NCBI RefSeq assembly: GCF_018889955.1
Contig: NZ_CP076545.1
Span: 558,001 to 622,000 of the forward strand
Reading direction: 5' to 3'
Length of the DNA stretch: 64,000 nucleotides
Source: Collinsella sp. zg1085
GTDB taxonomy: Bacteria > Actinomycetota > Coriobacteriia > Coriobacteriales > Coriobacteriaceae
Shown: in pieces, positions 1-64,000 of the stretch
How positions within the stretch are numbered: position 1 is the first letter of the stretch
Layout of the letters: every line of letters begins with the position of its first letter
Translations under genes and position numbers: made by a program
Notes under the pieces: model-generated
Database searches by the model: none
What the model saw: only the letters and a program-made list of their open reading frames with translations
What the model was told of the DNA's origin: nothing

Positions 1-515
1 TCCTTGACCTGACGCTTCCAGGCACTGATGGACAGTTTATCTGCCGTGAACTGCGTGAACAGAGTCAGATTCCTTTGATTGTACTTACGAGTCGGGTAAC
101 AGAAATTGATGAAGTTATGAGCATGAATCTTGGTGCTGATGACTTTATCGCTAAGCCATATAGCACGCGTGTTTTGGTGGCGCGTATTCAGGCACTTTTG
201 CGCCGGAGCGCCAGCGTAGAGCCGATGTTGGTAAGTCATAAGGGCGTACAGCTCGACCCGGCTCGTTCACTGGCTCTTGCGGGCGATAAACAAGTTGAAC
301 TCACTAAAAACGAGATGCGTATACTGTCGCTTCTTATCTCTCGAGCAGGCACGATTGTCGCGCGTGAAACCATCATGCGTGACCTGTGGGATTCTGAGGC
401 CTTTATTGACGACAACACATTAACCGTTAATGTGAACCGTCTGCGGGCAACACTCGAGAAAATCGGTGTGGTTGATTATCTTACAACGCATCGTGGGCGC
501 GGCTATTCGGTGTAG
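1..515 (+). CDS. OmpR/PhoB-family response regulator, 5' end outside window
   Basis: This is the C-terminal part of a two-component response regulator; the reading frame is open from base 3. The LDLTLPG stretch at the window start contains the probable phospho-acceptor Asp (codon 6-8). It is followed by the switch Thr/Ser region (IVLTSR) and the conserved Lys of AKPY. The rest is a winged-helix DNA-binding domain ending in the usual GRGYSV. The partner histidine kinase begins 3 bases after the stop, so the two genes form one operon. The pairing with a short-input kinase suggests cell-envelope or antimicrobial-peptide sensing of the BceR type. No BceAB-type transporter lies downstream, so any such genes would have to be upstream, outside the window. 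Confidence 0.93.
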   Translation, partial: LDLTLPGTDGQFICRELREQSQIPLIVLTSRVTEIDEVMSMNLGADDFIAKPYSTRVLVARIQALLRRSASVEPMLVSHKGVQLDPARSLALAGDKQVELTKNEMRILSLLISRAGTIVARETIMRDLWDSEAFIDDNTLTVNVNRLRATLEKIGVVDYLTTHRGRGYSV

Positions 516-518
516 AAC

Positions 519-1616
519 ATGAATATACGACAATATGTAGTGGCTCGTATGCCATATATATTCATTGAGCTTGGTATGCTGGTAATCGTATTCTGTGTAT
601 TACAAGCAGTTGTGGTGTCCCGAGCAGTGGTGTATCTAATTATTGGTTTGCAGCTCGTTGGGGAAGTGCTTATTCTTGTATGGGATTATGCACGTCTACA
701 TAGTTTTTATGCGTCGCTTGAGCACCTTATTCGTGAGAAAGGGGAGACGCGCTGGGTGGCAGATTTGCTTGAACGCCCTTTCTTTTTGGAAGGTCAGCTC
801 ACCTACGATGCGTTGTATGAACTCGCAAAGATTAGCAACGATGAGATTGCAGCGAGTCAACGGCAGCTCAAAGACTATCGAGAATTTATTGAAACCTGGG
901 TACACGAGGCAAAAAGTCCTTTGGCTGCAGGGAATTTATCACTCGAAAATATGCAGGATTTGCTCATTTGTGCTGATATGTCTGAGCAAGAAAGAACACA
1001 AGCCTTATCCAAGCTTGATGCCCTAAGTTCGAGCTTGTCACGCACTGAAGATTATATTGAGCAAGCGCTTTTTTATGCACGTTCTGAGTCGCTTGATCGT
1101 GATTATTTAATTCGTTCATATAACTTGCGCGATATTGTGAGCGACGCTATTCGTGCTAAGGCGCAGGTATTGATTGCGGCGCATATTACTCCTGAACTGG
1201 GAAACCTTAGTTTCAAAGTATTTACCGATGCAAAATGGATGAATTTTATTTTGGGCCAGATTATTCAAAATAGTGCTCAGTATGCGGCGCGTCCGCAGGG
1301 AGGGCGTCTATACTGTGATGCTCAATTATGTGAGGCAGGCACTGCGCGTGAGCGCATTGAGCTTTGTGTGGCAGATAATGGTCGCGGTGTGAGCGCATCT
1401 GAGCTCGCGCGCGTGTTTGATAAGGGTTTTACTGGGGCTTTGGGTCGCACACATGCACAATCAACAGGTATTGGGCTCTATTTGGTTGCACAACTTTGCG
1501 CAAAAATGGGTGTGTCGCTACGGGCAGAATCGGAGCTTGGGAAAGGGTTTTCGGTTTATTTAAGCTTTTCTACTAATCAGTTTCATTATTTTGAATCTGA
1601 ATCGCAAGACGCATAA
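519..1616 (+). CDS. sensor histidine kinase, small-input (BceS-like)
   Basis: This 365-residue membrane kinase autophosphorylates and passes phosphate to the regulator encoded 3 bases upstream. Two closely spaced transmembrane helices (about residues 12-33 and 36-57) with almost no extracellular loop match the intramembrane-sensing architecture. The H-box is WVHEAKSP with the phosphorylated His near residue 129. An N-box (QNSAQYA), G1 (DNGRGV) and G2 (GIGLYLV) build the ATPase domain. Members with this layout commonly sense bacitracin-like or cationic peptide stress through an ABC transporter, but no such transporter is visible here. The kinase assignment is firm; the stimulus is inferred. 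Confidence 0.9.
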   Translation: MNIRQYVVARMPYIFIELGMLVIVFCVLQAVVVSRAVVYLIIGLQLVGEVLILVWDYARLHSFYASLEHLIREKGETRWVADLLERPFFLEGQLTYDALYELAKISNDEIAASQRQLKDYREFIETWVHEAKSPLAAGNLSLENMQDLLICADMSEQERTQALSKLDALSSSLSRTEDYIEQALFYARSESLDRDYLIRSYNLRDIVSDAIRAKAQVLIAAHITPELGNLSFKVFTDAKWMNFILGQIIQNSAQYAARPQGGRLYCDAQLCEAGTARERIELCVADNGRGVSASELARVFDKGFTGALGRTHAQSTGIGLYLVAQLCAKMGVSLRAESELGKGFSVYLSFSTNQFHYFESESQDA

Positions 1617-1670
1617 AAAAGTATCTGCCTATCTAGCTCTTGTTAGTAGGCAAAACCTCATGTGAGCGAG

Positions 1671-1708
1671 GCGAGACCGTCTTAGAACGCTTGTTGAGAC
1701 AGTCTCGC
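1671..1708. terminator. hairpin between convergent genes
   Basis: GCGAGACCGTCT (1671-1682) pairs with AGACAGTCTCGC (1697-1708) with one mismatch. It lies between the kinase gene and the convergent DeoR gene, as expected of a bidirectional terminator. The following T tract is weak, so the call is moderate. Confidence 0.5.
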
Positions 1709-1804
1709 TTGTAGGTGGTCTTGCTATGTATGGCTGCTAGGTGCTGTGGTTTGCTCGTGGCTTGCCTTTGCATAGCAGGTAAAACGCATAGATTGAGCTT
1801 AGCG

Positions 1805-2605
1805 TTAGACCTTCTGCTGGTCGATAACTATCAACTCCGGTGACTTATGCGTATATGAAAGCATGTCGGCAAGGGCATCATCAGGGTCGGTTTCGGTAAT
1901 CAAAACGTCAAAATCAGCGGGATGTGCAAATTGATAGAAGCTTGTTTTGCCAACCTTGCTTGAGTCCATGAGCATAAAGCGTTGACGGGCATTTTGTGCA
2001 TAACGATGCTTGATGCTTACACTAAAGTCATGCTCAACAGTAAAGCCTCGATCAAGGTCAAAGCCATCGGTACTAATAAAGGCTTTATCGGCATAGAGCT
2101 TACTCATGGTTTCTAGTGTGAGTGAGCCAGCCGAATAGAGATGACCTTTTTGCAGCATGCCGCCCAATAGAACAACCTGCGCAAAGGGGAGATTATAACT
2201 AATATAGTTGGCAATGGCTAAGTCACCCGTAATCACCGTTAGGTCTTTTTTCTGAGAGAGCTGCTGCACAAAATAGAAGTTTGTAGTACCGATATCGCAA
2301 ATAATAACGTCGCCATCAGAAACATATTCTGCGGCTTTGCGGCCAATAAGTAACTTTGCATCAGTGTTAAAACAAGCACGCTCTTCGGGGTAGGAGACCG
2401 CCATAGAACGCCCCAATGAAACCGCCCCACCTCTAATGCGGCGTACGCGCCCGCTCTGCTCGAGGTCAATGAGGTCATGACGCACGGTTACTTCAGACAC
2501 GTTATAGCGTGAAACAACATCAGTAATTGAGATGCTCGGGTGTTCGCTGAGCCATTCCATAATGAACCTTTGGCGCTCAATAGCAGCAAGTTTAGTGCGG
2601 GGCAT
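1805..2605 (-). CDS. DeoR-family transcriptional regulator
   Basis: This 266-residue regulator has an N-terminal DeoR helix-turn-helix (about residues 6-60, including VSEVTVRHDLIDLE) and the RRIRGGAV hinge. The C-terminal DeoRC sugar-phosphate-sensing domain has the characteristic DIGTT and STDGFD segments. It is transcribed away from the aldolase/PTS operon that starts at 2831, the usual arrangement for a repressor relieved by a phosphorylated sugar from its target pathway. The start is ATG at 2605, preceded on the minus strand by a GAGGGAGGT ribosome site. The effector is unknown. Confidence 0.92.
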   Translation of the reverse strand: MPRTKLAAIERQRFIMEWLSEHPSISITDVVSRYNVSEVTVRHDLIDLEQSGRVRRIRGGAVSLGRSMAVSYPEERACFNTDAKLLIGRKAAEYVSDGDVIICDIGTTNFYFVQQLSQKKDLTVITGDLAIANYISYNLPFAQVVLLGGMLQKGHLYSAGSLTLETMSKLYADKAFISTDGFDLDRGFTVEHDFSVSIKHRYAQNARQRFMLMDSSKVGKTSFYQFAHPADFDVLITETDPDDALADMLSYTHKSPELIVIDQQKV

Positions 2606-2646
2606 AATACCTCCCTCGGGTTAGCTACGCAGCATCACCATGCGTA

Positions 2647-2796
2647 GAAAATAATTTATGAAAAAAAGTATAGCGTTTTTTCCAATAATAATATGTATAT
2701 TATATGAAGATACAGCTAACGAGTTAAAGAAACCGAAGTTAAGACCGAATGCTTTTTAATCGCCCCCTTTTCAAAACTTCTGAAATAATTTATAAA
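2647..2796. promoter_or_regulatory. AT-rich divergent control region with repeated GAAATAATTTAT motif
   Basis: GAAAATAATTTATGAA (2647-2662) and GAAATAATTTATAAA (2782-2796) are near-identical direct copies flanking an AT-rich segment (TATATGAAGATAC). They sit between the divergent DeoR gene and the aldolase-PTS operon, so they are candidate operators. DeoR proteins often bind separated repeats. This is inference from position and sequence only. Confidence 0.4.
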
Positions 2797-2830
2797 CAAA
2801 ATGAATCTACTCACAGCTCAAGGAGGTTGT

Positions 2831-3535
2831 ATGTCAATCAAAGTATTTGCCGATGGCGCACAGCTAGAAGGTATGCTCGACATGTATCGCGGAGGTGATG
2901 TGCAGGGCTTCACAACCAATCCGTCATTGATGAAAGCAGGCGGTGTAGTTGACTATCGTGCATTTGCTCATACCGTGCTTGAGAACATTCAAGAACTTCC
3001 AGTTTCTTTTGAGGTATTTGCCGATGACTTGGAGACGATGGAAGCGGAAGCGCGCGAGATTGCTACTTGGGCAGATAACGTGTATGTCAAAATTCCGGCT
3101 ATGACAACCGATGGCACATCCACATCAGAGCTTGTTGCTAAGCTTTCTGGCGACGGCGTTAAAGTAAACGTTACTACGCTATTTACTGTTGAACAAAACC
3201 ATGAGTTTATTGATGCAGTCGATGCAAATACGCCTTCTATTATTTCTATTTTTGCAGGGCGCATTGCTGATACGGGAGTAGACCCGCTTCCTATTATGGA
3301 AGACGCTATTGCTTATGCTGCTAATAAGCCTGCCTGTGAAATTTTGTGGGCAAGCACCCGTGAACTTTTGAATATTTATCAGGCTGAGAAGATTGGTTGT
3401 CATATTATTACGGTGCCCAATTCAATTCTCAAAAAGCGCAAGAACGTAGGTATGGATTTACTTGAATATTCGCGCGAGACCGTTCAGGGCTTTGCCCGCG
3501 ATATTCAAGCGCTTGGCTTTACCATCTTGCCGTAA
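2831..3535 (+). CDS. transaldolase-family aldolase of a PTS operon
   Basis: This 234-residue class I aldolase belongs to the transaldolase/fructose-6-phosphate aldolase family. The start is ATG 2831, because AGGAGG lies at 2821-2826; an upstream in-frame ATG at 2801 has no ribosome site. Recognisable features are the family-like GFTTNPSLM near the N-terminus and NVYVKIPAMT with the Schiff-base Lys. It is the first gene of the operon and is followed 9 bases later by a PTS IIA gene. It therefore probably cleaves or transfers a ketose phosphate derived from the sugar imported by the Ula-type PTS. The exact substrate is not evident. Confidence 0.85.
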   Translation: MSIKVFADGAQLEGMLDMYRGGDVQGFTTNPSLMKAGGVVDYRAFAHTVLENIQELPVSFEVFADDLETMEAEAREIATWADNVYVKIPAMTTDGTSTSELVAKLSGDGVKVNVTTLFTVEQNHEFIDAVDANTPSIISIFAGRIADTGVDPLPIMEDAIAYAANKPACEILWASTRELLNIYQAEKIGCHIITVPNSILKKRKNVGMDLLEYSRETVQGFARDIQALGFTILP

Positions 3536-3544
3536 GGAAGGCTT

Positions 3545-3997
3545 ATGATTATCGACCAGCTCACCCGTGATGTTGTGCATTGCCAGGCATCTGCCCATAC
3601 CTGGCAAGAAGCGGTTCGCATGGCCGGTCATTTGCTGGAGCGCGTGGGAGCTTGTGATGCGAGCTACACCGATGCGATGATTGCATCGGTTGAAACGTTT
3701 GGACCTTATATGGTGCTTGAAGAGGGTATTGCCATGCCGCACGCGCAGGCAAACAACAACGTTTCAAAGGCGGGCATTTGTGTGGTGACACTTGCCACGC
3801 CGGTAGCATTTGGTCATGAAGAGTTTGACCCGGTTCGTGTGTTGATTGGAATTTGCGCCCCTGACCCGCAGGCTCATCTTGCGGGTTTAGGGGAGCTGGC
3901 ACAGATGTTTGAGGACGAAGACGCTGTTAATAAACTCAGTAGCTGTACTACCGAAGATGAAATCTTGAATGTTATGGCAAGCTTTTTTGTTGCATAG
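3545..3997 (+). CDS. PTS IIA component, mannitol/ascorbate-type (UlaC/SgaA-like)
   Basis: This 150-residue cytoplasmic phosphocarrier passes phosphate from HPr to the IIB component. The active-site His is in EEGIAMPHAQANNN (about residue 60), typical of the PTS_EIIA_2 fold. It stands alone rather than being fused, and the matching IIB and IIC genes follow. It lies 9 bases after the aldolase gene. The family covers ascorbate, mannitol and fructose systems; the UlaA-like membrane component downstream makes an ascorbate-type (Sga/Ula) system most likely, although aldolase coupling suggests another pentitol or keto sugar is possible. Confidence 0.88.
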   Translation: MIIDQLTRDVVHCQASAHTWQEAVRMAGHLLERVGACDASYTDAMIASVETFGPYMVLEEGIAMPHAQANNNVSKAGICVVTLATPVAFGHEEFDPVRVLIGICAPDPQAHLAGLGELAQMFEDEDAVNKLSSCTTEDEILNVMASFFVA

Positions 3998-4059
3998 GCT
4001 TATTCTATAGCGAGCACATGGCTAGGTGCTCGCTGCATCTTTTGGTAAAGGAGATTACG

Positions 4060-4335
4060 ATGCACATTATTACGGTTTGTGGTAACGGAATTGGATCGAG
4101 TTTGATGCTCGCTGGCAAAATACAGGAGCTATGCGACGCAGAAGGTATTCAGGCAACCGTTGAGTCTATGGATTTGAATGCTGCTTCGTCGGCAAAGCCT
4201 GATTTGTTTATCACGGTAAAAGAGCTCGCAAGCCAGCTTTCGGGCAACGTTGTTATTGTTCGTAGCTATGTAAATGGCAAAAAGATTCGTGAGGATGCAC
4301 TTGAGGCTATCAAAGCAGCTGCAGCCGAAGTGTAA
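4060..4335 (+). CDS. PTS IIB component, ascorbate/lactose-type (UlaB/SgaB-like)
   Basis: This 91-residue IIB protein transfers phosphate from IIA to the incoming sugar. The start is ATG 4060 behind AAAGGAG (4047-4053); the in-frame ATG at 4018 lacks a ribosome site and would add 14 unlikely residues. The phospho-Cys is in the N-terminal loop VCGNGIGSSLML, the classic P-loop-like signature of PTS_IIB. It lies between the IIA gene and the UlaA-like IIC gene, but is separated from IIC by 332 bases that contain hairpins. Confidence 0.88.
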   Translation: MHIITVCGNGIGSSLMLAGKIQELCDAEGIQATVESMDLNAASSAKPDLFITVKELASQLSGNVVIVRSYVNGKKIREDALEAIKAAAAEV

Positions 4336-4354
4336 GTAATTTTGTACGTCTTTT

Positions 4355-4371
4355 GCCTGCTGTGAGCAGGC
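4355..4371 (+). terminator. short hairpin after PTS IIB
   Basis: GCCTGC (4355-4360) and GCAGGC (4366-4371) form a 6-bp stem with loop TGTGA. No strong T tract follows, so it may be a weak terminator or an mRNA-stabilising structure within the operon. Confidence 0.35.
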
Positions 4372-4450
4372 AATGAGCGTTATTTTGTGTGCGCTAGCTT
4401 GGTGTAATTATCCACGGGCTTTGGAGTTTCGGTTGATGAGTCTCTGAAGA

Positions 4451-4499
4451 TAAAAGCTGTCGAGTAGTTTTCAAATAAATGCTTATCTGACAGCTTTTA
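4451..4499 (+). promoter_or_regulatory. 11-bp inverted repeat in IIB-IIC gap
   Basis: TAAAAGCTGTC (4451-4461) and GACAGCTTTTA (4489-4499) are perfect inverted copies 27 bases apart. The position between IIB and IIC suggests an operator or an RNA structure that sets the IIC level. Confidence 0.4.
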
Positions 4500-4580
4500 A
4501 CGTGGATGTAGCTCATATATTTGGCTTATTACAAGAGTTTTATTTTAGTAGTATTTTGCAGTCGTTTCTGAGCACAACAT

Positions 4581-4607
4581 GTCCAAGGCATATATGAAGC
4601 CTTGGAC
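4581..4607 (+). promoter_or_regulatory. 9-bp perfect hairpin upstream of PTS IIC
   Basis: GTCCAAGGC (4581-4589) pairs perfectly with GCCTTGGAC (4599-4607) around a 9-base AT-rich loop, about 60 bases before the IIC start. There is no T tract, so it is not a typical terminator. A processing or stability element is plausible. Apart from the three hairpins listed for 4336-4667, nothing else was seen in this gap. Confidence 0.4.
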
Positions 4608-4667
4608 AGCTTGCGGTGTGTTGTTAAAACGTGTCAGGTGACACACGGTATGAAAGGGGCTGAACTG

Positions 4668-6059
4668 ATGGACGTTGTAATGCCCGTTCTTGAGTTCTTC
4701 CAGTCAATTTTGACTCAACCGGCATGGATTATGGGTCTTTTCTCGCTTGTAGGTTTGGTTGCGCTGCGCCGTCCTGCTCATAAGGTGCTGACCGGTACGC
4801 TAAAGCCAATTCTGGGCTATCTCATGCTCAGCGCCGGTGCTAACGTGATTTCGGGAAACCTAGCACCACTGGGTACCTTTATTGAGACTGGTTTTCACAT
4901 CACAGGCGTGGTGCCTAACAACGAAGTCGTGGTTTCTATGGCTCAAAACATTTTGGGCGTACAGACCATGGTCATTTTGATTTTGGGCTATGCGGTCAAT
5001 ATTATTGTCGCGCGTTTTACTAAGTATAAGTACATCTTCTTAACCGGACATCACAGTATGTTTATGGCATGTCTGTTTTCAGCGGTGCTCCAGGCCTCAG
5101 GCTTTGAAGGCGTTCAACTGTGCGTGCTGGGCGGTATGTTCTTGGGTTTGATTAGTGCTATTTTGCCAGCTATTGGGCAGCGCTATACCGATCAGTTAAC
5201 TGATAATGATGGTATTGCAATGGGACACTTTGGCTCGTTAGCGTATTATATTTCGGCTGCTGTTGGCTCTTTGTTCAAGAAAGAGGCTGAGACTAACAAC
5301 ACTGAAAAGATTGAGATGCCCGAGCAGCTTTCCTTCCTGCGCGACACTACCATTTCTACGGCTCTAACCATGGCGTTTTTCTACGTTTTGACCGTAATTG
5401 CCGCCTATATTGCCGACCCACAGGTGGTTCAGGGTCTAGCAGGCGAATCAAACGTGATTGTATATGCGCTGACCTGTGCTTTCTCTTTTGCAGTTGGTGT
5501 TACCGTGGTATACAACGGTGTCCGCATGATTTTGGGCGATTTGGTGCCGGCGTTCCAAGGTATTTCAAACAAGCTTATTCCGGGCGCTATTCCGGCGGTG
5601 GACTGTGCGGTATTTTTCCCTTATGCACCTACGGCGGTCATCATTGGCTTTGTGGCTTCTTTTATTGGTGGCGTTGTAGGTATGTTTATTGTGGGTGCTA
5701 CCATGGGAATCTTTATTATTCCTGGTATGGTTCCTCACTTTTTCTGCGGCGCTACTGCAGGTCTTTACGGTAATGCAACGGGTGGTCGTAAAGGCGCTAT
5801 GCTGGGCGCCTTTGTTAATGGCTTGCTGATTACCTTTGCGCCAGCATTGTTGCTGCCGGTGCTTGATGTCTTTGGTTTTAGAAACACCACCTTTGGCGAT
5901 TTTGACTTTGGCGTGGTGGGCATTGTATTGGGTCGTGTGTCTGAGTTCTTGGGACACGGCGGCGTATATGGTTTGCTTGCCTTACTGGTGTTGGTGGTTC
6001 TAGTGCCAAACTTCGTGCAAACTAAGGGTAGTGTAATCAATCATATCGACGAAGAGTAG
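4668..6059 (+). CDS. PTS IIC component, UlaA/SgaT family
   Basis: This 463-residue integral membrane permease of the ascorbate-type PTS is the sugar-translocating subunit. The start is ATG 4668 with AAAGGGG (4653-4659) at good spacing; an upstream ATG at 4650 and the longer open frame lack a ribosome site. There are about ten hydrophobic segments, with UlaA-like TGHHSMFM and a Gly-rich PFF/HFFCG region. No IIA or IIB domain is fused. It is the last gene of the aldolase-PTS operon; a repeat-rich non-coding stretch follows. The substrate class (ascorbate or a related acid or pentose) is inferred from the family. Confidence 0.88.
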   Translation: MDVVMPVLEFFQSILTQPAWIMGLFSLVGLVALRRPAHKVLTGTLKPILGYLMLSAGANVISGNLAPLGTFIETGFHITGVVPNNEVVVSMAQNILGVQTMVILILGYAVNIIVARFTKYKYIFLTGHHSMFMACLFSAVLQASGFEGVQLCVLGGMFLGLISAILPAIGQRYTDQLTDNDGIAMGHFGSLAYYISAAVGSLFKKEAETNNTEKIEMPEQLSFLRDTTISTALTMAFFYVLTVIAAYIADPQVVQGLAGESNVIVYALTCAFSFAVGVTVVYNGVRMILGDLVPAFQGISNKLIPGAIPAVDCAVFFPYAPTAVIIGFVASFIGGVVGMFIVGATMGIFIIPGMVPHFFCGATAGLYGNATGGRKGAMLGAFVNGLLITFAPALLLPVLDVFGFRNTTFGDFDFGVVGIVLGRVSEFLGHGGVYGLLALLVLVVLVPNFVQTKGSVINHIDEE

Positions 6060-6141
6060 GGGATGCGCCGCCGCCCGTTTCCTAGAGGCGGAGCGTGGGG
6101 CGAGCTGTTGTGGCAGCCTTGATTTCGCGCACGTTCAATTG

Positions 6142-6308
6142 GCGGCAGAGGCTTTTCACATCATCTGAGTTGGACGAATGGTACGTAAGCTTGCTACGTG
6201 ACGCAGTACTTTCACTTCAACCAGATTTGACAAGTGATTTGTAAGCTTACGGGGTGGCATAGTACTTTCACCTCGCCTTAGTTTGACGAGTGATTTGCAA
6301 GTGTATTG
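6142..6308. repeat. degenerate ~57-bp tandem repeat array
   Basis: Units begin at 6170, 6227 and 6283 (periods 57 and 56). Each has TTGAC(A/G)AGTGATTTG-like starts, then GGTGGCATAG, then a CTTTTCAC-like word. A partial unit precedes them. Reverse-complement copies occur at 36362-36520. No coding capacity is apparent. Confidence 0.7.
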
Positions 6309-6373
6309 GGTGGCATAGTCTTTTCACGGGAACTGCGCTACGCGAAAGTTCCCTTAGAAAAGCTATGCCACCC
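6309..6373 (-). repeat. 65-bp palindromic element, copy 1
   Basis: The ends GGTGGCATAG and CTATGCCACC are inverted repeats, with further partial symmetry inside (GGGAACT / AGTTCCC-type words). The reverse complement of this copy is base-for-base identical to 36316-36380, about 30 kb away. That identity points to recent duplication, gene conversion or strong constraint. Confidence 0.8.
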
Positions 6374-6452
6374 TTATGCTGTGACTCAACTTACTTTAGC
6401 TTGTGGGTTAGTTTACTTCCTCTGTAGATTGCTTTTCACTTCATCTCAATTA

Positions 6453-6512
6453 GACGAGTGATTGTGCTCTCCGGATGTGCTGCTCAGAATTCTCCGAACC
6501 CAATCGTTCGTC
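6453..6512 (-). repeat. hairpin repeat family, copy 1
   Basis: The reverse complement matches the hairpin elements at 35938-35999 and 36201-36265, sharing loop words TTCGGAGAATT and AGCACAT. The outer arms GACGAGTGATTG (6453-6464) and CAATCGTTCGTC (6501-6512) pair with two positions that would be G-U in RNA. The arms differ from the other copies but stay complementary. Confidence 0.7.
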
Positions 6513-6596
6513 CTCTTCTTAGAGTAAATGCCAAATGCACATAAGTCACCCATCTCACCCCACACCCCGCCATGCACAACTAGCTTGGAATAGCTG

Positions 6597-6762
6597 TTTT
6601 GACAGAAACGGGCAATTTGGCAGCAAATTCTGACAAAAACAGGCAATATGGTAATAAACCCCCTATGGCCGGAAAATCAGCAACACATCTACCTGCAGGT
6701 TTACAAAACAACGAATAACCCACAGGGGTTCTACACTGCCAAATTGCCCATTTCTGTCAAAA
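6597..6762 (+). repeat. 166-bp intergenic element, copy 1
   Basis: It begins TTTTGACAGAAACGGGCAAT and ends with the inverted form of the same word (6736-6762). A second, diverged tandem copy of the terminal word lies at 6628-6652. The centre holds a CTACCTGCAGG word and AACCC/GGGTT-type arms. The reverse complement aligns end to end, without length change, with 35640-35805. No transposase gene or long ORF is inside. Confidence 0.82.
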
Positions 6763-6900
6763 AGGCTTGGATTACACTACTGCCTTTGGAAAGCAGGGTA
6801 GGGAATAACACGTAATCATCGACTGCGGACGGCGCGACTTATGACATATGTCGCATCAATCTTGCTTGAAAAGTACTTAACTCAGTTTCTGTGCAATATC

Positions 6901-7073
6901 TCACATCTGTCGTTTTGGCAAAAATGACGAAAAAGTACTCTATATAACCCAGCGGGTTGATATTTAATTAGTAAAGCTGCAGGTAGATGAGCTGAAAATA
7001 GGTTAACATCTGTCTCTTTACGTCAAACTCGTCAAAAATGACAGTCTTTTGCGTCAAATTAGTCATTTTTGCC
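6901..7073 (+). repeat. 173-bp intergenic element, copy 1
   Basis: It aligns without gaps with 35421-35593 in the same orientation. Inverted ends are GGCAAAAATGAC near the left end and GTCATTTTTGCC at the right end. The core AACCCAGCGGGTT followed by GCAGGTAGATGA resembles the core of the 166-bp element, so both probably belong to one superfamily. No ORF is inside. Confidence 0.82.
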
Positions 7074-7100
7074 ATCGCGCAGGTCAGAGGGGTAATCTGA

Positions 7101-7190
7101 GCGTCAAACTCGTCAGTTTTGCCAACATGCAGGCCAGGAGTATTACACAGACATCAGACCTGTAGCTTTTGCAAAAACGACAGGGGTAGT
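7101..7190 (+). repeat. degenerate third copy of the terminal-word element
   Basis: It starts with GTCAAACTCGTCAGTTTTGC, the same word type found in the 173-bp element, and ends near TTTTGCAAAAACGAC. The middle carries GCAGGCC and GACCTGT arms. It lacks the full core and looks like a shortened or decayed member. Confidence 0.5.
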
Positions 7191-7320
7191 TTATTGATGC
7201 TCATTTGCACCTACACTGGTCCTCGAACCTTCATTCACTAAGTACAAGATGCTAACTGAGTTATCCAAATCCCGTCGCGTAAAGTCTGTATCAACCTGTA
7301 ACCGCTATGCTGTTAACATC

Positions 7321-7410
7321 TTACTCGCAACAATCTGCTTGCAACAATTCTTGTGGTAAGCCTTTGCTCGTAATGAATTCGCCCGCAACAAATCAGCTCG
7401 TAACAACTCT
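7321..7410. repeat. degenerate ~15-bp tandem repeat
   Basis: Successive units contain CTCGCAACAAT, CTTGCAACAAT, CTCGTAATGAA, CCCGCAACAAA and CTCGTAACAAC, mostly at 15-base spacing. The array runs up to the stop codon of the TIM-barrel gene, which is on the opposite strand, so it lies immediately downstream of that gene. Confidence 0.6.
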
Positions 7411-8446
7411 ACCGGTGATTCCGTCGTCTCCGGGAGAAGAAGAACCCAAGCGGGCTTTGACGGGTATGGGTTGATTCATGCACACTATGCCCGCGGGCGA
7501 TAAGCTCATCAGGAATAGGAATATCAGCAGGTGTATTTTCAAGTGGATTAACATCAGCAGCACTGACAGGGTCAAAGATAGCTTCCGTTGGGTCAGGACC
7601 AGGCGCCTCTTCTGCTGCGCGATAGCGTTTCATCATATCGGTTTGGAGTTGCTGCGCGGAAGGCGGGGTCCAAATAATAGCATTGGCTCCAGCTGCAATG
7701 GTCTCGCGAATAGACTCAGCAGATTTACCACTGGTGGCAATCAGGGGCATATTGGGATAGTGTGCTCGCAGTTCGCGCAACACCTTGGGTGTGTCTTTGC
7801 CAGCGGCAACGTTGATAATTTTGGCTCCGGCTGCAATTTTTGCATGAGCTAGGGCATCGCACTTTAGAACAGTAGCCACCACTGGAATGTCAACAAAATT
7901 GGCAATCTGGTCTACCATATCGGGCTTTGCTGGGGAGTTAACAATAACTCCTGCCGCTCCCTGCATTTCAGAAATTGCTGCAAGTTGTACTGAGCGCTTT
8001 CCGTTGGTTTTGCCGCCGCCGACACCCACAAAGACAGGTGCTTCAGCAACGGTTAGCAGCGCCTGTGTAATGGCTGGCTGACCAGTAAAGGGATAGACAG
8101 CAAATATGGCGTCTGCGTTGGAGTTCTTAATAACCGCAACGTCTGTGGTATAGAGCAACGAGCGAATACGCCGTCCAAAAAGAGTGAAACCGCTGCACTC
8201 TTCAATCTCTTCCGGAACAGACAGTGCAACATGGCGCAAGCGACCCTCAATGGGTGTGGGGTCAAGTGCGAGCACACCAGAAGGAGCTTCGGCAAGACTT
8301 TGCTCGGTGAGTTCTGAATCAAGCTGGACTTCAGAAAAATCTACACTTGCATCAATGTTGTCAGACAAATTAACTGGCAAAGGAGGAGCTGACTCAAAGT
8401 CCGGCTCGGCAGCTCCAAACAAGAGGTCGGTATCGATGCTGCTCAT
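7409..8446 (-). CDS. TIM-barrel family protein of unknown activity
   Basis: This 345-residue protein has a weakly conserved acidic N-terminal ~60 residues. A beta/alpha-barrel core (about 65-265) follows, with phosphate-binding-like Gly segments (VFVGVGGGKTNGK, IIATSGKSAES-type, AGANAIIW). A low-complexity C-terminal tail ends in an RRRR cluster. Similar proteins are usually labelled 'hydrolase' or KDPG-aldolase-like, but no catalytic set can be assigned with certainty. The start is ATG 8446 behind AAAAGGAGG on the minus strand. A ~15-bp repeat begins at its stop codon. The function is open. Confidence 0.75.
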   Translation of the reverse strand: MSSIDTDLLFGAAEPDFESAPPLPVNLSDNIDASVDFSEVQLDSELTEQSLAEAPSGVLALDPTPIEGRLRHVALSVPEEIEECSGFTLFGRRIRSLLYTTDVAVIKNSNADAIFAVYPFTGQPAITQALLTVAEAPVFVGVGGGKTNGKRSVQLAAISEMQGAAGVIVNSPAKPDMVDQIANFVDIPVVATVLKCDALAHAKIAAGAKIINVAAGKDTPKVLRELRAHYPNMPLIATSGKSAESIRETIAAGANAIIWTPPSAQQLQTDMMKRYRAAEEAPGPDPTEAIFDPVSAADVNPLENTPADIPIPDELIARGHSVHESTHTRQSPLGFFFSRRRRNHR

Positions 8447-8622
8447 AATCCTCCTTTTCAGGTTATGCGAGAGATTCTGACTCTCTTCTTATAAATAATA
8501 GGTTAGCTTTTATACCACAAGAAAGCCCGTGACTGTTTTGTAAGTCGTCGTGAGACTTTTGGGCACGAGAGCTACATCTGTTAAGCTGAGTCTGCCTAAC
8601 AAACTACCGAAAGGTGATACTC

Positions 8623-8775
8623 ATGTTAATGGCTGAGGTCGCAGGGCCTGTCATAGTGTGTGTTCTTGCAATAGCAGCTGTTGCAGCGCTCTATTTTGCG
8701 TTTAGCACACTTAAAGATAAGCGGCGTCAGAGCCGTGACACAGGGTCATTTTCAAATCGTGACAACTCCTTCTAA
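8623..8775 (+). CDS. small single-span membrane protein
   Basis: This 50-residue ORF starts at ATG 8623 with AAAGGTG at 8610-8616. One hydrophobic helix (about residues 8-30, VIVCVLAIAAVAALYFAF) is followed by a basic, polar tail (KDKRRQSR...). The topology, with positives after the helix, would place the N-terminus outside. It stands alone between two minus-strand genes, so it has its own promoter if expressed. No family was recognised. Confidence 0.6.
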   Translation: MLMAEVAGPVIVCVLAIAAVAALYFAFSTLKDKRRQSRDTGSFSNRDNSF

Positions 8776-8818
8776 TGCATAACTATAACTAGTCAATTCT
8801 GCCTTTAATGCATAGTTG

Positions 8819-9754
8819 TTATGCTTCGCGCACTATGCGCGCAAGATAAAAGCCTTCAAAATATTTACTCGGTGCCAGCGAGACCGTTTGTAGGTTTCGC
8901 GTGTCATCAATAAGCGGTAGGGGGTAGCTGCCACTTCGCCATATTTCATCGGCTAAAACGGGTTTAATTGAGTAGCTGCTAAAGCGTTTCTTCGCTAAAA
9001 CGCTTTGCACCATGGTGTCGTTTTCTGCTGGCAAAATAGAACAGGTTGAATATATTAGGGTTCCACCTGGCTTCAAAATACTCAATCCACGCTCAAGGAG
9101 CGCCTGCTGTGATTTGAGTACTTTGGCAAGCAGCGCAGGTGTTATGCGGGCACCGTGTTGCACATCATGCGCCCGATAGGTTCCGCTTCCGGTGCAGGGT
9201 GCATCAAGCAAAATAGCATCAAACGAGAAGAAACTATCGAGCTTGCGCGCATCAGTTTTCATAACGATAACGTTATGAGCTCCCTGTTTGTTGAGATTGT
9301 GCTTGAGCTTTTCTGCTCGTATGCCTTTAAGCTCGCAGGCAGTGATATGCGCATGCGGGTTAAGAGCGGCAAGTTGGCTTGTCTTACCGCCTGGAGCTGC
9401 ACACATATCAAGAATATCGCTTGTCCCCATAGACCCAAACGCAAGCGGCGGCAACATAGACGATAGACTTTGTAAGTAGATACCGCCCCGTTGATATATC
9501 TCCAGTCCCCATAGGTCTTTGCTGTTGAGCGTATCGGGCAATACAAAGGCATCTTCATACCACGGCACACGCTCAAAGGCGATACCAGCCTCACGAAGTG
9601 CTGCTGCCACTTCGTGTTTGCTTGCTTTGAGGGTATTTGCTCTCAGTGTTGTGGGACGCATTTGGGCATCTCTATATCCTTTGCGTAGACGCTCTGCTGT
9701 GTTTGCGTCACACTCAGCAAGATACGCTTCAATGAGATGGGGGAATTCAGACAT
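8819..9754 (-). CDS. RsmB/RsmF-type rRNA (cytosine-C5)-methyltransferase
   Basis: This 311-residue SAM-dependent methyltransferase belongs to the NOL1/NOP2/Sun family and modifies cytosine in rRNA. The SAM-binding motif is DMCAAPGGKTSQLA (about residues 116-129). Motif IV, LLDAPCTGSGTYR, carries the Pro-Cys, and the catalytic nucleophile is the Cys of STCSILPAEN. The N-terminal LRANTLK segment is typical. It is shorter than E. coli RsmF (about 479 residues) because the C-terminal PUA-like part is missing, as in many Gram-positive YebU homologues. Whether it targets 16S C1407 or another site is not decidable here. Confidence 0.9.
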   Translation of the reverse strand: MSEFPHLIEAYLAECDANTAERLRKGYRDAQMRPTTLRANTLKASKHEVAAALREAGIAFERVPWYEDAFVLPDTLNSKDLWGLEIYQRGGIYLQSLSSMLPPLAFGSMGTSDILDMCAAPGGKTSQLAALNPHAHITACELKGIRAEKLKHNLNKQGAHNVIVMKTDARKLDSFFSFDAILLDAPCTGSGTYRAHDVQHGARITPALLAKVLKSQQALLERGLSILKPGGTLIYSTCSILPAENDTMVQSVLAKKRFSSYSIKPVLADEIWRSGSYPLPLIDDTRNLQTVSLAPSKYFEGFYLARIVREA

Positions 9755-9841
9755 ACGTGCTCCTCATAGACGTGTATATCTCTAGCTTATCAAAGCTTGT
9801 GAACTATGTGCTTAGTAGTATTGCTGGTGGCTAAACCGGTG

Positions 9842-9915
9842 TTGCAGGTAGGTATTGCAGATGCATGTTGCAGATGGGCATTGCAGGTGGGCATTGCAGA
9901 TGAGTATTGCAAGTG
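9842..9915. repeat. 13-bp tandem repeat (about 5.7 copies)
   Basis: Units at 9842, 9855, 9868, 9881, 9894 and a partial at 9907 follow TTGCAG(G/A)TGGGCA. The period of 13 is not a multiple of three and the array is intergenic, upstream of the rRNA methyltransferase gene (minus) and of the ECF leader promoter (plus). Copy number could vary between strains. Confidence 0.85.
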
Positions 9916-9969
9916 TAAACACCCATTATGCTCATGCTGAAACATATTAGAAACCATAGCTTATCATTC

Positions 9970-9997
9970 TTGCGCGACCTAAAAACTGTGCTATAGT
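9970..9997 (+). promoter_or_regulatory. sigma-70-like promoter of the ECF leader
   Basis: TTGCGC (9970-9975) and TATAGT (9992-9997) are separated by 16 bases, about 40 bases before the leader-peptide start. Transcripts would include the leader ORF and the attenuator hairpin. Confidence 0.55.
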
Positions 9998-10039
9998 TTC
10001 GCTCAATAAACGTCCCCGATGACCGAGAGGAGCCATCAC

Positions 10040-10102
10040 ATGTTGCAACAGCTTAACAACAACTGGTGGTGGCGTGATGTGAGCTCGTCTGGTCGGCGGT
10101 GA
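10040..10102 (+). CDS. tryptophan-rich leader peptide (attenuator)
   Basis: This 20-codon ORF has a good ribosome site (GAGAGGAG, 10024-10031) and contains three consecutive Trp codons at 10064-10072 (MLQQLNNNWWWRDV...). A Rho-independent terminator follows 28 bases after its stop and the ECF transporter operon starts 174 bases after it. This is the canonical layout of a trp-type transcription attenuator: slow translation at the Trp codons would favour read-through when charged tRNA-Trp is scarce. The attenuation mechanism is inferred; the ORF, the Trp codons and the terminator are seen directly. Confidence 0.85.
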   Translation: MLQQLNNNWWWRDVSSSGRR

Positions 10103-10130
10103 GTCCTTCATACCTATCTGGTATTTCTGA

Positions 10131-10160
10131 GGCCTCCGGTTTGACCGGGGGTCTTTTTTT
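10131..10160 (+). terminator. attenuator terminator
   Basis: GGCCTCCGGT (10131-10140) pairs with ACCGGGGGTC (10144-10153), with two G-T positions, around a TTG loop. Seven T residues follow at 10154-10160. It sits between the Trp leader peptide and the ECF S-component gene and is the expected attenuator. Confidence 0.88.
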
Positions 10161-10276
10161 GTTTGAGGCACCCGCAAACCATCCGTCTATCAGTTTGAGC
10201 AACGCATCACGCGCCCCTGCTGTAGTTGTACCTTCAAACACTTTTTTGTATTGAGTTTTATTGAAAGGATTAAATC

Positions 10277-10855
10277 ATGACCGCATCAACTCAAAATCCC
10301 CGCACCGTATCTGCTAACTCCACCTCTGCGCTTGATATTAAGTCCCTTGTATTGTTGGCGGTTCTTTTGGCAGCCGGCTTTATCCTTAACTTTACGGTAG
10401 GAAAGTCCATTGCAGCACTCACCGCTAATGCCATTAGCCCTGAGTTCATCATTTCCGCCTTCTGCCTCACCATTTTAGTTGTACGTCCAAATCTTGTGCA
10501 GGCTTTGGTGATTGGCCTTATTTCGGCAGCTGTTATTCAGATTACAACAACCTCACCTTTTATTGACTTTGCAGCTGAGGGAATTGCAGCAGTTATTATG
10601 GCGCTCTTTGTAAAGGCTCAGAGCAGCGGCAGCAAAAGCCTTGTTATTCCTGCAGTTGGAACCTTTGTAACTACCGCTATCTCTGGCATCATTTTTATGG
10701 TAATTAAGCTTGCTACCACGGGTTTTGCTCCTGAGATGGTTGCTGTGTTGCCAGCCGCTATGCTGCCAGTTATTTTTGCGACGGCTGCCTTTAATGCTGT
10801 TCTTGTGGCAGCACTTTATTTGCCTATCAAAGCTGCGCTCAAACTGGAAAACTAA
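10277..10855 (+). CDS. ECF transporter substrate-binding S component, probably tryptophan
   Basis: This 192-residue membrane protein has about five or six hydrophobic segments (first around residues 25-45) and a polar N-terminus. It is followed by fused ECF ATPases and the T component, so it is the S subunit that binds substrate outside the cell. The size and the upstream Trp-codon attenuator suggest a TrpP-like role in tryptophan (or indole-compound) uptake. Substrate assignment rests on the leader, not on binding residues. The start is ATG 10277 behind GAAAGGAT. Confidence 0.8.
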   Translation: MTASTQNPRTVSANSTSALDIKSLVLLAVLLAAGFILNFTVGKSIAALTANAISPEFIISAFCLTILVVRPNLVQALVIGLISAAVIQITTTSPFIDFAAEGIAAVIMALFVKAQSSGSKSLVIPAVGTFVTTAISGIIFMVIKLATTGFAPEMVAVLPAAMLPVIFATAAFNAVLVAALYLPIKAALKLEN

Positions 10856-10886
10856 GCGCCGATACACTCTTTGATGGAAGGCATTC

Positions 10887-12830
10887 ATGAGCGCTAACTC
10901 TACGCAGAGCCCAGCTACAACCCCCGCCCGCATGAGCGAGCGGGGTTTGGCGCCAGCACCTACACATTCGCCTGTACATCCCTTACAGCCTGAGAAAACT
11001 GTACAGCCTCTCTTGCGGCTTGAGGATGTAAGTTATCGTTATCAGCAACGTGCTGGGCGAGCCTTGAAGGATTTGAGCCTTGATATTCAGGCGGGTGAGT
11101 TTCTGGGCATCATAGGACCTTCGGGTGCTGGAAAATCGACGCTCATGAGCACGCTTTCAGGTGCTATTCCACATCACTTTGGAGGGGCGCTTTATGGTGC
11201 AATCTATCTCAATGGTACCGATACCTGCGAGATAAGCCTCACTGATATTTCACGCGTGGTGGGAAGCGTGCTGCAAGACATTGATACGCAAATGGTGGCA
11301 TCGGTTGTTCTTGACGAGCTCCTATTTGGTCTTGAAAACTTTGGGGTTGACCATGCAGATATTTCTGCGCGTATAGATAGGGCGCTTAAGCGTGTTGGTA
11401 TTCTCGATTTGAAAGACCGCGAGATTGCCACACTCTCAGGTGGACAGAAGCAAAAAGTTGCCATAGCAGCCATTCTTGCCTTACAGCCGCAGGTGATGGT
11501 TCTTGACGAGCCAACTGCAGCGCTTGACCCTGAGAGCTCATCGATGGTGTTTGAGATTTTGCGTGAGCTTAACCGAGATTTAGGCATAACGATTGTTGTA
11601 GTTGAGCAAAAGGTTGCGCTGCTCTCAAAGTATTGTTCGCGCATTGCGGTGATGCATCAAGGCAGCCTAGCACTCGTGGGTACGCCGCTTGAGGTATTTT
11701 CTCAGTCAGAAACGCTGCGCTCGATTGGTGTTGATTCGCCGCGCACCGTTCGCATAGGCAACTCACTTCAACGCGATGGCTATGTAGGAGCGAAAGCACA
11801 GCCTTGGCTTGATGTTGATAGGGCATATGTAGAAATATCTGCGCTCATAAGTCATCAAAACCCTGTTCGAGAGCTACAACAACAGGAGCAATTCTCTCAC
11901 TCTTCTCATGCAGCCTTACATACGAACACCCCAGATTGCCCGCAAACACCGTCTGCTCAAGCATCACATGGTGACGCGTGCGATGGAGATGCAGATACTC
12001 AGTCTGTATCTCCTGTGGTAGAGCTTAATCGGGTGAGTTTTGCCTATGGAGACAGCCGCCCTGCTGTTAAGCAGCTGAGCTGTAAGGTGTATCCAGGTGA
12101 TGTGTTGGCTATTGTTGGTCAAAACGGTGCAGGAAAAACAACGCTTACAAAGCTCTTGAATGGTTTGCTTAAACCGCGTCAAGGCTCTGTTCATATTGCA
12201 GGTTTTGATACGCAGGATACGCCAACGAGCGTGCTTGCACGCCATGTTGCTACGCTGTTTCAAAATCCCGACCGTCAAATTTGTAAAGATAGCGTTTTAA
12301 GTGAGGTTGCTTTTGGGCTCGAGCTAACTGGCACCCCTTCTAAAGAGGCGCAAGCGCGAGCACATGCAACAATTCAGCAGTTTGGTCTACCGGCAGATGT
12401 CTCGCCTTTTTCGCTGTCACGTGGTCAGCGCCAGATGGTAGCCTTGGCAAGCGTTTGTGTAATGCAACCCGATGTTGTGCTGCTTGATGAGCCAACATCT
12501 GGCCTTGATTACCGTGAATGTATGACGGTTATGCAAACGGTCGTTGATATGGCTCAGCAGGGGACTGCTGTAATTATGGTCTGCCATGACATGGAAGTTG
12601 TGAGCGACTTTGCAACACGTGTCATGGTTATGGCAGAAGGTCAGATGCTGGGATTGGGCAGTGCTTCGGAGATTTTTGCAAATGATGAGTATCTATCGCG
12701 CGCAGCAATTGAAGCGCCGCAGGTAACGCGTTTGGCGCAAAGGCTTGCGGCATATAACTCTGATTTTTGCGCAGTTAATGAAGTGTCTGAGTTGGTACGC
12801 CTTGTTGAGAGGATGATTGAGCATGGTTAA
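10887..12830 (+). CDS. fused ECF ATPase (EcfA1-EcfA2 in one chain)
   Basis: This 647-residue protein with two ABC ATPase domains energises the ECF transporter. Domain 1 has Walker A GPSGAGKST, signature LSGGQKQKVA and Walker B VMVLDEPTAALD. Domain 2 has Walker A GQNGAGKTT, signature LSRGQRQMVA and Walker B VVLLDEPTSGLD. A low-complexity linker rich in Gln, Ser, His and Asp joins them (about residues 315-375). In many genomes these are two proteins (EcfA and EcfA'). It follows the S gene and overlaps the T gene start by 8 bases, indicating translational coupling. Confidence 0.93.
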   Translation: MSANSTQSPATTPARMSERGLAPAPTHSPVHPLQPEKTVQPLLRLEDVSYRYQQRAGRALKDLSLDIQAGEFLGIIGPSGAGKSTLMSTLSGAIPHHFGGALYGAIYLNGTDTCEISLTDISRVVGSVLQDIDTQMVASVVLDELLFGLENFGVDHADISARIDRALKRVGILDLKDREIATLSGGQKQKVAIAAILALQPQVMVLDEPTAALDPESSSMVFEILRELNRDLGITIVVVEQKVALLSKYCSRIAVMHQGSLALVGTPLEVFSQSETLRSIGVDSPRTVRIGNSLQRDGYVGAKAQPWLDVDRAYVEISALISHQNPVRELQQQEQFSHSSHAALHTNTPDCPQTPSAQASHGDACDGDADTQSVSPVVELNRVSFAYGDSRPAVKQLSCKVYPGDVLAIVGQNGAGKTTLTKLLNGLLKPRQGSVHIAGFDTQDTPTSVLARHVATLFQNPDRQICKDSVLSEVAFGLELTGTPSKEAQARAHATIQQFGLPADVSPFSLSRGQRQMVALASVCVMQPDVVLLDEPTSGLDYRECMTVMQTVVDMAQQGTAVIMVCHDMEVVSDFATRVMVMAEGQMLGLGSASEIFANDEYLSRAAIEAPQVTRLAQRLAAYNSDFCAVNEVSELVRLVERMIEHG

Positions 12831-13569
12831 TGTCATCGATTATCGACCGGGTACCAGTTTATTGCACCGCCTTAATCCTGTTGCAAAGCTTGCACTGGCA
12901 AGTGCCATTATTTTTTCGACACTCTTGAGCTCAAGCTATGTCATGTTGATAGGTTTTTTGTGTGTCACCTTGGGTTTGGCGGTCTACGCGGGCGTGCTAT
13001 CAGCCATGCTTAAACTGCTGAAGATATTGGTTCCTATTGTGCTTGTGATGTTGCTAATACAGCTGTTACTCGTTCGTTCGGGTACACCGCTGCTTGGCTT
13101 TGTAACCGATGAAGCGCTTATTACGGGTTCTAAAGCCTGCCTGCGTTTATTAGGCGTTGCTTTGCCGCTTGTGCTCATGCTCATGGTAACCAAGCTCACC
13201 GATGTTGCAAATGCCTGTGTTGAGCTGTTGCATATTCCATATCGCTATGCGTTTACCTTTACTACAGCACTGCGCTTTGTGCCGGTTTTTTCTCAGGAGA
13301 TGGACGCCATCATGGAGGCGCAGACAGCACGCGGGGTGGCGTTTGACGCAAAAAACCCGTTCAAGCGTTTACAGTTGATGCTGCCGCTTTGTATTCCCTT
13401 GCTGGTGTCGTCGGTGGGAAAAACCGACGCAACAGCTCTTGCTGCTGAGCAACGGGGTTTTTACCTGAGAAATCGTGAGAGCAGTTTTAAGCGCTATCCC
13501 TTGCGCGGACTCGATATTGCCTGTCTTATGGGTTGTATTCTCTTATTGGTGCTCGCTGTTATGTTCTAG
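12823..13569 (+). CDS. ECF transporter transmembrane T component
   Basis: This 248-residue protein couples the ATPases to the S subunit. It has four to five hydrophobic segments and two Ala-Arg-Gly-type coupling motifs (QTARGVAF around residue 170, AEQRGFYL around 210) that contact the ATPases. The ATG at 12823 was chosen because GAGAGGA at 12807-12813 fits it; the upstream in-frame TTG (12817) is too close. It is the last gene of the S-AA-T operon and is convergent with, and overlaps, the lipid kinase gene at 13543-13569. Confidence 0.9.
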   Translation: MVNVIDYRPGTSLLHRLNPVAKLALASAIIFSTLLSSSYVMLIGFLCVTLGLAVYAGVLSAMLKLLKILVPIVLVMLLIQLLLVRSGTPLLGFVTDEALITGSKACLRLLGVALPLVLMLMVTKLTDVANACVELLHIPYRYAFTFTTALRFVPVFSQEMDAIMEAQTARGVAFDAKNPFKRLQLMLPLCIPLLVSSVGKTDATALAAEQRGFYLRNRESSFKRYPLRGLDIACLMGCILLLVLAVMF

Positions 13570-14487
13570 GGCATATGCGAGATGTGAGAATTCATCAACG
13601 ATAAGTCTGAGCGCTCGGGGAAGCACCCGTGCGGTAAAGGTTTGAGGCGTACCTTCAATAAGCTCACCATCAAATTCCATGCCAAGGCTCGGCGTTGCAC
13701 TTACTTCAACTTCACGAGCTTGGAAAAAGGTAAAGTTGGGTCGTCCGAGCCCTTTGCCTGCTGGGTCAAGTACGCCAGCAAGCACGGTAGGGAGTAACTC
13801 GACAGTTTTACCTGGCTGAATAACTGCAATATCGATAAGACCATCGTCCATACGGCAGTCAGGGAACAGATTGATTTCGTTTTGTAAGATTGAGGTATTT
13901 CCTACCATACAGCCAATGCCATCAAGTTCATCAACGTGGCCATCGTGCTTAATAACAAAGTGCGCAACCGGTGGTGCGGGTGTTAAAAGTGCCGAGAGCA
14001 TATAGGCGATTTCTCCCATGTCACCATGGTTTGCTTCGGCTTTGCGCATGATTTCGGCATCGAAGCCAGTACCGGCAATAATAATGAAGCCATGACGTCC
14101 GGTGCTTCCATCAGGTAATACCCACGAGAGCTCACCCATGTCTACATCAACAGTTCTACCTTGCCGACATGCTTGAGCAAGAGCGGCAGGCTCTGGTGCA
14201 TTGCCGATATTGTTAAAGAATAGATTGGCAGTTCCTGAAGGAAAAACAAGAATAGGCACTTGTGTATTGCGCAGTTCGTCAAGCACATTTGAAACCGTGC
14301 CATCCCCACCCGATACAACTACGCAATCAAAGCTCAAGGCATCAGCGGTGGCCTTGGGCGGCTCCATATGTGCGCCAAGATAGCGAAATACTACCTCGTC
14401 TCCCGCTTCTGCAAGAGCATGGGCAAATGCGTAGATTTCATCAGAACGGGGTCCCGATTGTGGGTTATGGACGATAAGACAACGCAT
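13543..14487 (-). CDS. diacylglycerol kinase-family lipid kinase
   Basis: This 314-residue protein belongs to the DAGK/YegS/BmrU family, which phosphorylates lipids such as diacylglycerol. The N-terminal catalytic domain has the start segment IVHNPQSG, the nucleotide-binding VVSGGDGTVSNV, and FPSGTANLFFN. A C-terminal beta-sandwich follows (FDGELIEG). Its 3' end overlaps the 3' end of the convergent EcfT gene by 27 bases. The true lipid substrate is not evident; in bacteria such enzymes often recycle diacylglycerol from lipoteichoic acid or glycolipid synthesis. Confidence 0.88.
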   Translation of the reverse strand: MRCLIVHNPQSGPRSDEIYAFAHALAEAGDEVVFRYLGAHMEPPKATADALSFDCVVVSGGDGTVSNVLDELRNTQVPILVFPSGTANLFFNNIGNAPEPAALAQACRQGRTVDVDMGELSWVLPDGSTGRHGFIIIAGTGFDAEIMRKAEANHGDMGEIAYMLSALLTPAPPVAHFVIKHDGHVDELDGIGCMVGNTSILQNEINLFPDCRMDDGLIDIAVIQPGKTVELLPTVLAGVLDPAGKGLGRPNFTFFQAREVEVSATPSLGMEFDGELIEGTPQTFTARVLPRALRLIVDEFSHLAYALEHNSEHQ

Positions 14488-14540
14488 AACGCATTCCTAT
14501 CTGAGCGATTCCTAGTATAGTGATTCTGTTCATATTCCTA

Positions 14541-14557
14541 CCCCCGAAGCGCGGGGG
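14541..14557. other. GC-rich hairpin between divergent genes
   Basis: CCCCCG (14541-14546) pairs with CGGGGG (14552-14557) around AAGCG. It is located 22 bases upstream of the RNase D start, in the 5' region shared with the divergent kinase gene. Function unknown. Confidence 0.4.
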
Positions 14558-14578
14558 CAATTCAAATTTAGGTGCTGT

Positions 14579-15712
14579 ATGTACATCTCCACAACCGCTG
14601 ACCTTGAGTCGTTTTGTAAGCGCGCAACAGAGCATGATGCGATAGCTGTTGATACTGAGTTTATTCGCGAAAAGACTTTTCATCCTCATCTGTGCCTTAT
14701 ACAGATTGCAACGCGTGATGAAGTGGCTATTATTGACCCCTTGCTGATTAAGGACTTGAGCTCACTGGCAAGGCTCATGGCAAATCCAGCGATTATGAAA
14801 GTATTTCATGCCTGCTCGCAAGATATGGAAGCGCTCTATTTTGTTTTAGACACCTTACCGGCTCCACTTTTTGACACGCAGATAGCTGTAGCATTTTTAG
14901 GGGAGCGCCAGCAAATTTCTTATCATGCGCTCATAAAGAGCTACTGTCAGGTTGAGCTTGCCAAATCTGAATCGCTAACCGATTGGAGCGTGCGTCCGCT
15001 GAGTCCCTCTCAGCTGCGCTATGCCGCAGAGGACGTAAGTTATCTCATTCAAGCCTTTGATGTTGTTCAAGAGCAACTGAGGGAGCAAGGGAGAATGAGC
15101 TGGGTTCTTGATGAGCTTAGTCCGTACACACAGCTAGAGCATTATGTACAAGACCCACGCTTGGCCTTTCTCAAGATGAAACGCATCAATACCTTGACAC
15201 GGCGTCAGCTGGGTATTGCGCGTGAGTTGGCTGCGTGGCGTGAGACAAGCGCTGAGGAATATAATATCCCGCGCAAGTGGATGCTTTCCGATGAAGTGTT
15301 GATTGAGTTTGTTCGGAATCCGCCGAGAACATATGACATGTTGCGCCGGGTGCGCGGCACTGAGCGCCTGCAGGCTCATGACATAAAAGGCGCGCTTGAT
15401 GCGGTGTCGCGGGGTCTGGCATGTCCATCAGAAAAGTTGCCACACCCTCCTCGTCCACGTCATATAACAACGCCTGAGCGTGAGTCAGTGGTTGATCTTA
15501 TGTACGCGCTCATTCGTTTAGTTTCAAAGCGCTCTCGGGTTGCAGCAAGTTTAATTGCAAGTCGCGATGATTTGCTGAATTATATGGACGAGCCTGAAAA
15601 GAGTCCTCTGCGCGATGGCTGGCGCTTTGAGCTTGTAGGTAGCCTGATTGATGATTTGTTGCAGGGAAATATTGGTCTTACTGCAGTTAACGGGCATCTT
15701 GAGATTTTGTAA
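14579..15712 (+). CDS. rnd: ribonuclease D
   Basis: This 377-residue 3'-to-5' exoribonuclease takes part in tRNA 3' maturation and RNA turnover. The DEDD exonuclease domain shows DTEFIREKTF (first two acidic residues), the HACSQDMEAL segment and the RYAAEDVSYL segment (last Asp with the preceding Tyr). An HRDC domain follows (about residues 205-285, with RELAAWRE and RKWMLSDEVL). Length and domain order match bacterial RNase D. It is divergent from the lipid kinase gene. No obvious ribosome site stands before ATG 14579, so the start is the best available rather than certain. Confidence 0.92.
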   Translation: MYISTTADLESFCKRATEHDAIAVDTEFIREKTFHPHLCLIQIATRDEVAIIDPLLIKDLSSLARLMANPAIMKVFHACSQDMEALYFVLDTLPAPLFDTQIAVAFLGERQQISYHALIKSYCQVELAKSESLTDWSVRPLSPSQLRYAAEDVSYLIQAFDVVQEQLREQGRMSWVLDELSPYTQLEHYVQDPRLAFLKMKRINTLTRRQLGIARELAAWRETSAEEYNIPRKWMLSDEVLIEFVRNPPRTYDMLRRVRGTERLQAHDIKGALDAVSRGLACPSEKLPHPPRPRHITTPERESVVDLMYALIRLVSKRSRVAASLIASRDDLLNYMDEPEKSPLRDGWRFELVGSLIDDLLQGNIGLTAVNGHLEIL

Positions 15713-15829
15713 GGGTATCTGCTGTAGTAATCACATGCCTGGGTGCATGTTCATAAAAAGCTCCTAAACGGGGACGCGCAGCACAGCTTGTGTGGGTACA
15801 AGACAAGCAACAAACAAGAAGGAGTTGCT

Positions 15830-16552
15830 ATGTTTAACTATGGACTAGGATATGGCTATGGGGGCTTTGGCTTTTATGGCATGGATCCGCTCTACCTTGC
15901 CCTGATTGTGTTGACTGTGGTACTTGGTGTGGCAACGCAATCCTATATTAAACGCACGTACAATAAATGGTCGCGTGTAGTAACAACAGGTGAATCAGGG
16001 GCTTCGGTTGCGCGGCGTATGCTTGATGCGCATAACTGTACCGAGGTAGGAATTAGCTCGGTTGCGGGAAATTTGACCGATCACTTTGACCCGCGCACAA
16101 ATAAACTCTATCTATCTGAGGACAACCTGCATGGTGGTTCGGTTGCAAGCGTTGCGGTTGCCTGCCATGAAGCGGGTCATGCTGCACAAGCTGCAGCGGC
16201 CTATCTTCCCATGAAGCTGCGTTCGGCCTTAGTGCCAGTGGTAAACGTTTCACAAAACGTATGGTTTTATGTGCTGCTTGCTGGTATCTGGATGAATCTA
16301 GCAGGTCTTACGCAGCTTGCCATAGCATTATTTGCGTTTTCGGTGGCTTTCCATGTGGTGACCTTGCCGGTTGAGATTGATGCAAGTCGGCGTGCTGTTG
16401 CATATATTGAAGCATCTGGTATGGGTGATGTGCAGGTGCGCGGTGCTAAACAAGTGCTCACCGCTGCAGCGCTCACCTATGTTGCTGCTGCTCTCACAAG
16501 TATTTTGCAGCTGCTCTACCTGCTTGCTCGCACGCAGCGAAGCAGAGACTAG
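15830..16552 (+). CDS. membrane zinc metallopeptidase (YugP-type, Zn_peptidase_2)
   Basis: This 240-residue membrane-bound protein has the zinc-binding VACHEAGHAAQ motif (about residue 112), the hallmark of the neutral zinc metallopeptidase family that includes B. subtilis YugP. The N-terminus is Gly/Tyr-rich (YGLGYGYGGFGFYG), followed by a transmembrane helix, then more helices after the active site. ATG 15830 was chosen because AAGGAG lies just upstream; the longer frame from 15743 has no ribosome site. Substrates of this family are not well defined. Confidence 0.88.
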   Translation: MFNYGLGYGYGGFGFYGMDPLYLALIVLTVVLGVATQSYIKRTYNKWSRVVTTGESGASVARRMLDAHNCTEVGISSVAGNLTDHFDPRTNKLYLSEDNLHGGSVASVAVACHEAGHAAQAAAAYLPMKLRSALVPVVNVSQNVWFYVLLAGIWMNLAGLTQLAIALFAFSVAFHVVTLPVEIDASRRAVAYIEASGMGDVQVRGAKQVLTAAALTYVAAALTSILQLLYLLARTQRSRD

Positions 16553-16660
16553 CTTTTGCAACTTGAGGCGCTTATGAAGCCTTTATGAAGCATACTTAGT
16601 ACTTATGTCCAGACGATGTACTAGACTTAACAACTATACATACAGACGAAAGGCGAGGGT

Positions 16661-18106
16661 GTGAGCAGCTGGAATCTTCAAGGCACTACGTCACCACATG
16701 ATGATGCGATAAGCGTGAGCCAAGCGGTGGGGCTTGCTGCTGGCGCTGTTGAAAGCTTGCCTAAGATAACCGTTCTAGGAGAAATATCGGGTTTTCGTGG
16801 ACCACATGCCAGAAGTGGGCATTGCTATTTTCAAGTTAAAGATGATAGCTCGGCTATGGAGTGTCGCATCTGGAAATATGTGTATGCCAAACGGAACTTT
16901 GATTTGCGCGATGGCATGCAAGTTCATCTCAATGGTTCGTTTAATATTTATAAGCCAACAGGTCAGATGGGCTTTATTGTTGAGAGCTTTAGCTTGGCAG
17001 GTGAGGGACTGCTGCGCCAGCAAGTAGCTGCGTTGGCAGAAAAGCTTCGCCGCGAAGGGCTTATGGAGGCTAGCCGCAAGCGAGCAATTCCTGCGTTTTG
17101 TACACGTGTTGCAGTAGTGACGTCGCTTTCGGGTGCTGTTATTGATGATGTAAAGCGCACGCTACGCCGCCGTAATCCGCTTGTTGAGCTCATCTGTGTT
17201 GGCTCGCGTGTACAGGGTGAGGGAGCACCCGCTGAGCTTGTTCATGCACTTGAGCGCGTGGGGCATATACAACCCGCGCCTGATTGCGTTTTGTTGGTGC
17301 GTGGTGGCGGTTCGTTTGAAGACCTCATGACTTTTAACGATGAAACACTTGCTCGTGCTGTTGCGGCTTGTCCTATTCCGGTTATAACTGGCATTGGTCA
17401 TGAACCAGACACATCAATTTGCGACATGGTGAGTGACAGGCGTGCCTCTACGCCAACAGCAGCTGCTGAGTCGGTAGCTCCTGCCTTGCATGAGCTAGTT
17501 GATGTCTTGCAAAGCCGCGCGCAACGGCTTGAACAGCATATGAAAAGCCTTGTGGGAGATGAACTGCGAGGTTTTCAGATGGCAGCCGAGAGGCTTGAGC
17601 AGCTTATGCAGGTACAGCTTTCGCAAAAGAAAGCGCAGCTTGAAAGTTGGGCATCGCGTCCGGTTTTAGTACGTCCAACTGCGGTATTTGCTCAGCGAAG
17701 TATGGAGCTCGACCAGACAGCAGATCGTTTAGCTCACACAATGCATACGTGTATGTCTGAGCATCGCTTTTCCATAGAGACCATGAGTCCTCGTTTGAGG
17801 AGTGCCTTACAGCATCAGCTGGCCCACATGGCACATACGCTTGAACTTTCGTATACCCAGCTTATGCATCGAGGCACACAGCTCACCAATCCCTATCAAG
17901 CACGCTTGCAGTCGGCGACCGCCAGCTTAGACGCACTGTCACCATTGAAGGTATTAACACGTGGCTATGCCATTGCATACGGCGAGCACGGCGTTGCGGC
18001 ATCAGTGAAAGACTTTAGCGTGGGCGCGTCGCTTCGGGTGCGTTTGGCTGATGGCTACGTGCATGCACGTGTTTCTTTGGTCCAATCAACAGATAATAAT
18101 CTGTAA
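16661..18106 (+). CDS. xseA: exodeoxyribonuclease VII large subunit
   Basis: This 481-residue large subunit degrades single-stranded DNA into acid-insoluble and then short oligonucleotides together with XseB. The N-terminal OB-fold (about residues 30-115) includes GHCYFQVKD. The catalytic region shows VVTSLSGAVIDDV, VLLVRGGGSFEDL and ITGIGHEPDTSICD with DRRASTPTAAAE. The remainder is a long coiled coil rich in Gln and Leu. The start is GTG 16661 preceded by GAAAGGCGAGG. xseB follows after 15 bases, so the two subunits are co-expressed. Confidence 0.95.
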   Translation: MSSWNLQGTTSPHDDAISVSQAVGLAAGAVESLPKITVLGEISGFRGPHARSGHCYFQVKDDSSAMECRIWKYVYAKRNFDLRDGMQVHLNGSFNIYKPTGQMGFIVESFSLAGEGLLRQQVAALAEKLRREGLMEASRKRAIPAFCTRVAVVTSLSGAVIDDVKRTLRRRNPLVELICVGSRVQGEGAPAELVHALERVGHIQPAPDCVLLVRGGGSFEDLMTFNDETLARAVAACPIPVITGIGHEPDTSICDMVSDRRASTPTAAAESVAPALHELVDVLQSRAQRLEQHMKSLVGDELRGFQMAAERLEQLMQVQLSQKKAQLESWASRPVLVRPTAVFAQRSMELDQTADRLAHTMHTCMSEHRFSIETMSPRLRSALQHQLAHMAHTLELSYTQLMHRGTQLTNPYQARLQSATASLDALSPLKVLTRGYAIAYGEHGVAASVKDFSVGASLRVRLADGYVHARVSLVQSTDNNL

Positions 18107-18121
18107 AGAAAGTGAGGAACA

Positions 18122-18388
18122 ATGTCTGAACAGAGTCCCGTCGAAGAACTGAGCTACAAAGCGGCATCACAGGAGCTAGAACGTATTATTCGTAATTTAG
18201 AGTCGGGTGAGCTTGAACTTGAGGATTCGCTTACAAGCTATACTCGTGGCATCGAGCTGTTAAAGAGCCTGCGCTCACGTTTGGCAAGTGCCGAACAGCA
18301 CGTGTCTATTCTTATGAAGGATGCTGAGGGTCAAGAGACACTTGTGCCCACCGATGCCGCCGATACCTCGGATGAGCTGTCACTATAG
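18122..18388 (+). CDS. xseB: exodeoxyribonuclease VII small subunit
   Basis: This 88-residue protein has the family core SYKAASQELERIIRNLESGELELEDSL in its first half and is the small partner that lets XseA form the active ribonucleoprotein-like complex on DNA. The acidic C-terminal tail is usual. It is located 15 bases after xseA, with AAAGTGAGG as ribosome site. Confidence 0.93.
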   Translation: MSEQSPVEELSYKAASQELERIIRNLESGELELEDSLTSYTRGIELLKSLRSRLASAEQHVSILMKDAEGQETLVPTDAADTSDELSL

Positions 18389-18478
18389 ACGCTCTGACGT
18401 GTTCATAGTTTTGTATGCCATTTGGCGCTCACGATGGTATACGTTCGATATGTTTCCCTATGTTGAAAGGAAGTGCGT

Positions 18479-18823
18479 ATGTGTGACTGCATTTTTTGCA
18501 AGATTGCTCAGCATGAAATTCCGGTTGAGCCTGTATATGAGGACGATCAGGTTATCGCCTTTGATGATATGAACCCCCAGGCTCCGGTACATACCTTGGT
18601 GGTGCCTAAGGTGCATGTACAAGATATAACCGGTAATCTTGAGCCCGAGACCTTAGTATCACTGCATAAGGCAATTTGTGAAGTTGGTATACGCAAAGGT
18701 CTTACTCAGGGCTTGCGCGTTATTTCAAATGCTGGCGCTGATGCTGGGCAGACGGTTATGCATCTACATTTTCATGTGCTTGGCGGCACGTCGCTTGGTG
18801 AGGGGCTATTACCAGAAGTCTAA
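18479..18823 (+). CDS. HIT-family protein (HinT-like)
   Basis: This 114-residue nucleotide-binding hydrolase of the histidine-triad family typically cleaves adenosine phosphoramidates or AMP-lysine. The catalytic triad is HLHFHVLGG near the C-terminus, and the N-terminal CIFCKIAQHEIP with its Cys residues is typical of Hint. The ATG at 18479 fits the ribosome site GAAAGGAAG; the upstream GTG 18473 is too close to it. It sits 90 bases after xseB and may be transcribed with the xse pair. Confidence 0.92.
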   Translation: MCDCIFCKIAQHEIPVEPVYEDDQVIAFDDMNPQAPVHTLVVPKVHVQDITGNLEPETLVSLHKAICEVGIRKGLTQGLRVISNAGADAGQTVMHLHFHVLGGTSLGEGLLPEV

Positions 18824-19113
18824 GCTGAATCTGCTTACCGGCTTACACAAGACTATGCAAAAGCCTAATGCGTGACAAACAAGGCTGACGAAGCTTGGCG
18901 TACATTTTGGTTTTGGTGCCTTTGTTGTATGTATAAGCTGCGTACACGGTGTGCGCACGGTTCGCACGGTTCGCACAACCACGGCGCAAAGTTTACAGCT
19001 TCGCTATCTGCATGTACTGCGAATTTGAACTGTAACGCATTCGTCTTGCACGCTATGATGGTGTGAGTCGTTCAACTAGGGCGGCGTACACCAACTCTGA
19101 CGATGGAGCGGAT

Positions 19114-20283
19114 ATGAACATTCTGGTGGTTAACGCAGGTAGTTCAAGCCTAAAGTATCAACTTATGGATACCGAGAACAATACGGTTCTTGCAAAGGGC
19201 AACTGCGAGCGCATTACTCTTGAAACGGGTATTTTTGGGCATGCAATTGGTGATGAAGAAAAAATTACTGAAGATGCGGTATTTCCCGATCATAAGAGTG
19301 CTATTCGTGCTGTCCTTGAGCATCTGAGGAGCCATCAGGTAGCGATTGATGGTATTGGTCACCGCATTGTTCAGGGTGGCTGGTATTTTGAGGATTCAGC
19401 GCTGGTTGATGATGAGGTGTATGCCAAGATTTTAGAGGTGGCACCCCTCGCACCGCTTCATAACTATGGTGAGGCTGATGTTATTGATTACTGCCGCAAC
19501 AGCTATCCCGACTTGCCCAATGTTGCTGTATTTGATACCTCATTTCATATGAGTATGCCGCCTGTTGCCTATACCTATGCACTTCCTAAAGATGTGGTTG
19601 ATACCTATCACGTGCGCAAGTATGGTGCACATGGCACAAGTCATCGTTATGAGTGGAAGCGCGCTCATGAGCTCTTGGGTGATGCATGCCATAAACTACT
19701 GTCATGTCATCTAGGTAATGGGGCATCGTTGTGTGCTATTGAAGATGGCGTTTGCCGCGATACAACCATGGGTCTAACACCCCTTGATGGTCTGATGATG
19801 GGTACACGCTGTGGCTCCATCGACCCAGCAACGGTTTGCTATTTGCAGCGTGAGGGTGGCTATAGCTATGACGAGGTCGATGCCATGATGAATAAGCAGT
19901 CAGGCCTTTTAGCAGTGTCAGGCGTTTCAAGTGATGCGCGCGATGTTCGTGCGGGTATTGAAGCTGGGGATAAGAATTGTCAGTTGGCATTTGATGTATA
20001 TGCCTATAAGGCTGCTGCTCAGGCTTCTGCCATGATTTGCTCGATGCACGGAGTTGATACCATAACGTTTACTGCTGGTTTAGGTGAAAACGATGCAAAT
20101 TTGCGTGAAGCAATATGTGAGCACTTTGCATGGTTAGGCGTCAAGCTCGACTCTGATAAGAATTTTGCATCTAGTCGCGGCGATCGAGTTATTTCGGCTG
20201 ATGACTCAGCGGTGAAGGTGCTCGTTATCCCAACCGACGAAGAGTTTATGATTGCACAAGACGTACTACGTTTGGCATTCTAA
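19114..20283 (+). CDS. ackA: acetate kinase
   Basis: This 389-residue enzyme makes ATP and acetate from acetyl phosphate, the last step of acetate fermentation. Motifs present: N-terminal LVVNAGSSSLKYQL, GHRIVQGG, KYGAHGTSHRY, CHLGNGASLCA and GLTPLDGLMMGTR. The ATG at 19114 follows GGAGCGGAT; the longer frame from 19063 lacks a ribosome site. The partner phosphotransacetylase gene is convergent nearby (21157-22140), with a SerB-like gene between them. The 290 bases before it hold only a short CGGTTCGCA repeat. Confidence 0.96.
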   Translation: MNILVVNAGSSSLKYQLMDTENNTVLAKGNCERITLETGIFGHAIGDEEKITEDAVFPDHKSAIRAVLEHLRSHQVAIDGIGHRIVQGGWYFEDSALVDDEVYAKILEVAPLAPLHNYGEADVIDYCRNSYPDLPNVAVFDTSFHMSMPPVAYTYALPKDVVDTYHVRKYGAHGTSHRYEWKRAHELLGDACHKLLSCHLGNGASLCAIEDGVCRDTTMGLTPLDGLMMGTRCGSIDPATVCYLQREGGYSYDEVDAMMNKQSGLLAVSGVSSDARDVRAGIEAGDKNCQLAFDVYAYKAAAQASAMICSMHGVDTITFTAGLGENDANLREAICEHFAWLGVKLDSDKNFASSRGDRVISADDSAVKVLVIPTDEEFMIAQDVLRLAF

Positions 20284-20979
20284 ATGAAGGCTTCCTGCTC
20301 TGCTGCGCCAGCGCGTTCTTTATCATCTGAGCCATGGCTGTTGGTCATGGATATTGATTCAACGCTTATTGACCAAGAGGTCATTGACCTGCTTGGTGAT
20401 GCTGCAGGTGTTGGAGAGCAGGTGGCTGTACTTACTGAGGCTGCTATGCGCGGAGAGCTTGACTTTGCTCAGGCCTTAAAAAAACGCGTATCCCTGCTTC
20501 AGGGTTTGCCAGTTTCGATTTTTGAGACTGTGCTTAATCAGATAAGCTTTACTACGGGCGCACTTGAACTTATAGAGGTACTTCATCAGTACGGCTGGAA
20601 GATAGGTGTGGTCTCAGGTGGTTTTCATGAGGTGGCCGATGCTTTAGTTGAGCGCGCAGGTATTGATTTTTGTTGCGCGCATCATCTGGAACAGGCTCAG
20701 GGCATACTTACGGGGCGCATTACGGGCTCAGTTGTAACAAAAAACACCAAGGTAGAAGCTCTGAGGACATGGGCAAACCAGATGGGTATTCCTTTAAGCC
20801 ATACGGTAGCCATTGGAGATGGCGCAAATGATATTCCTATGATTCAATCAGCAGGAATAGGTATTGCGTTTTGCGCAAAGCCAGCAACGGTGGCTGCAGC
20901 ACCTCATCATATTGATGAGCGCAATCTTATGCATGCGCTCGATATTATTGCTGCAAAGCAAAACGCTGTTAAAAATTAA
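20284..20979 (+). CDS. serB: SerB-like phosphoserine phosphatase (HAD family)
   Basis: This 231-residue HAD phosphatase probably dephosphorylates O-phosphoserine as the last step of serine synthesis. Motif 1 is VMDIDSTLIDQEVIDLL with the nucleophile Asp, and the cap region begins TEAAMRGELDFAQAL. The VSGGFHEVADAL Ser motif and GDGANDIPMI motif follow. No N-terminal ACT domain is present. The ATG immediately follows the ackA stop codon (no intergenic bases), so it is translated with ackA. Other phosphate monoesters remain possible. Confidence 0.9.
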   Translation: MKASCSAAPARSLSSEPWLLVMDIDSTLIDQEVIDLLGDAAGVGEQVAVLTEAAMRGELDFAQALKKRVSLLQGLPVSIFETVLNQISFTTGALELIEVLHQYGWKIGVVSGGFHEVADALVERAGIDFCCAHHLEQAQGILTGRITGSVVTKNTKVEALRTWANQMGIPLSHTVAIGDGANDIPMIQSAGIGIAFCAKPATVAAAPHHIDERNLMHALDIIAAKQNAVKN

Positions 20980-21007
20980 GGGCGCTTCAAAACTATATGA
21001 GCTTGAA

Positions 21008-21050
21008 AATAAAAAAACCCTGTGCATCTCCTCAAAAGGTGCGCAGGGTT
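21008..21050 (-). terminator. Rho-independent terminator of pta
   Basis: On the minus strand an AACCCTGCGCA stem (plus-strand 21040-21050) pairs with TGCACAGGGTT (21016-21026) and is followed by a long T tract (the A run at 21011-21017 on the plus strand). It ends the minus-strand pta transcript and probably also the convergent serB one. Confidence 0.85.
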
Positions 21051-21156
21051 GAACATACTATATGCTAGGGTGTGAGTGCTGGGTGCTGTATATCTTCTGA
21101 GTACTCAGTTCACCTGAACATCCAGAGTTGGCACTCAGGCGCGTTTAACCTTCCCT

Positions 21157-22140
21157 CTAGCGCGAGCTCATTTGTGCTTGTACGGCGGTAATAGCTACAA
21201 CACCAACAATGTCATCGGCTGAGCAGCCGCGCGACAGGTCATTGACGGGGCTTGCAATGCCTTGCAGAATGGGACCATAGGCCTCGGCAGCACCAAAACG
21301 CTGAACCAACTTATAGCCAATATTGCCTGCTTCTAGGTCGGGGAAAACAAGTACATTTGCCTTGCCAGCTACTGGGCTCTGAGGCGCTTTGAGCGCAGCT
21401 ACCTCAGGAACAAGTGCTGCATCAAGCTGCAGATCGCCATCGAGTGCCAACTGGGGTGCACGTTCTTGAGCAAAAGCGGTGGCCTCTTGTACCTTTTTTG
21501 CAACGTCGCCACCTGCTGAGCCCATGGTTGAATATGAAAGCATAGCTACGCGTGGTTCAACATCGCCCATAAATGAAGTCCACGACTGAGCGCTTGCAAG
21601 AGCGATTTCTGCCAGCTCATCAGCAGTTGGTGCAATGTTAAGACCGCAGTCGGCAAAGATAAGCGTGCCATCTGCGCCAAACTCAGGAGTTTTGGTACAC
21701 ATAACAAAGAAGGCACTCACTAGTTTGGTGCCAGGTGCCGTTTTTAAAATTTGGAGTGCTGGGCGCAGCGTATCGGCTGTAGAGTGGCAAGCACCCGAAA
21801 CTAGGCCATCAGCGTCGCCCATCTTGACCATCATGGTGCCAAAATAGGTTGCATCCATAACCTGTGCACGTGCCTGCTCAATAGTGACACCTTTTTTTGC
21901 GCGGAGCTCTGCAAATTTTTGTGCATATGCTTCGCAGCGCTCGTCAGTTTTTGGATTGAGCACCGTGGCTCCCGGAACGTCAATTGTTTGGGGGTCGCCT
22001 AAGATAACAATATGAGCGAGGTCTTCTGCCAAAATGGTTCGTGCGGCCTCAAGGGTCCGAGGGTCTTCACCCTCAGGCAAGACAATAGTTTTTTTGTCTG
22101 CCTGAGCAGCCTGTTTCATACGTGTCAAAAAGTCACTCAT
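21157..22140 (-). CDS. pta: phosphate acetyltransferase
   Basis: This 327-residue enzyme converts acetyl-CoA plus phosphate to acetyl phosphate, feeding AckA. It is the short, single-domain class I form. Conserved segments: [63 protein letters not shown]-type and [17 protein letters not shown]. The minus-strand orientation makes it convergent with ackA-serB. Start ATG 22140 with GAGGAGC upstream. Confidence 0.95.
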
Positions 22141-22343
22141 ATCGCTCCTCGCGATTCAATCATGCCCAGTTTTAGCTCCGTTGTCCGTGATGCCACGCAC
22201 AACATAAGCGCGTGACACTTTCGTCATAGTGGGTAAAGCCTGAGCATAGCCTTTGGTGCACGGTTCATTATACGACTGAAGGAAACGGTATCGAGTAGAT
22301 ATTCGATTTTGTTAGGTTTGCACGGACGGGTTAAGGAGCACCG

Positions 22344-23069
22344 ATGGCTATAAGCTCTGGCATACCGCGGGGCTTTAATCCGCATTACTATGACATGGTT
22401 GTCGTAGGTGCTGGTTGTGCAGGCTCAGTGTGTGCGCGTCGTATTGCAGAGGTTTTGGGTTTTCATATTGCCGTTTTTGAGCGTCAGGGACATGTTGCAG
22501 GCCTTGCATATGATTATCTGCGTGACGATGGAAGTTTAATTCAACCGTATGGCTCTCGTGTCTACCAAAGTAAAAGCGAGCGTGTATTTAGCTTTTTGTC
22601 GCGTTTTACCTCATGGTGTAAATCGAAGCAGTCAGCAGCTGAGGAAACACGTCAGCCATATCAGCCTAAAAATGGCTATACGGCGCTTTTTGAGCGCATG
22701 CTCAATCACGACCTCATTGATGTATTTTGCAATGTTGATGCCTGTCAGCTTGTATCAATTCATGAAACCTATACGTCACTGTTAGGTCAGCCCTTTGGAG
22801 GAGAGCTTGTCTATACGGGGGCACTCGATGAGCTTTTTGCCTTTGATGAGGGAAAACTTTACTTTGAATCAACGCTTGAGCATGCTTTTTATACAAAACT
22901 TGAATCAAACAGTCGTGACCTCTATAATCGCTATCTTGAGCGCGTCGGAGATATTATCAATTTCCATCCGGTAGGTCGCTTAGCTGAGTATTGTTACTAC
23001 GATATGGACGCAGAGATTGAGTCTGCGTTGGAGCTTTCTGATGAACTTATCACCTGCCATGTCAAATGA
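22344..23069 (+). CDS. shortened UDP-galactopyranose mutase-like flavoprotein
   Basis: This 241-residue protein resembles UDP-galactopyranose mutase (Glf), but Glf is usually about 370-390 residues. Seen are an N-terminal FAD dinucleotide-binding motif (VVVGAGCAGSVCA), an ERQGHVAGLAYD segment, the NGYTALFERML and VYTGALDELFAF landmarks, and the C-terminal GRLAEYCYYDM that ends true Glf. Two internal stretches present in Glf seem missing: most of the lobe between the HIFHT-equivalent (here SRVYQS) and GGYT, and the NYPD...TRI region. Key substrate Arg and the His of HIFHT are not found. It overlaps the next glycosyltransferase gene by 29 bases. Confidence 0.7.
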   Translation: MAISSGIPRGFNPHYYDMVVVGAGCAGSVCARRIAEVLGFHIAVFERQGHVAGLAYDYLRDDGSLIQPYGSRVYQSKSERVFSFLSRFTSWCKSKQSAAEETRQPYQPKNGYTALFERMLNHDLIDVFCNVDACQLVSIHETYTSLLGQPFGGELVYTGALDELFAFDEGKLYFESTLEHAFYTKLESNSRDLYNRYLERVGDIINFHPVGRLAEYCYYDMDAEIESALELSDELITCHVK

Positions 23070-24123
23070 GCTAAACCCTGCAGGTCTTTCAAACTCAAAG
23101 ATTTTGAGTTTTGGTATTCCAAGTTATAACGCTGAGAAAGATATCGACCGCTGTGTGACTTCCATTTTAGAGGGGTCAAACTATGCCGATGATATTGAAA
23201 TCATTGTTGTAGATGATGGTTCGCAAGATTCAACAGGCGTGCAGGCAGATGCGTGGGCCGAGCGTTATCCAGAGCTGGTGCGCGTGGTTCATCAAGAAAA
23301 CGGCGGGCATGGTATGGCAGTGCTTGCTGGTCTGCGTGAAGCTCAAGGTGTTTACTATAAGGTTGTTGATTCTGATGACTGGCTTGATGCCCAGGCACTA
23401 CAGATGTTGTTGCAGCTGTTGCGCGGCTTTGTAGAGCGTGACCAGCGGGTTGATTTGCTTATTTCAAACTATGTATATGAAAAGGTATATGAGGGAACTC
23501 ATACCGCCATCAATTATCGCGGTGCTCTTCCGCGCAAGCGCATATTTAGCTGGGACGAAATTGGTCGCTTTTTGCCGAGTCAAAACCTGTTGATGCATAG
23601 CCTCTGCTATCGCTGTGATATTTTGCGTGAGTCAGAGCTCCCTATGCCGGCGCATACTTTTTACGTCGATAACATTTATGCATATGTTCCACTTCCACGC
23701 TGTAAAACTATGTATTACGCCGATATTGACCTATATCGCTATTTTATTGGTCGAGAGGGTCAAAGCGTTAACGAAAAGACTATGGTAGGGCGGCTCGATC
23801 AGCAGTTTAGGGTTACCCGTATTCTGATGCAGGCTTACCATCTCTTTGATGATGTCTCATCGATAAAGCTTCAACGCTATATGATGGGTTATTTTAATAT
23901 GATGATGGTGATTTGCAGCGTGTTTTCAAAGCTGTCAGATGACCCTGAGATTCCGGGCAAGCTTGAAGCACTCTGGCATGAGTTAAAGGACTATGATGCG
24001 CGCATGTATCGTCATGCGCGTTATGGTTTTTTGGGTCTGGGGTCTAATTTGCCTACACGCCTAGGGGAGCGCACAACTTTGGCGCTCTATCATCTAGCAG
24101 GTAAAATTTTTAAGTTTAACTAG
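23041..24123 (+). CDS. family 2 glycosyltransferase
   Basis: This 360-residue GT-A fold glycosyltransferase has SFGIPSYNAEKDIDRC at the N-terminus, IIVVDDGSQDSTG (the nucleotide-binding DDG) and VVDSDDWLDAQAL (DxD-like metal site). The C-terminal half (about 200-360) has a hydrophobic stretch but no clear multi-span region. GGAG at 23031-23034 supports ATG 23041 inside the end of the Glf-like gene, a sign of translational coupling. Together they probably act on a surface glycan, but donor and acceptor are not known. Confidence 0.86.
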   Translation: MNLSPAMSNELNPAGLSNSKILSFGIPSYNAEKDIDRCVTSILEGSNYADDIEIIVVDDGSQDSTGVQADAWAERYPELVRVVHQENGGHGMAVLAGLREAQGVYYKVVDSDDWLDAQALQMLLQLLRGFVERDQRVDLLISNYVYEKVYEGTHTAINYRGALPRKRIFSWDEIGRFLPSQNLLMHSLCYRCDILRESELPMPAHTFYVDNIYAYVPLPRCKTMYYADIDLYRYFIGREGQSVNEKTMVGRLDQQFRVTRILMQAYHLFDDVSSIKLQRYMMGYFNMMMVICSVFSKLSDDPEIPGKLEALWHELKDYDARMYRHARYGFLGLGSNLPTRLGERTTLALYHLAGKIFKFN

Positions 24124-24175
24124 CACGTGTACACGCGCGAATATGGGATGTGCACGCGAGTATGCGGCGCAGCTG

Positions 24176-25195
24176 TTATGAGCTGCTATGGTGTAGGCTT
24201 GCATAGCCCACAATGCCATGGCTTGTGTGAGCGCACTTCACACCGGCAACAAGCGCCGCTTCTAGTGAGCGCGTTGCAATGAGTCCCATAAGGTCGAGCG
24301 GGTAGACAGCGCTTGCTTTGCCAAGAGTGCCTGATGCTAATACAAAAATAGCGTCTCCGTCGTTGGTGGTATGGGTGGGTCTGATGCAGTGAGCATAGGC
24401 ATCAGCTGCCATTTGAGCGAGCTTGGTGGCCTCGGCTTTAGTGAGCTCGGCATTGGTGATAATGCACGAAATAGTGGTATTACTGCGCGCCATGCGCTCA
24501 AGTGGCATGCTCATCTTGGTGCCACGTTCAAGCATAAGCTCTTCCATATCAAGAATCTCGGTACTATCTGCATGCTTTCTAACACCTGCTAATACTTGGT
24601 GGGTGCTTGGATCAAAGACATTGCCGCAGGCATTAACTGCAGCAATTGCTCCAATTTGAAGTTCGTCTAAGGCAAAGGCTCGCGCCCCAAGGCCAGCTTT
24701 CATAACGTGCTTAGGTCCTAGAAGTTTGCCAACCGTAGCTCCGGTTCCTGCACCAATATTACCCTCCAAAACTTCGGTGTGTACTTGATCGAGTGCATCA
24801 CAAACCGCCAAAGTGCCTGCCTCAGCGTTTGGACGGGTGTGCGAATCAGCAAAAGCAAGGTCAAACAGACTTGCAGCAACTACAATAGGCGCTCTGGCAA
24901 TACCAGTATCAAGACCAATGCCGCGCCGTTCAAGCTCGGCGGCGGCACCCGACGCTGCTTCAAGACCAAAAAGTGAGCCGCCCGAAAGCATGACTGCATG
25001 CACCTGATTAACGGTTTGTTCAGGTCGCAAGAGGTCTGTTTCTCGGGTTGCAGGCGCTCCACCGCGTATATCTACGCCGCCGCTTGCTCCGTTTGGGCAC
25101 ACAATAGCGGTGCAGCCGGTACCTGCATCGGAGTTAGTCCAGTGTCCGATATAAAAGCCGTCAATGGCGGCGATGGGAAAAGGAGTAAGGCTCAT
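24176..25195 (-). CDS. P1-family (DmpA-type) autoprocessed peptidase
   Basis: This 339-residue member of the S58 peptidase family (L-aminopeptidase D-esterase/DmpA type) self-cleaves to form the active Ntn-hydrolase. Seen are the N-terminal IDGFYIGHWTNSDAGTGCT, RGGAPATRETDLL, VHAVMLSGGSLFGLEAASG and the later NACGNVFD segment near the processing site. Start at ATG 25195 matches the usual ~10 residues before IDGF; the ATG at 25237 directly after the maf stop is the alternative. It is the last of three minus-strand genes with Maf and DJ-1. Substrate unknown. Confidence 0.85.
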   Translation of the reverse strand: MSLTPFPIAAIDGFYIGHWTNSDAGTGCTAIVCPNGASGGVDIRGGAPATRETDLLRPEQTVNQVHAVMLSGGSLFGLEAASGAAAELERRGIGLDTGIARAPIVVAASLFDLAFADSHTRPNAEAGTLAVCDALDQVHTEVLEGNIGAGTGATVGKLLGPKHVMKAGLGARAFALDELQIGAIAAVNACGNVFDPSTHQVLAGVRKHADSTEILDMEELMLERGTKMSMPLERMARSNTTISCIITNAELTKAEATKLAQMAADAYAHCIRPTHTTNDGDAIFVLASGTLGKASAVYPLDLMGLIATRSLEAALVAGVKCAHTSHGIVGYASLHHSSS

Positions 25196-25237
25196 GGCGC
25201 TCGTTTCTGTGACGTTGAGGCATAGGGTGTAGCGCAT

Positions 25238-25990
25238 TTAACGCGCATGGTGGGGCTGTGGTGCCTTTGAACAAGATGGTTCATCAACATGATAAGTAGT
25301 TAGTTGAGTCTGTTCGCCTGCCGCTGTTAGCAGGCGATATACGCGGGCAATGGGAAGACCCATGACGGTATAGAAATCACCTTGAATTTCTTTGATAAGT
25401 AGCCGCCCTATCTGGTCTTGTATGCCATATGCACCCGCCTTATCAAGTGGGTCATTACTTGCAACATAGGCATCGATTAAGGCATCGTCACGTTCAAAAA
25501 AGCTGACATGTGCGGTATCAACAAAGCTATCTATTAGATGGGGCACAATGTCTGCGCGAACAAGAGCAACGCCGGTAGATACCTGATGAGTTGTGCCACA
25601 TAAGGTGCGCAACATATGTTTTGCTTCTTGCGAGCTGCTTGGTTTTCCAAGAATCACGTTTTGAAGCGAAACTACCGTATCTGCTGCAAGTATCAGTTCG
25701 CCGCCTGTTGCTGCATGCGCAGCGCTTTGGGTGGCGTGGCTTGCGGATGTAGGTGCAGTGCTCTCAACGTTGTTACAGGGGATGACTTCCTTTTCAGAGG
25801 GTATATCTGCTGCGTGCGCTAGATGTTGAGCAACAGCAAAGGCTTTTTCTTGCGCCAGCCGCTGCACGAGTGCTTCAGGCGGCTCACCTTCGTAGGGTGT
25901 TTCATCAATGTGAGAGACGCAGACATCAAAACAAAAGCCTGCGTCGGCTAACAGGCTTTGTCGCCGGGGAGACTGTGAGGCTAAAATCAT
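25238..25990 (-). CDS. Maf-like nucleoside triphosphate pyrophosphatase with insertion
   Basis: This 250-residue protein matches Maf, a pyrophosphatase that removes non-canonical or modified nucleotides and affects septation. It starts MILASQSPRRQSLL, contains ILAADTVV with the catalytic Asp and DKAGAYGIQ. Maf is normally about 190-200 residues. Here a low-complexity stretch of about 40 residues (AHAADIPSEKEV... to ATGGE) is inserted before the AADT motif, and a ~20-residue tail follows the fold. The preferred ATG is 25990; GTG 25999 overlaps the DJ-1 stop. Confidence 0.85.
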   Translation of the reverse strand: MILASQSPRRQSLLADAGFCFDVCVSHIDETPYEGEPPEALVQRLAQEKAFAVAQHLAHAADIPSEKEVIPCNNVESTAPTSASHATQSAAHAATGGELILAADTVVSLQNVILGKPSSSQEAKHMLRTLCGTTHQVSTGVALVRADIVPHLIDSFVDTAHVSFFERDDALIDAYVASNDPLDKAGAYGIQDQIGRLLIKEIQGDFYTVMGLPIARVYRLLTAAGEQTQLTTYHVDEPSCSKAPQPHHAR

Positions 25991-25998
25991 GTGAGACA

Positions 25999-26550
25999 CT
26001 ACTCGGGCAGCTGTATGCTGTCTTTGACTTTTGCAACAGCTACGTCGCCAGCAATATCACCAAGGATAGCAAGCGCAAAGGGGAGTGCTAATCCCATACC
26101 GCTTGCTGTAATAAGGTTGCCATCTACAATAACGGTCTTTTCGCCGGCAAAGGTGCCTGCAGGAAAGCTATCCTCAAAGCCTGGGAAGCAGGTAGCACGC
26201 CGACCAATCAAGAGCCCAAGTTCTCCTAAGATACTTGGTGCTGCACAAATTGCTGCAACATGTTTATTGATAGCAAAGTTACAAACTGCATCTCGAACCC
26301 TGTCATCTTGGCTTAAATGCCGGGTGCCGGGCATACCTCCCGGAAGTACAAGGCGGTCATAGGAGTTAATATCAACTTCATCGAGGGTAAAATCGCAGGT
26401 AACGCCAATTTGTTGGGCGCTCACAACATCACGACTATCCATAATAGAGACGAGCGAGGTATGCACACCGCCGCGCCGCAGAATATCAACTACCGTGAGA
26501 CATTCGATGGTTTCAAAACCATCAGCAACTAAGATAGCAACAGAGCTCAT
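25999..26550 (-). CDS. DJ-1/PfpI family protein
   Basis: This 183-residue protein has the flavodoxin-like DJ-1/ThiJ/PfpI fold. Conserved segments are VAILVADGFETIEC, LVLPGGMPG and the nucleophile elbow AAICAAPSIL with the reactive Cys. Bacterial relatives act as glyoxalase III, deglycase or chaperone-like proteins. GAAAGG upstream supports ATG 26550 rather than the longer start at 26571. It heads the operon with maf and the P1 peptidase. Confidence 0.9.
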   Translation of the reverse strand: MSSVAILVADGFETIECLTVVDILRRGGVHTSLVSIMDSRDVVSAQQIGVTCDFTLDEVDINSYDRLVLPGGMPGTRHLSQDDRVRDAVCNFAINKHVAAICAAPSILGELGLLIGRRATCFPGFEDSFPAGTFAGEKTVIVDGNLITASGMGLALPFALAILGDIAGDVAVAKVKDSIQLPE

Positions 26551-26932
26551 AGATGTCCTTTCAGCATTCAAGCTTGGAATAAGCTTGTCTTTGTGTATAC
26601 CCTATTTTGTAGAGAGTTGCGATGCGATGAGATAATTTTTTGCTGCATTGTTCTGTGAGGTATGGGTTAGAGCTGTTACGAACTTTAGGTGCAACTGTGT
26701 CAATTACGGCGGCTAGACATTTCAATTTATAGGAGCTCTATCGAATACTACGTGAGGTATAGAACTTCCTTTGAATATAAAAAAGATAAAACATTGTGGC
26801 TACAACTGCTAAAAGTGCAATAAGCAAAGCAGACACGCATGCGTTTACGTGCGCATACGTGTCTGCCCGCTCGCTGTAGTTGCTGGTTTCTGAGCTTGCT
26901 GATTTTGCAGCAGCTACTTTATGTAGAGGAGC
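26551..26932. other. gap between DJ-1 and PTS IIB; in-frame open extension of IIB
   Basis: The only structure seen is on the minus strand. Downstream of the IIB stop (TAG, 26933-26935) the same frame stays open for 64 codons to another TAG at 26738-26740. The potential peptide has a polar start (APLHKVAAAK), one transmembrane helix (ALLIALLAVVATMFYLFY) and a basic end (IQRKFYTSRSIR). It lacks a usable start codon of its own and a ribosome site. It could be the remnant of a longer IIB C-terminus, or a rare read-through tail. No other gene was seen here. Confidence 0.4.
26829..26866 (-). terminator. 15-bp hairpin after PTS IIB
   Basis: GCAGACACGCATGCG (26829-26843) pairs with CGCATACGTGTCTGC (26852-26866) with one mismatch, loop 8 bases. 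On the minus strand it is followed by TTTGCTTATT. It is a likely terminator for the minus-strand PTS genes, with a weak T tract. Confidence 0.5.
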
Positions 26933-27247
26933 CTACGAGGAGAGTAACTCCTTTTCAATCTTTTCGATAATCGCATCTGCTGATTTAATTGCAACTCCTG
27001 CTTTGACGCGAATTTTAGGTAGCTTTTCAAAGCGCTCAACATCACCAATAGGCATATCGGTTGTTAGAATGACGCAGACCGCATCAGCCATATCGGCTGG
27101 GCCAATCTCGTTTTCACGACCAATTGAGCCCTGTGTTTCAACCTTTATAGAAAGTCCACGTGCTTGAGCTGCCCGTAGCAGTGCTTCTGCTGCCATATAG
27201 GTATGAGCAACTCCTGACGGGCAGGCGGTGACGGCTAAAATTTGCAT
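26933..27247 (-). CDS. PTS IIB component, fructose family
   Basis: This 104-residue IIB protein carries phosphate on the Cys of AVTACPSGVAHTYMAAE, the fructose-family IIB motif. It is a separate protein, not fused to IIA or IIC, as in the Frw/Frv systems. It is the last gene of IIA-IIC-IIB, 9 bases after IIC. The next 64 codons in the same frame are open beyond its TAG (see 26551-26932). Length is normal for this domain. Confidence 0.92.
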   Translation of the reverse strand: MQILAVTACPSGVAHTYMAAEALLRAAQARGLSIKVETQGSIGRENEIGPADMADAVCVILTTDMPIGDVERFEKLPKIRVKAGVAIKSADAIIEKIEKELLSS

Positions 27248-27256
27248 GGTAAACTC

Positions 27257-28360
27257 CTAAAACTCAATCTTGATGTCAAGGTCATCAGTAGTATCGGTAG
27301 GTTTAGATGCTTCGCTGTAATCCTTTTTAAACAGCAATATGAGCGCAAGATACAGCGCAATTCCCGCTGCTAGAGAGATAAGATAGCTTGCAATGCTTGT
27401 TACTGGTAGCACTACAAGACCACCCCATGCGGCATTGCACCATACGCCCAGGCCGCCTGCTAGCGCACCCGTTGCTGCGCAAGAAACAATATTGATAGGC
27501 ATCATGTGTATAGGATCGGCTGTTGTGTAAGAAATGGCACCCTCTGAGATGCCGCAAGCACCCATAACGATGGCAGAAAGACCTGCTTCATGCTCTTCAG
27601 GAGAAAACTTCTTCTTAAAGAGCAACGATGCAATTCCCGCGCCAATAGGTGGAAGGCAGATAGCTAGGGCAATAGGACCAAAGAACTCAACATTGTTGCC
27701 TGCAAGCACCTCGGTGCCAACCACAGCTACACCGGTAGAATAGGCAACCTTATTGATGGGACCGCCAAGGTCAACTGCAATCATGGCTCCGGTGATAGCG
27801 CCAACGATAATAGCGTTCGCTCCATTAAGTGATACCAGCCATTCCTGAAGGTTTTTGAGGAGCCACGCACACGGTGTGCCAATGACGCAAATCATAAGCG
27901 TGCCTATGATAAGCGATGTGGCGATGGGGATAATCATGATAGATTTGAGCGATTGCATGCTTTTTGGCAGCTTGAGCTTTTTGAGTTCGCGCGCTAAAAC
28001 ACCGCACAAAAGACCAGCGATGATGCCGCCAATAAAGCCAGAGCCAACGTTTACGGCAAGCTGCCCGCAGATAAGACCAGGAGCAATGCCAGGTCTGTCG
28101 GCGATTGAGGAGGCAATATAGGCAGCAAGCACCGGCACCATAAGACCCAGTCCTACGCCACCAATTTGGGTGAGAACATCAATGACGATATTAGAGGCTT
28201 CAACTGCGCCTGATGTTGCCACCGAGTTCATCGATAGCATAGTAGCAATTGCGTAGAGTACACCTCCTGTTACCACAACCGGTATCATGTGTGATACGCC
28301 ATTCATGAGGTGTGTGCGTATCTCGGTGATACTTTGTTTTGTGTTGTGTAGCGCTGACAT
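27257..28360 (-). CDS. PTS IIC component, fructose family
   Basis: This 367-residue membrane permease of the fructose PTS family (Frw/Frv/FryC type) has about nine hydrophobic segments, a start SHMIPVVVTGGVLYAIA and FIGGIIAGLL, SEGAISYTTADP and PINIVSC signatures typical of PTS_IIC fructose proteins. It lies between IIA and IIB genes with short gaps of 9 bases. In E. coli the related FrwC is encoded with a glycyl radical enzyme and a transaldolase-like aldolase, as here. Confidence 0.92.
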   Translation of the reverse strand: MSALHNTKQSITEIRTHLMNGVSHMIPVVVTGGVLYAIATMLSMNSVATSGAVEASNIVIDVLTQIGGVGLGLMVPVLAAYIASSIADRPGIAPGLICGQLAVNVGSGFIGGIIAGLLCGVLARELKKLKLPKSMQSLKSIMIIPIATSLIIGTLMICVIGTPCAWLLKNLQEWLVSLNGANAIIVGAITGAMIAVDLGGPINKVAYSTGVAVVGTEVLAGNNVEFFGPIALAICLPPIGAGIASLLFKKKFSPEEHEAGLSAIVMGACGISEGAISYTTADPIHMMPINIVSCAATGALAGGLGVWCNAAWGGLVVLPVTSIASYLISLAAGIALYLALILLFKKDYSEASKPTDTTDDLDIKIEF

Positions 28361-28369
28361 AGTAAGCTC

Positions 28370-28816
28370 CTATTCACTCATAAGCTGCATAAGTTCTGCA
28401 GCAGTTGACGCCGTAAAGAGACGGGTTCTAAATTCTTCATGCATAATGCGCCGGGCAATGCCCGCGAGAATCTGTAGGTGCCGCTCTCCTGCATCTTGTG
28501 TAGGAACTGCAATCATGAAGATGAGTGACACCTCTTCTCCGCTCCAATCAATGGGTTTTGCAAGCCGCATACAGGCGAGTGTGGGATGTACTACGCTGTC
28601 AGACTTTGCATGCGGGCTTGCGATGCCAAATCCAATTGCGGTCGAAAACTCAGCCTCACGTGCCTGTACGTTGTGAATGAACGCATCGAGCTTGTGTAGA
28701 CGTCCTGCCTGCGCAATTGTGCTTGCAAGCGCGCAAATGGCTTCATCTTTGTTTGCAACTTGAGTATCGAGCACAATAAGCTCTTCACTCATGAGCGCTA
28801 TATCGGACTGTTCCAT
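28370..28816 (-). CDS. PTS IIA component, fructose/mannitol type
   Basis: This 148-residue IIA protein has the phospho-His in GFGIASPHAKSDSV (about residue 69). It passes phosphate from HPr to the IIB at 26933-27247. It begins the IIA-IIC-IIB group. The start lies about 84 bases from the paired TACCGTTT-like boxes at 28900-28933, which probably belong to its promoter. Confidence 0.92.
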   Translation of the reverse strand: MEQSDIALMSEELIVLDTQVANKDEAICALASTIAQAGRLHKLDAFIHNVQAREAEFSTAIGFGIASPHAKSDSVVHPTLACMRLAKPIDWSGEEVSLIFMIAVPTQDAGERHLQILAGIARRIMHEEFRTRLFTASTAAELMQLMSE

Positions 28817-28899
28817 AGCCTGTCTCAGCCTTTCTGTGCGGGTACGTAAGGTTCTACTTGATAGTACTTTATATATTTATGTATAGACATAATACTTTG

Positions 28900-28933
28900 G
28901 TTAAACGGTAGTTTTTTGTCGGTAAGCGGTAGG
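28900..28933 (-). promoter_or_regulatory. paired CTACCGTTTACCG-type boxes before fructose PTS
   Basis: On the minus strand the boxes read CTACCGCTTACCG (28933-28921) and CTACCGTTTAACC (28912-28900), 21 bases apart start to start. The orientation points to the PTS IIA gene downstream. The same pair is found before the mannose-family PTS, before arcA and near 56436. The regulator is unknown. In the remainder of 28817-29160 only two terminator hairpins were seen. Confidence 0.6.
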
Positions 28934-29013
28934 AAGATATTCTTGCGTTATGCGATGTGCGGATTGTTGAGTCTTGATGTGTGTGCGCTCTTGCTTGATG
29001 ACGCGCGTATAGC

Positions 29014-29052
29014 TATAAAAATCGCAGCTCTGAAACATGTCAGAACTGCGAT
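29014..29052 (-). terminator. second terminator after the aldolase gene
   Basis: The ATCGCAG...CTGCGAT stem (29021-29033 with 29040-29052, one mismatch) is followed on the minus strand by TTTTTAT. It would stop transcripts coming from the aldolase gene before the PTS IIA promoter region. Confidence 0.75.
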
Positions 29053-29129
29053 ATAACAAGGCATTACATACGCTAGGCATGTTTATGTGCTGGTATGTAC
29101 ATGCGCGTTACTTTTATCGAATGTGATAA

Positions 29130-29149
29130 AAGCCTAGAAACCTAGGCTT
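29130..29149 (-). terminator. hairpin directly after the aldolase gene
   Basis: AAGCCTAG (29130-29137) and CTAGGCTT (29142-29149) form a perfect 8-bp stem with a 4-base loop. On the minus strand it is followed by TTATC. It is just 11 bases from the aldolase stop codon. Confidence 0.65.
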
Positions 29150-29160
29150 GAGGTGCGCAT

Positions 29161-29829
29161 TTATGCGCTAAAACTCTCTCGTCCAAAGCTTTTGCTCCAT
29201 GCGGCGCTAAATTCCTGCACTGCAAGCTCGGTACCTGGATGATCAAGCATGGCAAAGACTACGGCAGGTGGTACGGTAACCGCATGGATACCAGCTGCAA
29301 TGAGGCGATGAACCTGATCAGTGCTCTTAAAGCTAGCAGCAATAACACGTGCATCTACCTGCTGCTTCTCAAGCATAGCAAGCAAATCAAGCACCTGTGC
29401 TACGCCATCGCCATAGTTGCACATGCGGTTGACATATGGGGCAAGATAATCAGCGCCGTTCATGGCTGCTAAGAATGCCTGGTCAGCCGAGTAGATTGCT
29501 GTGGCAAGAACCCCTAAACCTTCCTGCTTTGCGGCTTTAATGACTTGCATGCCGGCATGGGTGACAGGAATTTTGACATAGGTGTTCTGAGGGCGTAATG
29601 CACAAATTGCCCGCGCTTCATCAAGCATGCCTTCAGGCGTTTGTGAGACGGTTTGAAAGAAGAGTTTTTGATTTGGTGCAAGATAGTCGCAGAGTTCTTC
29701 TATAACTGTTTCTACGCGTTTTCCCGATGCGGTAATAATAGTTGGATTTGTGGTAACGCCTGCTACTGTTATGAGCTTATCAAGCTGTTTAATCTGGTTA
29801 ATATCGGCTGTGTCGAGCATAAACTCCAT
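29161..29829 (-). CDS. fructose-6-phosphate aldolase-like (FSA/TalC type) aldolase
   Basis: This 222-residue class I aldolase belongs to the FSA/TalC branch. It has LDTADINQIKQL, VTTNPTII, the Lys-containing TYVKIPVTHAG (Schiff-base Lys) and ATAIYSADQAFLA. FSA enzymes are about 215-220 residues, a match. It lies between the glycyl radical activase gene (15 bases upstream) and two terminators. Its neighbours (glycyl radical enzyme, fructose-type PTS) match the E. coli pflDC-frw-fsaB and ybiWY-fsaA arrangements, which suggests it cleaves a deoxyketose phosphate or related product of the radical enzyme. Confidence 0.88.
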   Translation of the reverse strand: MEFMLDTADINQIKQLDKLITVAGVTTNPTIITASGKRVETVIEELCDYLAPNQKLFFQTVSQTPEGMLDEARAICALRPQNTYVKIPVTHAGMQVIKAAKQEGLGVLATAIYSADQAFLAAMNGADYLAPYVNRMCNYGDGVAQVLDLLAMLEKQQVDARVIAASFKSTDQVHRLIAAGIHAVTVPPAVVFAMLDHPGTELAVQEFSAAWSKSFGRESFSA

Positions 29830-29844
29830 GGCGAGTCCTCCGTG

Positions 29845-30750
29845 TCATTCTCCGTGTAGCTTAACCAGCAGACCTTGTTGCTCAGCAATGTGTTGAACAT
29901 AGGTAAGGTCGGCCGCATCAAGTTGAGTGACTGCTTCCATTTCATAGCTGCGCCCAACACTTGCATATTTGGTCATGCCCAGTTGATGAAAGGGAAGTAT
30001 GTCAGTACGTAGTATAGCCAAGTTTCTCTGAGTCTCACAATTTGTATATACATTTTCTTCTGAGTCAGTATAGCCCGGAATGATAGGCATGCGACCTACG
30101 ATAGTTGCTCCTAGCGCAATGAGCTCTCGGCAGTTGGCATTGCGCAAGTTCGTATCAATGCCCAGGAGTGTGCGGCTTAAATGTGGACCAGCAATTTTGA
30201 AGTCAACGAGAAAGGTATTGCAGACTTGTGCTAAGCGCTTACTATCGAGCAAATCTATTGCAAGCGTGGTTTCAATGGCGGTATGAATGCCATGGCTGTG
30301 CAGACGCTCAAATAGCTCCATTATAAAGATTTGAGTAACATGCCTAGCGAGGCACTCACCACCGCTTACCGTGACACCACCACCCGATTCTTCGTAAAAA
30401 ACGCTGTCACGCATTGAAATGTCTACAAGTTCATCAATGGTGTAGTGGGTGGTGGACCAAGACTTAGCACCGGTTGGGCAGTTTTTGGGCTTGGTATTGC
30501 ACGGGCAGCCATTGGCATCAAGTGTTTTATCGCTTCGGTCGGAGCAATGAATGCACAGCCGCTTTTTATAGATAATCTCATCTTCAAAGCTGAGGTTTTC
30601 TGGATTACAGCACCAAGGGCAGCGAAACGGACAACCTTTGAAGAAGATAACAGTGCGAATGCCGCCGCCATCATGTAAGCTAAAGCGCTGAATATTAGTG
30701 ATAGCGGCGGTTTTTGGTTTTTTGCGCCCCATGTGCTCAGGAGAGCTCAT
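29845..30750 (-). CDS. glycyl-radical enzyme activating protein (radical SAM)
   Basis: This 301-residue activase inserts the glycyl radical into the partner enzyme encoded just upstream. The radical SAM cluster motif is GCPFRCPWCCNPEN, preceded by DGGGIRTVIFFK. A ferredoxin-like insert with CIHC...CPC...C motifs (about residues 65-95) is typical of activases of non-PFL glycyl radical enzymes. Start ATG 30750 is supported by GGGCGGAG and overlaps the end of the enzyme gene by 14 bases, indicating coupled translation. The longer start at 30801 has no ribosome site. Confidence 0.9.
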   Translation of the reverse strand: MSSPEHMGRKKPKTAAITNIQRFSLHDGGGIRTVIFFKGCPFRCPWCCNPENLSFEDEIIYKKRLCIHCSDRSDKTLDANGCPCNTKPKNCPTGAKSWSTTHYTIDELVDISMRDSVFYEESGGGVTVSGGECLARHVTQIFIMELFERLHSHGIHTAIETTLAIDLLDSKRLAQVCNTFLVDFKIAGPHLSRTLLGIDTNLRNANCRELIALGATIVGRMPIIPGYTDSEENVYTNCETQRNLAILRTDILPFHQLGMTKYASVGRSYEMEAVTQLDAADLTYVQHIAEQQGLLVKLHGE

Positions 30751-31903
30751 GTTCGCTCCGCCCAATAATGTCATTTTGAATCTCGCGCGAGAGTTCAACA
30801 AACATGGCTGAGTAGCCAGCTACCCGAACAACAAGGTTTTTGTATTTGTCGGGGTGCTCTTGAGCGGCGCGCAGGGTTTTGCGATCTATAACGTTGAACT
30901 GAATATGCTGAATGCCCAGCCGACCAAAACTCTTGATATAGCTGCTTAACTTTTGTAAACCAGACGCTCCTTCAAGACTTGCTGGCGAGAATTTTACGTT
31001 GAGCAAGCTGCCGTTGCTGTCGAGGTGGTTTTCGAGCTTTGATACCGATTTGAGCGAGGCAGTAGGTCCATGCACATCTCGACCTATCATGGGCGAAAGA
31101 CCACCGTCGGCTAACTGCTCGTGCGCAACACGCCCGTCAGGACTTGCCCCACAGGCATGTCCGAGGGGTACGTGAGCAGAAACCGTGTAGCTTCCGGGTT
31201 GGAAATATCCGCCGCGTACATTGGAATACTGTTCAACCTCATGTCCATAGAAGGCAAGGAAATCTCGGGCTATAAAATCGACCTCATCAATGTCATTTCC
31301 ATACTTAGGAAAACGATGGATGCAGCATTGGCGTAGCAGCTCTTCTCCTGCGCCCTGCCAGTTGTGTTTTAGGGCTGCTAGCATGGTGGGATAGTCGCAA
31401 AGAACTTGGTCAGATTCAACATCACTCCAAGGAAGTGCATATTTGAGCACCATAAGTGAGTCGGCAAGATTGGCAGCGCCAACCCCTTGAACACCACTAG
31501 GGTTATAACGGGCTCCTGCAGCGGTAATATCAGCTCCGGAATCGAGGCAATCGGCAATAAGCGTGGAGAGCAGGGGTGTGGGCGCAATCTCTCTATGTGC
31601 TGTGTCGCAGATATTGCAGCCGGTAATCATAAGTTGAATGTAGTGTGCAATACACTGCTTGACTGCCTGAACAAGATCTGCGAAGCGCTCAAAGCCCTCG
31701 GGATTATTGTAAAGCGTAAGCTCGAGGCACCTCAGCATGTTAAACATACTAATATCGTGAAGACCATACATGCGCCCCGGAATAGAAAGCTCAACACAGC
31801 CAACAATGGCGTAATCACGCGCGTCTTGCTCGGCAATACCACGGGCAATAAAGGCTGGAATGTTCACTTCGTCGTTAAAGATTTGTGGCAAGCCATCTCC
31901 CAA
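30737..31903 (-). CDS. glycyl radical enzyme, C-terminal fragment
   Basis: The 388-residue fragment covers the catalytic half. The active-site Cys is in AIVGCVELSIPGRMYGLHD (about residue 34) and the glycine radical loop is VVRVAGYSAMFVEL near the C-terminus. The Cys context with ELSIPG differs from the GCVEP of choline lyase or glycerol dehydratase and resembles the PflD/YbiW branch. The listed start is TTG 31903, simply the first possible codon after the frameshift; it has no ribosome site. It overlaps the activase gene start. Confidence 0.75.
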   Translation of the reverse strand: MGDGLPQIFNDEVNIPAFIARGIAEQDARDYAIVGCVELSIPGRMYGLHDISMFNMLRCLELTLYNNPEGFERFADLVQAVKQCIAHYIQLMITGCNICDTAHREIAPTPLLSTLIADCLDSGADITAAGARYNPSGVQGVGAANLADSLMVLKYALPWSDVESDQVLCDYPTMLAALKHNWQGAGEELLRQCCIHRFPKYGNDIDEVDFIARDFLAFYGHEVEQYSNVRGGYFQPGSYTVSAHVPLGHACGASPDGRVAHEQLADGGLSPMIGRDVHGPTASLKSVSKLENHLDSNGSLLNVKFSPASLEGASGLQKLSSYIKSFGRLGIQHIQFNVIDRKTLRAAQEHPDKYKNLVVRVAGYSAMFVELSREIQNDIIGRSEHELS

Positions 31904-33054
31904 GCGGATAATTTCAGCTGCCTTGGTATAGAGCTCATCAGGGTTTTTGCATGTGCGCGCAGAGACAAATTAGGCTGAGGAAGTCGCGTATCCTTTTGAA
32001 TGTCGAGCAGCAGGTATGAAAGCTCGTTGCTTGCGTCATTTCCTTCAGCGTCAATTCCGCCTACAACCAGATTAAAGCCAATAGGGAAGCCGGCAAAAAA
32101 GCTTGCCGATTCGGTTGAACGAATAGCAACAATGGTATTGCACTTGAGGTAAAAGCAGGTGAGCAGTTCTCGAATCTGAGTATCGCTCATGTCCTCGGCC
32201 TTGCTTGTTTGATAGTATGGCCAAAGGTATTGGTCCATACGTCCCAGTGATAGCGAACTTGCATTGCTTTCGTGCTGCAAGATGACCTCTGCTAACCAAA
32301 CCAGCTGGAGCGCGTCATAGAAATTGCGTGCAGGCTTCGTGGAAATGTGCTCAAGAACCTCCGCGAGGCAGCTAAGCTCTGCTTCACGCGCGGGGTCGGT
32401 GCAAGTTGTGGCGCGTTTAACAACAAGAGCATGGTAGCGTTGAATATAGGCGATGCTTGCTTCAAGACTTATGACGGCAGCACGATAAAAGTCGTTGTCC
32501 GGATTTTGTGCTGCCTGTGTTTTTGCTTTTTCAAGAAGCGCTTCAAAACCATGAGTGAGTAGCGTTTCAAAATCGGCAATAATGTGTCCTTGACCTTTGT
32601 CGGTTTGCGCCACGCTAAATACCTTAGTTTTTTGCGCTTCCTGCACTTCAGGTGCACTATGGGTTTGATACCAGTCATTTAAGGATTGCCCTGCAAAATA
32701 GGGATATAGCTCCTCACGATAGATACGCTTATCTTCTTCGCTCATGACAAATTGGTCTTGTGGGCGCGTTTCAAACTCATCAAGCTCGTCTAAAATCCAG
32801 TACGGGCTCATCTCAGGACTGATAACGCCTGCGCGTGGCTGGACACTACGGTTTCCAACCAATAAATCATAATCATCTATGACAAGCTCGTGCTCAGCGA
32901 GAAGCGCTGCAAGTGCGCGTGCCCGGCGAATAACAGGAGCCTCGCCTTCGCTTCTTTGATAGCTTGCTTTGTAAATACGTGCACGTTCGAGGCTTACCGT
33001 GCGCTTGTGAGCAAAGAGGGATTCCTTGATGGTTGAACAACGCTTGCTGAGCAT
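31864..33054 (-). CDS. glycyl radical enzyme, N-terminal fragment
   Basis: The 396-residue fragment corresponds to the PFL-like N-terminal domain (LSKRCSTIKESLF..., VGNRSVQPRAGVISPEMSP, LPQPNLSLRAHAKT). After AHAKT the frame diverges into about 20 unrelated residues before the stop at 31864. GGAGG on the minus strand stands a few bases before ATG 33054, so expression would start here. It is divergent from the DeoR regulator gene at 33303, and the intergenic region carries short palindromes. Confidence 0.75.
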   Translation of the reverse strand: MLSKRCSTIKESLFAHKRTVSLERARIYKASYQRSEGEAPVIRRARALAALLAEHELVIDDYDLLVGNRSVQPRAGVISPEMSPYWILDELDEFETRPQDQFVMSEEDKRIYREELYPYFAGQSLNDWYQTHSAPEVQEAQKTKVFSVAQTDKGQGHIIADFETLLTHGFEALLEKAKTQAAQNPDNDFYRAAVISLEASIAYIQRYHALVVKRATTCTDPAREAELSCLAEVLEHISTKPARNFYDALQLVWLAEVILQHESNASSLSLGRMDQYLWPYYQTSKAEDMSDTQIRELLTCFYLKCNTIVAIRSTESASFFAGFPIGFNLVVGGIDAEGNDASNELSYLLLDIQKDTRLPQPNLSLRAHAKTLMSSIPRQLKLSAWEMACHKSLTTK

Positions 33055-33093
33055 ACGTAGCCTCCTTACGGCCGAGTGGTATCGTATTTATTC

Positions 33094-33122
33094 CTATTCT
33101 ATCGTGATTACTATTGAATAGT
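33094..33122. promoter_or_regulatory. palindromes between GRE and DeoR genes
   Basis: ACTATTGAATAGT (33110-33122) is a perfect odd palindrome, and CTATTC (33094-33099) with GAATAG (33116-33121) gives a second overlapping inverted pair. The location between divergent DeoR and glycyl radical enzyme genes suggests an operator for the DeoR protein. Confidence 0.45.
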
Positions 33123-33302
33123 CTATAGTTATTATTGTTTGTACAGTTTTGAATGAGGAGAGCCCTAAATTCCTGCGGATTTGTAAAATTAATTCTCGAA
33201 AAGATTTAATTACTCATATTTTCACGACAAAATAAGAAGAACTGCGACTGAGGCTCATCTCCTGCTAGTATGAGCATAACAGGACAACGGTTAAGGATAG
33301 CT

Positions 33303-34058
33303 ATGTTTCAAGAGGAACGTCACCAACAGATTGTGGAGCGCATCAATCGCTTGGGGCGCGTTAATGTTTCTGATTTAGCACAAGACTTTTCGGTATCTGA
33401 GGATTGCATCAGAAAAGACTTGCGCATGATTAGCGCTCAAGGTTTGTGCCGTCGGGTATACGGAGGAGCTATTCGAGCGGAGAATCTTGCGGAGCGAAGT
33501 ATTGGGGAGCGCCTTGAACAGTTTGAGGTGGAAAAGGCAGCTATTGCAGCTAAGGCATGCGCGCTTATTAAAGAAAATCAATCGATATATCTTGATGTAT
33601 CGAGCACTTGTCTTGCACTAGCAAAAGAGATTGCTCGGCAAAATATGCGGGTAACCGTAATTTCTCCCATGCTGGATTGTCAGAGTGTTTTGGCGCAGGC
33701 TCCAAAGGTAGAGGTGCTCTCTCCGGGCGGGGTTATTTCTTCAGCGCTTAATGCGGTGCAAGGCGCTCAGACGCTTAGTTTTATAGCGCAGTGTAGTTTT
33801 GACGTTGCCTTTATGGGAGCACATTCCCTTGATCTTGAATCGGGAGATGTGTCTACCTTTACTGCAGAGGACGGCTATCTCAAGCAAGCTGCGATTGCCC
33901 GCAGCGCATGCAAATATTTGCTCTCTGAATTGCGCAAACTTGATGCAAGTGGAAACTTTTGCTTTGCAAGTTTTGATGACTTTGATGCGCTCATATGTGA
34001 GTGTGATGAACATGAGCGCTTAGACGCGCTTGCTGAGCGTGGCTTGCCTCACATGTGA
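33303..34058 (+). CDS. DeoR-family regulator of the GRE-PTS locus
   Basis: This 251-residue DeoR-type protein has an N-terminal helix-turn-helix (INRLGRVNVSDLAQDFSVSEDCIRKDL), the RRVYGGA hinge and a sugar-phosphate-sensing C-terminal domain (LDVSSTCLALA, SPGGVIS). ATG 33303 is supported by AAGGA just upstream; the upstream ATG 33270 is not. Divergent transcription from the glycyl radical enzyme suggests it controls that operon. Its inducer is probably a sugar phosphate made by the PTS. Confidence 0.9.
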   Translation: MFQEERHQQIVERINRLGRVNVSDLAQDFSVSEDCIRKDLRMISAQGLCRRVYGGAIRAENLAERSIGERLEQFEVEKAAIAAKACALIKENQSIYLDVSSTCLALAKEIARQNMRVTVISPMLDCQSVLAQAPKVEVLSPGGVISSALNAVQGAQTLSFIAQCSFDVAFMGAHSLDLESGDVSTFTAEDGYLKQAAIARSACKYLLSELRKLDASGNFCFASFDDFDALICECDEHERLDALAERGLPHM

Positions 34059-34120
34059 TTGCGATAGGCACCTGAGTAATGCGATACCGCGATGTATGCG
34101 CGTAACAAGCGCTTGATAGG

Positions 34121-34861
34121 CTAGCTGAGTGGTGGTAGGTCACGAATTTCAAAACAAAAACGATTTGATTCGCCGCGATAGGTGATATGGCTAAATTCAA
34201 CTGCTTGGTTATCTTTTGTAAAGGCAAGCCCTGTAAAATAATAAACTGCATCGTGCGGGGTCATATCAAGCAGCGCCGCGGTGGTAGCATCAGCTTTTTG
34301 TAGCTCAAGGTAGCGGGTCGCCCGTGTTACCGCAGGTCCAAGTTCAGCCATCGCCTGGTATAAGGATTGATGGTTAAAATCATAGGCATCAAGTCCGGGA
34401 TAGTAGCGGCATGGAACGTATGACTCAACAAACACGTTGGGCTGCTCATCAACATAGCGCAGGCGCACAAGTTTATAGACTTCTTCGTCGCTATCTAAAG
34501 AAAGCTGTTCGGCAACTTGCGCATCGGCTTTTTGTGTGCGAAACAGCAAGACGGTGCTCGAAACACTGTGGCCTTCTTTGGCCATGTCAACTTCAAAGCT
34601 TTGTACGCCGCTCGCAAAAGCCTGCTGAATTTTGGGCTGTGTTACTACGGTGCCCCGCCGTTTTCGCTTATCAATATAGCCTTCGCGCGAAAGAATAGAA
34701 AGTGCTTGTCGAACAGTTGGGCGGCTTACGCCATAGTGTTTGCTGAGCTCGTGCTCGGTAGGAAGGCAGCTGTCAAGCGCATAAGAACCGGATTGGATGT
34801 TTGCCAGAATATCCTTGTAAATTTGGATATAACGCGGCTCTTCTTTTACGTCCACGAGCAA
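34121..34861 (-). CDS. GntR-family (HutC/UTRA) regulator
   Basis: This 246-residue regulator has an N-terminal winged helix (YIQIYKDILANIQSGSY, VSRPTVRQALSILSREGYI) and a UTRA effector-binding domain (about residues 85-240). It is convergent with the DeoR gene at 33303 and stands alone, facing the repeat mosaic. A 10-bp inverted repeat lies 20 bases upstream of its start (34881-34912). The regulon is not visible in the window. Confidence 0.92.
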   Translation of the reverse strand: MLVDVKEEPRYIQIYKDILANIQSGSYALDSCLPTEHELSKHYGVSRPTVRQALSILSREGYIDKRKRRGTVVTQPKIQQAFASGVQSFEVDMAKEGHSVSSTVLLFRTQKADAQVAEQLSLDSDEEVYKLVRLRYVDEQPNVFVESYVPCRYYPGLDAYDFNHQSLYQAMAELGPAVTRATRYLELQKADATTAALLDMTPHDAVYYFTGLAFTKDNQAVEFSHITYRGESNRFCFEIRDLPPLS

Positions 34862-34880
34862 CCTTTCTCAGATGTACATT

Positions 34881-34912
34881 TACATATTAACGGATATGTC
34901 TATTAATATGTA
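34881..34912. promoter_or_regulatory. perfect inverted repeat before GntR gene
   Basis: TACATATTAA (34881-34890) and TTAATATGTA (34903-34912) are perfect inverted copies separated by 12 bases, just upstream of the minus-strand GntR start at 34861. It is a plausible autoregulatory operator. Confidence 0.5.
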
Positions 34913-35420
34913 GGGTAATTGCGTGGAGTGGATAGTAGGGGTCTTGCTTTAAGTGTTTTTTGCTTTGAGTGGGGGAAAGCTGACTTTGTACTAGGTGTTT
35001 GTACGTGGTTATGATTGAGTAAAAAGGTTCAACTTCTCGCTCAAGCTGTCATCGTGAAACCAAATCAACGTAGTGTACGATTTTCTTGACTAGGGGCAAG
35101 TACACTCCATTGCAGTAAAGCGTCTTTCCTGCGGAAATGCTGAAAATCTTGCTTATACCGACCCCTTATACTCAGGTTGCTACCAAAATTTCGTACGCTA
35201 GATTGATTAACTTCCAGAACCTCAGAGTTATCGCAATTTCACAGGAACGTTGTCTACTTCAAGAACCCATGTGGCTTTCAAAGTTAAGTCAAAACCTTAC
35301 CGCAGCATATAGATAGTGAATCGCTGCACGTTGGAGTAATGCGCTGACATTGCATCACAGAACGAAGTAGCACCACGACTGCACTGCCCTGAGGACTGAT
35401 GCTCTTGCTACATCGATAAG

Positions 35421-35593
35421 TTACACCTGTCGCTTTGGCAAAAATGACGAAAAAGTACTCTCTATAACCCAGCGGGTTAGTATTTATTTTGCGAAGCCGC
35501 AGGTAGATAAGCCGAGAGTAAGTTAACAATTGTCTCTTTATGCCAAATTCGTCAAAAATGCCAGATTTTTGCGTCAAATTAGTCATTTTTGCC
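35421..35593 (+). repeat. 173-bp intergenic element, copy 2
   Basis: It aligns over its whole length with 6901-7073 in the same orientation, with scattered substitutions. The inverted ends with GGCAAAAATGAC and GTCATTTTTGCC are kept, as is the AACCCAGCGGGTT core. It is separated from the 166-bp element by 46 bases. Confidence 0.82.
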
Positions 35594-35639
35594 AAATCGC
35601 TGGTCAGCAGTATTGCACGTGCGATTCTAGTCCAACCTC

Positions 35640-35805
35640 TTTTGACAGAAACGGGCAATTTGGCAGTGTAGAACCCCCGTGGGTTATTCGTTATTATGTG
35701 AACCTACAGGTAGATGACTTGCGGTTCTCCGTGACATAGGGGGTTTATTGCCAGATTGCCTATTTTTGTCAGTTTTTACTACCAGATTGCCCGTTTCTGT
35801 CAAAA
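35640..35805 (-). repeat. 166-bp intergenic element, copy 2
   Basis: The reverse complement aligns end to end with 6597-6762. Terminal TTTTGACAGAAACGGGCAAT words and the internal CTACCTG(C/T)AGG word are conserved. The AACCCCCGTGGGTT core is on the plus strand here. Confidence 0.82.
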
Positions 35806-35937
35806 TTGCTCATTCAAGTTGGAGTTGTTTTGGAATCTGTTCGTGCATATGAAGAAACGAGCTGTTTTCAGGGAAGTGTTCACAGGACACAGCTTTATTG
35901 AACTGCAGTTTGCTTTAAGTACAGTAAATAGCTGAAT

Positions 35938-35999
35938 GACCAAGGTATTGCGTTCGGAGAATTCTGCGAAGCACATTCGTAGAAAGCAATACCTTGGTC
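35938..35999 (+). repeat. hairpin repeat family, copy 2
   Basis: GACCAAGGTATTGC (35938-35951) and GCAATACCTTGGTC (35986-35999) form a perfect 14-bp stem. The enclosed 34 bases contain GTTCGGAGAATTCTGCGAAG and AGCACATTCG, shared with the two other copies. The stem sequence is unlike the others. Confidence 0.8.
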
Positions 36000-36200
36000 T
36001 ATTTCAAGTTGAGAAACGAGTATGTTTCGCAAAGTACATGTTCTCAAGGAAACTCTCAGGAAGAGTGCTTCCCTTGAAGTAGGTATTCCGCTTTTGCCTT
36101 GTAAGAGCTTCAACCCCAACCTTTTCATCTTATACGCACTGCTTGTGCATGGCGGGGTGTGGGGTAAGCTGAGTGTATAAATAGGTCTTTACTGTAAGAG

Positions 36201-36265
36201 GGGACGAATGATTGCGTTCGGAGAATTGTTGCGTAGCACATTCGGAGAGCACAATCATTCGTCCC
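36201..36265 (+). repeat. hairpin repeat family, copy 3
   Basis: GGGACGAATGATTG (36201-36214) and CAATCATTCGTCCC (36252-36265) form a perfect 14-bp stem. The inner region has GTTCGGAGAATTGTTGCGTA and AGCACATTCGGAGAG. The stem differs from that at 35938 while the inner words are the same. Confidence 0.8.
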
Positions 36266-36315
36266 GTTGAGATGGAGCTACTGTACAAAGCAGGTGATAT
36301 AGGGCTTCTACATAG

Positions 36316-36380
36316 GGGTGGCATAGCTTTTCTAAGGGAACTTTCGCGTAGCGCAGTTCCCGTGAAAAGACTATGCCACC
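36316..36380 (+). repeat. 65-bp palindromic element, copy 2
   Basis: This copy is identical to the reverse complement of 6309-6373. Inverted ends GGTGGCATAG and CTATGCCACC flank GGGAACTTTCGCG and CGCAGTTCCCG words. Confidence 0.8.
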
Positions 36381-36520
36381 TTAGAGACGTGCAAATCACT
36401 CGTCCAATCGGTGAAGCAAAAGTCTCTGCCGCCCCATATGCTTACGAACCATTCGCCCAGCTTAGACGATGAAAAGACTACGCCGCCCCATAGGCTTGCA
36501 ATTCATTCGCTCAGTTGGCG
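36362..36520 (-). repeat. degenerate ~57-bp units, mosaic B
   Basis: Three diverged units are read on the minus strand, with CAAATCACTCGTC, GCCGCCCCATA and GTGAAAAGAC-type words. They correspond to the tandem array at 6142-6308. Confidence 0.6.
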
Positions 36521-36655
36521 TAATTGAAACAACTTAAAGCGAAACCAGTGCAGCAACCACGGCTTACCCCACACCGCGCCTTTAGGAAACAAGCAGCGGC
36601 GTATACCTTCATGTTAGAATGCCCACCAGATTATCTCACGGTAAAAGGAGCTTAC

Positions 36656-37330
36656 ATGTCATCTCGCCCGTCTGCTGCTCATTGCATACCCTATAAAGCT
36701 GTTATTTTTGATATGGACGGTGTTTTGGTTGACACCGAGTGCTTCTATGCCGAAGCGCTCGTTACTTACGGACAAGATCATGGGCTCAATATCACACGCG
36801 AAGAGACCTTTAGCCTTGTGGGAGCCTCGTATCAGGTATTTCGTTCTTGTCTACAGCGTTGGTGGGCAGAAGTTGGTCGCGTGATGAGCGAAGACGAGGC
36901 GGTAGAGTCATATCTCACATGGGAGCGCGCACACGGAATCGATTATGCGTCTCTGTTAAACCCTGGTGTCGTTGAAACACTTGAATATCTACAGCGGGCG
37001 GGTATTCGGCTTGCACTTGCGTCGTCGTCGCCTATGGTAAATATCAAGCATGTTCTGAGTGTGTGTAAGCTCGAGCACTATTTTGAAGTGATTGTTTCAG
37101 GCGAACAATTCGAGGAGAGCAAGCCCAATCCCCAGATTTATTTGCATACTCTTGAGCAGCTTGGCTTGCCGGCTCTGGAGTGTTGCTGCGTTGAAGATTC
37201 AGAAGTTGGTATTGCGGCTGGTAAAGCAGCGGGTCTGACCGTTTTTGCTAAGCGAGAAGAGCGTTTTGGTTTTTCGCAGGCAGCAGCTGACCATATCATC
37301 GATAGTGTTTTTGACTTGGTTGCCGTTTAA
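36656..37330 (+). CDS. HAD-family phosphatase / beta-phosphoglucomutase-like
   Basis: This 224-residue HAD hydrolase has the nucleophile motif VIFDMDGVLVDTE at the N-terminus, the second motif LALASSSP, the Lys in EESKPNP and the acidic CCVEDSEVGIAAG motif. Its size and the cap domain between motifs 1 and 2 resemble beta-phosphoglucomutase and small sugar-phosphate phosphatases. ATG 36656 follows AAAAGGAG; the frame from 36524 runs through repeat sequence and is not used. The substrate is not known. Confidence 0.9.
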   Translation: MSSRPSAAHCIPYKAVIFDMDGVLVDTECFYAEALVTYGQDHGLNITREETFSLVGASYQVFRSCLQRWWAEVGRVMSEDEAVESYLTWERAHGIDYASLLNPGVVETLEYLQRAGIRLALASSSPMVNIKHVLSVCKLEHYFEVIVSGEQFEESKPNPQIYLHTLEQLGLPALECCCVEDSEVGIAAGKAAGLTVFAKREERFGFSQAAADHIIDSVFDLVAV

Positions 37331-37501
37331 GCTACTGGCGAGATTATTGTTTGAATGGTTGCCGTCCTATTGTTTTAACCGCTGTTAAACCTCGTTACGG
37401 GATTGCAATTTAGGTAAAGCTAAACCCAAGCTCGCCCGTGTTCTACCCATCGTTGTGTACGCAGTGCGCCTGCAAGTTCCCGACCTAAGAAAGAAGTATC
37501 C

Positions 37502-38386
37502 ATGGCTGAAGATACACCTGCATCAAAGCTGCTGCCCATCTTGGGTGAAGAAGGTCTTGCGCGTCTTGAGGCAGCCCGGATACTCGTGCTGGGTGTTGGC
37601 GGTGTTGGTTCAAACTGTGCTGAGGCTCTAGCGCGTGCGCGCGTGGGCACAATTGCGCTTGTAGATGCCGATGTGGTGTCATTGAGCAATATCAATAGAC
37701 AGGCAATTGCTTTTTTGAGCACGCAAGGCAAGGCAAAGGTTGATGTTATGGCTTCAATGATTCACGACATCAATCCTGATGCAAACGTAATGTGCTACCA
37801 GATTCGGCTTTCATCAGAAAACACGGCGGCAAGCTTGGCGCAAATCTTTGCAGATTTGGGTAGCACACCGCATATGGTGGTCGATGCCATTGATACCATT
37901 TCGGTTAAATTGACGCTTGCTGAGCTGGCGCAAACGCATGGGTTTCAGCTGATAAGCAGTATGGGTGGCGCTCATAAGCTCTATCCAGAATGTCTGCGTA
38001 TTGCCGACATTCATGAAACTAAAAACTGTCGTCTGTCTCGTATTATGCGCAAGGAATGTCGCAAGCGCGGTATTCGTCATTTACAGGTTTTGTATTCTTG
38101 CGAACAAGCTAAACCAGCAACTGCCGTGCCTGGTACCGAGCGCCGTGAGCGAAGCGGCATGGGAACTGTTTCGTATATGCCACCCATTATGGGTCAGATG
38201 ATTGCTGGACATGTCATTCGCCAGGTGACCGGTGTTGGCTCTGGAGAGGCGCCGCTTGAGCCGCCTTTCTTACGCGTACCATTTCCGCCAGCTTCTCTTG
38301 ATATTGACGTAACACCTCAGGTAGATGAGGCATCTACTCCTGCGTTTGTCCACACAGCTGACCATATAACCAAAACCATACAATAG
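37502..38386 (+). CDS. tcdA: tRNA threonylcarbamoyladenosine dehydratase (TcdA/CsdL)
   Basis: This 294-residue ThiF/E1-like enzyme has the ATP-binding ILVLGVGGVGSNCAEALARA and the VDADVVSLSNINRQ motif, with conserved Arg and Asp (VVDAIDTISVK). TcdA makes the cyclic form of t6A in tRNA. The C-terminal region with VLYSCEQ and GTVSYMPPIMGQMIAGHVIR is typical of TcdA rather than MoeB or HesA. It is followed 11 bases later by a TatD-type hydrolase gene. Confidence 0.9.
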   Translation: MAEDTPASKLLPILGEEGLARLEAARILVLGVGGVGSNCAEALARARVGTIALVDADVVSLSNINRQAIAFLSTQGKAKVDVMASMIHDINPDANVMCYQIRLSSENTAASLAQIFADLGSTPHMVVDAIDTISVKLTLAELAQTHGFQLISSMGGAHKLYPECLRIADIHETKNCRLSRIMRKECRKRGIRHLQVLYSCEQAKPATAVPGTERRERSGMGTVSYMPPIMGQMIAGHVIRQVTGVGSGEAPLEPPFLRVPFPPASLDIDVTPQVDEASTPAFVHTADHITKTIQ

Positions 38387-38397
38387 AAAGCGCATTG

Positions 38398-39168
38398 ATG
38401 TATCGCTTCGTTGATATGCATTGTCACCTAGACCGTATTGCGCACGCGACGCAGGTGGCCGCTGCTTTGCAAGAGCAGGATATTGCTGTTTTTTGTACTC
38501 CAGTAACACCAGAGGAGAGTTTGTGCGCACAACATCAATTTGAACATGAGCTGCATATACGGGTTGGTGTTGGTATGCATCCCTGGTGGATTGAGGCGGG
38601 TAAAAAAGGGGAGAATCTTGCGCGTATAGCAGGGCAACTGGCAGCTACATCTCCATTTGTGGGTGAGATTGGACTTGACGCGGGTCCGGCACACCTTGCA
38701 AGCTATGATACTCAGCTATCCGCTTTTTGCAGCATATGCGAGGCCATGCACGCTCATCCGCTCTCGCATCGGGTGTTGAGTATCCATGCGGTAAAGGCGG
38801 CTCATCTCGTACTTGACACGCTTGAACACTACGGTTTGTTGTCGCACGCGGGGCTTGCCCCTATCTTTCACTGGTTCTCAGGAACAAGCGATGACCTTGT
38901 TCGCATTCGCCGAGCTGGTGCATATATTTCGGTCAATAAACGTATGTTAGTCACCAAGCGGGGTCGTGAATATGCGCGTGTCATGCCGTTGTCGCAGCTT
39001 TTGCTTGAAACCGATGCGCCTCCACAGCTTGATAAAGCCTATGCTGCAAAAGACATTCAAGCTGACCTTGAGACAGCCCTTGATATGCTTACAGACTTGC
39101 GGCAAGAACCACGCGCTCGTATTGAGCGCCAAACGAGTGAGACTGGCATCATGTTGTTGCAACTGTAA
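38398..39168 (+). CDS. TatD-family metal-dependent hydrolase
   Basis: This 256-residue TIM-barrel hydrolase of the TatD DNase family has the metal-binding DMHCHLD at the N-terminus, GEIGLDAG, a middle SIHAVKAA (His ligand), FHWFSGT and LLETDAP. It resembles a diverged, shorter TatD. ATG 38398 follows GAAAGCG; TTG 38395 is the alternative. It is coupled with tcdA. The activity is probably a 3'-exonuclease or a related phosphoester hydrolase. Confidence 0.85.
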   Translation: MYRFVDMHCHLDRIAHATQVAAALQEQDIAVFCTPVTPEESLCAQHQFEHELHIRVGVGMHPWWIEAGKKGENLARIAGQLAATSPFVGEIGLDAGPAHLASYDTQLSAFCSICEAMHAHPLSHRVLSIHAVKAAHLVLDTLEHYGLLSHAGLAPIFHWFSGTSDDLVRIRRAGAYISVNKRMLVTKRGREYARVMPLSQLLLETDAPPQLDKAYAAKDIQADLETALDMLTDLRQEPRARIERQTSETGIMLLQL

Positions 39169-39259
39169 GCTATATGATGGCTCGTGCTGGGCAAACTACA
39201 TGTTGCTTATCGCCGTATGTTGACGGTGGTCGTCTTGTGCGCTTGTCGTGGTATCATAT

Positions 39260-39280
39260 CTATGACAGCTTATAACAGGT
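39260..39280 (+). promoter_or_regulatory. candidate GntR operator before regulator gene
   Basis: CTATGACAGCTTATAACAGG at 39260-39279 shares 15 of 17 positions with CTATAACAGCTTATAATA at 40280-40297 before the PTS operon. Shared sites before a GntR gene and its neighbour operon suggest the regulator binds both. Confidence 0.55.
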
Positions 39281-39304
39281 TTTGTGAAAGGGGATTGAAC
39301 GTTT

Positions 39305-40057
39305 ATGCATCTTAACGCTGCGTCCCCTGAGCCTCTTTACGCTCAGCTTCGAGACCTACTTCGTGAGCGTATCTTTTCGCATGACCTCAGAACTGGCGAC
39401 CGTTTGCCTTCAGAAGACCAGCTCATTGAGCACTATGGGGTAAGCCGCATTACTGTGCGCCGAGCTTTGGCTGATTTGGTGGGCGAGGGCTATCTTATTA
39501 AGCATTCTGGCAAAGGGACGTTTGTCGCCTCTGAGCTTCCTCATGTAACAGGCCTGCAAAAGGTTGCTGCAAAGTTTACTCAAAATAATGATGTTCAAAG
39601 TTTTACTGAGGCCTGTGCTGCTAATGGTCAACGTGCTGGAGCTAAGCTCATTTCTTGTACTGAGCTTCTGGGCTTTGACGAGGAGCGGGATTTTTTTGGC
39701 TTTGGCTCTGAGGGCATGCTTATTTGCGTTAAGCGTGTCCGATGTGCAAATGATGTGCCGGTCATGGTAGAAGAAAACTATTTTGCTACTCAGCCCTATC
39801 ATTTTTTGCTATCGGCAGATTTTGATGATACCTCACTGTTTCGGCTTATTCGAGAAGCAGGCTTTGGTGAGCCTATGCTTAGAGAGCCGTGTCAACTTGA
39901 TATTGAAAAGGCAAGTGCAACATCAGCCCAGCTACTTGAGGTACCTGTCTCTGAGCCACTATTTTGCCTGCGTGGTCGCTATTTTGACCAAAGCGGTCAG
40001 GCTATGTATCTAGGCAATCAACATATTGTTGGCTCGCGCTACACCTTTAGAATCTAG
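39305..40057 (+). CDS. GntR-family (UTRA) regulator of the mannose-family PTS operon
   Basis: This 250-residue HutC-subfamily regulator has an N-terminal winged helix (LYAQLRDLLRERIFS, LPSEDQLIEHYGVSRITVRRAL) and a UTRA domain (about 90-245). It lies immediately upstream of the IIB-IIC-IID-SIS-SIS operon in the same direction, and a shared motif (CTAT(A/G)ACAGCTTATAA) stands before both. The ribosome site AAAGGGG precedes ATG 39305. The likely inducer is the phosphorylated sugar imported by this PTS. Confidence 0.92.
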   Translation: MHLNAASPEPLYAQLRDLLRERIFSHDLRTGDRLPSEDQLIEHYGVSRITVRRALADLVGEGYLIKHSGKGTFVASELPHVTGLQKVAAKFTQNNDVQSFTEACAANGQRAGAKLISCTELLGFDEERDFFGFGSEGMLICVKRVRCANDVPVMVEENYFATQPYHFLLSADFDDTSLFRLIREAGFGEPMLREPCQLDIEKASATSAQLLEVPVSEPLFCLRGRYFDQSGQAMYLGNQHIVGSRYTFRI

Positions 40058-40215
40058 CAGCTAATCCCACGAGCTTTCGCTGTGCATTCTTCCCAGATAA
40101 GAGCCTGATATTGGCAACTGTTACAACGTGTATATAGCTTACTGTCACATTTTCTTTATTAAGCCGCGCCAAGGCCGCTAAGGCGCGCAAGCCTCACACT
40201 TGCTACCAGCAAAAA

Positions 40216-40249
40216 CTACCGTACACCCATAAATTTCTACCGTTTACGG
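40216..40249 (+). promoter_or_regulatory. paired CTACCGTTTACCG-type boxes before mannose-family PTS
   Basis: CTACCGTACACCC (40216-40228) and CTACCGTTTACGG (40237-40249) are 21 bases apart. The second box lies about 20 bases before a TATGAT -10-like word (about 40272), so it could occupy the -35 position. It is the best match among four such pairs. The rest of 40058-40379 contains the operator at 40280 and no gene. Confidence 0.6.
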
Positions 40250-40279
40250 TATTTCTGTTATATAACAATATATGATAGG

Positions 40280-40300
40280 CTATAACAGCTTATAATAACT
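40280..40300 (+). promoter_or_regulatory. candidate GntR operator before PTS operon
   Basis: CTATAACAGCTTATAATA at 40280-40297 matches the site at 39260 before the GntR gene. It overlaps the likely transcription start region, consistent with repression. Confidence 0.55.
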
Positions 40301-40379
40301 TGTGCCATAACAACAAGTGAGACACAGCGCTGAAAACGTGTTTGATAAGCGCTCATGCACAGAAAGGTAGGAACGTTAG

Positions 40380-40847
40380 ATGATTAAGCTTTTGCGTGTT
40401 GACCATCGTTTGCTTCATGGACAGGTTGCGCTTTCGTGGAAAAACGCGCTCGATATTGACTGTATTCTTATTGCGCATGATGGCGTTCCTGCCGATTCTC
40501 TTCGCAAACAAGCCATCAAACTTGCACGTCCGGCAGATACTAAGCTCGTTATTAAAACAGTCGAGGATTCTATTGATGCAATCAACAGTGGGGTCACTGA
40601 AAAATACCGGTTGCTTATTGTTGTTGAATCTATTACGGACGCTGCACGTTTGTGTCGCGCGTGCGCTATTCAGTGGGTAAATCTAGGGGGTACTACGGTG
40701 CGCCCCGGAACACGCGCTATCTCAAAAGCAGTAAACGTAACTGAAGATGAGGCGCAAACTATTCGCGAGCTTGCGCACGAGGGTGTTCATGTTGAAATTC
40801 AGATGGTTCCATCTGACCCAGTACGTGATGCGCTTCATGCTCTCTAA
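40380..40847 (+). CDS. PTS IIB component, mannose/fructose/sorbose family
   Basis: This 155-residue IIB protein carries phosphate on the His of RVDHRLLHGQV (about residue 14), diagnostic of the mannose family. It is the first gene of a IIB-IIC-IID-SIS-SIS operon. A IIA gene, expected to start such an operon (as in ManX or GfrA), is absent from the window, so IIA must be supplied in trans. ATG 40380 lies behind AAAGGTAGG. Confidence 0.92.
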   Translation: MIKLLRVDHRLLHGQVALSWKNALDIDCILIAHDGVPADSLRKQAIKLARPADTKLVIKTVEDSIDAINSGVTEKYRLLIVVESITDAARLCRACAIQWVNLGGTTVRPGTRAISKAVNVTEDEAQTIRELAHEGVHVEIQMVPSDPVRDALHAL

Positions 40848-40950
40848 AGCTTTAAGCGCACGCCATATTCGCTCAGGTAATGAGGCAACGCCCTTAAGAG
40901 CTGCATGTAGGGTCTGGCATGACAAAACAACGACCGTACAGCAACTAGTA

Positions 40951-41001
40951 AAGAAACAACCACCACAACTATCACAGCAACAACCGCAACAACCACCACA
41001 A
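40951..41001 (+). repeat. CAA/CCA-rich low-complexity spacer
   Basis: Between IIB and IIC a stretch of about 50 bases with virtually no G (ACAACAACC-type words) precedes the IIC ribosome site. In another frame it would encode a Gln/Pro-rich tail (VQQLVKKQPPQLSQQQPQQP). It may be an unstructured spacer that helps ribosome loading on IIC. Confidence 0.5.
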
Positions 41002-41057
41002 GGTATCCGGTGCGTGCAGTCGCGCGCATGTCATAGAGCAGAAAGGAGCCGTGCATT

Positions 41058-41840
41058 ATGATTGTCCAAGCGATTCTCTTGGGTCTGGTCGCTATGCTTG
41101 GCAACGCAGAGTATCTTCTAGGTACTTCCTGTTTGTCCCGTCCGTTGGTGATGGGTACACTCACCGGTTTGGTTATGGGAGACCTAACCACCGGTGTAAC
41201 AATTGGGTCTACGCTTGAGCTGGCCTTTATGGGTTCGTTCTCAATTGGTGCCAGTATTCCTCCCGAGATGATTTCGGGCACGGTGTTGGGAACAGCCTTT
41301 ACCATTTCAACTGGCTCAGGTTTGGAAACCGCTATCACCATCGGCCTTCCGGTGGCATCGTTGGTGCTCATTGTTAAAAATGTTGGTATGGTTTTTGTTT
41401 TACCGCCGTTTGTGCATCGCGCTGATGTTTATGCTGCACGCGGGGACGCAAAAGGTATAGCACGCATGCATTATCTAGGTGGTTTTCTTGGTGTAAACCT
41501 GATTATTGGCCTGTGTGTTGCATTGGGCTTTTATGCAGGTGGCCCTGCGGTTCAGGCATTGCTTGATGCTATTCCTGAGTGGGTTTCAAATGGGCTAAAG
41601 ATTACTATGGGTTTGCTGCCGGCTATCGGTTTTGCCTTGCTGCTTAAGATGATTATGAATAAGGCTGTTGCTTGCTTCTTTATCTGTGGCTTTGCCCTTG
41701 CAAGCTATTTGCATATCCCTACAACTGGTGTAGCAATTTTTGGCGCGGTTACAGCCGTTGTTCTGAGTCAAATTCACCATCAGCTCAACCAAGTTCCTGT
41801 ATTAGATGGAGGTATAGACGATGACGACGAAGATTTCTAA
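41058..41840 (+). CDS. PTS IIC component, mannose/sorbose family
   Basis: This 260-residue membrane protein is the sugar channel with IID. It has about seven to eight hydrophobic segments, an N-terminal ALLGLVA-like helix, MGTLTGLVMGDLTTGVTIG and FMGSFSIGASIPPEMISGTVLG. The GASIPPE word is typical of the family (ManY/AgaC/SorA). ATG 41058 is preceded by AAAGGAG. The stop overlaps the IID start by 20 bases. Confidence 0.92.
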   Translation: MIVQAILLGLVAMLGNAEYLLGTSCLSRPLVMGTLTGLVMGDLTTGVTIGSTLELAFMGSFSIGASIPPEMISGTVLGTAFTISTGSGLETAITIGLPVASLVLIVKNVGMVFVLPPFVHRADVYAARGDAKGIARMHYLGGFLGVNLIIGLCVALGFYAGGPAVQALLDAIPEWVSNGLKITMGLLPAIGFALLLKMIMNKAVACFFICGFALASYLHIPTTGVAIFGAVTAVVLSQIHHQLNQVPVLDGGIDDDDEDF

Positions 41841-42690
41841 AGACGGCATCGAGGAAACACCGTCTTTAGTGGCAGCTCATCATAAACTTACGCGTGCTGA
41901 CCTTAATCGGGTGGCGCTTCGCTCGTGTGGTCTTGAGTGGGACTGGAATTATGAGCGGCAAATGAATATGGGTTTTTGCTACTGCATGTTGCCTGTTATT
42001 GAAAAGCTATATGACACACCTGAGGACCGCTCGATTGCTATGCAACGTCATATGGAGTTCTTTAATACCACGCCGCATCTGGCAACGCTCATCTTTGGTA
42101 TTACCGCTGCTATGGAAGAGCAAAATGCGGCTGATGCGGCCTTTGATACCGAAAGCATCAATAACGTTAAAATCTCGCTCATGGGTCCTTTGGCAGGCAT
42201 CGGAGACTCCTTTATCTGGGGTACTTTGCGCATTATTGCTACCGGTGTAGGTGTTAGCTTAGCTGCACAGGGCAATGTTTTGGGGCCTCTGCTCTTTTTG
42301 TTGCTGTTTAATATTCCTGCTCAGGGTCTACGCTTTTGGCTGATGCACGTGGGCTATAAGCTGGGTAGCGGGTTCTTGCAAAAGATACAAGAGAGCGGAC
42401 TTATGACTACCCTTACCTATGGGGCGTCGGTTTTAGGTCTGATGGTAATTGGCTCCATGACGGCAGAAAACGTTTCTATAACGGTGCCGTTGACTATTGG
42501 CTCAGGAGATGCTGTGACAAGTTTGGGTGAAATTGTCAACACGATTATGCCGGGGCTCTTGCCGTTATCGTTTACCTTGCTTTTGTATTGGCTTGTGAGC
42601 AAAAAGCAGGTAAAGACAACAACGCTGTTAGTTGTGCTTGTTGGTATTGGTTTGGTGGGCTCATACTTTGGCATATTAGCTGCAGAATAG
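41821..42690 (+). CDS. PTS IID component, mannose/sorbose family
   Basis: This 289-residue IID protein pairs with IIC. It has the family segments WDWNYERQMNMGFCYCMLPVI, FFNTTPHLATLIFGITAAMEE and KISLMGPLAGIGDSFIWGTLR, and hydrophobic segments in the C-terminal half. Start ATG 41821 lies inside the IIC gene behind GATGGAGG. It is followed by the first SIS-domain gene after about 95 bases. Confidence 0.93.
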   Translation: MTTKISKDGIEETPSLVAAHHKLTRADLNRVALRSCGLEWDWNYERQMNMGFCYCMLPVIEKLYDTPEDRSIAMQRHMEFFNTTPHLATLIFGITAAMEEQNAADAAFDTESINNVKISLMGPLAGIGDSFIWGTLRIIATGVGVSLAAQGNVLGPLLFLLLFNIPAQGLRFWLMHVGYKLGSGFLQKIQESGLMTTLTYGASVLGLMVIGSMTAENVSITVPLTIGSGDAVTSLGEIVNTIMPGLLPLSFTLLLYWLVSKKQVKTTTLLVVLVGIGLVGSYFGILAAE

Positions 42691-42784
42691 GGCTGTTTTA
42701 ACTATGCGGGTGCTGGCGATAAATACCGGATACATTGTCGCGGCATCTGAAATGAGATTATATACAGGTGAAAGGACTCTTTTC

Positions 42785-43789
42785 GTGAGTGAATTAATGT
42801 TGTTTGATGAGGCGAAAAAGCGTGCGGGCTACAAAGGCGTATTGGCGCTGCGGCCACAGATTGAAGCATGTGTTGATAGGCTGGTAGAGCGAGGTTATAG
42901 CAACATCTGTTGGCTGGGTATTGGCGGCACCTGGGCAAGTGCGCTTCAGGTTGTTGTACACATGAAAGAACACTCTGCACTCGAGACATGGGCAGAAAAT
43001 GCGGCTGAGTTTGTTGCAACGGGCAACCGCCGCCTGAATGCTCAGACGGTGGTTGTTATTTCGTCGGTTACAGGGTCAACACCTGAGGTCATTGAAGCCA
43101 TTCATAAGGTTAAAAGCTGTGGCGCTTACATACTTGGCTTTATAGATAAGGCCGATTCAGAGCTTGCTCGCCTAGTTGACACGTGTATCACCTTTGATGG
43201 GGGAGAGCAGCTGAAATTCTTTATGGTGGCTGATCGCTTTATGGCTCACGCGGGCGAAATTGACCACTACGCTGCCCTATATGCTGAGCTTGATGAGCAT
43301 TTGGCTGATGCACTTATCAAGGTTGAATATGCTGCTGATGCATTTGCTGCCAAGTTTGCTACTGCACACGCAGATGATGACCTGCATTATTTTATTGGTG
43401 CGGGTAATCAGTGGGGTGCAACATATTCCTATGCTATGTGCTACTGGGAAGAGCAGTTTTGGATTAAGACCAAAAGTATCACTGCAGCCGAGTTTTTCCA
43501 CGGTACCTTAGAGATTATTACCCGTGATACACCTGTGACGCTCTATATAGGGGAGGATAGTCAGCGTGCGCTTGCTGAGCGCGTAGCTGCCTTTGTACCG
43601 CGCATCTGTGCAAACCTTACCGTTATTGACACCCGTGATTATGAGCTTGCGGGTATTTCGGATGAGTTTCGCGGTGATATTTCTCATTTGGTTATGCATG
43701 CAATCAATGACCGCATCGACGCGCATTTAGAGATTGCTACACGCCATCCTATGGACATTCGCCGGTATTATCGCTGTTTGCCCTACTAG
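42785..43789 (+). CDS. SIS-domain sugar-phosphate deglycase/isomerase 1 (FrlB/GfrE-like)
   Basis: This 334-residue protein has two SIS domains. Motifs GIGGTWASALQ and VVISSVTGSTPEVI bind the phosphosugar, and AEFFHGTLEII carries the probable catalytic Glu and His, as in FrlB-type fructoselysine-6-phosphate deglycases. The start is GTG 42785 behind GAAAGGAC; the long frame from 42704 includes unlikely N-terminal sequence. Together with a second SIS protein and a mannose-family PTS it resembles the gfr operon for glucoselysine and fructoselysine. Glucosamine- or galactosamine-phosphate isomerase activity is the alternative. Confidence 0.8.
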   Translation: MSELMLFDEAKKRAGYKGVLALRPQIEACVDRLVERGYSNICWLGIGGTWASALQVVVHMKEHSALETWAENAAEFVATGNRRLNAQTVVVISSVTGSTPEVIEAIHKVKSCGAYILGFIDKADSELARLVDTCITFDGGEQLKFFMVADRFMAHAGEIDHYAALYAELDEHLADALIKVEYAADAFAAKFATAHADDDLHYFIGAGNQWGATYSYAMCYWEEQFWIKTKSITAAEFFHGTLEIITRDTPVTLYIGEDSQRALAERVAAFVPRICANLTVIDTRDYELAGISDEFRGDISHLVMHAINDRIDAHLEIATRHPMDIRRYYRCLPY

Positions 43790-43828
43790 GGTAGCTGTTG
43801 ATATTGCACGTATGGGCTAGATAACTTG

Positions 43829-43860
43829 ACCCTGTCAGCAGCTATGCGGGCAGGGTTTTT
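43829..43860 (+). terminator. terminator/attenuator between the two SIS genes
   Basis: ACCCTGTC (43829-43836) pairs with GGCAGGGT (43849-43856), with one G-T pair, and is followed by five T. It may lower expression of the second SIS gene relative to the first. Confidence 0.7.
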
Positions 43861-43880
43861 GTTAGAAGGGAATTTAGGTC

Positions 43881-44978
43881 TTGGACACCGAACGCTTCAC
43901 CATGGGTGACTATATTGATGCATCAATAGAGCTTGCGTATAACAATTTGCACCGTATGCCAGAGCTATTGGAGCCGCTGCTTGCATGTTGCACCAAGCAA
44001 CTACGGCGTATTTGCATCGTGGCCTCAGGGTCGTCGTATAACGCTGCCCAGATTGCGCTGCCCTTCATGCAAGCCTGTCTGCCTAACTATGAGCTGAGGG
44101 TAATACCACCGTTTAGCTTTGTACACTATGAGCTTTCTTGGCGCAATACAGCTCGTGATGATGAGTTGATACTCGTGCTGTCACAAAGCGGGCTTTCAAC
44201 AAATGCCCTTGAGGCGCTTGATGCACTTGCACAAGCCGGGTTACCAACGCTGTGCATCACGGCAAACCCGCAGGCAGATGTTATGCGTCATGCAAAGACC
44301 GTTATCGACTACGGTGCTGGCGAAGAGCTGGTGGGCTATGTAACTAAGGGCGTGTGTTTGTTAAGCGTCTATCTTATGAGTTTTGCAGCTGTGTTGGCTC
44401 ATCAAGATGAGCGCTTAGCAGATATTTATCAAGCGCTTGAGGTAGCAGATGTGCTTCGTTTGTCGAGCTATGATTTTGTTGATGCGCACCTTTTAGAGTT
44501 AACAAATATGCAGGTAGCTTATGTGATGGGGGCAGGCCCCACGTGGGGTGTTGCACTTGAAGGAGCGCTTAAAATTGGTGAGACCGTACATGTTCCTAGC
44601 CCAAGCTTTGAGCTTGAAGAGTTTATTCATGGACCCAATTTGCAGCTTATACCAAGCTACCACTGCTTATTTTTTGACCCAGGCGATACAAGTTCCAAGC
44701 GGGTTACACAGATTTGGCAAGCAAGTTCTGAGGTTACCAAGTACGCCTACCTTTTGACCCCTCATAGAGAGCTTGCTGGGCATACACAGGTGTTGGTGGC
44801 GCCTTTGAGCTTTGATGCTCGCTGTGCCTCGCTCGTATATTTGCCCTTTGTTCAGGTGTTGAGTTATCGGGTGAGTGAGGCGCGAGGCGGCACCTTACAA
44901 CATCCGCTTCTGCGCAAATTTAAGAAGGTAGCAGCAGCAAAAACAGAGCACTTTATCAATTTTGACATGGATGATTAG
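43881..44978 (+). CDS. SIS-domain sugar-phosphate deglycase/isomerase 2 (GfrF/FrlB-like)
   Basis: This 365-residue SIS protein has SSYNAAQIALPFM near the N-terminus, LVLSQSGLSTNALEAL as the phosphosugar loop and ELEEFIHGPNLQLIP with the probable catalytic Glu and His. It is clearly homologous to, but divergent from, the preceding SIS gene; two such enzymes with a mannose-family PTS characterise the gfr operon (GfrE, GfrF). The start is taken as TTG 43881 after AGAAGGG; ATG 43902 is the alternative. A terminator-like hairpin precedes it. The specificity of each enzyme is unknown. Confidence 0.8.
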   Translation: MDTERFTMGDYIDASIELAYNNLHRMPELLEPLLACCTKQLRRICIVASGSSYNAAQIALPFMQACLPNYELRVIPPFSFVHYELSWRNTARDDELILVLSQSGLSTNALEALDALAQAGLPTLCITANPQADVMRHAKTVIDYGAGEELVGYVTKGVCLLSVYLMSFAAVLAHQDERLADIYQALEVADVLRLSSYDFVDAHLLELTNMQVAYVMGAGPTWGVALEGALKIGETVHVPSPSFELEEFIHGPNLQLIPSYHCLFFDPGDTSSKRVTQIWQASSEVTKYAYLLTPHRELAGHTQVLVAPLSFDARCASLVYLPFVQVLSYRVSEARGGTLQHPLLRKFKKVAAAKTEHFINFDMDD

Positions 44979-45167
44979 ATGTGTTTTGAGCGAGAAGCTT
45001 AGTCCTGCGGGTGTGCCTTTTGTTTGCACGGCAGTTGCGCGAGAGCTTATATAGATTGGCGAAGCTTGCATTTCAGGTGCAGATTGTAGAGGCGTATAGA
45101 CGCAGTGTAGTGTAATCTGCGACGATGATGGCATACGTTTTTTGGATATCTGTATTGAGGAGTATAC

Positions 45168-46847
45168 ATGGCAGAGTTTATCTACCAAATGTATCAGGCG
45201 CGTAAGGCTCATGGCGATAAGGTTATTCTCGATGATGTGACCTTGAGCTTTTACCCCGGTGCCAAAATTGGTGTTGTTGGCCCTAACGGCATGGGAAAAT
45301 CAACCCTGCTCAAAATCATGGCGGGCATTGAAGAGGTTTCAAATGGGGATGCACGCCTGACACCTGGCTATACCGTTGGTATTCTTCAACAAGAGCCACC
45401 GCTAAAAGAAGATGCAACCGTGCTAGAAAATGTACGCATGGCCTTTGGTGAGCTCATGGCAAAGGTTGAGCGTTTTAATGAAATTGGCAACCTTATGGCT
45501 GAGCCTGATGCCGATTTTGATGCGCTGATGAATGAAATGGGCATATTACAAGACGAGATTGATGCAGCTGACGGCTGGGATATTGATTCTAAGCTTTCAG
45601 TTGCTATGGATGCTTTGCAGCTCCCCGACTCTGATATGTTGGTATCAGTGCTTTCAGGCGGCGAGCGCCGTCGTGTGGCGCTTTGTCGGCTGTTGCTTGA
45701 AGCCCCTGATTTATTGCTGCTTGACGAGCCAACCAACCATTTAGACGCAGAAAGCGTACTTTGGCTTGAACACTTCCTCAAAAACTATCCTGGTGCAGTA
45801 CTTGCGGTGACGCATGATCGGTATTTCTTAGACCATGTTGCTGAGTGGATTTGCGAGGTTGACCGTGGGCATCTCTATCCGTATAAGGGTAACTATTCAA
45901 CCTATCTTGATACCAAGGCAGCTCGTTTAGCGGCGCAAGGACAACGCGATGAGCGTCTGGCAAAACGTTTGGCAGACGAGTTGGATTGGGTGCGTTCGAG
46001 CCCCAAGGCTCGCCAAGCGAAGAATAAGGCACGTTTAGCGCGCTATGAACAGATGGAAGCTGAAGCTCGTGCAAGTCAGCGCGTAGAGACGAGTGCTATT
46101 CGCATTCCGGTGGGTCCTCGTCTAGGTGCAAAGGTGCTTGAGGCACGACATGTGCATAAAGAATTTGATGGGCGGGTGCTCATTGATGATTTATCGTTCA
46201 CGTTGCCGCGTGCTGGCATTGTAGGCATCATTGGACCTAATGGTGTGGGAAAGACCACGCTATTTAAGACCATTGTTGGGCTTGAGCCGCTCAGTTCAGG
46301 TGAGCTTGAGCTTGGTGAAACCGTAACGCTTTCTTACGTTGATCAAAACCGCTCAGGTATTGACGCTGATAAAACGCTTTGGGAAGTGGTTTCGGACGGT
46401 TTGGACGTCATGCAGGTAGGAGAGAGTGAGGTTTCCAGCCGTGCCTATGTAGCGAGTTTTGGCTTTAAGGGTTCTGACCAGCAGAAACGCGCAGGCGTAC
46501 TCTCGGGTGGTGAGCGTAATCGTCTTAATCTGGCGCTTACCTTAAAACAGGGCGGCAACTTGCTGTTGTTAGACGAGCCCACCAACGATTTGGATGTTGA
46601 GACCCTGTCTTCACTTGAGGGCGCCTTGCTTGAGTTCCCAGGCTGCTCGCTTGTTATTAGCCACGATCGCATGTTTTTAGACCGTGTTGCCACTCATATT
46701 CTGGCTTGGGAAGGAACCGAGGAGAATCCGGGTATCTGGTATTGGTTTGAAGGCAACTTTGAGGCGTATCAGGAAAACCGTATTGCGCGTCTCGGTGAAG
46801 ATGCCGCTCGTCCACGTCGTATTCGCCGCAAGTTAACCCGCGACTAG
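45168..46847 (+). CDS. ettA: energy-dependent translational throttle protein (ABC-F)
   Basis: This 559-residue ABC-F protein with two ATPase domains binds the ribosomal E site and gates elongation according to ATP level. Domain 1 has GPNGMGKST, LSGGERRRVALC and LLDEPTNHLD. Domain 2 has GPNGVGKTT, LSGGERNRLNLAL and LLDEPTNDLDVET. The interdomain linker with the charged KNKARLARYEQM segment contacts tRNA. Length and linker match EttA (about 555 residues). The start ATG 45168 follows GAGGAG. Confidence 0.95.
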   Translation: MAEFIYQMYQARKAHGDKVILDDVTLSFYPGAKIGVVGPNGMGKSTLLKIMAGIEEVSNGDARLTPGYTVGILQQEPPLKEDATVLENVRMAFGELMAKVERFNEIGNLMAEPDADFDALMNEMGILQDEIDAADGWDIDSKLSVAMDALQLPDSDMLVSVLSGGERRRVALCRLLLEAPDLLLLDEPTNHLDAESVLWLEHFLKNYPGAVLAVTHDRYFLDHVAEWICEVDRGHLYPYKGNYSTYLDTKAARLAAQGQRDERLAKRLADELDWVRSSPKARQAKNKARLARYEQMEAEARASQRVETSAIRIPVGPRLGAKVLEARHVHKEFDGRVLIDDLSFTLPRAGIVGIIGPNGVGKTTLFKTIVGLEPLSSGELELGETVTLSYVDQNRSGIDADKTLWEVVSDGLDVMQVGESEVSSRAYVASFGFKGSDQQKRAGVLSGGERNRLNLALTLKQGGNLLLLDEPTNDLDVETLSSLEGALLEFPGCSLVISHDRMFLDRVATHILAWEGTEENPGIWYWFEGNFEAYQENRIARLGEDAARPRRIRRKLTRD

Positions 46848-46853
46848 TATAGG

Positions 46854-46889
46854 CGGTGGCTTGGTGCATATTCTCGTGTCAAGCCACCG
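46854..46889 (+). terminator. hairpin after ettA
   Basis: CGGTGGCTTG (46854-46863) and CAAGCCACCG (46880-46889) form a perfect 10-bp stem with a 16-base loop. No T tract follows, so it may be an mRNA-end structure. Confidence 0.5.
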
Positions 46890-46959
46890 TGAATGATATA
46901 GCTTAGCTGCATGCGCGAGCAGATTTACGCAACCATTTGCCTAGCGTATTACGCATAAG

Positions 46960-46994
46960 AAACCCAGCATAGCACTATTGTGTATGCTGGGTTT
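46960..46994. terminator. 12-bp hairpin between convergent genes
   Basis: AAACCCAGCATA (46960-46971) and TATGCTGGGTTT (46983-46994) pair perfectly. Placed between ettA and the minus-strand GH1 gene, it may act in both directions; the T-rich side favours the minus strand. Confidence 0.6.
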
Positions 46995-47099
46995 AACAGA
47001 CAAAGCCGCAAAAGCCCTATCGTAAAGCTTCTAACGTGATGATAGAAAACACGCGCCAACTATTGCTCAGACACAAGCGAATAGCAGGTACTGGTATAA

Positions 47100-48539
<1,440 letters not shown>

Positions 48540-48550
48540 TTAGAACCTTC

Positions 48551-49918
48551 CTATTTTTCTTCGGGTTTATACAGTATGAAGCTTGCAACAAATCCAACAA
48601 CAATTGCAATAACGAGTGCTACAACGCCGTTAATGAAATTGGCGTTACCCTCTCCACCAATCATTTGCAAGAGAGACAAAGCAGATGGAGACGTGCCCAT
48701 GCTGTAGGCAGCAAGATGAACTATTCCTGCATAAAGACCTGACGCGCCTGCGCCAATCATACCAGCGTAGAGTACCTGGCGAGATTTCATAGCTACACCG
48801 TAGAGGGCTGGCTCGGTTACACCTGCAACAACAGCAGAAATGCCTGAGGCCACTGCCTCCGATTTAACATTTTTGTCTTTGTTTTTGAATGCAACCGCTA
48901 AGGTTGCAGCGCCGATTGCTACGTTATAGGCAAACATCGTAATAATCAGGATTGAATCGTAGCCGAGTTCTGCTAAAGAAATGGTTGCAATAGGAACCAA
49001 CGCCCAATGCATGCCTGTCATAACAATGAAGGGCATAAATATAGAAAGCAGGGTAATGGTTAACCAACCAGCCTGACTGTAGAGGTAGTTAACTCCCATT
49101 GATAAATAATTTCCCAAAATAGAACCGATAGGACCTACCGCAACAAGTGCAATGGGGATGGCTATAAAAATAACAATCATGGGCTTCATAAAGGATTTGA
49201 GTACTGTTGGACTTACCTTATCTGCAAAGCGCTCAAGATAATACATAATGGGCACCATTAAGAGTATGGGCAGAACAGAAGAGCTGTATGTGACCGCAGT
49301 TACCGGCAGGCCAAAAAACGTGGTATTTCCCTCTGCAAACAGTCCAACTAAGTTGGGGTGGATGAGCAAGCCAGCAACAATCATGGTGATATACGGATTG
49401 TTGCCCAAGTATTGAGAAGCAGAAATGGCTAAGAATACCGGCAAGAAGTAGAAGAATACATCGCCTGCTGCCGCAAGAATAACCGCCGTACTATCGGAGG
49501 GGTTAATAAGTCCAAAGGTTGTGAGCAAGGTCATAATAACCTTAATCATTCCTCCGCCCAGCATTGCTGGCATTAAGGGAGACATTGATGCTGCAACAAA
49601 CCCAAATATGCGACTGATAATAGGCTCTTTTGTGGTGGATTCTGCCTGGGTGCTCGATTGTGCTCCTGGGTCATTTTTTATATGAATTTCATTAAAAACA
49701 TGCTCAACATCATTTCCAATAACCACTTGGTATTGACCACCGCTGCGAAGCACTTGCAAAACACCATCAATGTTAGCGACATCATCATCATTTGGAATGC
49801 TGTCATCTTTTAAAACAAACCGAAGTCTTGTCGTACAGTGGTTTAGATAAGAGACGTTCTCTTCTCCACCGACAGCCTCAACAATGGTATCGGCTATTTT
49901 CTTAAAGTCTTTTGCCAT
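48551..49918 (-). CDS. PTS IIBC component, beta-glucoside type
   Basis: This 455-residue permease has an N-terminal IIB domain with the phospho-Cys in NHCTTRLRFVL (about residue 26) and a membrane IIC domain (about 110-450). BglF-type proteins are about 620 residues when a IIA domain is fused; that domain is absent here and no IIA gene lies beside it. ATG 49918 follows GGAGGTG; GTG 49927 is less likely. Together with the GH1 gene it imports and cleaves beta-glucosides. No BglG/LicT antiterminator gene lies nearby. Confidence 0.92.
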   Translation of the reverse strand: MAKDFKKIADTIVEAVGGEENVSYLNHCTTRLRFVLKDDSIPNDDDVANIDGVLQVLRSGGQYQVVIGNDVEHVFNEIHIKNDPGAQSSTQAESTTKEPIISRIFGFVAASMSPLMPAMLGGGMIKVIMTLLTTFGLINPSDSTAVILAAAGDVFFYFLPVFLAISASQYLGNNPYITMIVAGLLIHPNLVGLFAEGNTTFFGLPVTAVTYSSSVLPILLMVPIMYYLERFADKVSPTVLKSFMKPMIVIFIAIPIALVAVGPIGSILGNYLSMGVNYLYSQAGWLTITLLSIFMPFIVMTGMHWALVPIATISLAELGYDSILIITMFAYNVAIGAATLAVAFKNKDKNVKSEAVASGISAVVAGVTEPALYGVAMKSRQVLYAGMIGAGASGLYAGIVHLAAYSMGTSPSALSLLQMIGGEGNANFINGVVALVIAIVVGFVASFILYKPEEK

Positions 49919-50228
49919 CGCATACACCTCCGTGTGAGCGGATTTATAGATACAGGCTTATTGTATGAACAAATAATTCTGAGTAAAGTTCAGGTTACAT
50001 CAGTTAATTTTGAAGAAACGTACTGGTACCTACCTGTATACGACCGATGACTCCATCAATATGCAGAACTGTTTTATGCAAGATGGATTCCTTTTTATAC
50101 TTCTTAAAATTAGGTAGCGTAAGGTGTGTCTTGTCATGTATTTGGTTAAGAGTGGAGACCTGCGTTGCGATGCGCTTTCAAGCATTTTGTACGATAGATG
50201 CTGTGCGTAGCGCAGAATAAGCTGGATA
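49919..50228. other. upstream region of beta-glucoside PTS
   Basis: This holds the promoter region of the PTS gene and the 3' side of the RlmD gene. A GTATACAGGTAGGTACC word (about 50022-50040, minus strand) has GntR-operator-like symmetry. No ORF with a ribosome site was seen and no clear RAT hairpin was recognised. Confidence 0.4.
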
Positions 50229-51545
50229 CTACTCCTTGCGTGAAAGAAAGACCGCCGTTTCGATGTGATAGGTCTGCGGAAATAAATCAACAGGTGTGAT
50301 GGACTCAACGGTATAGGTGCCCTCGTCCTCAATGCGGCGCAGGTCGCGAGCTAGTGTTGCTGGGTCACAAGAAACATAGGTAAAAGCACGGGCGCCGCTG
50401 CGGGCAATGAGTTTAATAGCCTCAGGCTTTAGACCGGCGCGGGGCGGATCAACTACCAAAACATCCGCTTCTTCATCAGGAAACTCGCGTACGGCATCGC
50501 CGCCAATAACATCTACGTTATCAAGTTTTGCTATCTCAAGATTGCGCCTCAAATCGCGCACGGCTGGACCGTAGGCTTCAACAGCTGCTACAAATTCTGC
50601 GCGTCGTGCAAGGGGGAGTGTGAATGTTCCCGCTCCGCAATACAGGTCAAGAGCGGTTTCATGAGGCTGAACCTTAAGTCCGTCCATGACGGTGTCTATA
50701 AGAATCTCAGCGGCAGCTGTGTTGACCTGAAAAAACGATGGTGCTGATAGACGCATCGTTTCAGAGCCAATACGCTCTGTCCAAGAACCCTCTCCGCTCA
50801 GCGCTTCTACACCTTGTACTCGCCGCGCTTTGTTTTCTCCTTTACTCATAACGCGAACAATACTTGTTGTTCGTACTGCGTCAGACAACACGCGTGCAAC
50901 TTGCGCTCTCGGAAACGCTCCGGTAGGTGTCCATAAGGCAATCTCTAAGGCTTTGGTGCGCCGTGATGCACGAATGCCTACCCGCTCAAGCTGCAAGTCT
51001 CGGGAGTTACCCAAATATTGAAGCGCTCCTACAACTGCCTTGACAGATTTTGCTGCCGAGGCTTCAAACAAGGGCCAGCTGTTTATAGGAATAATCTCTG
51101 GTGAGTTGATTGCATGCATGCCCAATTTGAGCTTCCCGCCTATTGTGGTAGGGGAGAGTTCGATTTTATTGCGGTAGCCCCATGCATCTTTTGCGAATTT
51201 AATGGGCTGCAGGCGCGCATTAACCCAATCAGGCGAAAAGGCTCCAATACGGGTCAAAGTGCTTATTAGGTTATTACGCTTTGCCGCATGCTGCGCCGAG
51301 CGGCTCAAACAGCCCCACGGTGCGCCTCCACACAGTAGGATTTCAGGAGCACACGCCGAAACACGATAAGGTGATGGTTCGAGAATCTCACGCACTTCGG
51401 CACGGGCAAACCGCGGCCCATCCTCAAGTAGATGTACGTCTACGGTGTCGCCAATTAAGCCCCTCATTACAAAGACAGCTTTTCCGTCGGGCATATGTGC
51501 TAAGCCTTCAGGTCCATATACCATAGATTCAATGGAAAGCTGCAT
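50229..51545 (-). CDS. 23S rRNA (uracil-C5)-methyltransferase, RlmD/TrmA family
   Basis: This 438-residue SAM-dependent methyltransferase is of the RumA/RlmD type. It has an N-terminal TRAM-like domain, FFQVNTAAAEIL, the SAM-binding DLYCGAGTFTLPLA, the VVDPPRAGL motif and the catalytic SCDPATLARDLRR Cys motif. It lacks the obvious four-Cys iron-sulfur cluster of E. coli RlmD, as do many Gram-positive relatives. The exact uracil (U747 or U1939) is uncertain. Confidence 0.9.
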   Translation of the reverse strand: MQLSIESMVYGPEGLAHMPDGKAVFVMRGLIGDTVDVHLLEDGPRFARAEVREILEPSPYRVSACAPEILLCGGAPWGCLSRSAQHAAKRNNLISTLTRIGAFSPDWVNARLQPIKFAKDAWGYRNKIELSPTTIGGKLKLGMHAINSPEIIPINSWPLFEASAAKSVKAVVGALQYLGNSRDLQLERVGIRASRRTKALEIALWTPTGAFPRAQVARVLSDAVRTTSIVRVMSKGENKARRVQGVEALSGEGSWTERIGSETMRLSAPSFFQVNTAAAEILIDTVMDGLKVQPHETALDLYCGAGTFTLPLARRAEFVAAVEAYGPAVRDLRRNLEIAKLDNVDVIGGDAVREFPDEEADVLVVDPPRAGLKPEAIKLIARSGARAFTYVSCDPATLARDLRRIEDEGTYTVESITPVDLFPQTYHIETAVFLSRKE

Positions 51546-51820
51546 ATCGCTCCTTCGGGGTTGTAATCGTTATAGCTAGTGTAGCGGTATGTAGTTTCTC
51601 ATGTTGCGCATGCTCTTCAACACTATATGTGAATTTGAATAGAACTATCATCAGTATACAGATAAGGATAAAACAAACGTCCTATACGTGTTACTGATAG
51701 ATTAAACAGCCAAGTGCAAAAGTTCTGCATAAGATGGGAAAACCTTACGAATTTATCTTTACCACAGCAGGGGAAATACAAGATTATCCACACCTATCCA
51801 AGAATTATATTGGGCTATAT

Positions 51821-51847
51821 ATGCATAAAAATTATAATATTGTGCAT
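51821..51847. promoter_or_regulatory. imperfect palindrome, possible ArgR site
   Basis: ATGCATAAAAATTATA followed by ATATTGTGCAT forms an imperfect inverted repeat resembling the AT-rich ARG boxes of ArgR/AhrC. It lies about 340 bases upstream of arcA. The match is partial. Confidence 0.3.
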
Positions 51848-52026
51848 AAAATCACACCCAATATGCCAGAGAGAAATTTGTGGTTTTATACAAAAAGTTA
51901 TTAAATCCATTCATTTATGTATAGAGATTCTATGAATTTCAAAATTAAGAAAGAGCCAAAAATATAAAAAAGTACATGTAAACGCTTTATTACATTGAAG
52001 TAAGCTTCTTCAAACTTATTACAAAA

Positions 52027-52060
52027 CTACCGTTCCCCTCTGTTTTCATACCGTTTACCC
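52027..52060 (+). promoter_or_regulatory. paired CTACCGTTTACCG-type boxes before arcA
   Basis: CTACCGTTCCCCT (52027-52039) and ATACCGTTTACCC (52048-52060) are 21 bases apart, about 120 bases before arcA. A TATAAC-like -10 word lies around 52091. It is the same motif pair as at 28900, 40216 and 56436. Confidence 0.6.
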
Positions 52061-52182
52061 GTCTCGTACATTTTTTCTTGAAAATTGTATATAACTATAG
52101 ATGTCCTAAATGACTCTTGAGAAGAGTCAAGGTTTTCATTCGGGGTCAGAATTCCCGATTTGAGAAAGAAAGGTAGGAGGCT

Positions 52183-53424
52183 ATGACCAAAGGTTTGCAC
52201 GTCCCATCAGAAATTGGGGCACTCAAGAAGGTCTGTCTACACCGTCCAGGCGAGGAGCTGCTCAATCTTCCCCCCTTTGAGCTTGAGCGCTTGCTGTTTG
52301 ACGACGTACCCTTCCTTGAGGTAGCTCAGGAAGAGCACGACGCATTTGCCAACATTTTGCGTGGTGAGGGCGTTGAGGTAGTTTACCTTGAGAAGCTCGT
52401 TGCTGAGGTCTTTGATACGGTTCCGGGTGCTCGCGCAGAGTTCCTTGACCAGTACATCGCAGAGGCTGGTATCAAGGGCCAGCTTATGCCTCAGGTTGTT
52501 CGTGAGAAGCTTGAGTCCATTACGGACAACTACGAGTTTGTCATGAAGACCATGGCTGGCCTTACCAAGGCTGAGATTGATATGCCGCTTGTTTCTTCTC
52601 AGACCCTTGACTCCATTGTTAACTCTGAGAGCGAGTCTGACCTCATTATCGATCCAATGCCTAACCTCTACTTCACGCGTGACCCGTTTGCTGTAGTTGG
52701 CAATGGCGTTTGCTTGAACCGTATGTATTCGGTAACCCGTAACCGTGAGACGCTCTACGGCAAGTACATCTTCAAGTATCACCCTGATTACAAGGATGTA
52801 TCCCTTTACTTCCGTCGTGACGCTGCCTTCCACACCGAGGGTGGAGACGTGCTCAATATCAATGAGAAGACGCTCGCCGTTGGTATTTCTCAGCGCACGC
52901 AAGCTGCTGCAATTGATGTCATGGCTCAAAACATCTTCTGGAACTCTGACTCCAAGATTGAGCGCATCCTTGCGTTTAACATTCCAAACAACCGCGCAAT
53001 GATGCACCTCGACACCGTCTTTACTCAGATTGATGTTGATAAGTTCACCATTCATCCAGCAATCATGGGTACCCTGCAAGTCTTTGAACTCACGCCGGGC
53101 AAGACCGCTGGTGACATTCAGATTAAAGAACTCAACGATACTCTTGAGCACATCCTTGAAGACGCTACGGGCGTTGATCAGATTAAGCTTATTCCATGCG
53201 GTGGTGGCGATCCTATCGCAGCTGCACGCGAGCAGTGGAACGACGGCTCCAACACCTTGGCTGTTGCGCCTGGTAAGATTTGCGTCTATGCACGCAACAC
53301 CGTTACCAATGACGTTCTGTACAAAGAAGGTCTTGAACTGCTCGTTTGTCCGTCCGCCGAACTCTCACGCGGTCGTGGTGGCCCGCGCTGCATGAGCATG
53401 CCGTTCTGGCGTGAGGACCTCTAA
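52183..53424 (+). CDS. arcA: arginine deiminase
   Basis: This 413-residue enzyme converts arginine to citrulline and ammonia, the first step of the arginine deiminase pathway. It has the conserved LYFTRDPFAVVGNG, HTEGGDVLNI and the C-terminal RGGPRCMSMPFWREDL with the catalytic Cys. The codon choice is notably biased to C-ending codons compared with neighbours, suggesting high expression. AAAGGTAGGAGG precedes ATG 52183. It is followed by arcB and a YfcC-type carrier. Confidence 0.97.
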   Translation: MTKGLHVPSEIGALKKVCLHRPGEELLNLPPFELERLLFDDVPFLEVAQEEHDAFANILRGEGVEVVYLEKLVAEVFDTVPGARAEFLDQYIAEAGIKGQLMPQVVREKLESITDNYEFVMKTMAGLTKAEIDMPLVSSQTLDSIVNSESESDLIIDPMPNLYFTRDPFAVVGNGVCLNRMYSVTRNRETLYGKYIFKYHPDYKDVSLYFRRDAAFHTEGGDVLNINEKTLAVGISQRTQAAAIDVMAQNIFWNSDSKIERILAFNIPNNRAMMHLDTVFTQIDVDKFTIHPAIMGTLQVFELTPGKTAGDIQIKELNDTLEHILEDATGVDQIKLIPCGGGDPIAAAREQWNDGSNTLAVAPGKICVYARNTVTNDVLYKEGLELLVCPSAELSRGRGGPRCMSMPFWREDL

Positions 53425-53437
53425 GTTAAACTGGTAT

Positions 53438-53467
53438 AGACGGCGCACTCTGTGTGGTGTGCCGTCT
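53438..53467 (+). terminator. hairpin between arcA and arcB
   Basis: AGACGGCGCAC (53438-53448) pairs with GTGTGCCGTCT (53457-53467), with one G-T position. It is followed by TACCC, not a T tract. It may stabilise the arcA message or cause partial termination. Confidence 0.5.
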
Positions 53468-53543
53468 TACCCTTGAGGGGCGTGTGTGCCCCTTTGAGCT
53501 GTAAAGCTCGTATGCACGGAAACCTTATGTGAAAGGAACAAAC

Positions 53544-54539
53544 ATGGGTGTAAATCTCTCAGGCCGTAGTTTTTTGAGACTGCTCGACTTCTCCACCGAG
53601 GAGATTGAGTATTTGCTGAATCTCTCGCGTGACTTTAAGAATTTGAAGCGCACGGGCACCCCTCATCGCTATCTTGAGGGCAAAAATATTGTTCTGCTGT
53701 TCCAAAAGACTTCAACCCGCACACGCTGCGCGTTTGAGGTTGGCGGCATGGACCTCGGCATGGGTGTAACCTATCTTGACCCCGGTTCATCACAGATGGG
53801 CAAGAAGGAGTCCATTGAGGACACTGCTCGCGTTTTGGGTCGCATGTATGATGGTATTGAGTTCCGCGGCTTCGATCAGGAAGACGTAGATGAACTTGCT
53901 GATAAGGCAGGTGTTCCTGTTTGGAACGGCTTGACCGACCTGTGGCATCCCACTCAGATGCTTGCTGACATTTTGACTGTTCAGGAGAACTTCAACTACA
54001 ACATCAAGGGTAAGACCTTGGTATTTATGGGCGATGCAAAGAATAACGTTGCTCGTTCCCTTATGGTTGTATGCGCCAAGCTTGGTATGAACTTTGTGGC
54101 CTGCGGTCCAAAGGAGTGCATGCCGGCTGACGATGTTATCGAGGCTTGCAAGCCGATTGCTGAGGAGAATGGCTGCACCATTACCCTTACCGAGGACACC
54201 GAAGCCGCATGCCGCGGTGCACACGTCATCTACACCGACGTTTGGGTATCCATGGGTGAGCCTGACGAGGTATGGACCGAGCGCATCAAGCTTCTCGAGC
54301 CCTATCGCGTTACCAAGGAGCTTATGGCTCTCGCTGATTCTGAGGCTATCTTCCTGCACTGCCTGCCTGCATTCCATGACACCAACACCACTACCGGCAA
54401 AGACATTGCTGAGAAGTTTGGCGTTACTGAGATGGAAGTTGAGGACGTTGTCTTCGAGTCCAAGCAGTCCAAGGTCTTTGATGAGGCAGAGAACCGCATG
54501 CACACCATCAAGGCTGTTATGTACGCAACGCTAAAATAA
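53544..54539 (+). CDS. arcB: ornithine carbamoyltransferase (catabolic)
   Basis: This 331-residue enzyme splits citrulline with phosphate into ornithine and carbamoyl phosphate in the deiminase pathway. Carbamoyl-phosphate binding [14 protein letters not shown], the [11 protein letters not shown] ornithine loop and [10 protein letters not shown] with the active Cys are all present. ATG 53544 follows GAAAGGAAC; GTG 53529 is the upstream alternative. It has the same C-ending codon bias as arcA. A strong terminator follows 14 bases after its stop. Confidence 0.96.
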
Positions 54540-54553
54540 GTTTCAAAATGAAG

Positions 54554-54579
54554 AGAGCGCCCTGCCCGGCGCTCTTTTT
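54554..54579 (+). terminator. Rho-independent terminator after arcB
   Basis: AGAGCGCC (54554-54561) pairs with GGCGCTCT (54568-54575) around CTGCCC and is followed by five T. It separates arcAB from the carrier gene. Confidence 0.9.
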
Positions 54580-54683
54580 GGTACGCTTTTATTTGGTACC
54601 TTTCCTCATCTGTCATTCCTATAGGTATGCACGGATTTAGGGCTGTAGGTGGGGACTAAGACAAAGAAGGGAGGATGAGAACC

Positions 54684-56285
54684 ATGTCAGAAACCACTAA
54701 GAAAAAGCGTGGAATGCTGTCGTCGTTCACTATTCTTCTCATCCTGTTGGCACTTGTTGCCATCATTACTGTAATCGTTTCGGGTATGGCGCCTGGTGAA
54801 GTCACAGCTGCAAGCTTCCCTGACTTCTTCACGGCACCGGTTAAGGGCTTTTCAGATGCATTGCCGGTGTGCCTCTTCGTGCTCATCTTGGGCGGCTTCC
54901 TCGGCATGATGACCGAGACTGGTGCCCTAGATAACGGCATTGCCGTACTCGTGAAAAAGCTCAAGGGCAACGAAATCATCATGATTCCTATTTTGATGTC
55001 TTTGTTTGCTTTGGGTGGTTCAACCTATGGTATGTGCGAGGAGACAGTACCATTTTATGCACTGCTTGCTGCCACTATGATGGCTGCTGGCTTTGACCCC
55101 ATGGTTGGTGCTGCTACCGTTTTGCTGGGTGCAGGCGTTGGCTGCTTGGGTTCTACGGTTAACCCCTTTGCTGTGGGCGCTGCCGTTGATGCACTAAGTT
55201 CTAAGGGCATTGTTGTCAATCAGGGCATCATTATTGTTCTGGGTGCAATTTTGACCGTTGTATCTTTGCTCATCGCAATTTTCTTTGTTATGAGCTACGC
55301 CAAGAAGGTTAAGGCTGATAAGGGTTCAACCATTCTGTCGCTTCAAGAGCAAAAGGATGCCGAGGAGGCTCACGGTCAAGCTGCTGCTGAGGCAACTAAG
55401 GACGTTTCTTTGACTGGTCGTCAGAAGGGCGTTCTTTGGGTCTTTGTTCTTACTTTCGTAGTGATGATTGTTGGCTTTATTCCGCTGGGCGATTTGAGCA
55501 AAGGTGCTGCTGACTTCTTCAATGCTGGCCACGCATCACAAGAGGTAACAACAGAGGTAACCGGTGCAGACCTGCAAAAAGTTTATGAGAAAAAGACAGA
55601 TTCCACGCTTTCATTTGCTGATGAGAAGCTGGCTGATGAGACTGTAGCCACCGCTACAGCTGATGAGACCACCTCACTGGGCTGGAGCTCCTACATTACT
55701 GGTAATCCGCTGGGTACCTGGTACTTTGATGAGGCCTCCACGTGGTTCTTTATTATGGCCATTGTGATTGGTATTGTGGGTGGTCTGTCTGAGAAGCAGA
55801 TTGTTAACACCTTCATTGCTGGTGCAGCTGACATGATGAGTGTTGTGCTAATTATCGCTTTGGCACGCGGTGTTTCTGTACTCATGGCTTCCACCGGTCT
55901 TGACCAGTTTGTTTTGGAAAGTGCCGCAGATGCACTCTCAGGTCTTTCTGGCATTGTCTTTGCTCCTATGAGCTATGTGGTGTACTTCTTGCTGAGCTTC
56001 CTCATTCCATCAACTTCTGGTATGGCTACGGTATCCATGCCTATCATGGGTCCTTTGGCCACCAAGCTTGGTTTCTCGCCCGAGGTTATGGTTATGATTT
56101 TCTCGGCAGCCTCTGGTGCGGTGAACCTCTTCACTCCAACCTCTGGTGCAATTATGGGCGGCCTTGCGCTTGCTCGTATTGAGTGGACTACCTGGCTTAA
56201 GTTTGCACTCAAGATTATTGCCTGCATCGCAATTGCCTCTGTCGTCATTTTGACGATTGCCATGATGGTGATTGCTGCTGCATAA
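54684..56285 (+). CDS. YfcC/ArcD-type membrane carrier, probable arginine-ornithine exchange
   Basis: This 533-residue membrane protein belongs to the YfcC (C4-dicarboxylate/amino acid anaerobic carrier) family. It has about 12 hydrophobic segments, an N-terminal charged KKKRGML segment, GGFLGMMTETGALDNGIAVL and an internal acidic, Thr-rich loop (about residues 285-330). Its position after arcAB suggests arginine/ornithine antiport, the role of ArcD. No arcC lies in between or after. ATG 54684 follows GGGAGG at the right distance; ATG 54675 does not. Confidence 0.85.
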   Translation: MSETTKKKRGMLSSFTILLILLALVAIITVIVSGMAPGEVTAASFPDFFTAPVKGFSDALPVCLFVLILGGFLGMMTETGALDNGIAVLVKKLKGNEIIMIPILMSLFALGGSTYGMCEETVPFYALLAATMMAAGFDPMVGAATVLLGAGVGCLGSTVNPFAVGAAVDALSSKGIVVNQGIIIVLGAILTVVSLLIAIFFVMSYAKKVKADKGSTILSLQEQKDAEEAHGQAAAEATKDVSLTGRQKGVLWVFVLTFVVMIVGFIPLGDLSKGAADFFNAGHASQEVTTEVTGADLQKVYEKKTDSTLSFADEKLADETVATATADETTSLGWSSYITGNPLGTWYFDEASTWFFIMAIVIGIVGGLSEKQIVNTFIAGAADMMSVVLIIALARGVSVLMASTGLDQFVLESAADALSGLSGIVFAPMSYVVYFLLSFLIPSTSGMATVSMPIMGPLATKLGFSPEVMVMIFSAASGAVNLFTPTSGAIMGGLALARIEWTTWLKFALKIIACIAIASVVILTIAMMVIAAA

Positions 56286-56339
56286 GTAGGATTTCATCCT
56301 GCGTCCCGCCGGCGCGCATCCGGTGCGGACAGCCTCTTT

Positions 56340-56376
56340 GCCCTCTCTCGTTCCGTGCACGGGGGAGGGCATTTTT
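56340..56376 (+). terminator. Rho-independent terminator after YfcC carrier
   Basis: GCCCTCTC (56340-56347) pairs with GGGGAGGGC (56362-56370), with a G-T position, and is followed by ATTTTT. A further GC-rich partial hairpin lies 25 bases upstream. Confidence 0.85.
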
Positions 56377-56435
56377 GTTCTACACTCGTATCTAGTAATC
56401 ATTTAAATTAAAAAAGTGAATTAAAAGCCTGTATT

Positions 56436-56469
56436 AAACCGTTTATCGCGAAAAAGATACCATTTACCG
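56436..56469 (+). promoter_or_regulatory. paired CTACCGTTTACCG-type boxes after the carrier gene
   Basis: AAACCGTTTATCG (56436-56448) and ATACCATTTACCG (56457-56469) are 21 bases apart. They lie about 95 bases before the small ORF at 56562 and point to it and to the lipoprotein gene. It is the fourth such pair and the weakest. The rest of 56286-56561 shows only the terminator. Confidence 0.5.
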
Positions 56470-56561
56470 ATACGCTAATACAAATTGAAGATTACTCAGG
56501 AGTTTTTGATACATTTTAAGCTGTCTTTTAGGCATAGTGTATTGATTGAATTGGAGGAGTC

Positions 56562-56739
56562 ATGAAGCGGCTTTCTACGTTAAACATTAGATGCTACGGA
56601 AGATATGTCTCAAGATGAAGCTGCATCTTTCATTTTGAAGAATCAAGGAACAATTTATGTTGATGTTTTAGGAGAAGATTTTAAAACGGTGGTCGATAAA
56701 CTTCCCGTTGAATATGCTTTTGCAGATGAAGTGATGTAA
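56562..56739 (+). pseudogene. small ORF with internal frameshift
   Basis: ATG 56562 has a strong ribosome site (GGAGGAG, 56553-56559) but its frame stops after 18 codons (MKRLSTLNIRCY...). In the frame shifted by one base an ORF from about 56587 continues to TAA 56739 with LDATEDMSQDEAASFILKNQ and a conserved-looking end (EYAFADEVM). A single-base insertion or deletion near 56583-56588 would join them into about 58 residues. No family was recognised. It lies 12 bases before the lipoprotein gene. Confidence 0.5.
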
Positions 56740-56750
56740 GCGAGGTAACC

Positions 56751-58118
56751 ATGAGCCGCATATATACCCAATCTGAGCAAATACTTTTTAGTAGGCGCTC
56801 GATGTGTGCTGCGACTCTATTTGCAGCGAGTTCGCTTTTGGGTCTGAGTGCTTGTGCGCACGAACGCACTGAGAGTGGAAGTGCTTTTGTACGCGAGAGC
56901 GAAGAGCGGCAATCGGCAAACTCCAGTTGGAAAACCTGTGTTATCCATAACTCTGCAGGCCCTGGAAAGGTGAAATATCCCTATGCGGTAGAAACAAAAC
57001 AATTTGCTACTACCACAAATCCAGTTATATATCAGGATAAGGTACTTATTGCAGCTGCTGCAAGCTTAGTAACAATTGATCACGCCACCGGAAATGTTTT
57101 ACACGTGGTTCAGTTTGATGATTACGAGCAGGTGGGTGTAGCAGGTGTGTTGAACTGTGCGGCCGATGTGGCATATCTTACATGCTCACGCGGTTATATA
57201 TATGCGCTTGACCTTGCACATGATTGTCAGGTGCTCTGGAAAGTTCTCAATCCCAGTAGCTCACAAACCCGCGTTGTCCATGATTCTCGTGACGTTGATT
57301 GGTATTTTACTGATTTGTTGGTTCATGATAGAGTGGTGTATCTAGCATGTTCGAGCTATCAAACTAGTCCCATCTCTCATCTTGTTGCTCTTTCTGCACA
57401 AACTGGTACGGTTTTGTGGCAACAGCAGATCGAAGGCTATATTTCAGATGCAGGCAATAGCGGCTATCCCATATATGCGGCTGGATATATTTTGTTGCCC
57501 AAACCTCAGGCTCCTGGCATTTTGGTGTTTGATGCTCAAACAGGTGAGCAACAAGAAACACTTATAATCGATGACCTTGTTTATATGGGATTTACGGAGC
57601 ATGTAGAACAAAAACAGTGGTATTTCCAAAGTCGTCGAGGTACCGTATATAAGCTCACTGTTGATTCATCTGGTTTTCATCTGCAAGCGCAAGAACTTGA
57701 CGGTGTGCTTGACGGAGTTTTGCCAAGCGGTGCCCGTCCGGTATGTATAGGTGAGACACTGCTTGCAGCGGTTCCCACGGCGTCGTTAGATGGATACAAG
57801 GATGCGGAGCGCAGTCATAAGCGTGGTCGTGTGGCACTTCTTGATCCCGAGAGTCTTGAGCTTAGGAATTATGTTGAGATACATGAGTTAGAAACAACAC
57901 CGGTGGCAGTGGGCGAACGTTTGTATTTTGTGGGTCGCGATGGTTTGTATGTGATACGCAATAACGATAAGGCACACTTGGTAGCAGAGCACCTTGCTGA
58001 TGATCCTCATAAACGAAAAGATGTATGGGATCAGCCACTTCTTATTCATGATGGACGCTTGTATGCTGTTGGTGGCACTCATCAAGACCAGTGGCTCTAT
58101 TCAATTCCTGTGAGCTAA
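56751..58118 (+). CDS. PQQ-like beta-propeller lipoprotein
   Basis: This 455-residue exported protein has an N-terminal signal with RRSMCAATLFAASS and the lipobox LSAC (about residue 35), so the Cys would carry lipid. An Arg pair precedes the hydrophobic core, which may be Tat-like. Repeats with IYALDLAHD..., LVALSAQTGTVLWQQQ and VFDAQTGEQQE are typical PQQ-type beta-propeller blades. It is likely a surface protein, perhaps a binding or assembly protein; no enzyme activity can be deduced. GAGGTAACC precedes ATG 56751. Confidence 0.85.
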   Translation: MSRIYTQSEQILFSRRSMCAATLFAASSLLGLSACAHERTESGSAFVRESEERQSANSSWKTCVIHNSAGPGKVKYPYAVETKQFATTTNPVIYQDKVLIAAAASLVTIDHATGNVLHVVQFDDYEQVGVAGVLNCAADVAYLTCSRGYIYALDLAHDCQVLWKVLNPSSSQTRVVHDSRDVDWYFTDLLVHDRVVYLACSSYQTSPISHLVALSAQTGTVLWQQQIEGYISDAGNSGYPIYAAGYILLPKPQAPGILVFDAQTGEQQETLIIDDLVYMGFTEHVEQKQWYFQSRRGTVYKLTVDSSGFHLQAQELDGVLDGVLPSGARPVCIGETLLAAVPTASLDGYKDAERSHKRGRVALLDPESLELRNYVEIHELETTPVAVGERLYFVGRDGLYVIRNNDKAHLVAEHLADDPHKRKDVWDQPLLIHDGRLYAVGGTHQDQWLYSIPVS

Positions 58119-58250
58119 GCGTTTCACGCTTTGTCTCGCGCTTTGCAATGTGTTGCCTTTAAGATAAAGCCCTATACGTTTGCTCCTTCTATATAATCGA
58201 ACGGTTACGGATACGCATAAGCCGCATGGGTGGCGAGAGGAGCTTAATTG

Positions 58251-59735
58251 ATGCACGCTGGATTTGATAACGAGAAGTATGTAAGCTTGCAAGCGTCCCG
58301 TATTAAAGAGCGCATTGCGCAATTTGGTGGCAAGCTCTATCTTGAGTTTGGTGGCAAGCTTCTCGATGACTATCATGCAAGCCGCGTGCTTCCCGGCTTT
58401 GAGCCCGATACTAAGTTTCGTATGCTAAAAACCCTTGTTGATGATGTAGAGATTATTTTTAGTATCAACGCTAATCATATTGAGAAAAGCAAGGCGCGCG
58501 GTGACCTTGGCATTACCTACGATGAAGATGTTTTGCGCTTGGCTGATATGTTTTTAGATAATGGCTTTGTTATTGCCGGTGTGGTTATCACCCAATACTC
58601 TGGGCAACCTGACGCCGATGCCTTCCGTCGTCGCCTTGAAATGCTAGGCATTCCGTGCAAGCTGCACTATCCCATTGTTGGCTATCCGCATGACATCGAC
58701 TTAATTGTGTCTGAGGATGGTTATGGTAAAAACGAGTTTGTTGAGACTACGCGCCCGCTTGTTGTGGTAACGGCTCCAGGTCCTGGTTCGGGCAAGCTCG
58801 CAACCTGTCTTTCGCAGGTGTATCACGAGCATCAGCGTGGCGTAGACGCAGGTTACGCAAAATTTGAAACCTTCCCAGTTTGGAATTTGCCGCTTTCGCA
58901 TCCGGTCAATATCTCGTATGAGGCGGCGACGGTTGATTTGGACGACGCAAACATTATCGACTCTTTTCACTTAGACGCTTACGGTAAAACAACGGTTAAC
59001 TACAATCGTGATGTTGAGGCATTTCCGGTGGTTAAGGCGCTCATGGAAAAAATCATGGGGGAGAGTCCATATTTAAGCCCAACCGACATGGGTGTCAATA
59101 TGGTGGGCTTTGCCATTTCAGATGATGAGATCTGTCGCCAGGCTGCATCACGTGAGATTGTGCGCCGCTATTTTACGCATAGCGTGGCGGTTAAACGAAC
59201 GGGTTCGGGTGAAGAGCAGGTCAGCCGCTTACAAGCAATTATGCAAAAAGCTGGGGTTGATAAAAACTATCTTCCCACACGCGCAGCCGCCTTGGCACGC
59301 GAAGAAGAGACTGCAGGTCCTGCTGGTGCGCTTATGTTGCCTGATGGTACGGTTATCACCGGAAAGACCTCAGAGCGCTTAGGGGCTGCAAGTTCACTTT
59401 TAATGAACGCCTTAAAAGCGCTAACTGGTGTTGATGCTGAGAAAAACGTTATTGATGACACAGCTATTAACCCTATTTGCCGGCTAAAAACCGAGCAGCT
59501 CAGCAGTCGTAATCATCGCCTGCACTCTGATGAGACACTGATTGCGCTATCCATTACGAGTGCAACAAGTGAAACAGCTGCAAGAGTTATTAGCGGTCTT
59601 TCGGCGCTCAAGGGTTGTGACGCATTCTTTAGTGTCATTATTTCGGCAACTGATGAGCAGATTTATCGCAAACTGGGAATCAACGTATGCTGTGAACCAA
59701 AATATGAGCAGCATAGCTACTACCACGGAGCTTAG
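58251..59735 (+). CDS. DUF1846 family protein
   Basis: This 494-residue protein of the DUF1846 family is about the usual length. It has the N-terminal FDNEKYVSLQASRIKERI, FGGKLLDDYHASRVLPGF and the VVTAPGPGSGKLATCLSQVYH segment, a P-loop-like Gly-rich region. Members are cytosolic and of unsolved function; a nucleotide-binding role is suspected. ATG 58251 follows GAGAGGAG; TTG 58248 is not needed. Confidence 0.88.
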   Translation: MHAGFDNEKYVSLQASRIKERIAQFGGKLYLEFGGKLLDDYHASRVLPGFEPDTKFRMLKTLVDDVEIIFSINANHIEKSKARGDLGITYDEDVLRLADMFLDNGFVIAGVVITQYSGQPDADAFRRRLEMLGIPCKLHYPIVGYPHDIDLIVSEDGYGKNEFVETTRPLVVVTAPGPGSGKLATCLSQVYHEHQRGVDAGYAKFETFPVWNLPLSHPVNISYEAATVDLDDANIIDSFHLDAYGKTTVNYNRDVEAFPVVKALMEKIMGESPYLSPTDMGVNMVGFAISDDEICRQAASREIVRRYFTHSVAVKRTGSGEEQVSRLQAIMQKAGVDKNYLPTRAAALAREEETAGPAGALMLPDGTVITGKTSERLGAASSLLMNALKALTGVDAEKNVIDDTAINPICRLKTEQLSSRNHRLHSDETLIALSITSATSETAARVISGLSALKGCDAFFSVIISATDEQIYRKLGINVCCEPKYEQHSYYHGA

Positions 59736-59779
59736 TTGGTGAGAGCACTTGATTTGCTCATGAAGCCTCACATATGTAG

Positions 59780-60754
59780 CTAGCTTTGCGCTCGTGGATG
59801 AGCTGCGCGATATACCTCACTAATTTGAGTGCGGTCGAGGTGTGTGTAAATTTGTGTTGTCGCAATATCAGCATGTCCTAACAGCTCTTGTAACACACGC
59901 AAATCGGCGCCGCCGGCAAGCATGTGAGTTGCAAAGGAGTGTCGAAGGGTATGCGGATGGAGACCAGTGATACCTGCTGCGAGTCCATATCGCTCGCATA
60001 TGCTGTGCACGCTTTGTCGTGAGATTTTCTGTCCGCGTGCATTCAAAAAAACCTGTGAAGCAGGGGCGCTTTTACGTGCATGTGCGGCGAGTATATCGCG
60101 CCCTTTATCGAGGTAGTGCTTGAGTGCGAAAAGCGCGCTTCCCACAAGAGGCACAAGCCTCTCTTTTGAACCCTTGCCAAACACTCGTATAAAGTTTTCA
60201 TCAAGATACAAATCGCTGAGCGTGAGTCCACAAAGCTCGCTTGCTCGCAGTCCACAGCCATAGAGCATCTCAAGCATGGCACAATCACGCAAACCTGTTT
60301 CATTAGCGGGAAAAGACTGGTCAAGCAGCTTATAGACAGCTTCAACCGAGATAACATCAGGCAGGCGATGTGCCGATTTAGGGAGTTTCATGCCAGCTGT
60401 TGGATGTTGAGTGCAAAGTCCTTCCCGCACCATAAATCTATGCCATGACTTTGCGGCCGAAAGCGCTCGTGACACCGAGGAGCGAGCGTAGCCAGCATCA
60501 TATTTAGCGCGTGCAAAGGCTTCGGTGTCGTGGTGATCGATTTGCTCGGGATGCTCACAGCCGCGTGCCAACAAAAAGCTGATATAGCTTGAAATATCGC
60601 GCTCATAGGCTGCTACGGTGAGTCGGCTCATGTTGCGCTCAAGCGCTAGATAGCTCAAAAACTCGTCGCGACAGCGCTCAAGTTCGCTCGTACCACAAAG
60701 TGGCGCTCCCTGAATTGCTTGCACGGGCGCTGCTCCAGGAGCTCGTCCTCCCAT
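59780..60754 (-). CDS. tyrosine recombinase XerC/XerD type
   Basis: This 324-residue site-specific recombinase has the core catalytic residues: Arg in YGCGLRASELCGL, Lys in GKGSKERLVPL, HTLRHSFATHML (His-x-x-Arg) and the nucleophile Tyr in TTQIYTHL. An N-terminal SAM-like domain covers about residues 28-115. Xer proteins resolve chromosome dimers at dif. The extra ~25 residues at the N-terminus (GGRAPGAAPVQ...) are unusual. It is a lone gene; no integron or mobile element is near, which favours a housekeeping role. Confidence 0.9.
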   Translation of the reverse strand: MGGRAPGAAPVQAIQGAPLCGTSELERCRDEFLSYLALERNMSRLTVAAYERDISSYISFLLARGCEHPEQIDHHDTEAFARAKYDAGYARSSVSRALSAAKSWHRFMVREGLCTQHPTAGMKLPKSAHRLPDVISVEAVYKLLDQSFPANETGLRDCAMLEMLYGCGLRASELCGLTLSDLYLDENFIRVFGKGSKERLVPLVGSALFALKHYLDKGRDILAAHARKSAPASQVFLNARGQKISRQSVHSICERYGLAAGITGLHPHTLRHSFATHMLAGGADLRVLQELLGHADIATTQIYTHLDRTQISEVYRAAHPRAQS

Positions 60755-61208
60755 AATCACCCCCTAGTTAGTACGCTTAGTATAGCGCTTGCTACAAATA
60801 GCGAGGTTTGGTTGCTATTAGAGTCTGAATGAATATGTGTGTTGATGTGGACAAGCACATATACAAATACAAGTTGTGCATGAATTATTTCTACCAATAT
60901 ATGACTTCACGTATTGCCCACAAGTGGAGCAGACGTAACATAATTGAAACCTGAGTAATCTCATATCCTGACGAGCTCAAAATACACAATATTTAGGTTT
61001 ACAAAATTATTTCAACACAAGATATAGATTCATCTTATACATGTATGTCACTAGGTCTCAATACGAGTTGGGAAGAAATGACTCTTGTAGGGGAGAAAGT
61101 GGGAAAGAATGTTGCAGAAAGTGACTCTAACCCATAGAATGAAGGGCGTCGACAGCGGGGTGGCTCTCGCATATACCCATCTGAGAAGCCGAGAGGAGGG
61201 TGCCAGAC
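60755..61208. other. intergenic region before mraZ
   Basis: AT-rich sequence with no ORF of interest. It contains the probable mraZ promoter and three TGGGA-like words (61069-61104) of the type bound by MraZ. No tRNA or hairpin was seen. Confidence 0.6.
61069..61104 (+). promoter_or_regulatory. TGGGA-type repeats, possible MraZ boxes
   Basis: TGGGA at 61069-61073, GGGGA at 61090-61094 and TGGGA at 61100-61104. The last two are 10 bases apart, as in known MraZ sites; the first is 21 bases before the second, one off the 20 expected for two periods. Autoregulation of the division cluster is inferred. Confidence 0.5.
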
Positions 61209-61643
61209 GTGATTTTGACCGGAACATACGAGCGTAATCTCGATGCAAAAGGTCGCTTATCACTGCCGGCTCCTGTTCGTAAAGGTCTATCAGAGCATGT
61301 ATATGTGTTGCCTGCCCTTGATGCCGATGCCTTGTATGTCTTCTCGGACGAGAGTTTTGAGAAGTGGGTTTTGGGACTCTTTGAAAAGCGCGGCGGCTTT
61401 GACGCTCGTAAGCGTGAAGACCAGGAGCTCATGAGGAGACTAACCTCACTGGCGGTTCCCATGGATATTGATGGTGCCGCTCGTATTGGTCTGCCTGTTG
61501 AGTTGCGTGAGAAAAAGCATCTTACGCGTGAGGTAACAGTCGTAGGTAACTTCGACCACCTTGAAATCTGGGATCGCGCAACATGGGAACAAGCAAGCTC
61601 GCAAGCATCAGATGAGGACTTGGCCAACATCTTCTTTTCCTAA
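61209..61643 (+). CDS. mraZ: transcriptional regulator MraZ
   Basis: This 144-residue protein has two AbrB-like SpoVT domains with the N-terminal TGTYERNLDAKGRLSLP and the second-domain DIDGAARIGLPVELRE. MraZ binds repeats before its own operon. GTG 61209 fits the ribosome site GAGAGGAGG better than GTG 61200, which directly adjoins it. rsmH follows after 6 bases, and the cluster order mraZ-rsmH-ftsL-ftsI is standard. Confidence 0.94.
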   Translation: MILTGTYERNLDAKGRLSLPAPVRKGLSEHVYVLPALDADALYVFSDESFEKWVLGLFEKRGGFDARKREDQELMRRLTSLAVPMDIDGAARIGLPVELREKKHLTREVTVVGNFDHLEIWDRATWEQASSQASDEDLANIFFS

Positions 61644-61649
61644 GTTCGG

Positions 61650-62633
61650 ATGACGTACATGGACACGAGCACGTTGACAACCGAATATCGGCATGAACCC
61701 GTCATGCTCACTGAAGTACTTGACGCACTCCATATTCAGAAGAACTCCGTGGTGTGTGATTGCACACTTGGAGGCGCTGGTCATTCTCTTAAAATGGCAG
61801 CCCAGCTGGGAACAGATGGCCTTCTGATTGGAATTGACCAAGATGATATGGCGCTCAACGCGGCGGGGGAGCGGCTCAAAGAGCAAGTTCCTCACATTCC
61901 ACATCGTTTGCTTAAAGGCAACTTTGGCAAGCTCGATGAGCTTCTTGTATCGGCAGAGATTCCAGGAGTTGACGCTTTTCTTTTTGATTTAGGCGTCTCA
62001 AGTCCACAGCTTGATATCCCCGGAAGGGGCTTCTCGTATCACGAGGACGCTCCCCTTGATATGCGAATGGACCCGGGTAATAACACCTTAAACGCAGCTG
62101 AGGTCATCAACACCTATAACGCAGCCGACCTCACCCGGATCCTTCGTACGTATGGCGAGGAACGCTTTGCATCTGCAATTGCACGAGAGATTGTGCGGCG
62201 CAGAAGCATTGCACCCATTCAGACAACTGGAGCTCTGGTTGACGCTATTAAGGCAGGAATTCCTGCAGCGGCGCGTCGCACAGGAGGACATCCTGCGAAG
62301 CGTAGCTTTCAGGCGATTCGTATTGAGGTAAATCAAGAGCTTGAGGTGCTTGAGCGTGGACTAACCGCCGCGCTACGGTGGCTCAACCCCGGTGGCTATA
62401 TCTGCGTGATTTCGTATCACTCGCTTGAGGATCGCATTGTTAAGCGTGTGTTTGCAGAACTGTCACGCGGCTGTGTATGTCCTCCCGATATTCCGGTGTG
62501 TGTATGTGGTCAACAGCCGATACTCGATGTTATTACTAAGAAACCTCTGGTTGCAAGCAGTGATGAAGTTGCACGCAACCCACGCAGCCGGTCTGCCAAG
62601 ATTCGTGTTGCCAAGCGCTTGAATGCGCACTAA
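61650..62633 (+). CDS. rsmH: 16S rRNA (cytosine-N4)-methyltransferase RsmH
   Basis: This 327-residue SAM-dependent methyltransferase methylates C1402 of 16S rRNA. It has YRHEPVMLTEVLDAL at the N-terminus, DCTLGGAGHSLKM as the SAM motif, FLFDLGVSSPQLD and RGFSYHEDAPLDMRMD. The C-terminal VISYHSLEDRIVKR segment is diagnostic. The ATG 61650 has no clear ribosome site; translational coupling to mraZ is likely. ATG 61659 is an alternative. Confidence 0.96.
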   Translation: MTYMDTSTLTTEYRHEPVMLTEVLDALHIQKNSVVCDCTLGGAGHSLKMAAQLGTDGLLIGIDQDDMALNAAGERLKEQVPHIPHRLLKGNFGKLDELLVSAEIPGVDAFLFDLGVSSPQLDIPGRGFSYHEDAPLDMRMDPGNNTLNAAEVINTYNAADLTRILRTYGEERFASAIAREIVRRRSIAPIQTTGALVDAIKAGIPAAARRTGGHPAKRSFQAIRIEVNQELEVLERGLTAALRWLNPGGYICVISYHSLEDRIVKRVFAELSRGCVCPPDIPVCVCGQQPILDVITKKPLVASSDEVARNPRSRSAKIRVAKRLNAH

Positions 62634-62674
62634 GCCAGAATGCTGATGCAAGTTTAGAAAGGAGCGTGCATATC

Positions 62675-63151
62675 ATGGGTTATTCCTCTGGAAACGCAGC
62701 TTTTTCCTATGATATGCAGCCCGATTCGTACTATGTACATGGGAGCGTTGCTCCACAAATTGCTGCTCCCGAGCTCGTCGAGCGCCCGCGCTTTGATGTG
62801 CTTCCTGGTGAGGGACGAGAAGCCGACCGAGCCGTTAGCCCAGCTTTTGTACAGGTAGTTAAAGTATTTTGTATTCTTGCTATTACATTTTGTGCAGTGG
62901 GAGCTACGCGTGTTGCTCTAGCAAGCGCGACCGCCGCCTCACTTAATGCAAACGCAGCTATTGCAAACTCGCTTGAGGAGAGCGAAAAAACTTCAAGCGA
63001 CCTTGAGGTTATGCGCTCGGTGTATGGTTCAAGTACACGGATTCGTGAGTTTGCCAAGAGCATGCTTGGTATGGTTGATGGCAATGCAGCGCACGTTACC
63101 GTTGATGTACGTACACCCGCTGTGACATCTGATGGCTCCTCTCAAAATTAA
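62675..63151 (+). CDS. FtsL-like division protein
   Basis: This 158-residue protein has a single membrane span (about residues 65-90, VVKVFCILAITFCAVGATRV) after a variable cytoplasmic N-terminus, followed by an Ala-rich coiled-coil-like stretch (LNANAAIANSLEESEKTSSDLEV). The position between rsmH and ftsI is that of ftsL, which is poorly conserved in sequence. ATG 62675 fits AAAGGAG at 62658-62664. It probably links FtsI and FtsW to the divisome. Confidence 0.8.
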   Translation: MGYSSGNAAFSYDMQPDSYYVHGSVAPQIAAPELVERPRFDVLPGEGREADRAVSPAFVQVVKVFCILAITFCAVGATRVALASATAASLNANAAIANSLEESEKTSSDLEVMRSVYGSSTRIREFAKSMLGMVDGNAAHVTVDVRTPAVTSDGSSQN

Positions 63152-63156
63152 CGCAT

Positions 63157-64000
63157 ATGTCTCGTCGAGATGATTATGACCGCACTCGTGGCAGCGATGC
63201 TCAACGCCGCGCTCGTTTGCGCCAAGCTGGTCTTGAGGCTCGCTCCATGCGCCGTGAGCGTGGGGTGGCTGAGCGTGGGGACACTGGTAAAAACTCGCGC
63301 ACACGTGACACGAGAGCAAGCCGAGAGACCGACGCAATCACCACGACGTTTCTAACGCGGCGCTCAGCTATTGCTGCTGTCTTTGGTATTACGGGCTTTG
63401 CTGCTGTTGTGCGTTTGCTTGACTACCAGCTTATGAATGCCGAGAAGTATCGCCAACAAGCTGATATTCGTCGTTTGTCTAATATCACGCTCTATGCAAA
63501 GCGCGGCACAATATATGACCGAAACGGTAATGTGCTTGCTGCCAGTGAAGAATGTCGCAATGTATACGTTAATCCCAAGCTGATAAAAAACAAGGATAAG
63601 GCTGTTGCCGCGCTTGTTGAGATTCTTGGTGAGGATGAAGCTCGGGTACGCGAGATTTGTAACAAAGAAACAACCTTTGCCTACATTCGCCGCCAAGTTG
63701 ATATGGACGACGCGCAAAAACTCGAGGATAAAGGCATTGCGGGCATTGAGTTTGAACAGGCTATGAAGCGTGTATATCCTTACGGAAAGCTCGCTTCACA
63801 GGTGTTGGGTGTGGTAAACCTCGATAATGAGGGCATCTCTGGGCTTGAGCACTATTATGACGACATTCTCAAAGGGACAAACGGCTCAATTGTGCGCGAG
63901 CGTGCGCGTGATGGCAGCTTTATAGCTGGTGGTGCATATAAAAAAGAGCCTGCGGTTGACGGAACGAATTTAATACTGAGTATTGATACCACCATTCAGG
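63157..64000 (+). CDS. FtsI/PBP2-type penicillin-binding protein, 3' end outside window
   Basis: Only the first 281 codons are seen. A basic, disordered N-terminus rich in Arg (SRRDDYDRTRGSDAQRR...) is followed by one transmembrane helix (about residues 72-90). The dimerization domain follows with KRGTIYDRNGNVLAAS, YPYGKLASQVLGVV and GLEHYYDD. This matches the class B PBP N-terminal module. The catalytic transpeptidase SxxK motif lies beyond the window end. The ATG at 63157 lies 5 bases after the ftsL stop. It is the septal peptidoglycan transpeptidase in this cluster. Confidence 0.93.
   Translation, partial: MSRRDDYDRTRGSDAQRRARLRQAGLEARSMRRERGVAERGDTGKNSRTRDTRASRETDAITTTFLTRRSAIAAVFGITGFAAVVRLLDYQLMNAEKYRQQADIRRLSNITLYAKRGTIYDRNGNVLAASEECRNVYVNPKLIKNKDKAVAALVEILGEDEARVREICNKETTFAYIRRQVDMDDAQKLEDKGIAGIEFEQAMKRVYPYGKLASQVLGVVNLDNEGISGLEHYYDDILKGTNGSIVRERARDGSFIAGGAYKKEPAVDGTNLILSIDTTIQ

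Follow-up and report, generated by a model that had tools for sequence, protein, structure and literature searches.

Hairpins with a common cap and differing stems at gene ends, and their copies in a mosaic repeat of Collinsella sp. zg1085

Introduction

Does a hairpin whose inner sequence is shared by several copies, while its paired stem differs between them, tell of a structure that is being kept up? The question is raised by a 64-kb stretch of DNA (the window, positions 558001-622000 of the single 1,720,218-base contig of a 1.72 Mb genome, here G000), in which an earlier note took such stems for the signature of selection on an RNA or cruciform structure. Our best reading is that the window holds a structured 3′-end element which in G000 has been swept into a repeat, and it seems to be the fold as such that is maintained. 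The hairpins described here form a natural set in which the stem is free, shape, cap and, as a rule, one internal loop persist, and the same gene ends are occupied in several species. They offer a clean case for studying the joint change of the two stem arms, whether by selection or by template switching. They also point to an unrecognised element, acting at 3′ ends or through DNA structure, downstream of rpsJ, rplX, groEL and other genes, and the window genome shows the fate of such elements once they are swept into a multiplying repeat. In the open-licence literature, no paper describing these hairpins was found.

Hairpins in the Window

Hairpin A (35938-35999, plus strand) has arms GACCAAGGTATTGC / GCAATACCTTGGTC that pair perfectly over 14 bp, and encloses a GGA/GTA internal loop, the inner pairs GAAT/ATTC and the cap TCTGCGAAGCAC. 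Hairpin B (36201-36265, plus strand) has arms GGGACGAATGATTG / CAATCATTCGTCCC, likewise a perfect 14 bp, around a core that is that of A plus a 1-nt insertion. A decayed copy of B lies on the minus strand at 6453-6512, with arms GACGAGTGATTG / CAATCGTTCGTC and, read on the plus strand, two G.T positions. The inner word TTCGGAGAATT was found exactly at 35953 and 36217 on the plus strand and at 6488 on the minus strand, and AGCACAT is present in all three hairpins. The letters thus confirm what had been described earlier, namely two perfect 14-bp stems of differing sequence, a third, reverse copy with two would-be G-U pairs, and two inner words common to all of them. With one mismatch allowed, TTCGGAGAATT has five matches in the window against 0.93 ± 0.99 in shuffled sequence, and none of 100 shuffles reached five. 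Folded as DNA on the plus strand, the perfect hairpins A and B reach z values of -8.75 and -5.23, and both far exceed their shuffles whether folded as DNA or as RNA; the decayed copy does not, its DNA folding being unremarkable (z -0.36 and -1.39).

About 50 bp beyond hairpin B lies a different hairpin, C (36317-36380, plus strand), which was not part of the earlier finding. Its layout is GGTGGCATAG.CTTTTC-TAA-GGGAACT-TT-CGC-GTA-GCG-C-AGTTCCC-GT-GAAAAG, it has 28 sites in the window genome, and a second window copy lies on the minus strand at 6308-6373, where the two family models introduced below (R2 and R3) match at 6310-6371. Rfam gave no match in the window at gathering scores.

Copies across the Genome

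A search with the 27-base core common to A and B, allowing two mismatches, found 41 sites in G000 and none in 57 relatives, and a scan of the genome collection with the same core gave no match; searching with the inner words, as had been proposed, yields further copies in the genome itself and none in these 57 relatives. A substitution-only scan of the G000 stretches that were fetched gave 44 matches, of which 591479 (inside a gene) and 394691 (out of register) were dropped; the window's B copy at 36201 stands outside the remaining 42 owing to its 1-nt insertion. These alignable copies comprise 20 of class A, 18 of class B and four chimeras (260272, 1275529, 1297466 and 1649058) with a left arm of A and a right arm of B, whose outer arms cannot pair. 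No new stems came to light in G000, only A, B and these chimeras, and the stems of each class are nearly fixed over some 20 copies. Identical stems in all other copies had been named in advance as the result that would speak against covariation, and within G000 this is nearly what was found.

Covariation between the arms is at the level of shuffled alignments in class A (309 of 500 shuffles reach the observed score) and weak in class B (21 of 500 by score, 36 of 500 by the number of pairs changed on both sides). When all 42 copies are pooled, none of 500 shuffles reaches the score, and this signal arises from the fixed difference between A and B. Between the two classes five pairs are compensated (columns 5/62, 7/60, 9/58, 10/57 and 11/56) and three more partly so; their consensus arms agree at three of the outer nine positions, which is about chance, and the core is almost identical. 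Core markers are mixed across both classes, and exchange through the shared core, as seen in the chimeras, explains how one common inside came to have two outsides. In G000 alone, the covariation signature that had been read from the window is one fixed difference between two paralogues. In the internal loop of the 42 copies, which were found through the core with few mismatches, G is kept in 40 and A in all 42, and the middle base can be any of the four.

The Mosaic Repeat

All three hairpins, A, B and C, are parts of a mosaic repeat without coding sequence, which self-BLAST finds at 22 loci of G000 with spans of 0.3-2.2 kb. In the window it occupies 35057-36621 on the plus strand (G000 593057-594621), and a rearranged second copy on the minus strand at 6055-7132 (G000 564055-565132) begins at the stop codon of an EIIC-GAT gene (4602-6059). 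Besides the hairpins, the first copy contains, all on the plus strand, the inverted-repeat elements M1 (about 169 bp, 35431-35599) and M2 (166 bp, 35640-35805), degenerate tandem units of 53-56 bp, here called U (36365-36514), and an end motif T (36562-36597), which in this case does not lie 2-20 bp past a stop codon and faces the start of a HAD gene. Stretch 35420-36620 is 76-84% identical to its best copies in the same genome and has no match in the 57 relatives at E ≤ 0.001. At four loci the repeat takes a two-sided form of 2.1-2.2 kb, reading T, U, C, B, A, M1, M2 and then A, B, C, U, T reversed. At G000 1275645, hairpin C is inverted relative to its neighbours.

The ends of the repeat are themselves placed at genes. 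A scan of the fetched G000 stretches for T gave 35 matches, 13 of which were read as an internal copy (t), leaving 22, and it missed the T end at 160351. At 14 of these 22 ends, a long open frame that points into the repeat stops 2-20 bp before T; at two the distance is 93-115 bp, and six have no such frame. Closeness to ORF ends is already known for REPs (PMC3733652), so that this result alone is not new.

M2, whose arms are of the TTTTGACAGAAAYGGGCAATTTGGCAG type and which has a second window copy at 6592-6767, also stands free of the composite, with 11 stand-alone copies in the fetched G000 stretches; one copy at G000 419965-420190 carries extra 31-bp units. M1 and M2 share a common inside (CCC..GGGTTA..CAGGTAGAT) and differ in their arms, again two arm classes round one inside. 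Both have terminal inverted repeats, as MITEs do; judged by eye, their flanks show no clear target-site duplication, and no empty site was found (PF01797 being the sole transposase family searched). At the nrdF locus no empty site was obtained from the named relatives, in which synteny is not kept. A ribonucleotide reductase small chain encoded in G000 is 90% identical to that of Collinsella vaginalis, and the named matches that come next belong largely to Olsenella and other Coriobacteria, along with some Firmicutes bins. The arms of M1 and M2 show no clear covariation, and those of M2 vary independently: at position 12/153, 38 rows divide into CG 12, TG 11, CA 8, TA 6 and CC 1. A marginal R2 match (E 0.048) lies near a free-standing M2, at G000 1362095 (L083:4096-4164).

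Taken by itself, the window may therefore be read as holding, in A and B, paralogous modules of a mosaic MITE- or BIME-like repeat, whose copies need have no function. The 22 loci, the two stem classes, the chimeras, the lack of clear covariation within a class and the independent arms of M2 all agree with such an origin, which is compatible with the other readings discussed below; it leaves unexplained the homologues found in another family, and we regard it as possible but on balance doubtful. A phage or plasmid origin was considered and rejected: a 1201-base stretch of the repeat has no match among phage or plasmid sequences, a first scan of viral contigs gave no match, and two later patterns gave one match each, neither of them, by eye, within a visible hairpin.

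Homologous Hairpins in Another Genus

A covariance model of the 42 G000 copies (R1) matched two of 197 genomes at E ≤ 0.01, G000 itself and, at one place (E 2.2e-4), G101, which belongs to another family of the same order. The G101 locus holds two adjoining hairpins with the same cap and quite different paired stems. The covariance-model check proposed earlier thus led to a covarying family in a genus here called g13, which is probably Olsenella-like, although R1 itself matched only that one place beyond G000. When 148 genomes were searched with the pattern AAGTTYYGCGNAGCRCACTT, allowing three mismatches, the six g13 genomes among them gave 7-22 matches against 2-5 for the reversed control, the weakest being G117 (7 against 4), and G000 gave 34 against 2.

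A script was run over 60 fetched regions, asking for the cap T[TC]NNNGNANNNC, pairing at the apex and no fewer than five inner pairs. It returned 61 hairpins: 42 of type I, with pairing at 21 or more of 26 positions, 12 of type II (assigned by TAA) and seven poorer ones. Alignment A4 takes 38 of the 42 type I hairpins, L222, L227, L228 and L246 being omitted for their other loop geometry, and alignment A5 the 12 type II rows. In A4, 99.2% of 925 cells are paired against 79.6 ± 0.8% when shuffled, and in A5 99.7%, percentages that are inflated by the selection criteria, which also make the cap invariant in both alignments by construction. Of the 25 pairs in A4, 22 are changed on both sides, in 178 cells, a result reached by none of 500 shuffles; sliding the alignment by 1-3 columns leaves at most 12 such pairs and 52.5% pairing. 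In A5, 19 of 25 pairs are changed on both sides. Single-sided intermediates occupy only seven of the 925 A4 cells.

Although the script set no condition on the internal loop, the loop recurs: GNA/GNA in 35 of the 38 A4 hairpins (35 of 42 with the omitted four) and GT opposite TAA in 11 of 12 type II hairpins. Perfect stems that have no internal loop also occur (L227, L228, L295, L299 and L301), and the loops are therefore not essential. R2, a model of type I, has matches at E ≤ 1e-4 in all but one of the 60 regions, from which it was itself built; the cap T[TC]NNNGNANNNC is present at 61 of its 68 places there and at 24 of 28 in 20 regions fetched later, a figure to be read with R2's own preference for the cap. 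The C-G pair that closes the cap is found in 37 of 37 and 12 of 12 distinct rows while neighbouring pairs covary, the seed pattern itself asking for that pair.

R2 and its type II counterpart R3 were built solely from genus g13, and they recover the window hairpins. R2 finds A (E 5.6e-6 in 124 kb, 1.6e-5 in 349 kb), C is found by both (R2 8.5e-9, R3 1.2e-8), and several B copies elsewhere in G000 are found by R2 (for example L011:5685-5740, E 7.3e-6); neither model matches the window's own B (36201-36265) at E ≤ 0.1 or the decayed copy at 6453-6512. From this recovery it follows that C is type II and A and B are type I, and that the split into two types is present in both families. Over 349 kb of G000, R2 has 56 matches at E ≤ 0.1, the best of them (8.6e-12) a C copy, and R3 has 34. 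Across the 197 genomes R2 matches 48 and R3 41, with at least 27 matches each in G000 and at least 174 for R2 over 12 genomes of g13; 18 other species of the window genome's own genus carry 1-4 R2 copies, several with C.C replacing one cap pair.

These hairpins are a family of about 62 nt, located at gene ends in part of the order. What is kept in them is the cap (T-Y, three pairs of which the last is C-G, a GNA loop, then C) and mostly the internal loop (GNA/GNA or TAA/GT). Elsewhere in the stem the two arms change jointly, from one copy to the next and, at one gene, from one species to the next. The earlier claim that pairing is maintained while the stem sequence changes therefore holds for the homologous hairpins in g13, whereas neither the three window copies nor the other G000 copies demonstrate it. 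Upkeep of structure is right for the family, whether by selection or by mutation.

Template switching alters both arms of an inverted repeat in one event and could give covariation with little selection. Such homogenisation of arms is documented, with multi-base compensatory changes and spacer inversion (PMC8794818; PMC8604942), and would explain both the near absence of single-sided intermediates and perfect palindromes such as the copy after prs (G000 1598871-1598932, L024:1872-1933, the gene being named by eye), a C hairpin that is palindromic through its internal loop, or L295, L299 and L301, which stand beside looped copies. By itself, however, it does not explain why the internal loop is mostly left imperfect, as the same process should correct that mismatch too, nor why several species carry hairpins at corresponding genes and two families carry them after rpsJ; template switching is moreover a process and not a family. 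That mutation is the main source of the stem covariation, and that the structure is under little selection, we hold to be quite improbable.

Exchange of the kind that made the A/B chimeras may be seen at L211 and L223: between a pair of genes, G101 carries two hairpins and G117 a single chimeric one.

Position at Gene Ends

For the 61 hairpins of the script, gene ends were sought up to 60 nt away from a reference point set 12 nt into the stem; 40 have one on the antisense strand and 15 one on the same strand, some having both, with frame calls that are crude in GC-rich DNA and some printed frames surely wrong. In 27 chosen antisense cases, stem and stop codon are 6-109 nt apart, and in 19 of them 10-35. 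The GNA loops are borne by the strand that is not transcribed with the adjacent gene. When adjacent genes were clustered by Blast, one gene was found to be followed by differing stems in several species: rplX has downstream hairpins with different stems in G046, G101, G111 and G117, and groEL is followed by a type II hairpin in one species and by type I in three. Adjacent genes named through Pfam include rplX, an ABC transporter and a class I tRNA synthetase. Hairpins also follow rpsJ, recognised by its C-terminal sequence, both in the window genome's family (L299, L304, L305) and in the other family (L235, L237), and there too the GNA loops lie on the strand opposite the coding one. Pairs of hairpins in opposite orientation occur.

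Position, orientation and choice of gene suggest action at transcript 3′ ends. The likeness to an intrinsic terminator is evident, in that a GC-rich hairpin follows soon after the stop codon and each gene has its own stem; unlike a terminator, the family has a conserved cap and internal loop and is not followed by a U-tract, U on the sense strand making up 57% of the bases immediately past the stem and no more than 40% at any later position. A plain intrinsic terminator is for this reason doubtful, and the canonical form was rejected. Candidate 3′-UTR RNAs such as the L17 downstream element resemble the family in having a conserved structure downstream of a ribosomal protein gene and a strand that is hard to decide (PMC2864571). 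The family is unlike Collinsella-1 (RF01700), which has no gathering-score match in the window and none in ten g13 loci searched to E 5; in those loci only tRNA stood above the Rfam cut-off, with sub-threshold matches to microRNA precursors down to E 2.1e-4.

RNA or DNA

The fold that matters might also be one of DNA, a hairpin or cruciform of the GNA (template) strand with a d(cGNAg) mini-hairpin cap, bound by a DNA-acting protein at gene ends. The d(GCGNAGC) hairpin is unusually stable. An RNA helix should tolerate G.U, so it counts against RNA that within the helices of 90 hits G.T is not clearly commoner than A.C (15 against 11, p 0.56). The nearly pure Watson-Crick helices and the untranscribed GNA strand, at rpsJ as elsewhere, pull toward DNA, and the constant C-G closure of the cap amid covarying neighbours and the GNA/GNA loops that retain G and A with a free middle base are in keeping with it. 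Against it, G.T outnumbers A.C by 11 to 2 on A4 and A5 alone and by 44 to 22 cells among the G000 A and B copies, which are not independent of each other, as if G.T were tolerated; the spacing past stop codons suits RNA at least equally, and no candidate protein was found. We consider a functional DNA fold somewhat unlikely. Its extended form, an order-wide gene-end element working as single-stranded or cruciform DNA, in which a d(cGNAg)-capped template-strand hairpin with sheared-GA internal loops would be read by a putative protein, and template switching would renew the free stem letters so that each gene has its own stem round a common cap, is in our judgement unlikely.

We return to the preferred reading, a gene-end hairpin family with action at the 3′ end. 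The structure would serve the transcript's 3′ end, either in the manner of a terminator or by protecting that end; cap and loop would probably be read by a putative protein, and the stems would be kept perfect by selection, aided by template switching between the arms. In G000, hairpins A, B and C would have been caught in the non-coding mosaic repeat and multiplied with it to 22 loci, a multiplication that may have frozen the stems into three classes, after which exchange through the shared A/B core could have produced the mixed core markers and the chimeras. As a whole, from 3′-end action and recognition of cap and loop to the sweep into a repeat, we give this explanation not quite an even chance.

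Comparison with Known Repeats

Structured palindromes at gene ends are a known kind of element, and the variant described here has no Rfam match above cut-off in what was searched. Closest in habit are the REP and BIME elements of the GTAG and CGTC superfamilies, which are also repeated intergenic hairpins by gene 3′ ends with dimers and mosaic clusters, REPs lying within 20 bp of ORF 3′ ends (PMC3733652). The present family likewise lies close to ORF 3′ ends and occurs in dimers. It differs in that its hairpins are 62 nt long against 20-40 for REPs, no linked RAYT is seen, and stems differ between species at the same gene; position frequencies around 53 hairpins reveal, beyond the stem, no conserved tetranucleotide that would correspond to a GTAG or CGTC tag. 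The pneumococcal BOX, RUP and SPRITE repeats are also modular and structured, and over-represented between convergent genes (PMC3049150), with other sequences and other modules and a BOX length of 67-637 bp, against 0.3-2.2 kb for the G000 composite.

It has thus to be asked whether the hairpins are REP-like mobile palindromes, spread by a RAYT/Y1 transposase and filling the spaces at gene ends. The opposite-orientation pairs and the closeness to ORF ends recall REPs, and in a chosen set of genomes Y1_Tnp is present in 20 of 24 that bear hairpins and in one of six that do not. It was not found, however, in G000, G046, G117 or G165, and among the 53 Y1 places the 24 that were examined, with flanks of about 1.5-2 kb, all lack an R2 or R3 match at E ≤ 0.1. 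Different stems at one gene in different species are unlike copied REPs, and the tag is missing as well. With no Y1_Tnp found in the window genome and no family hairpin at those 24 places, mobilisation by RAYT is unsupported, and we hold a REP-like origin to be highly improbable. Several of the Y1 transposase genes (L314-L333) adjoin other palindromes, such as GCCTAAAAGGGGCCTGTCCCCTTTTAGGC, which are possibly REP-like partners of their own.
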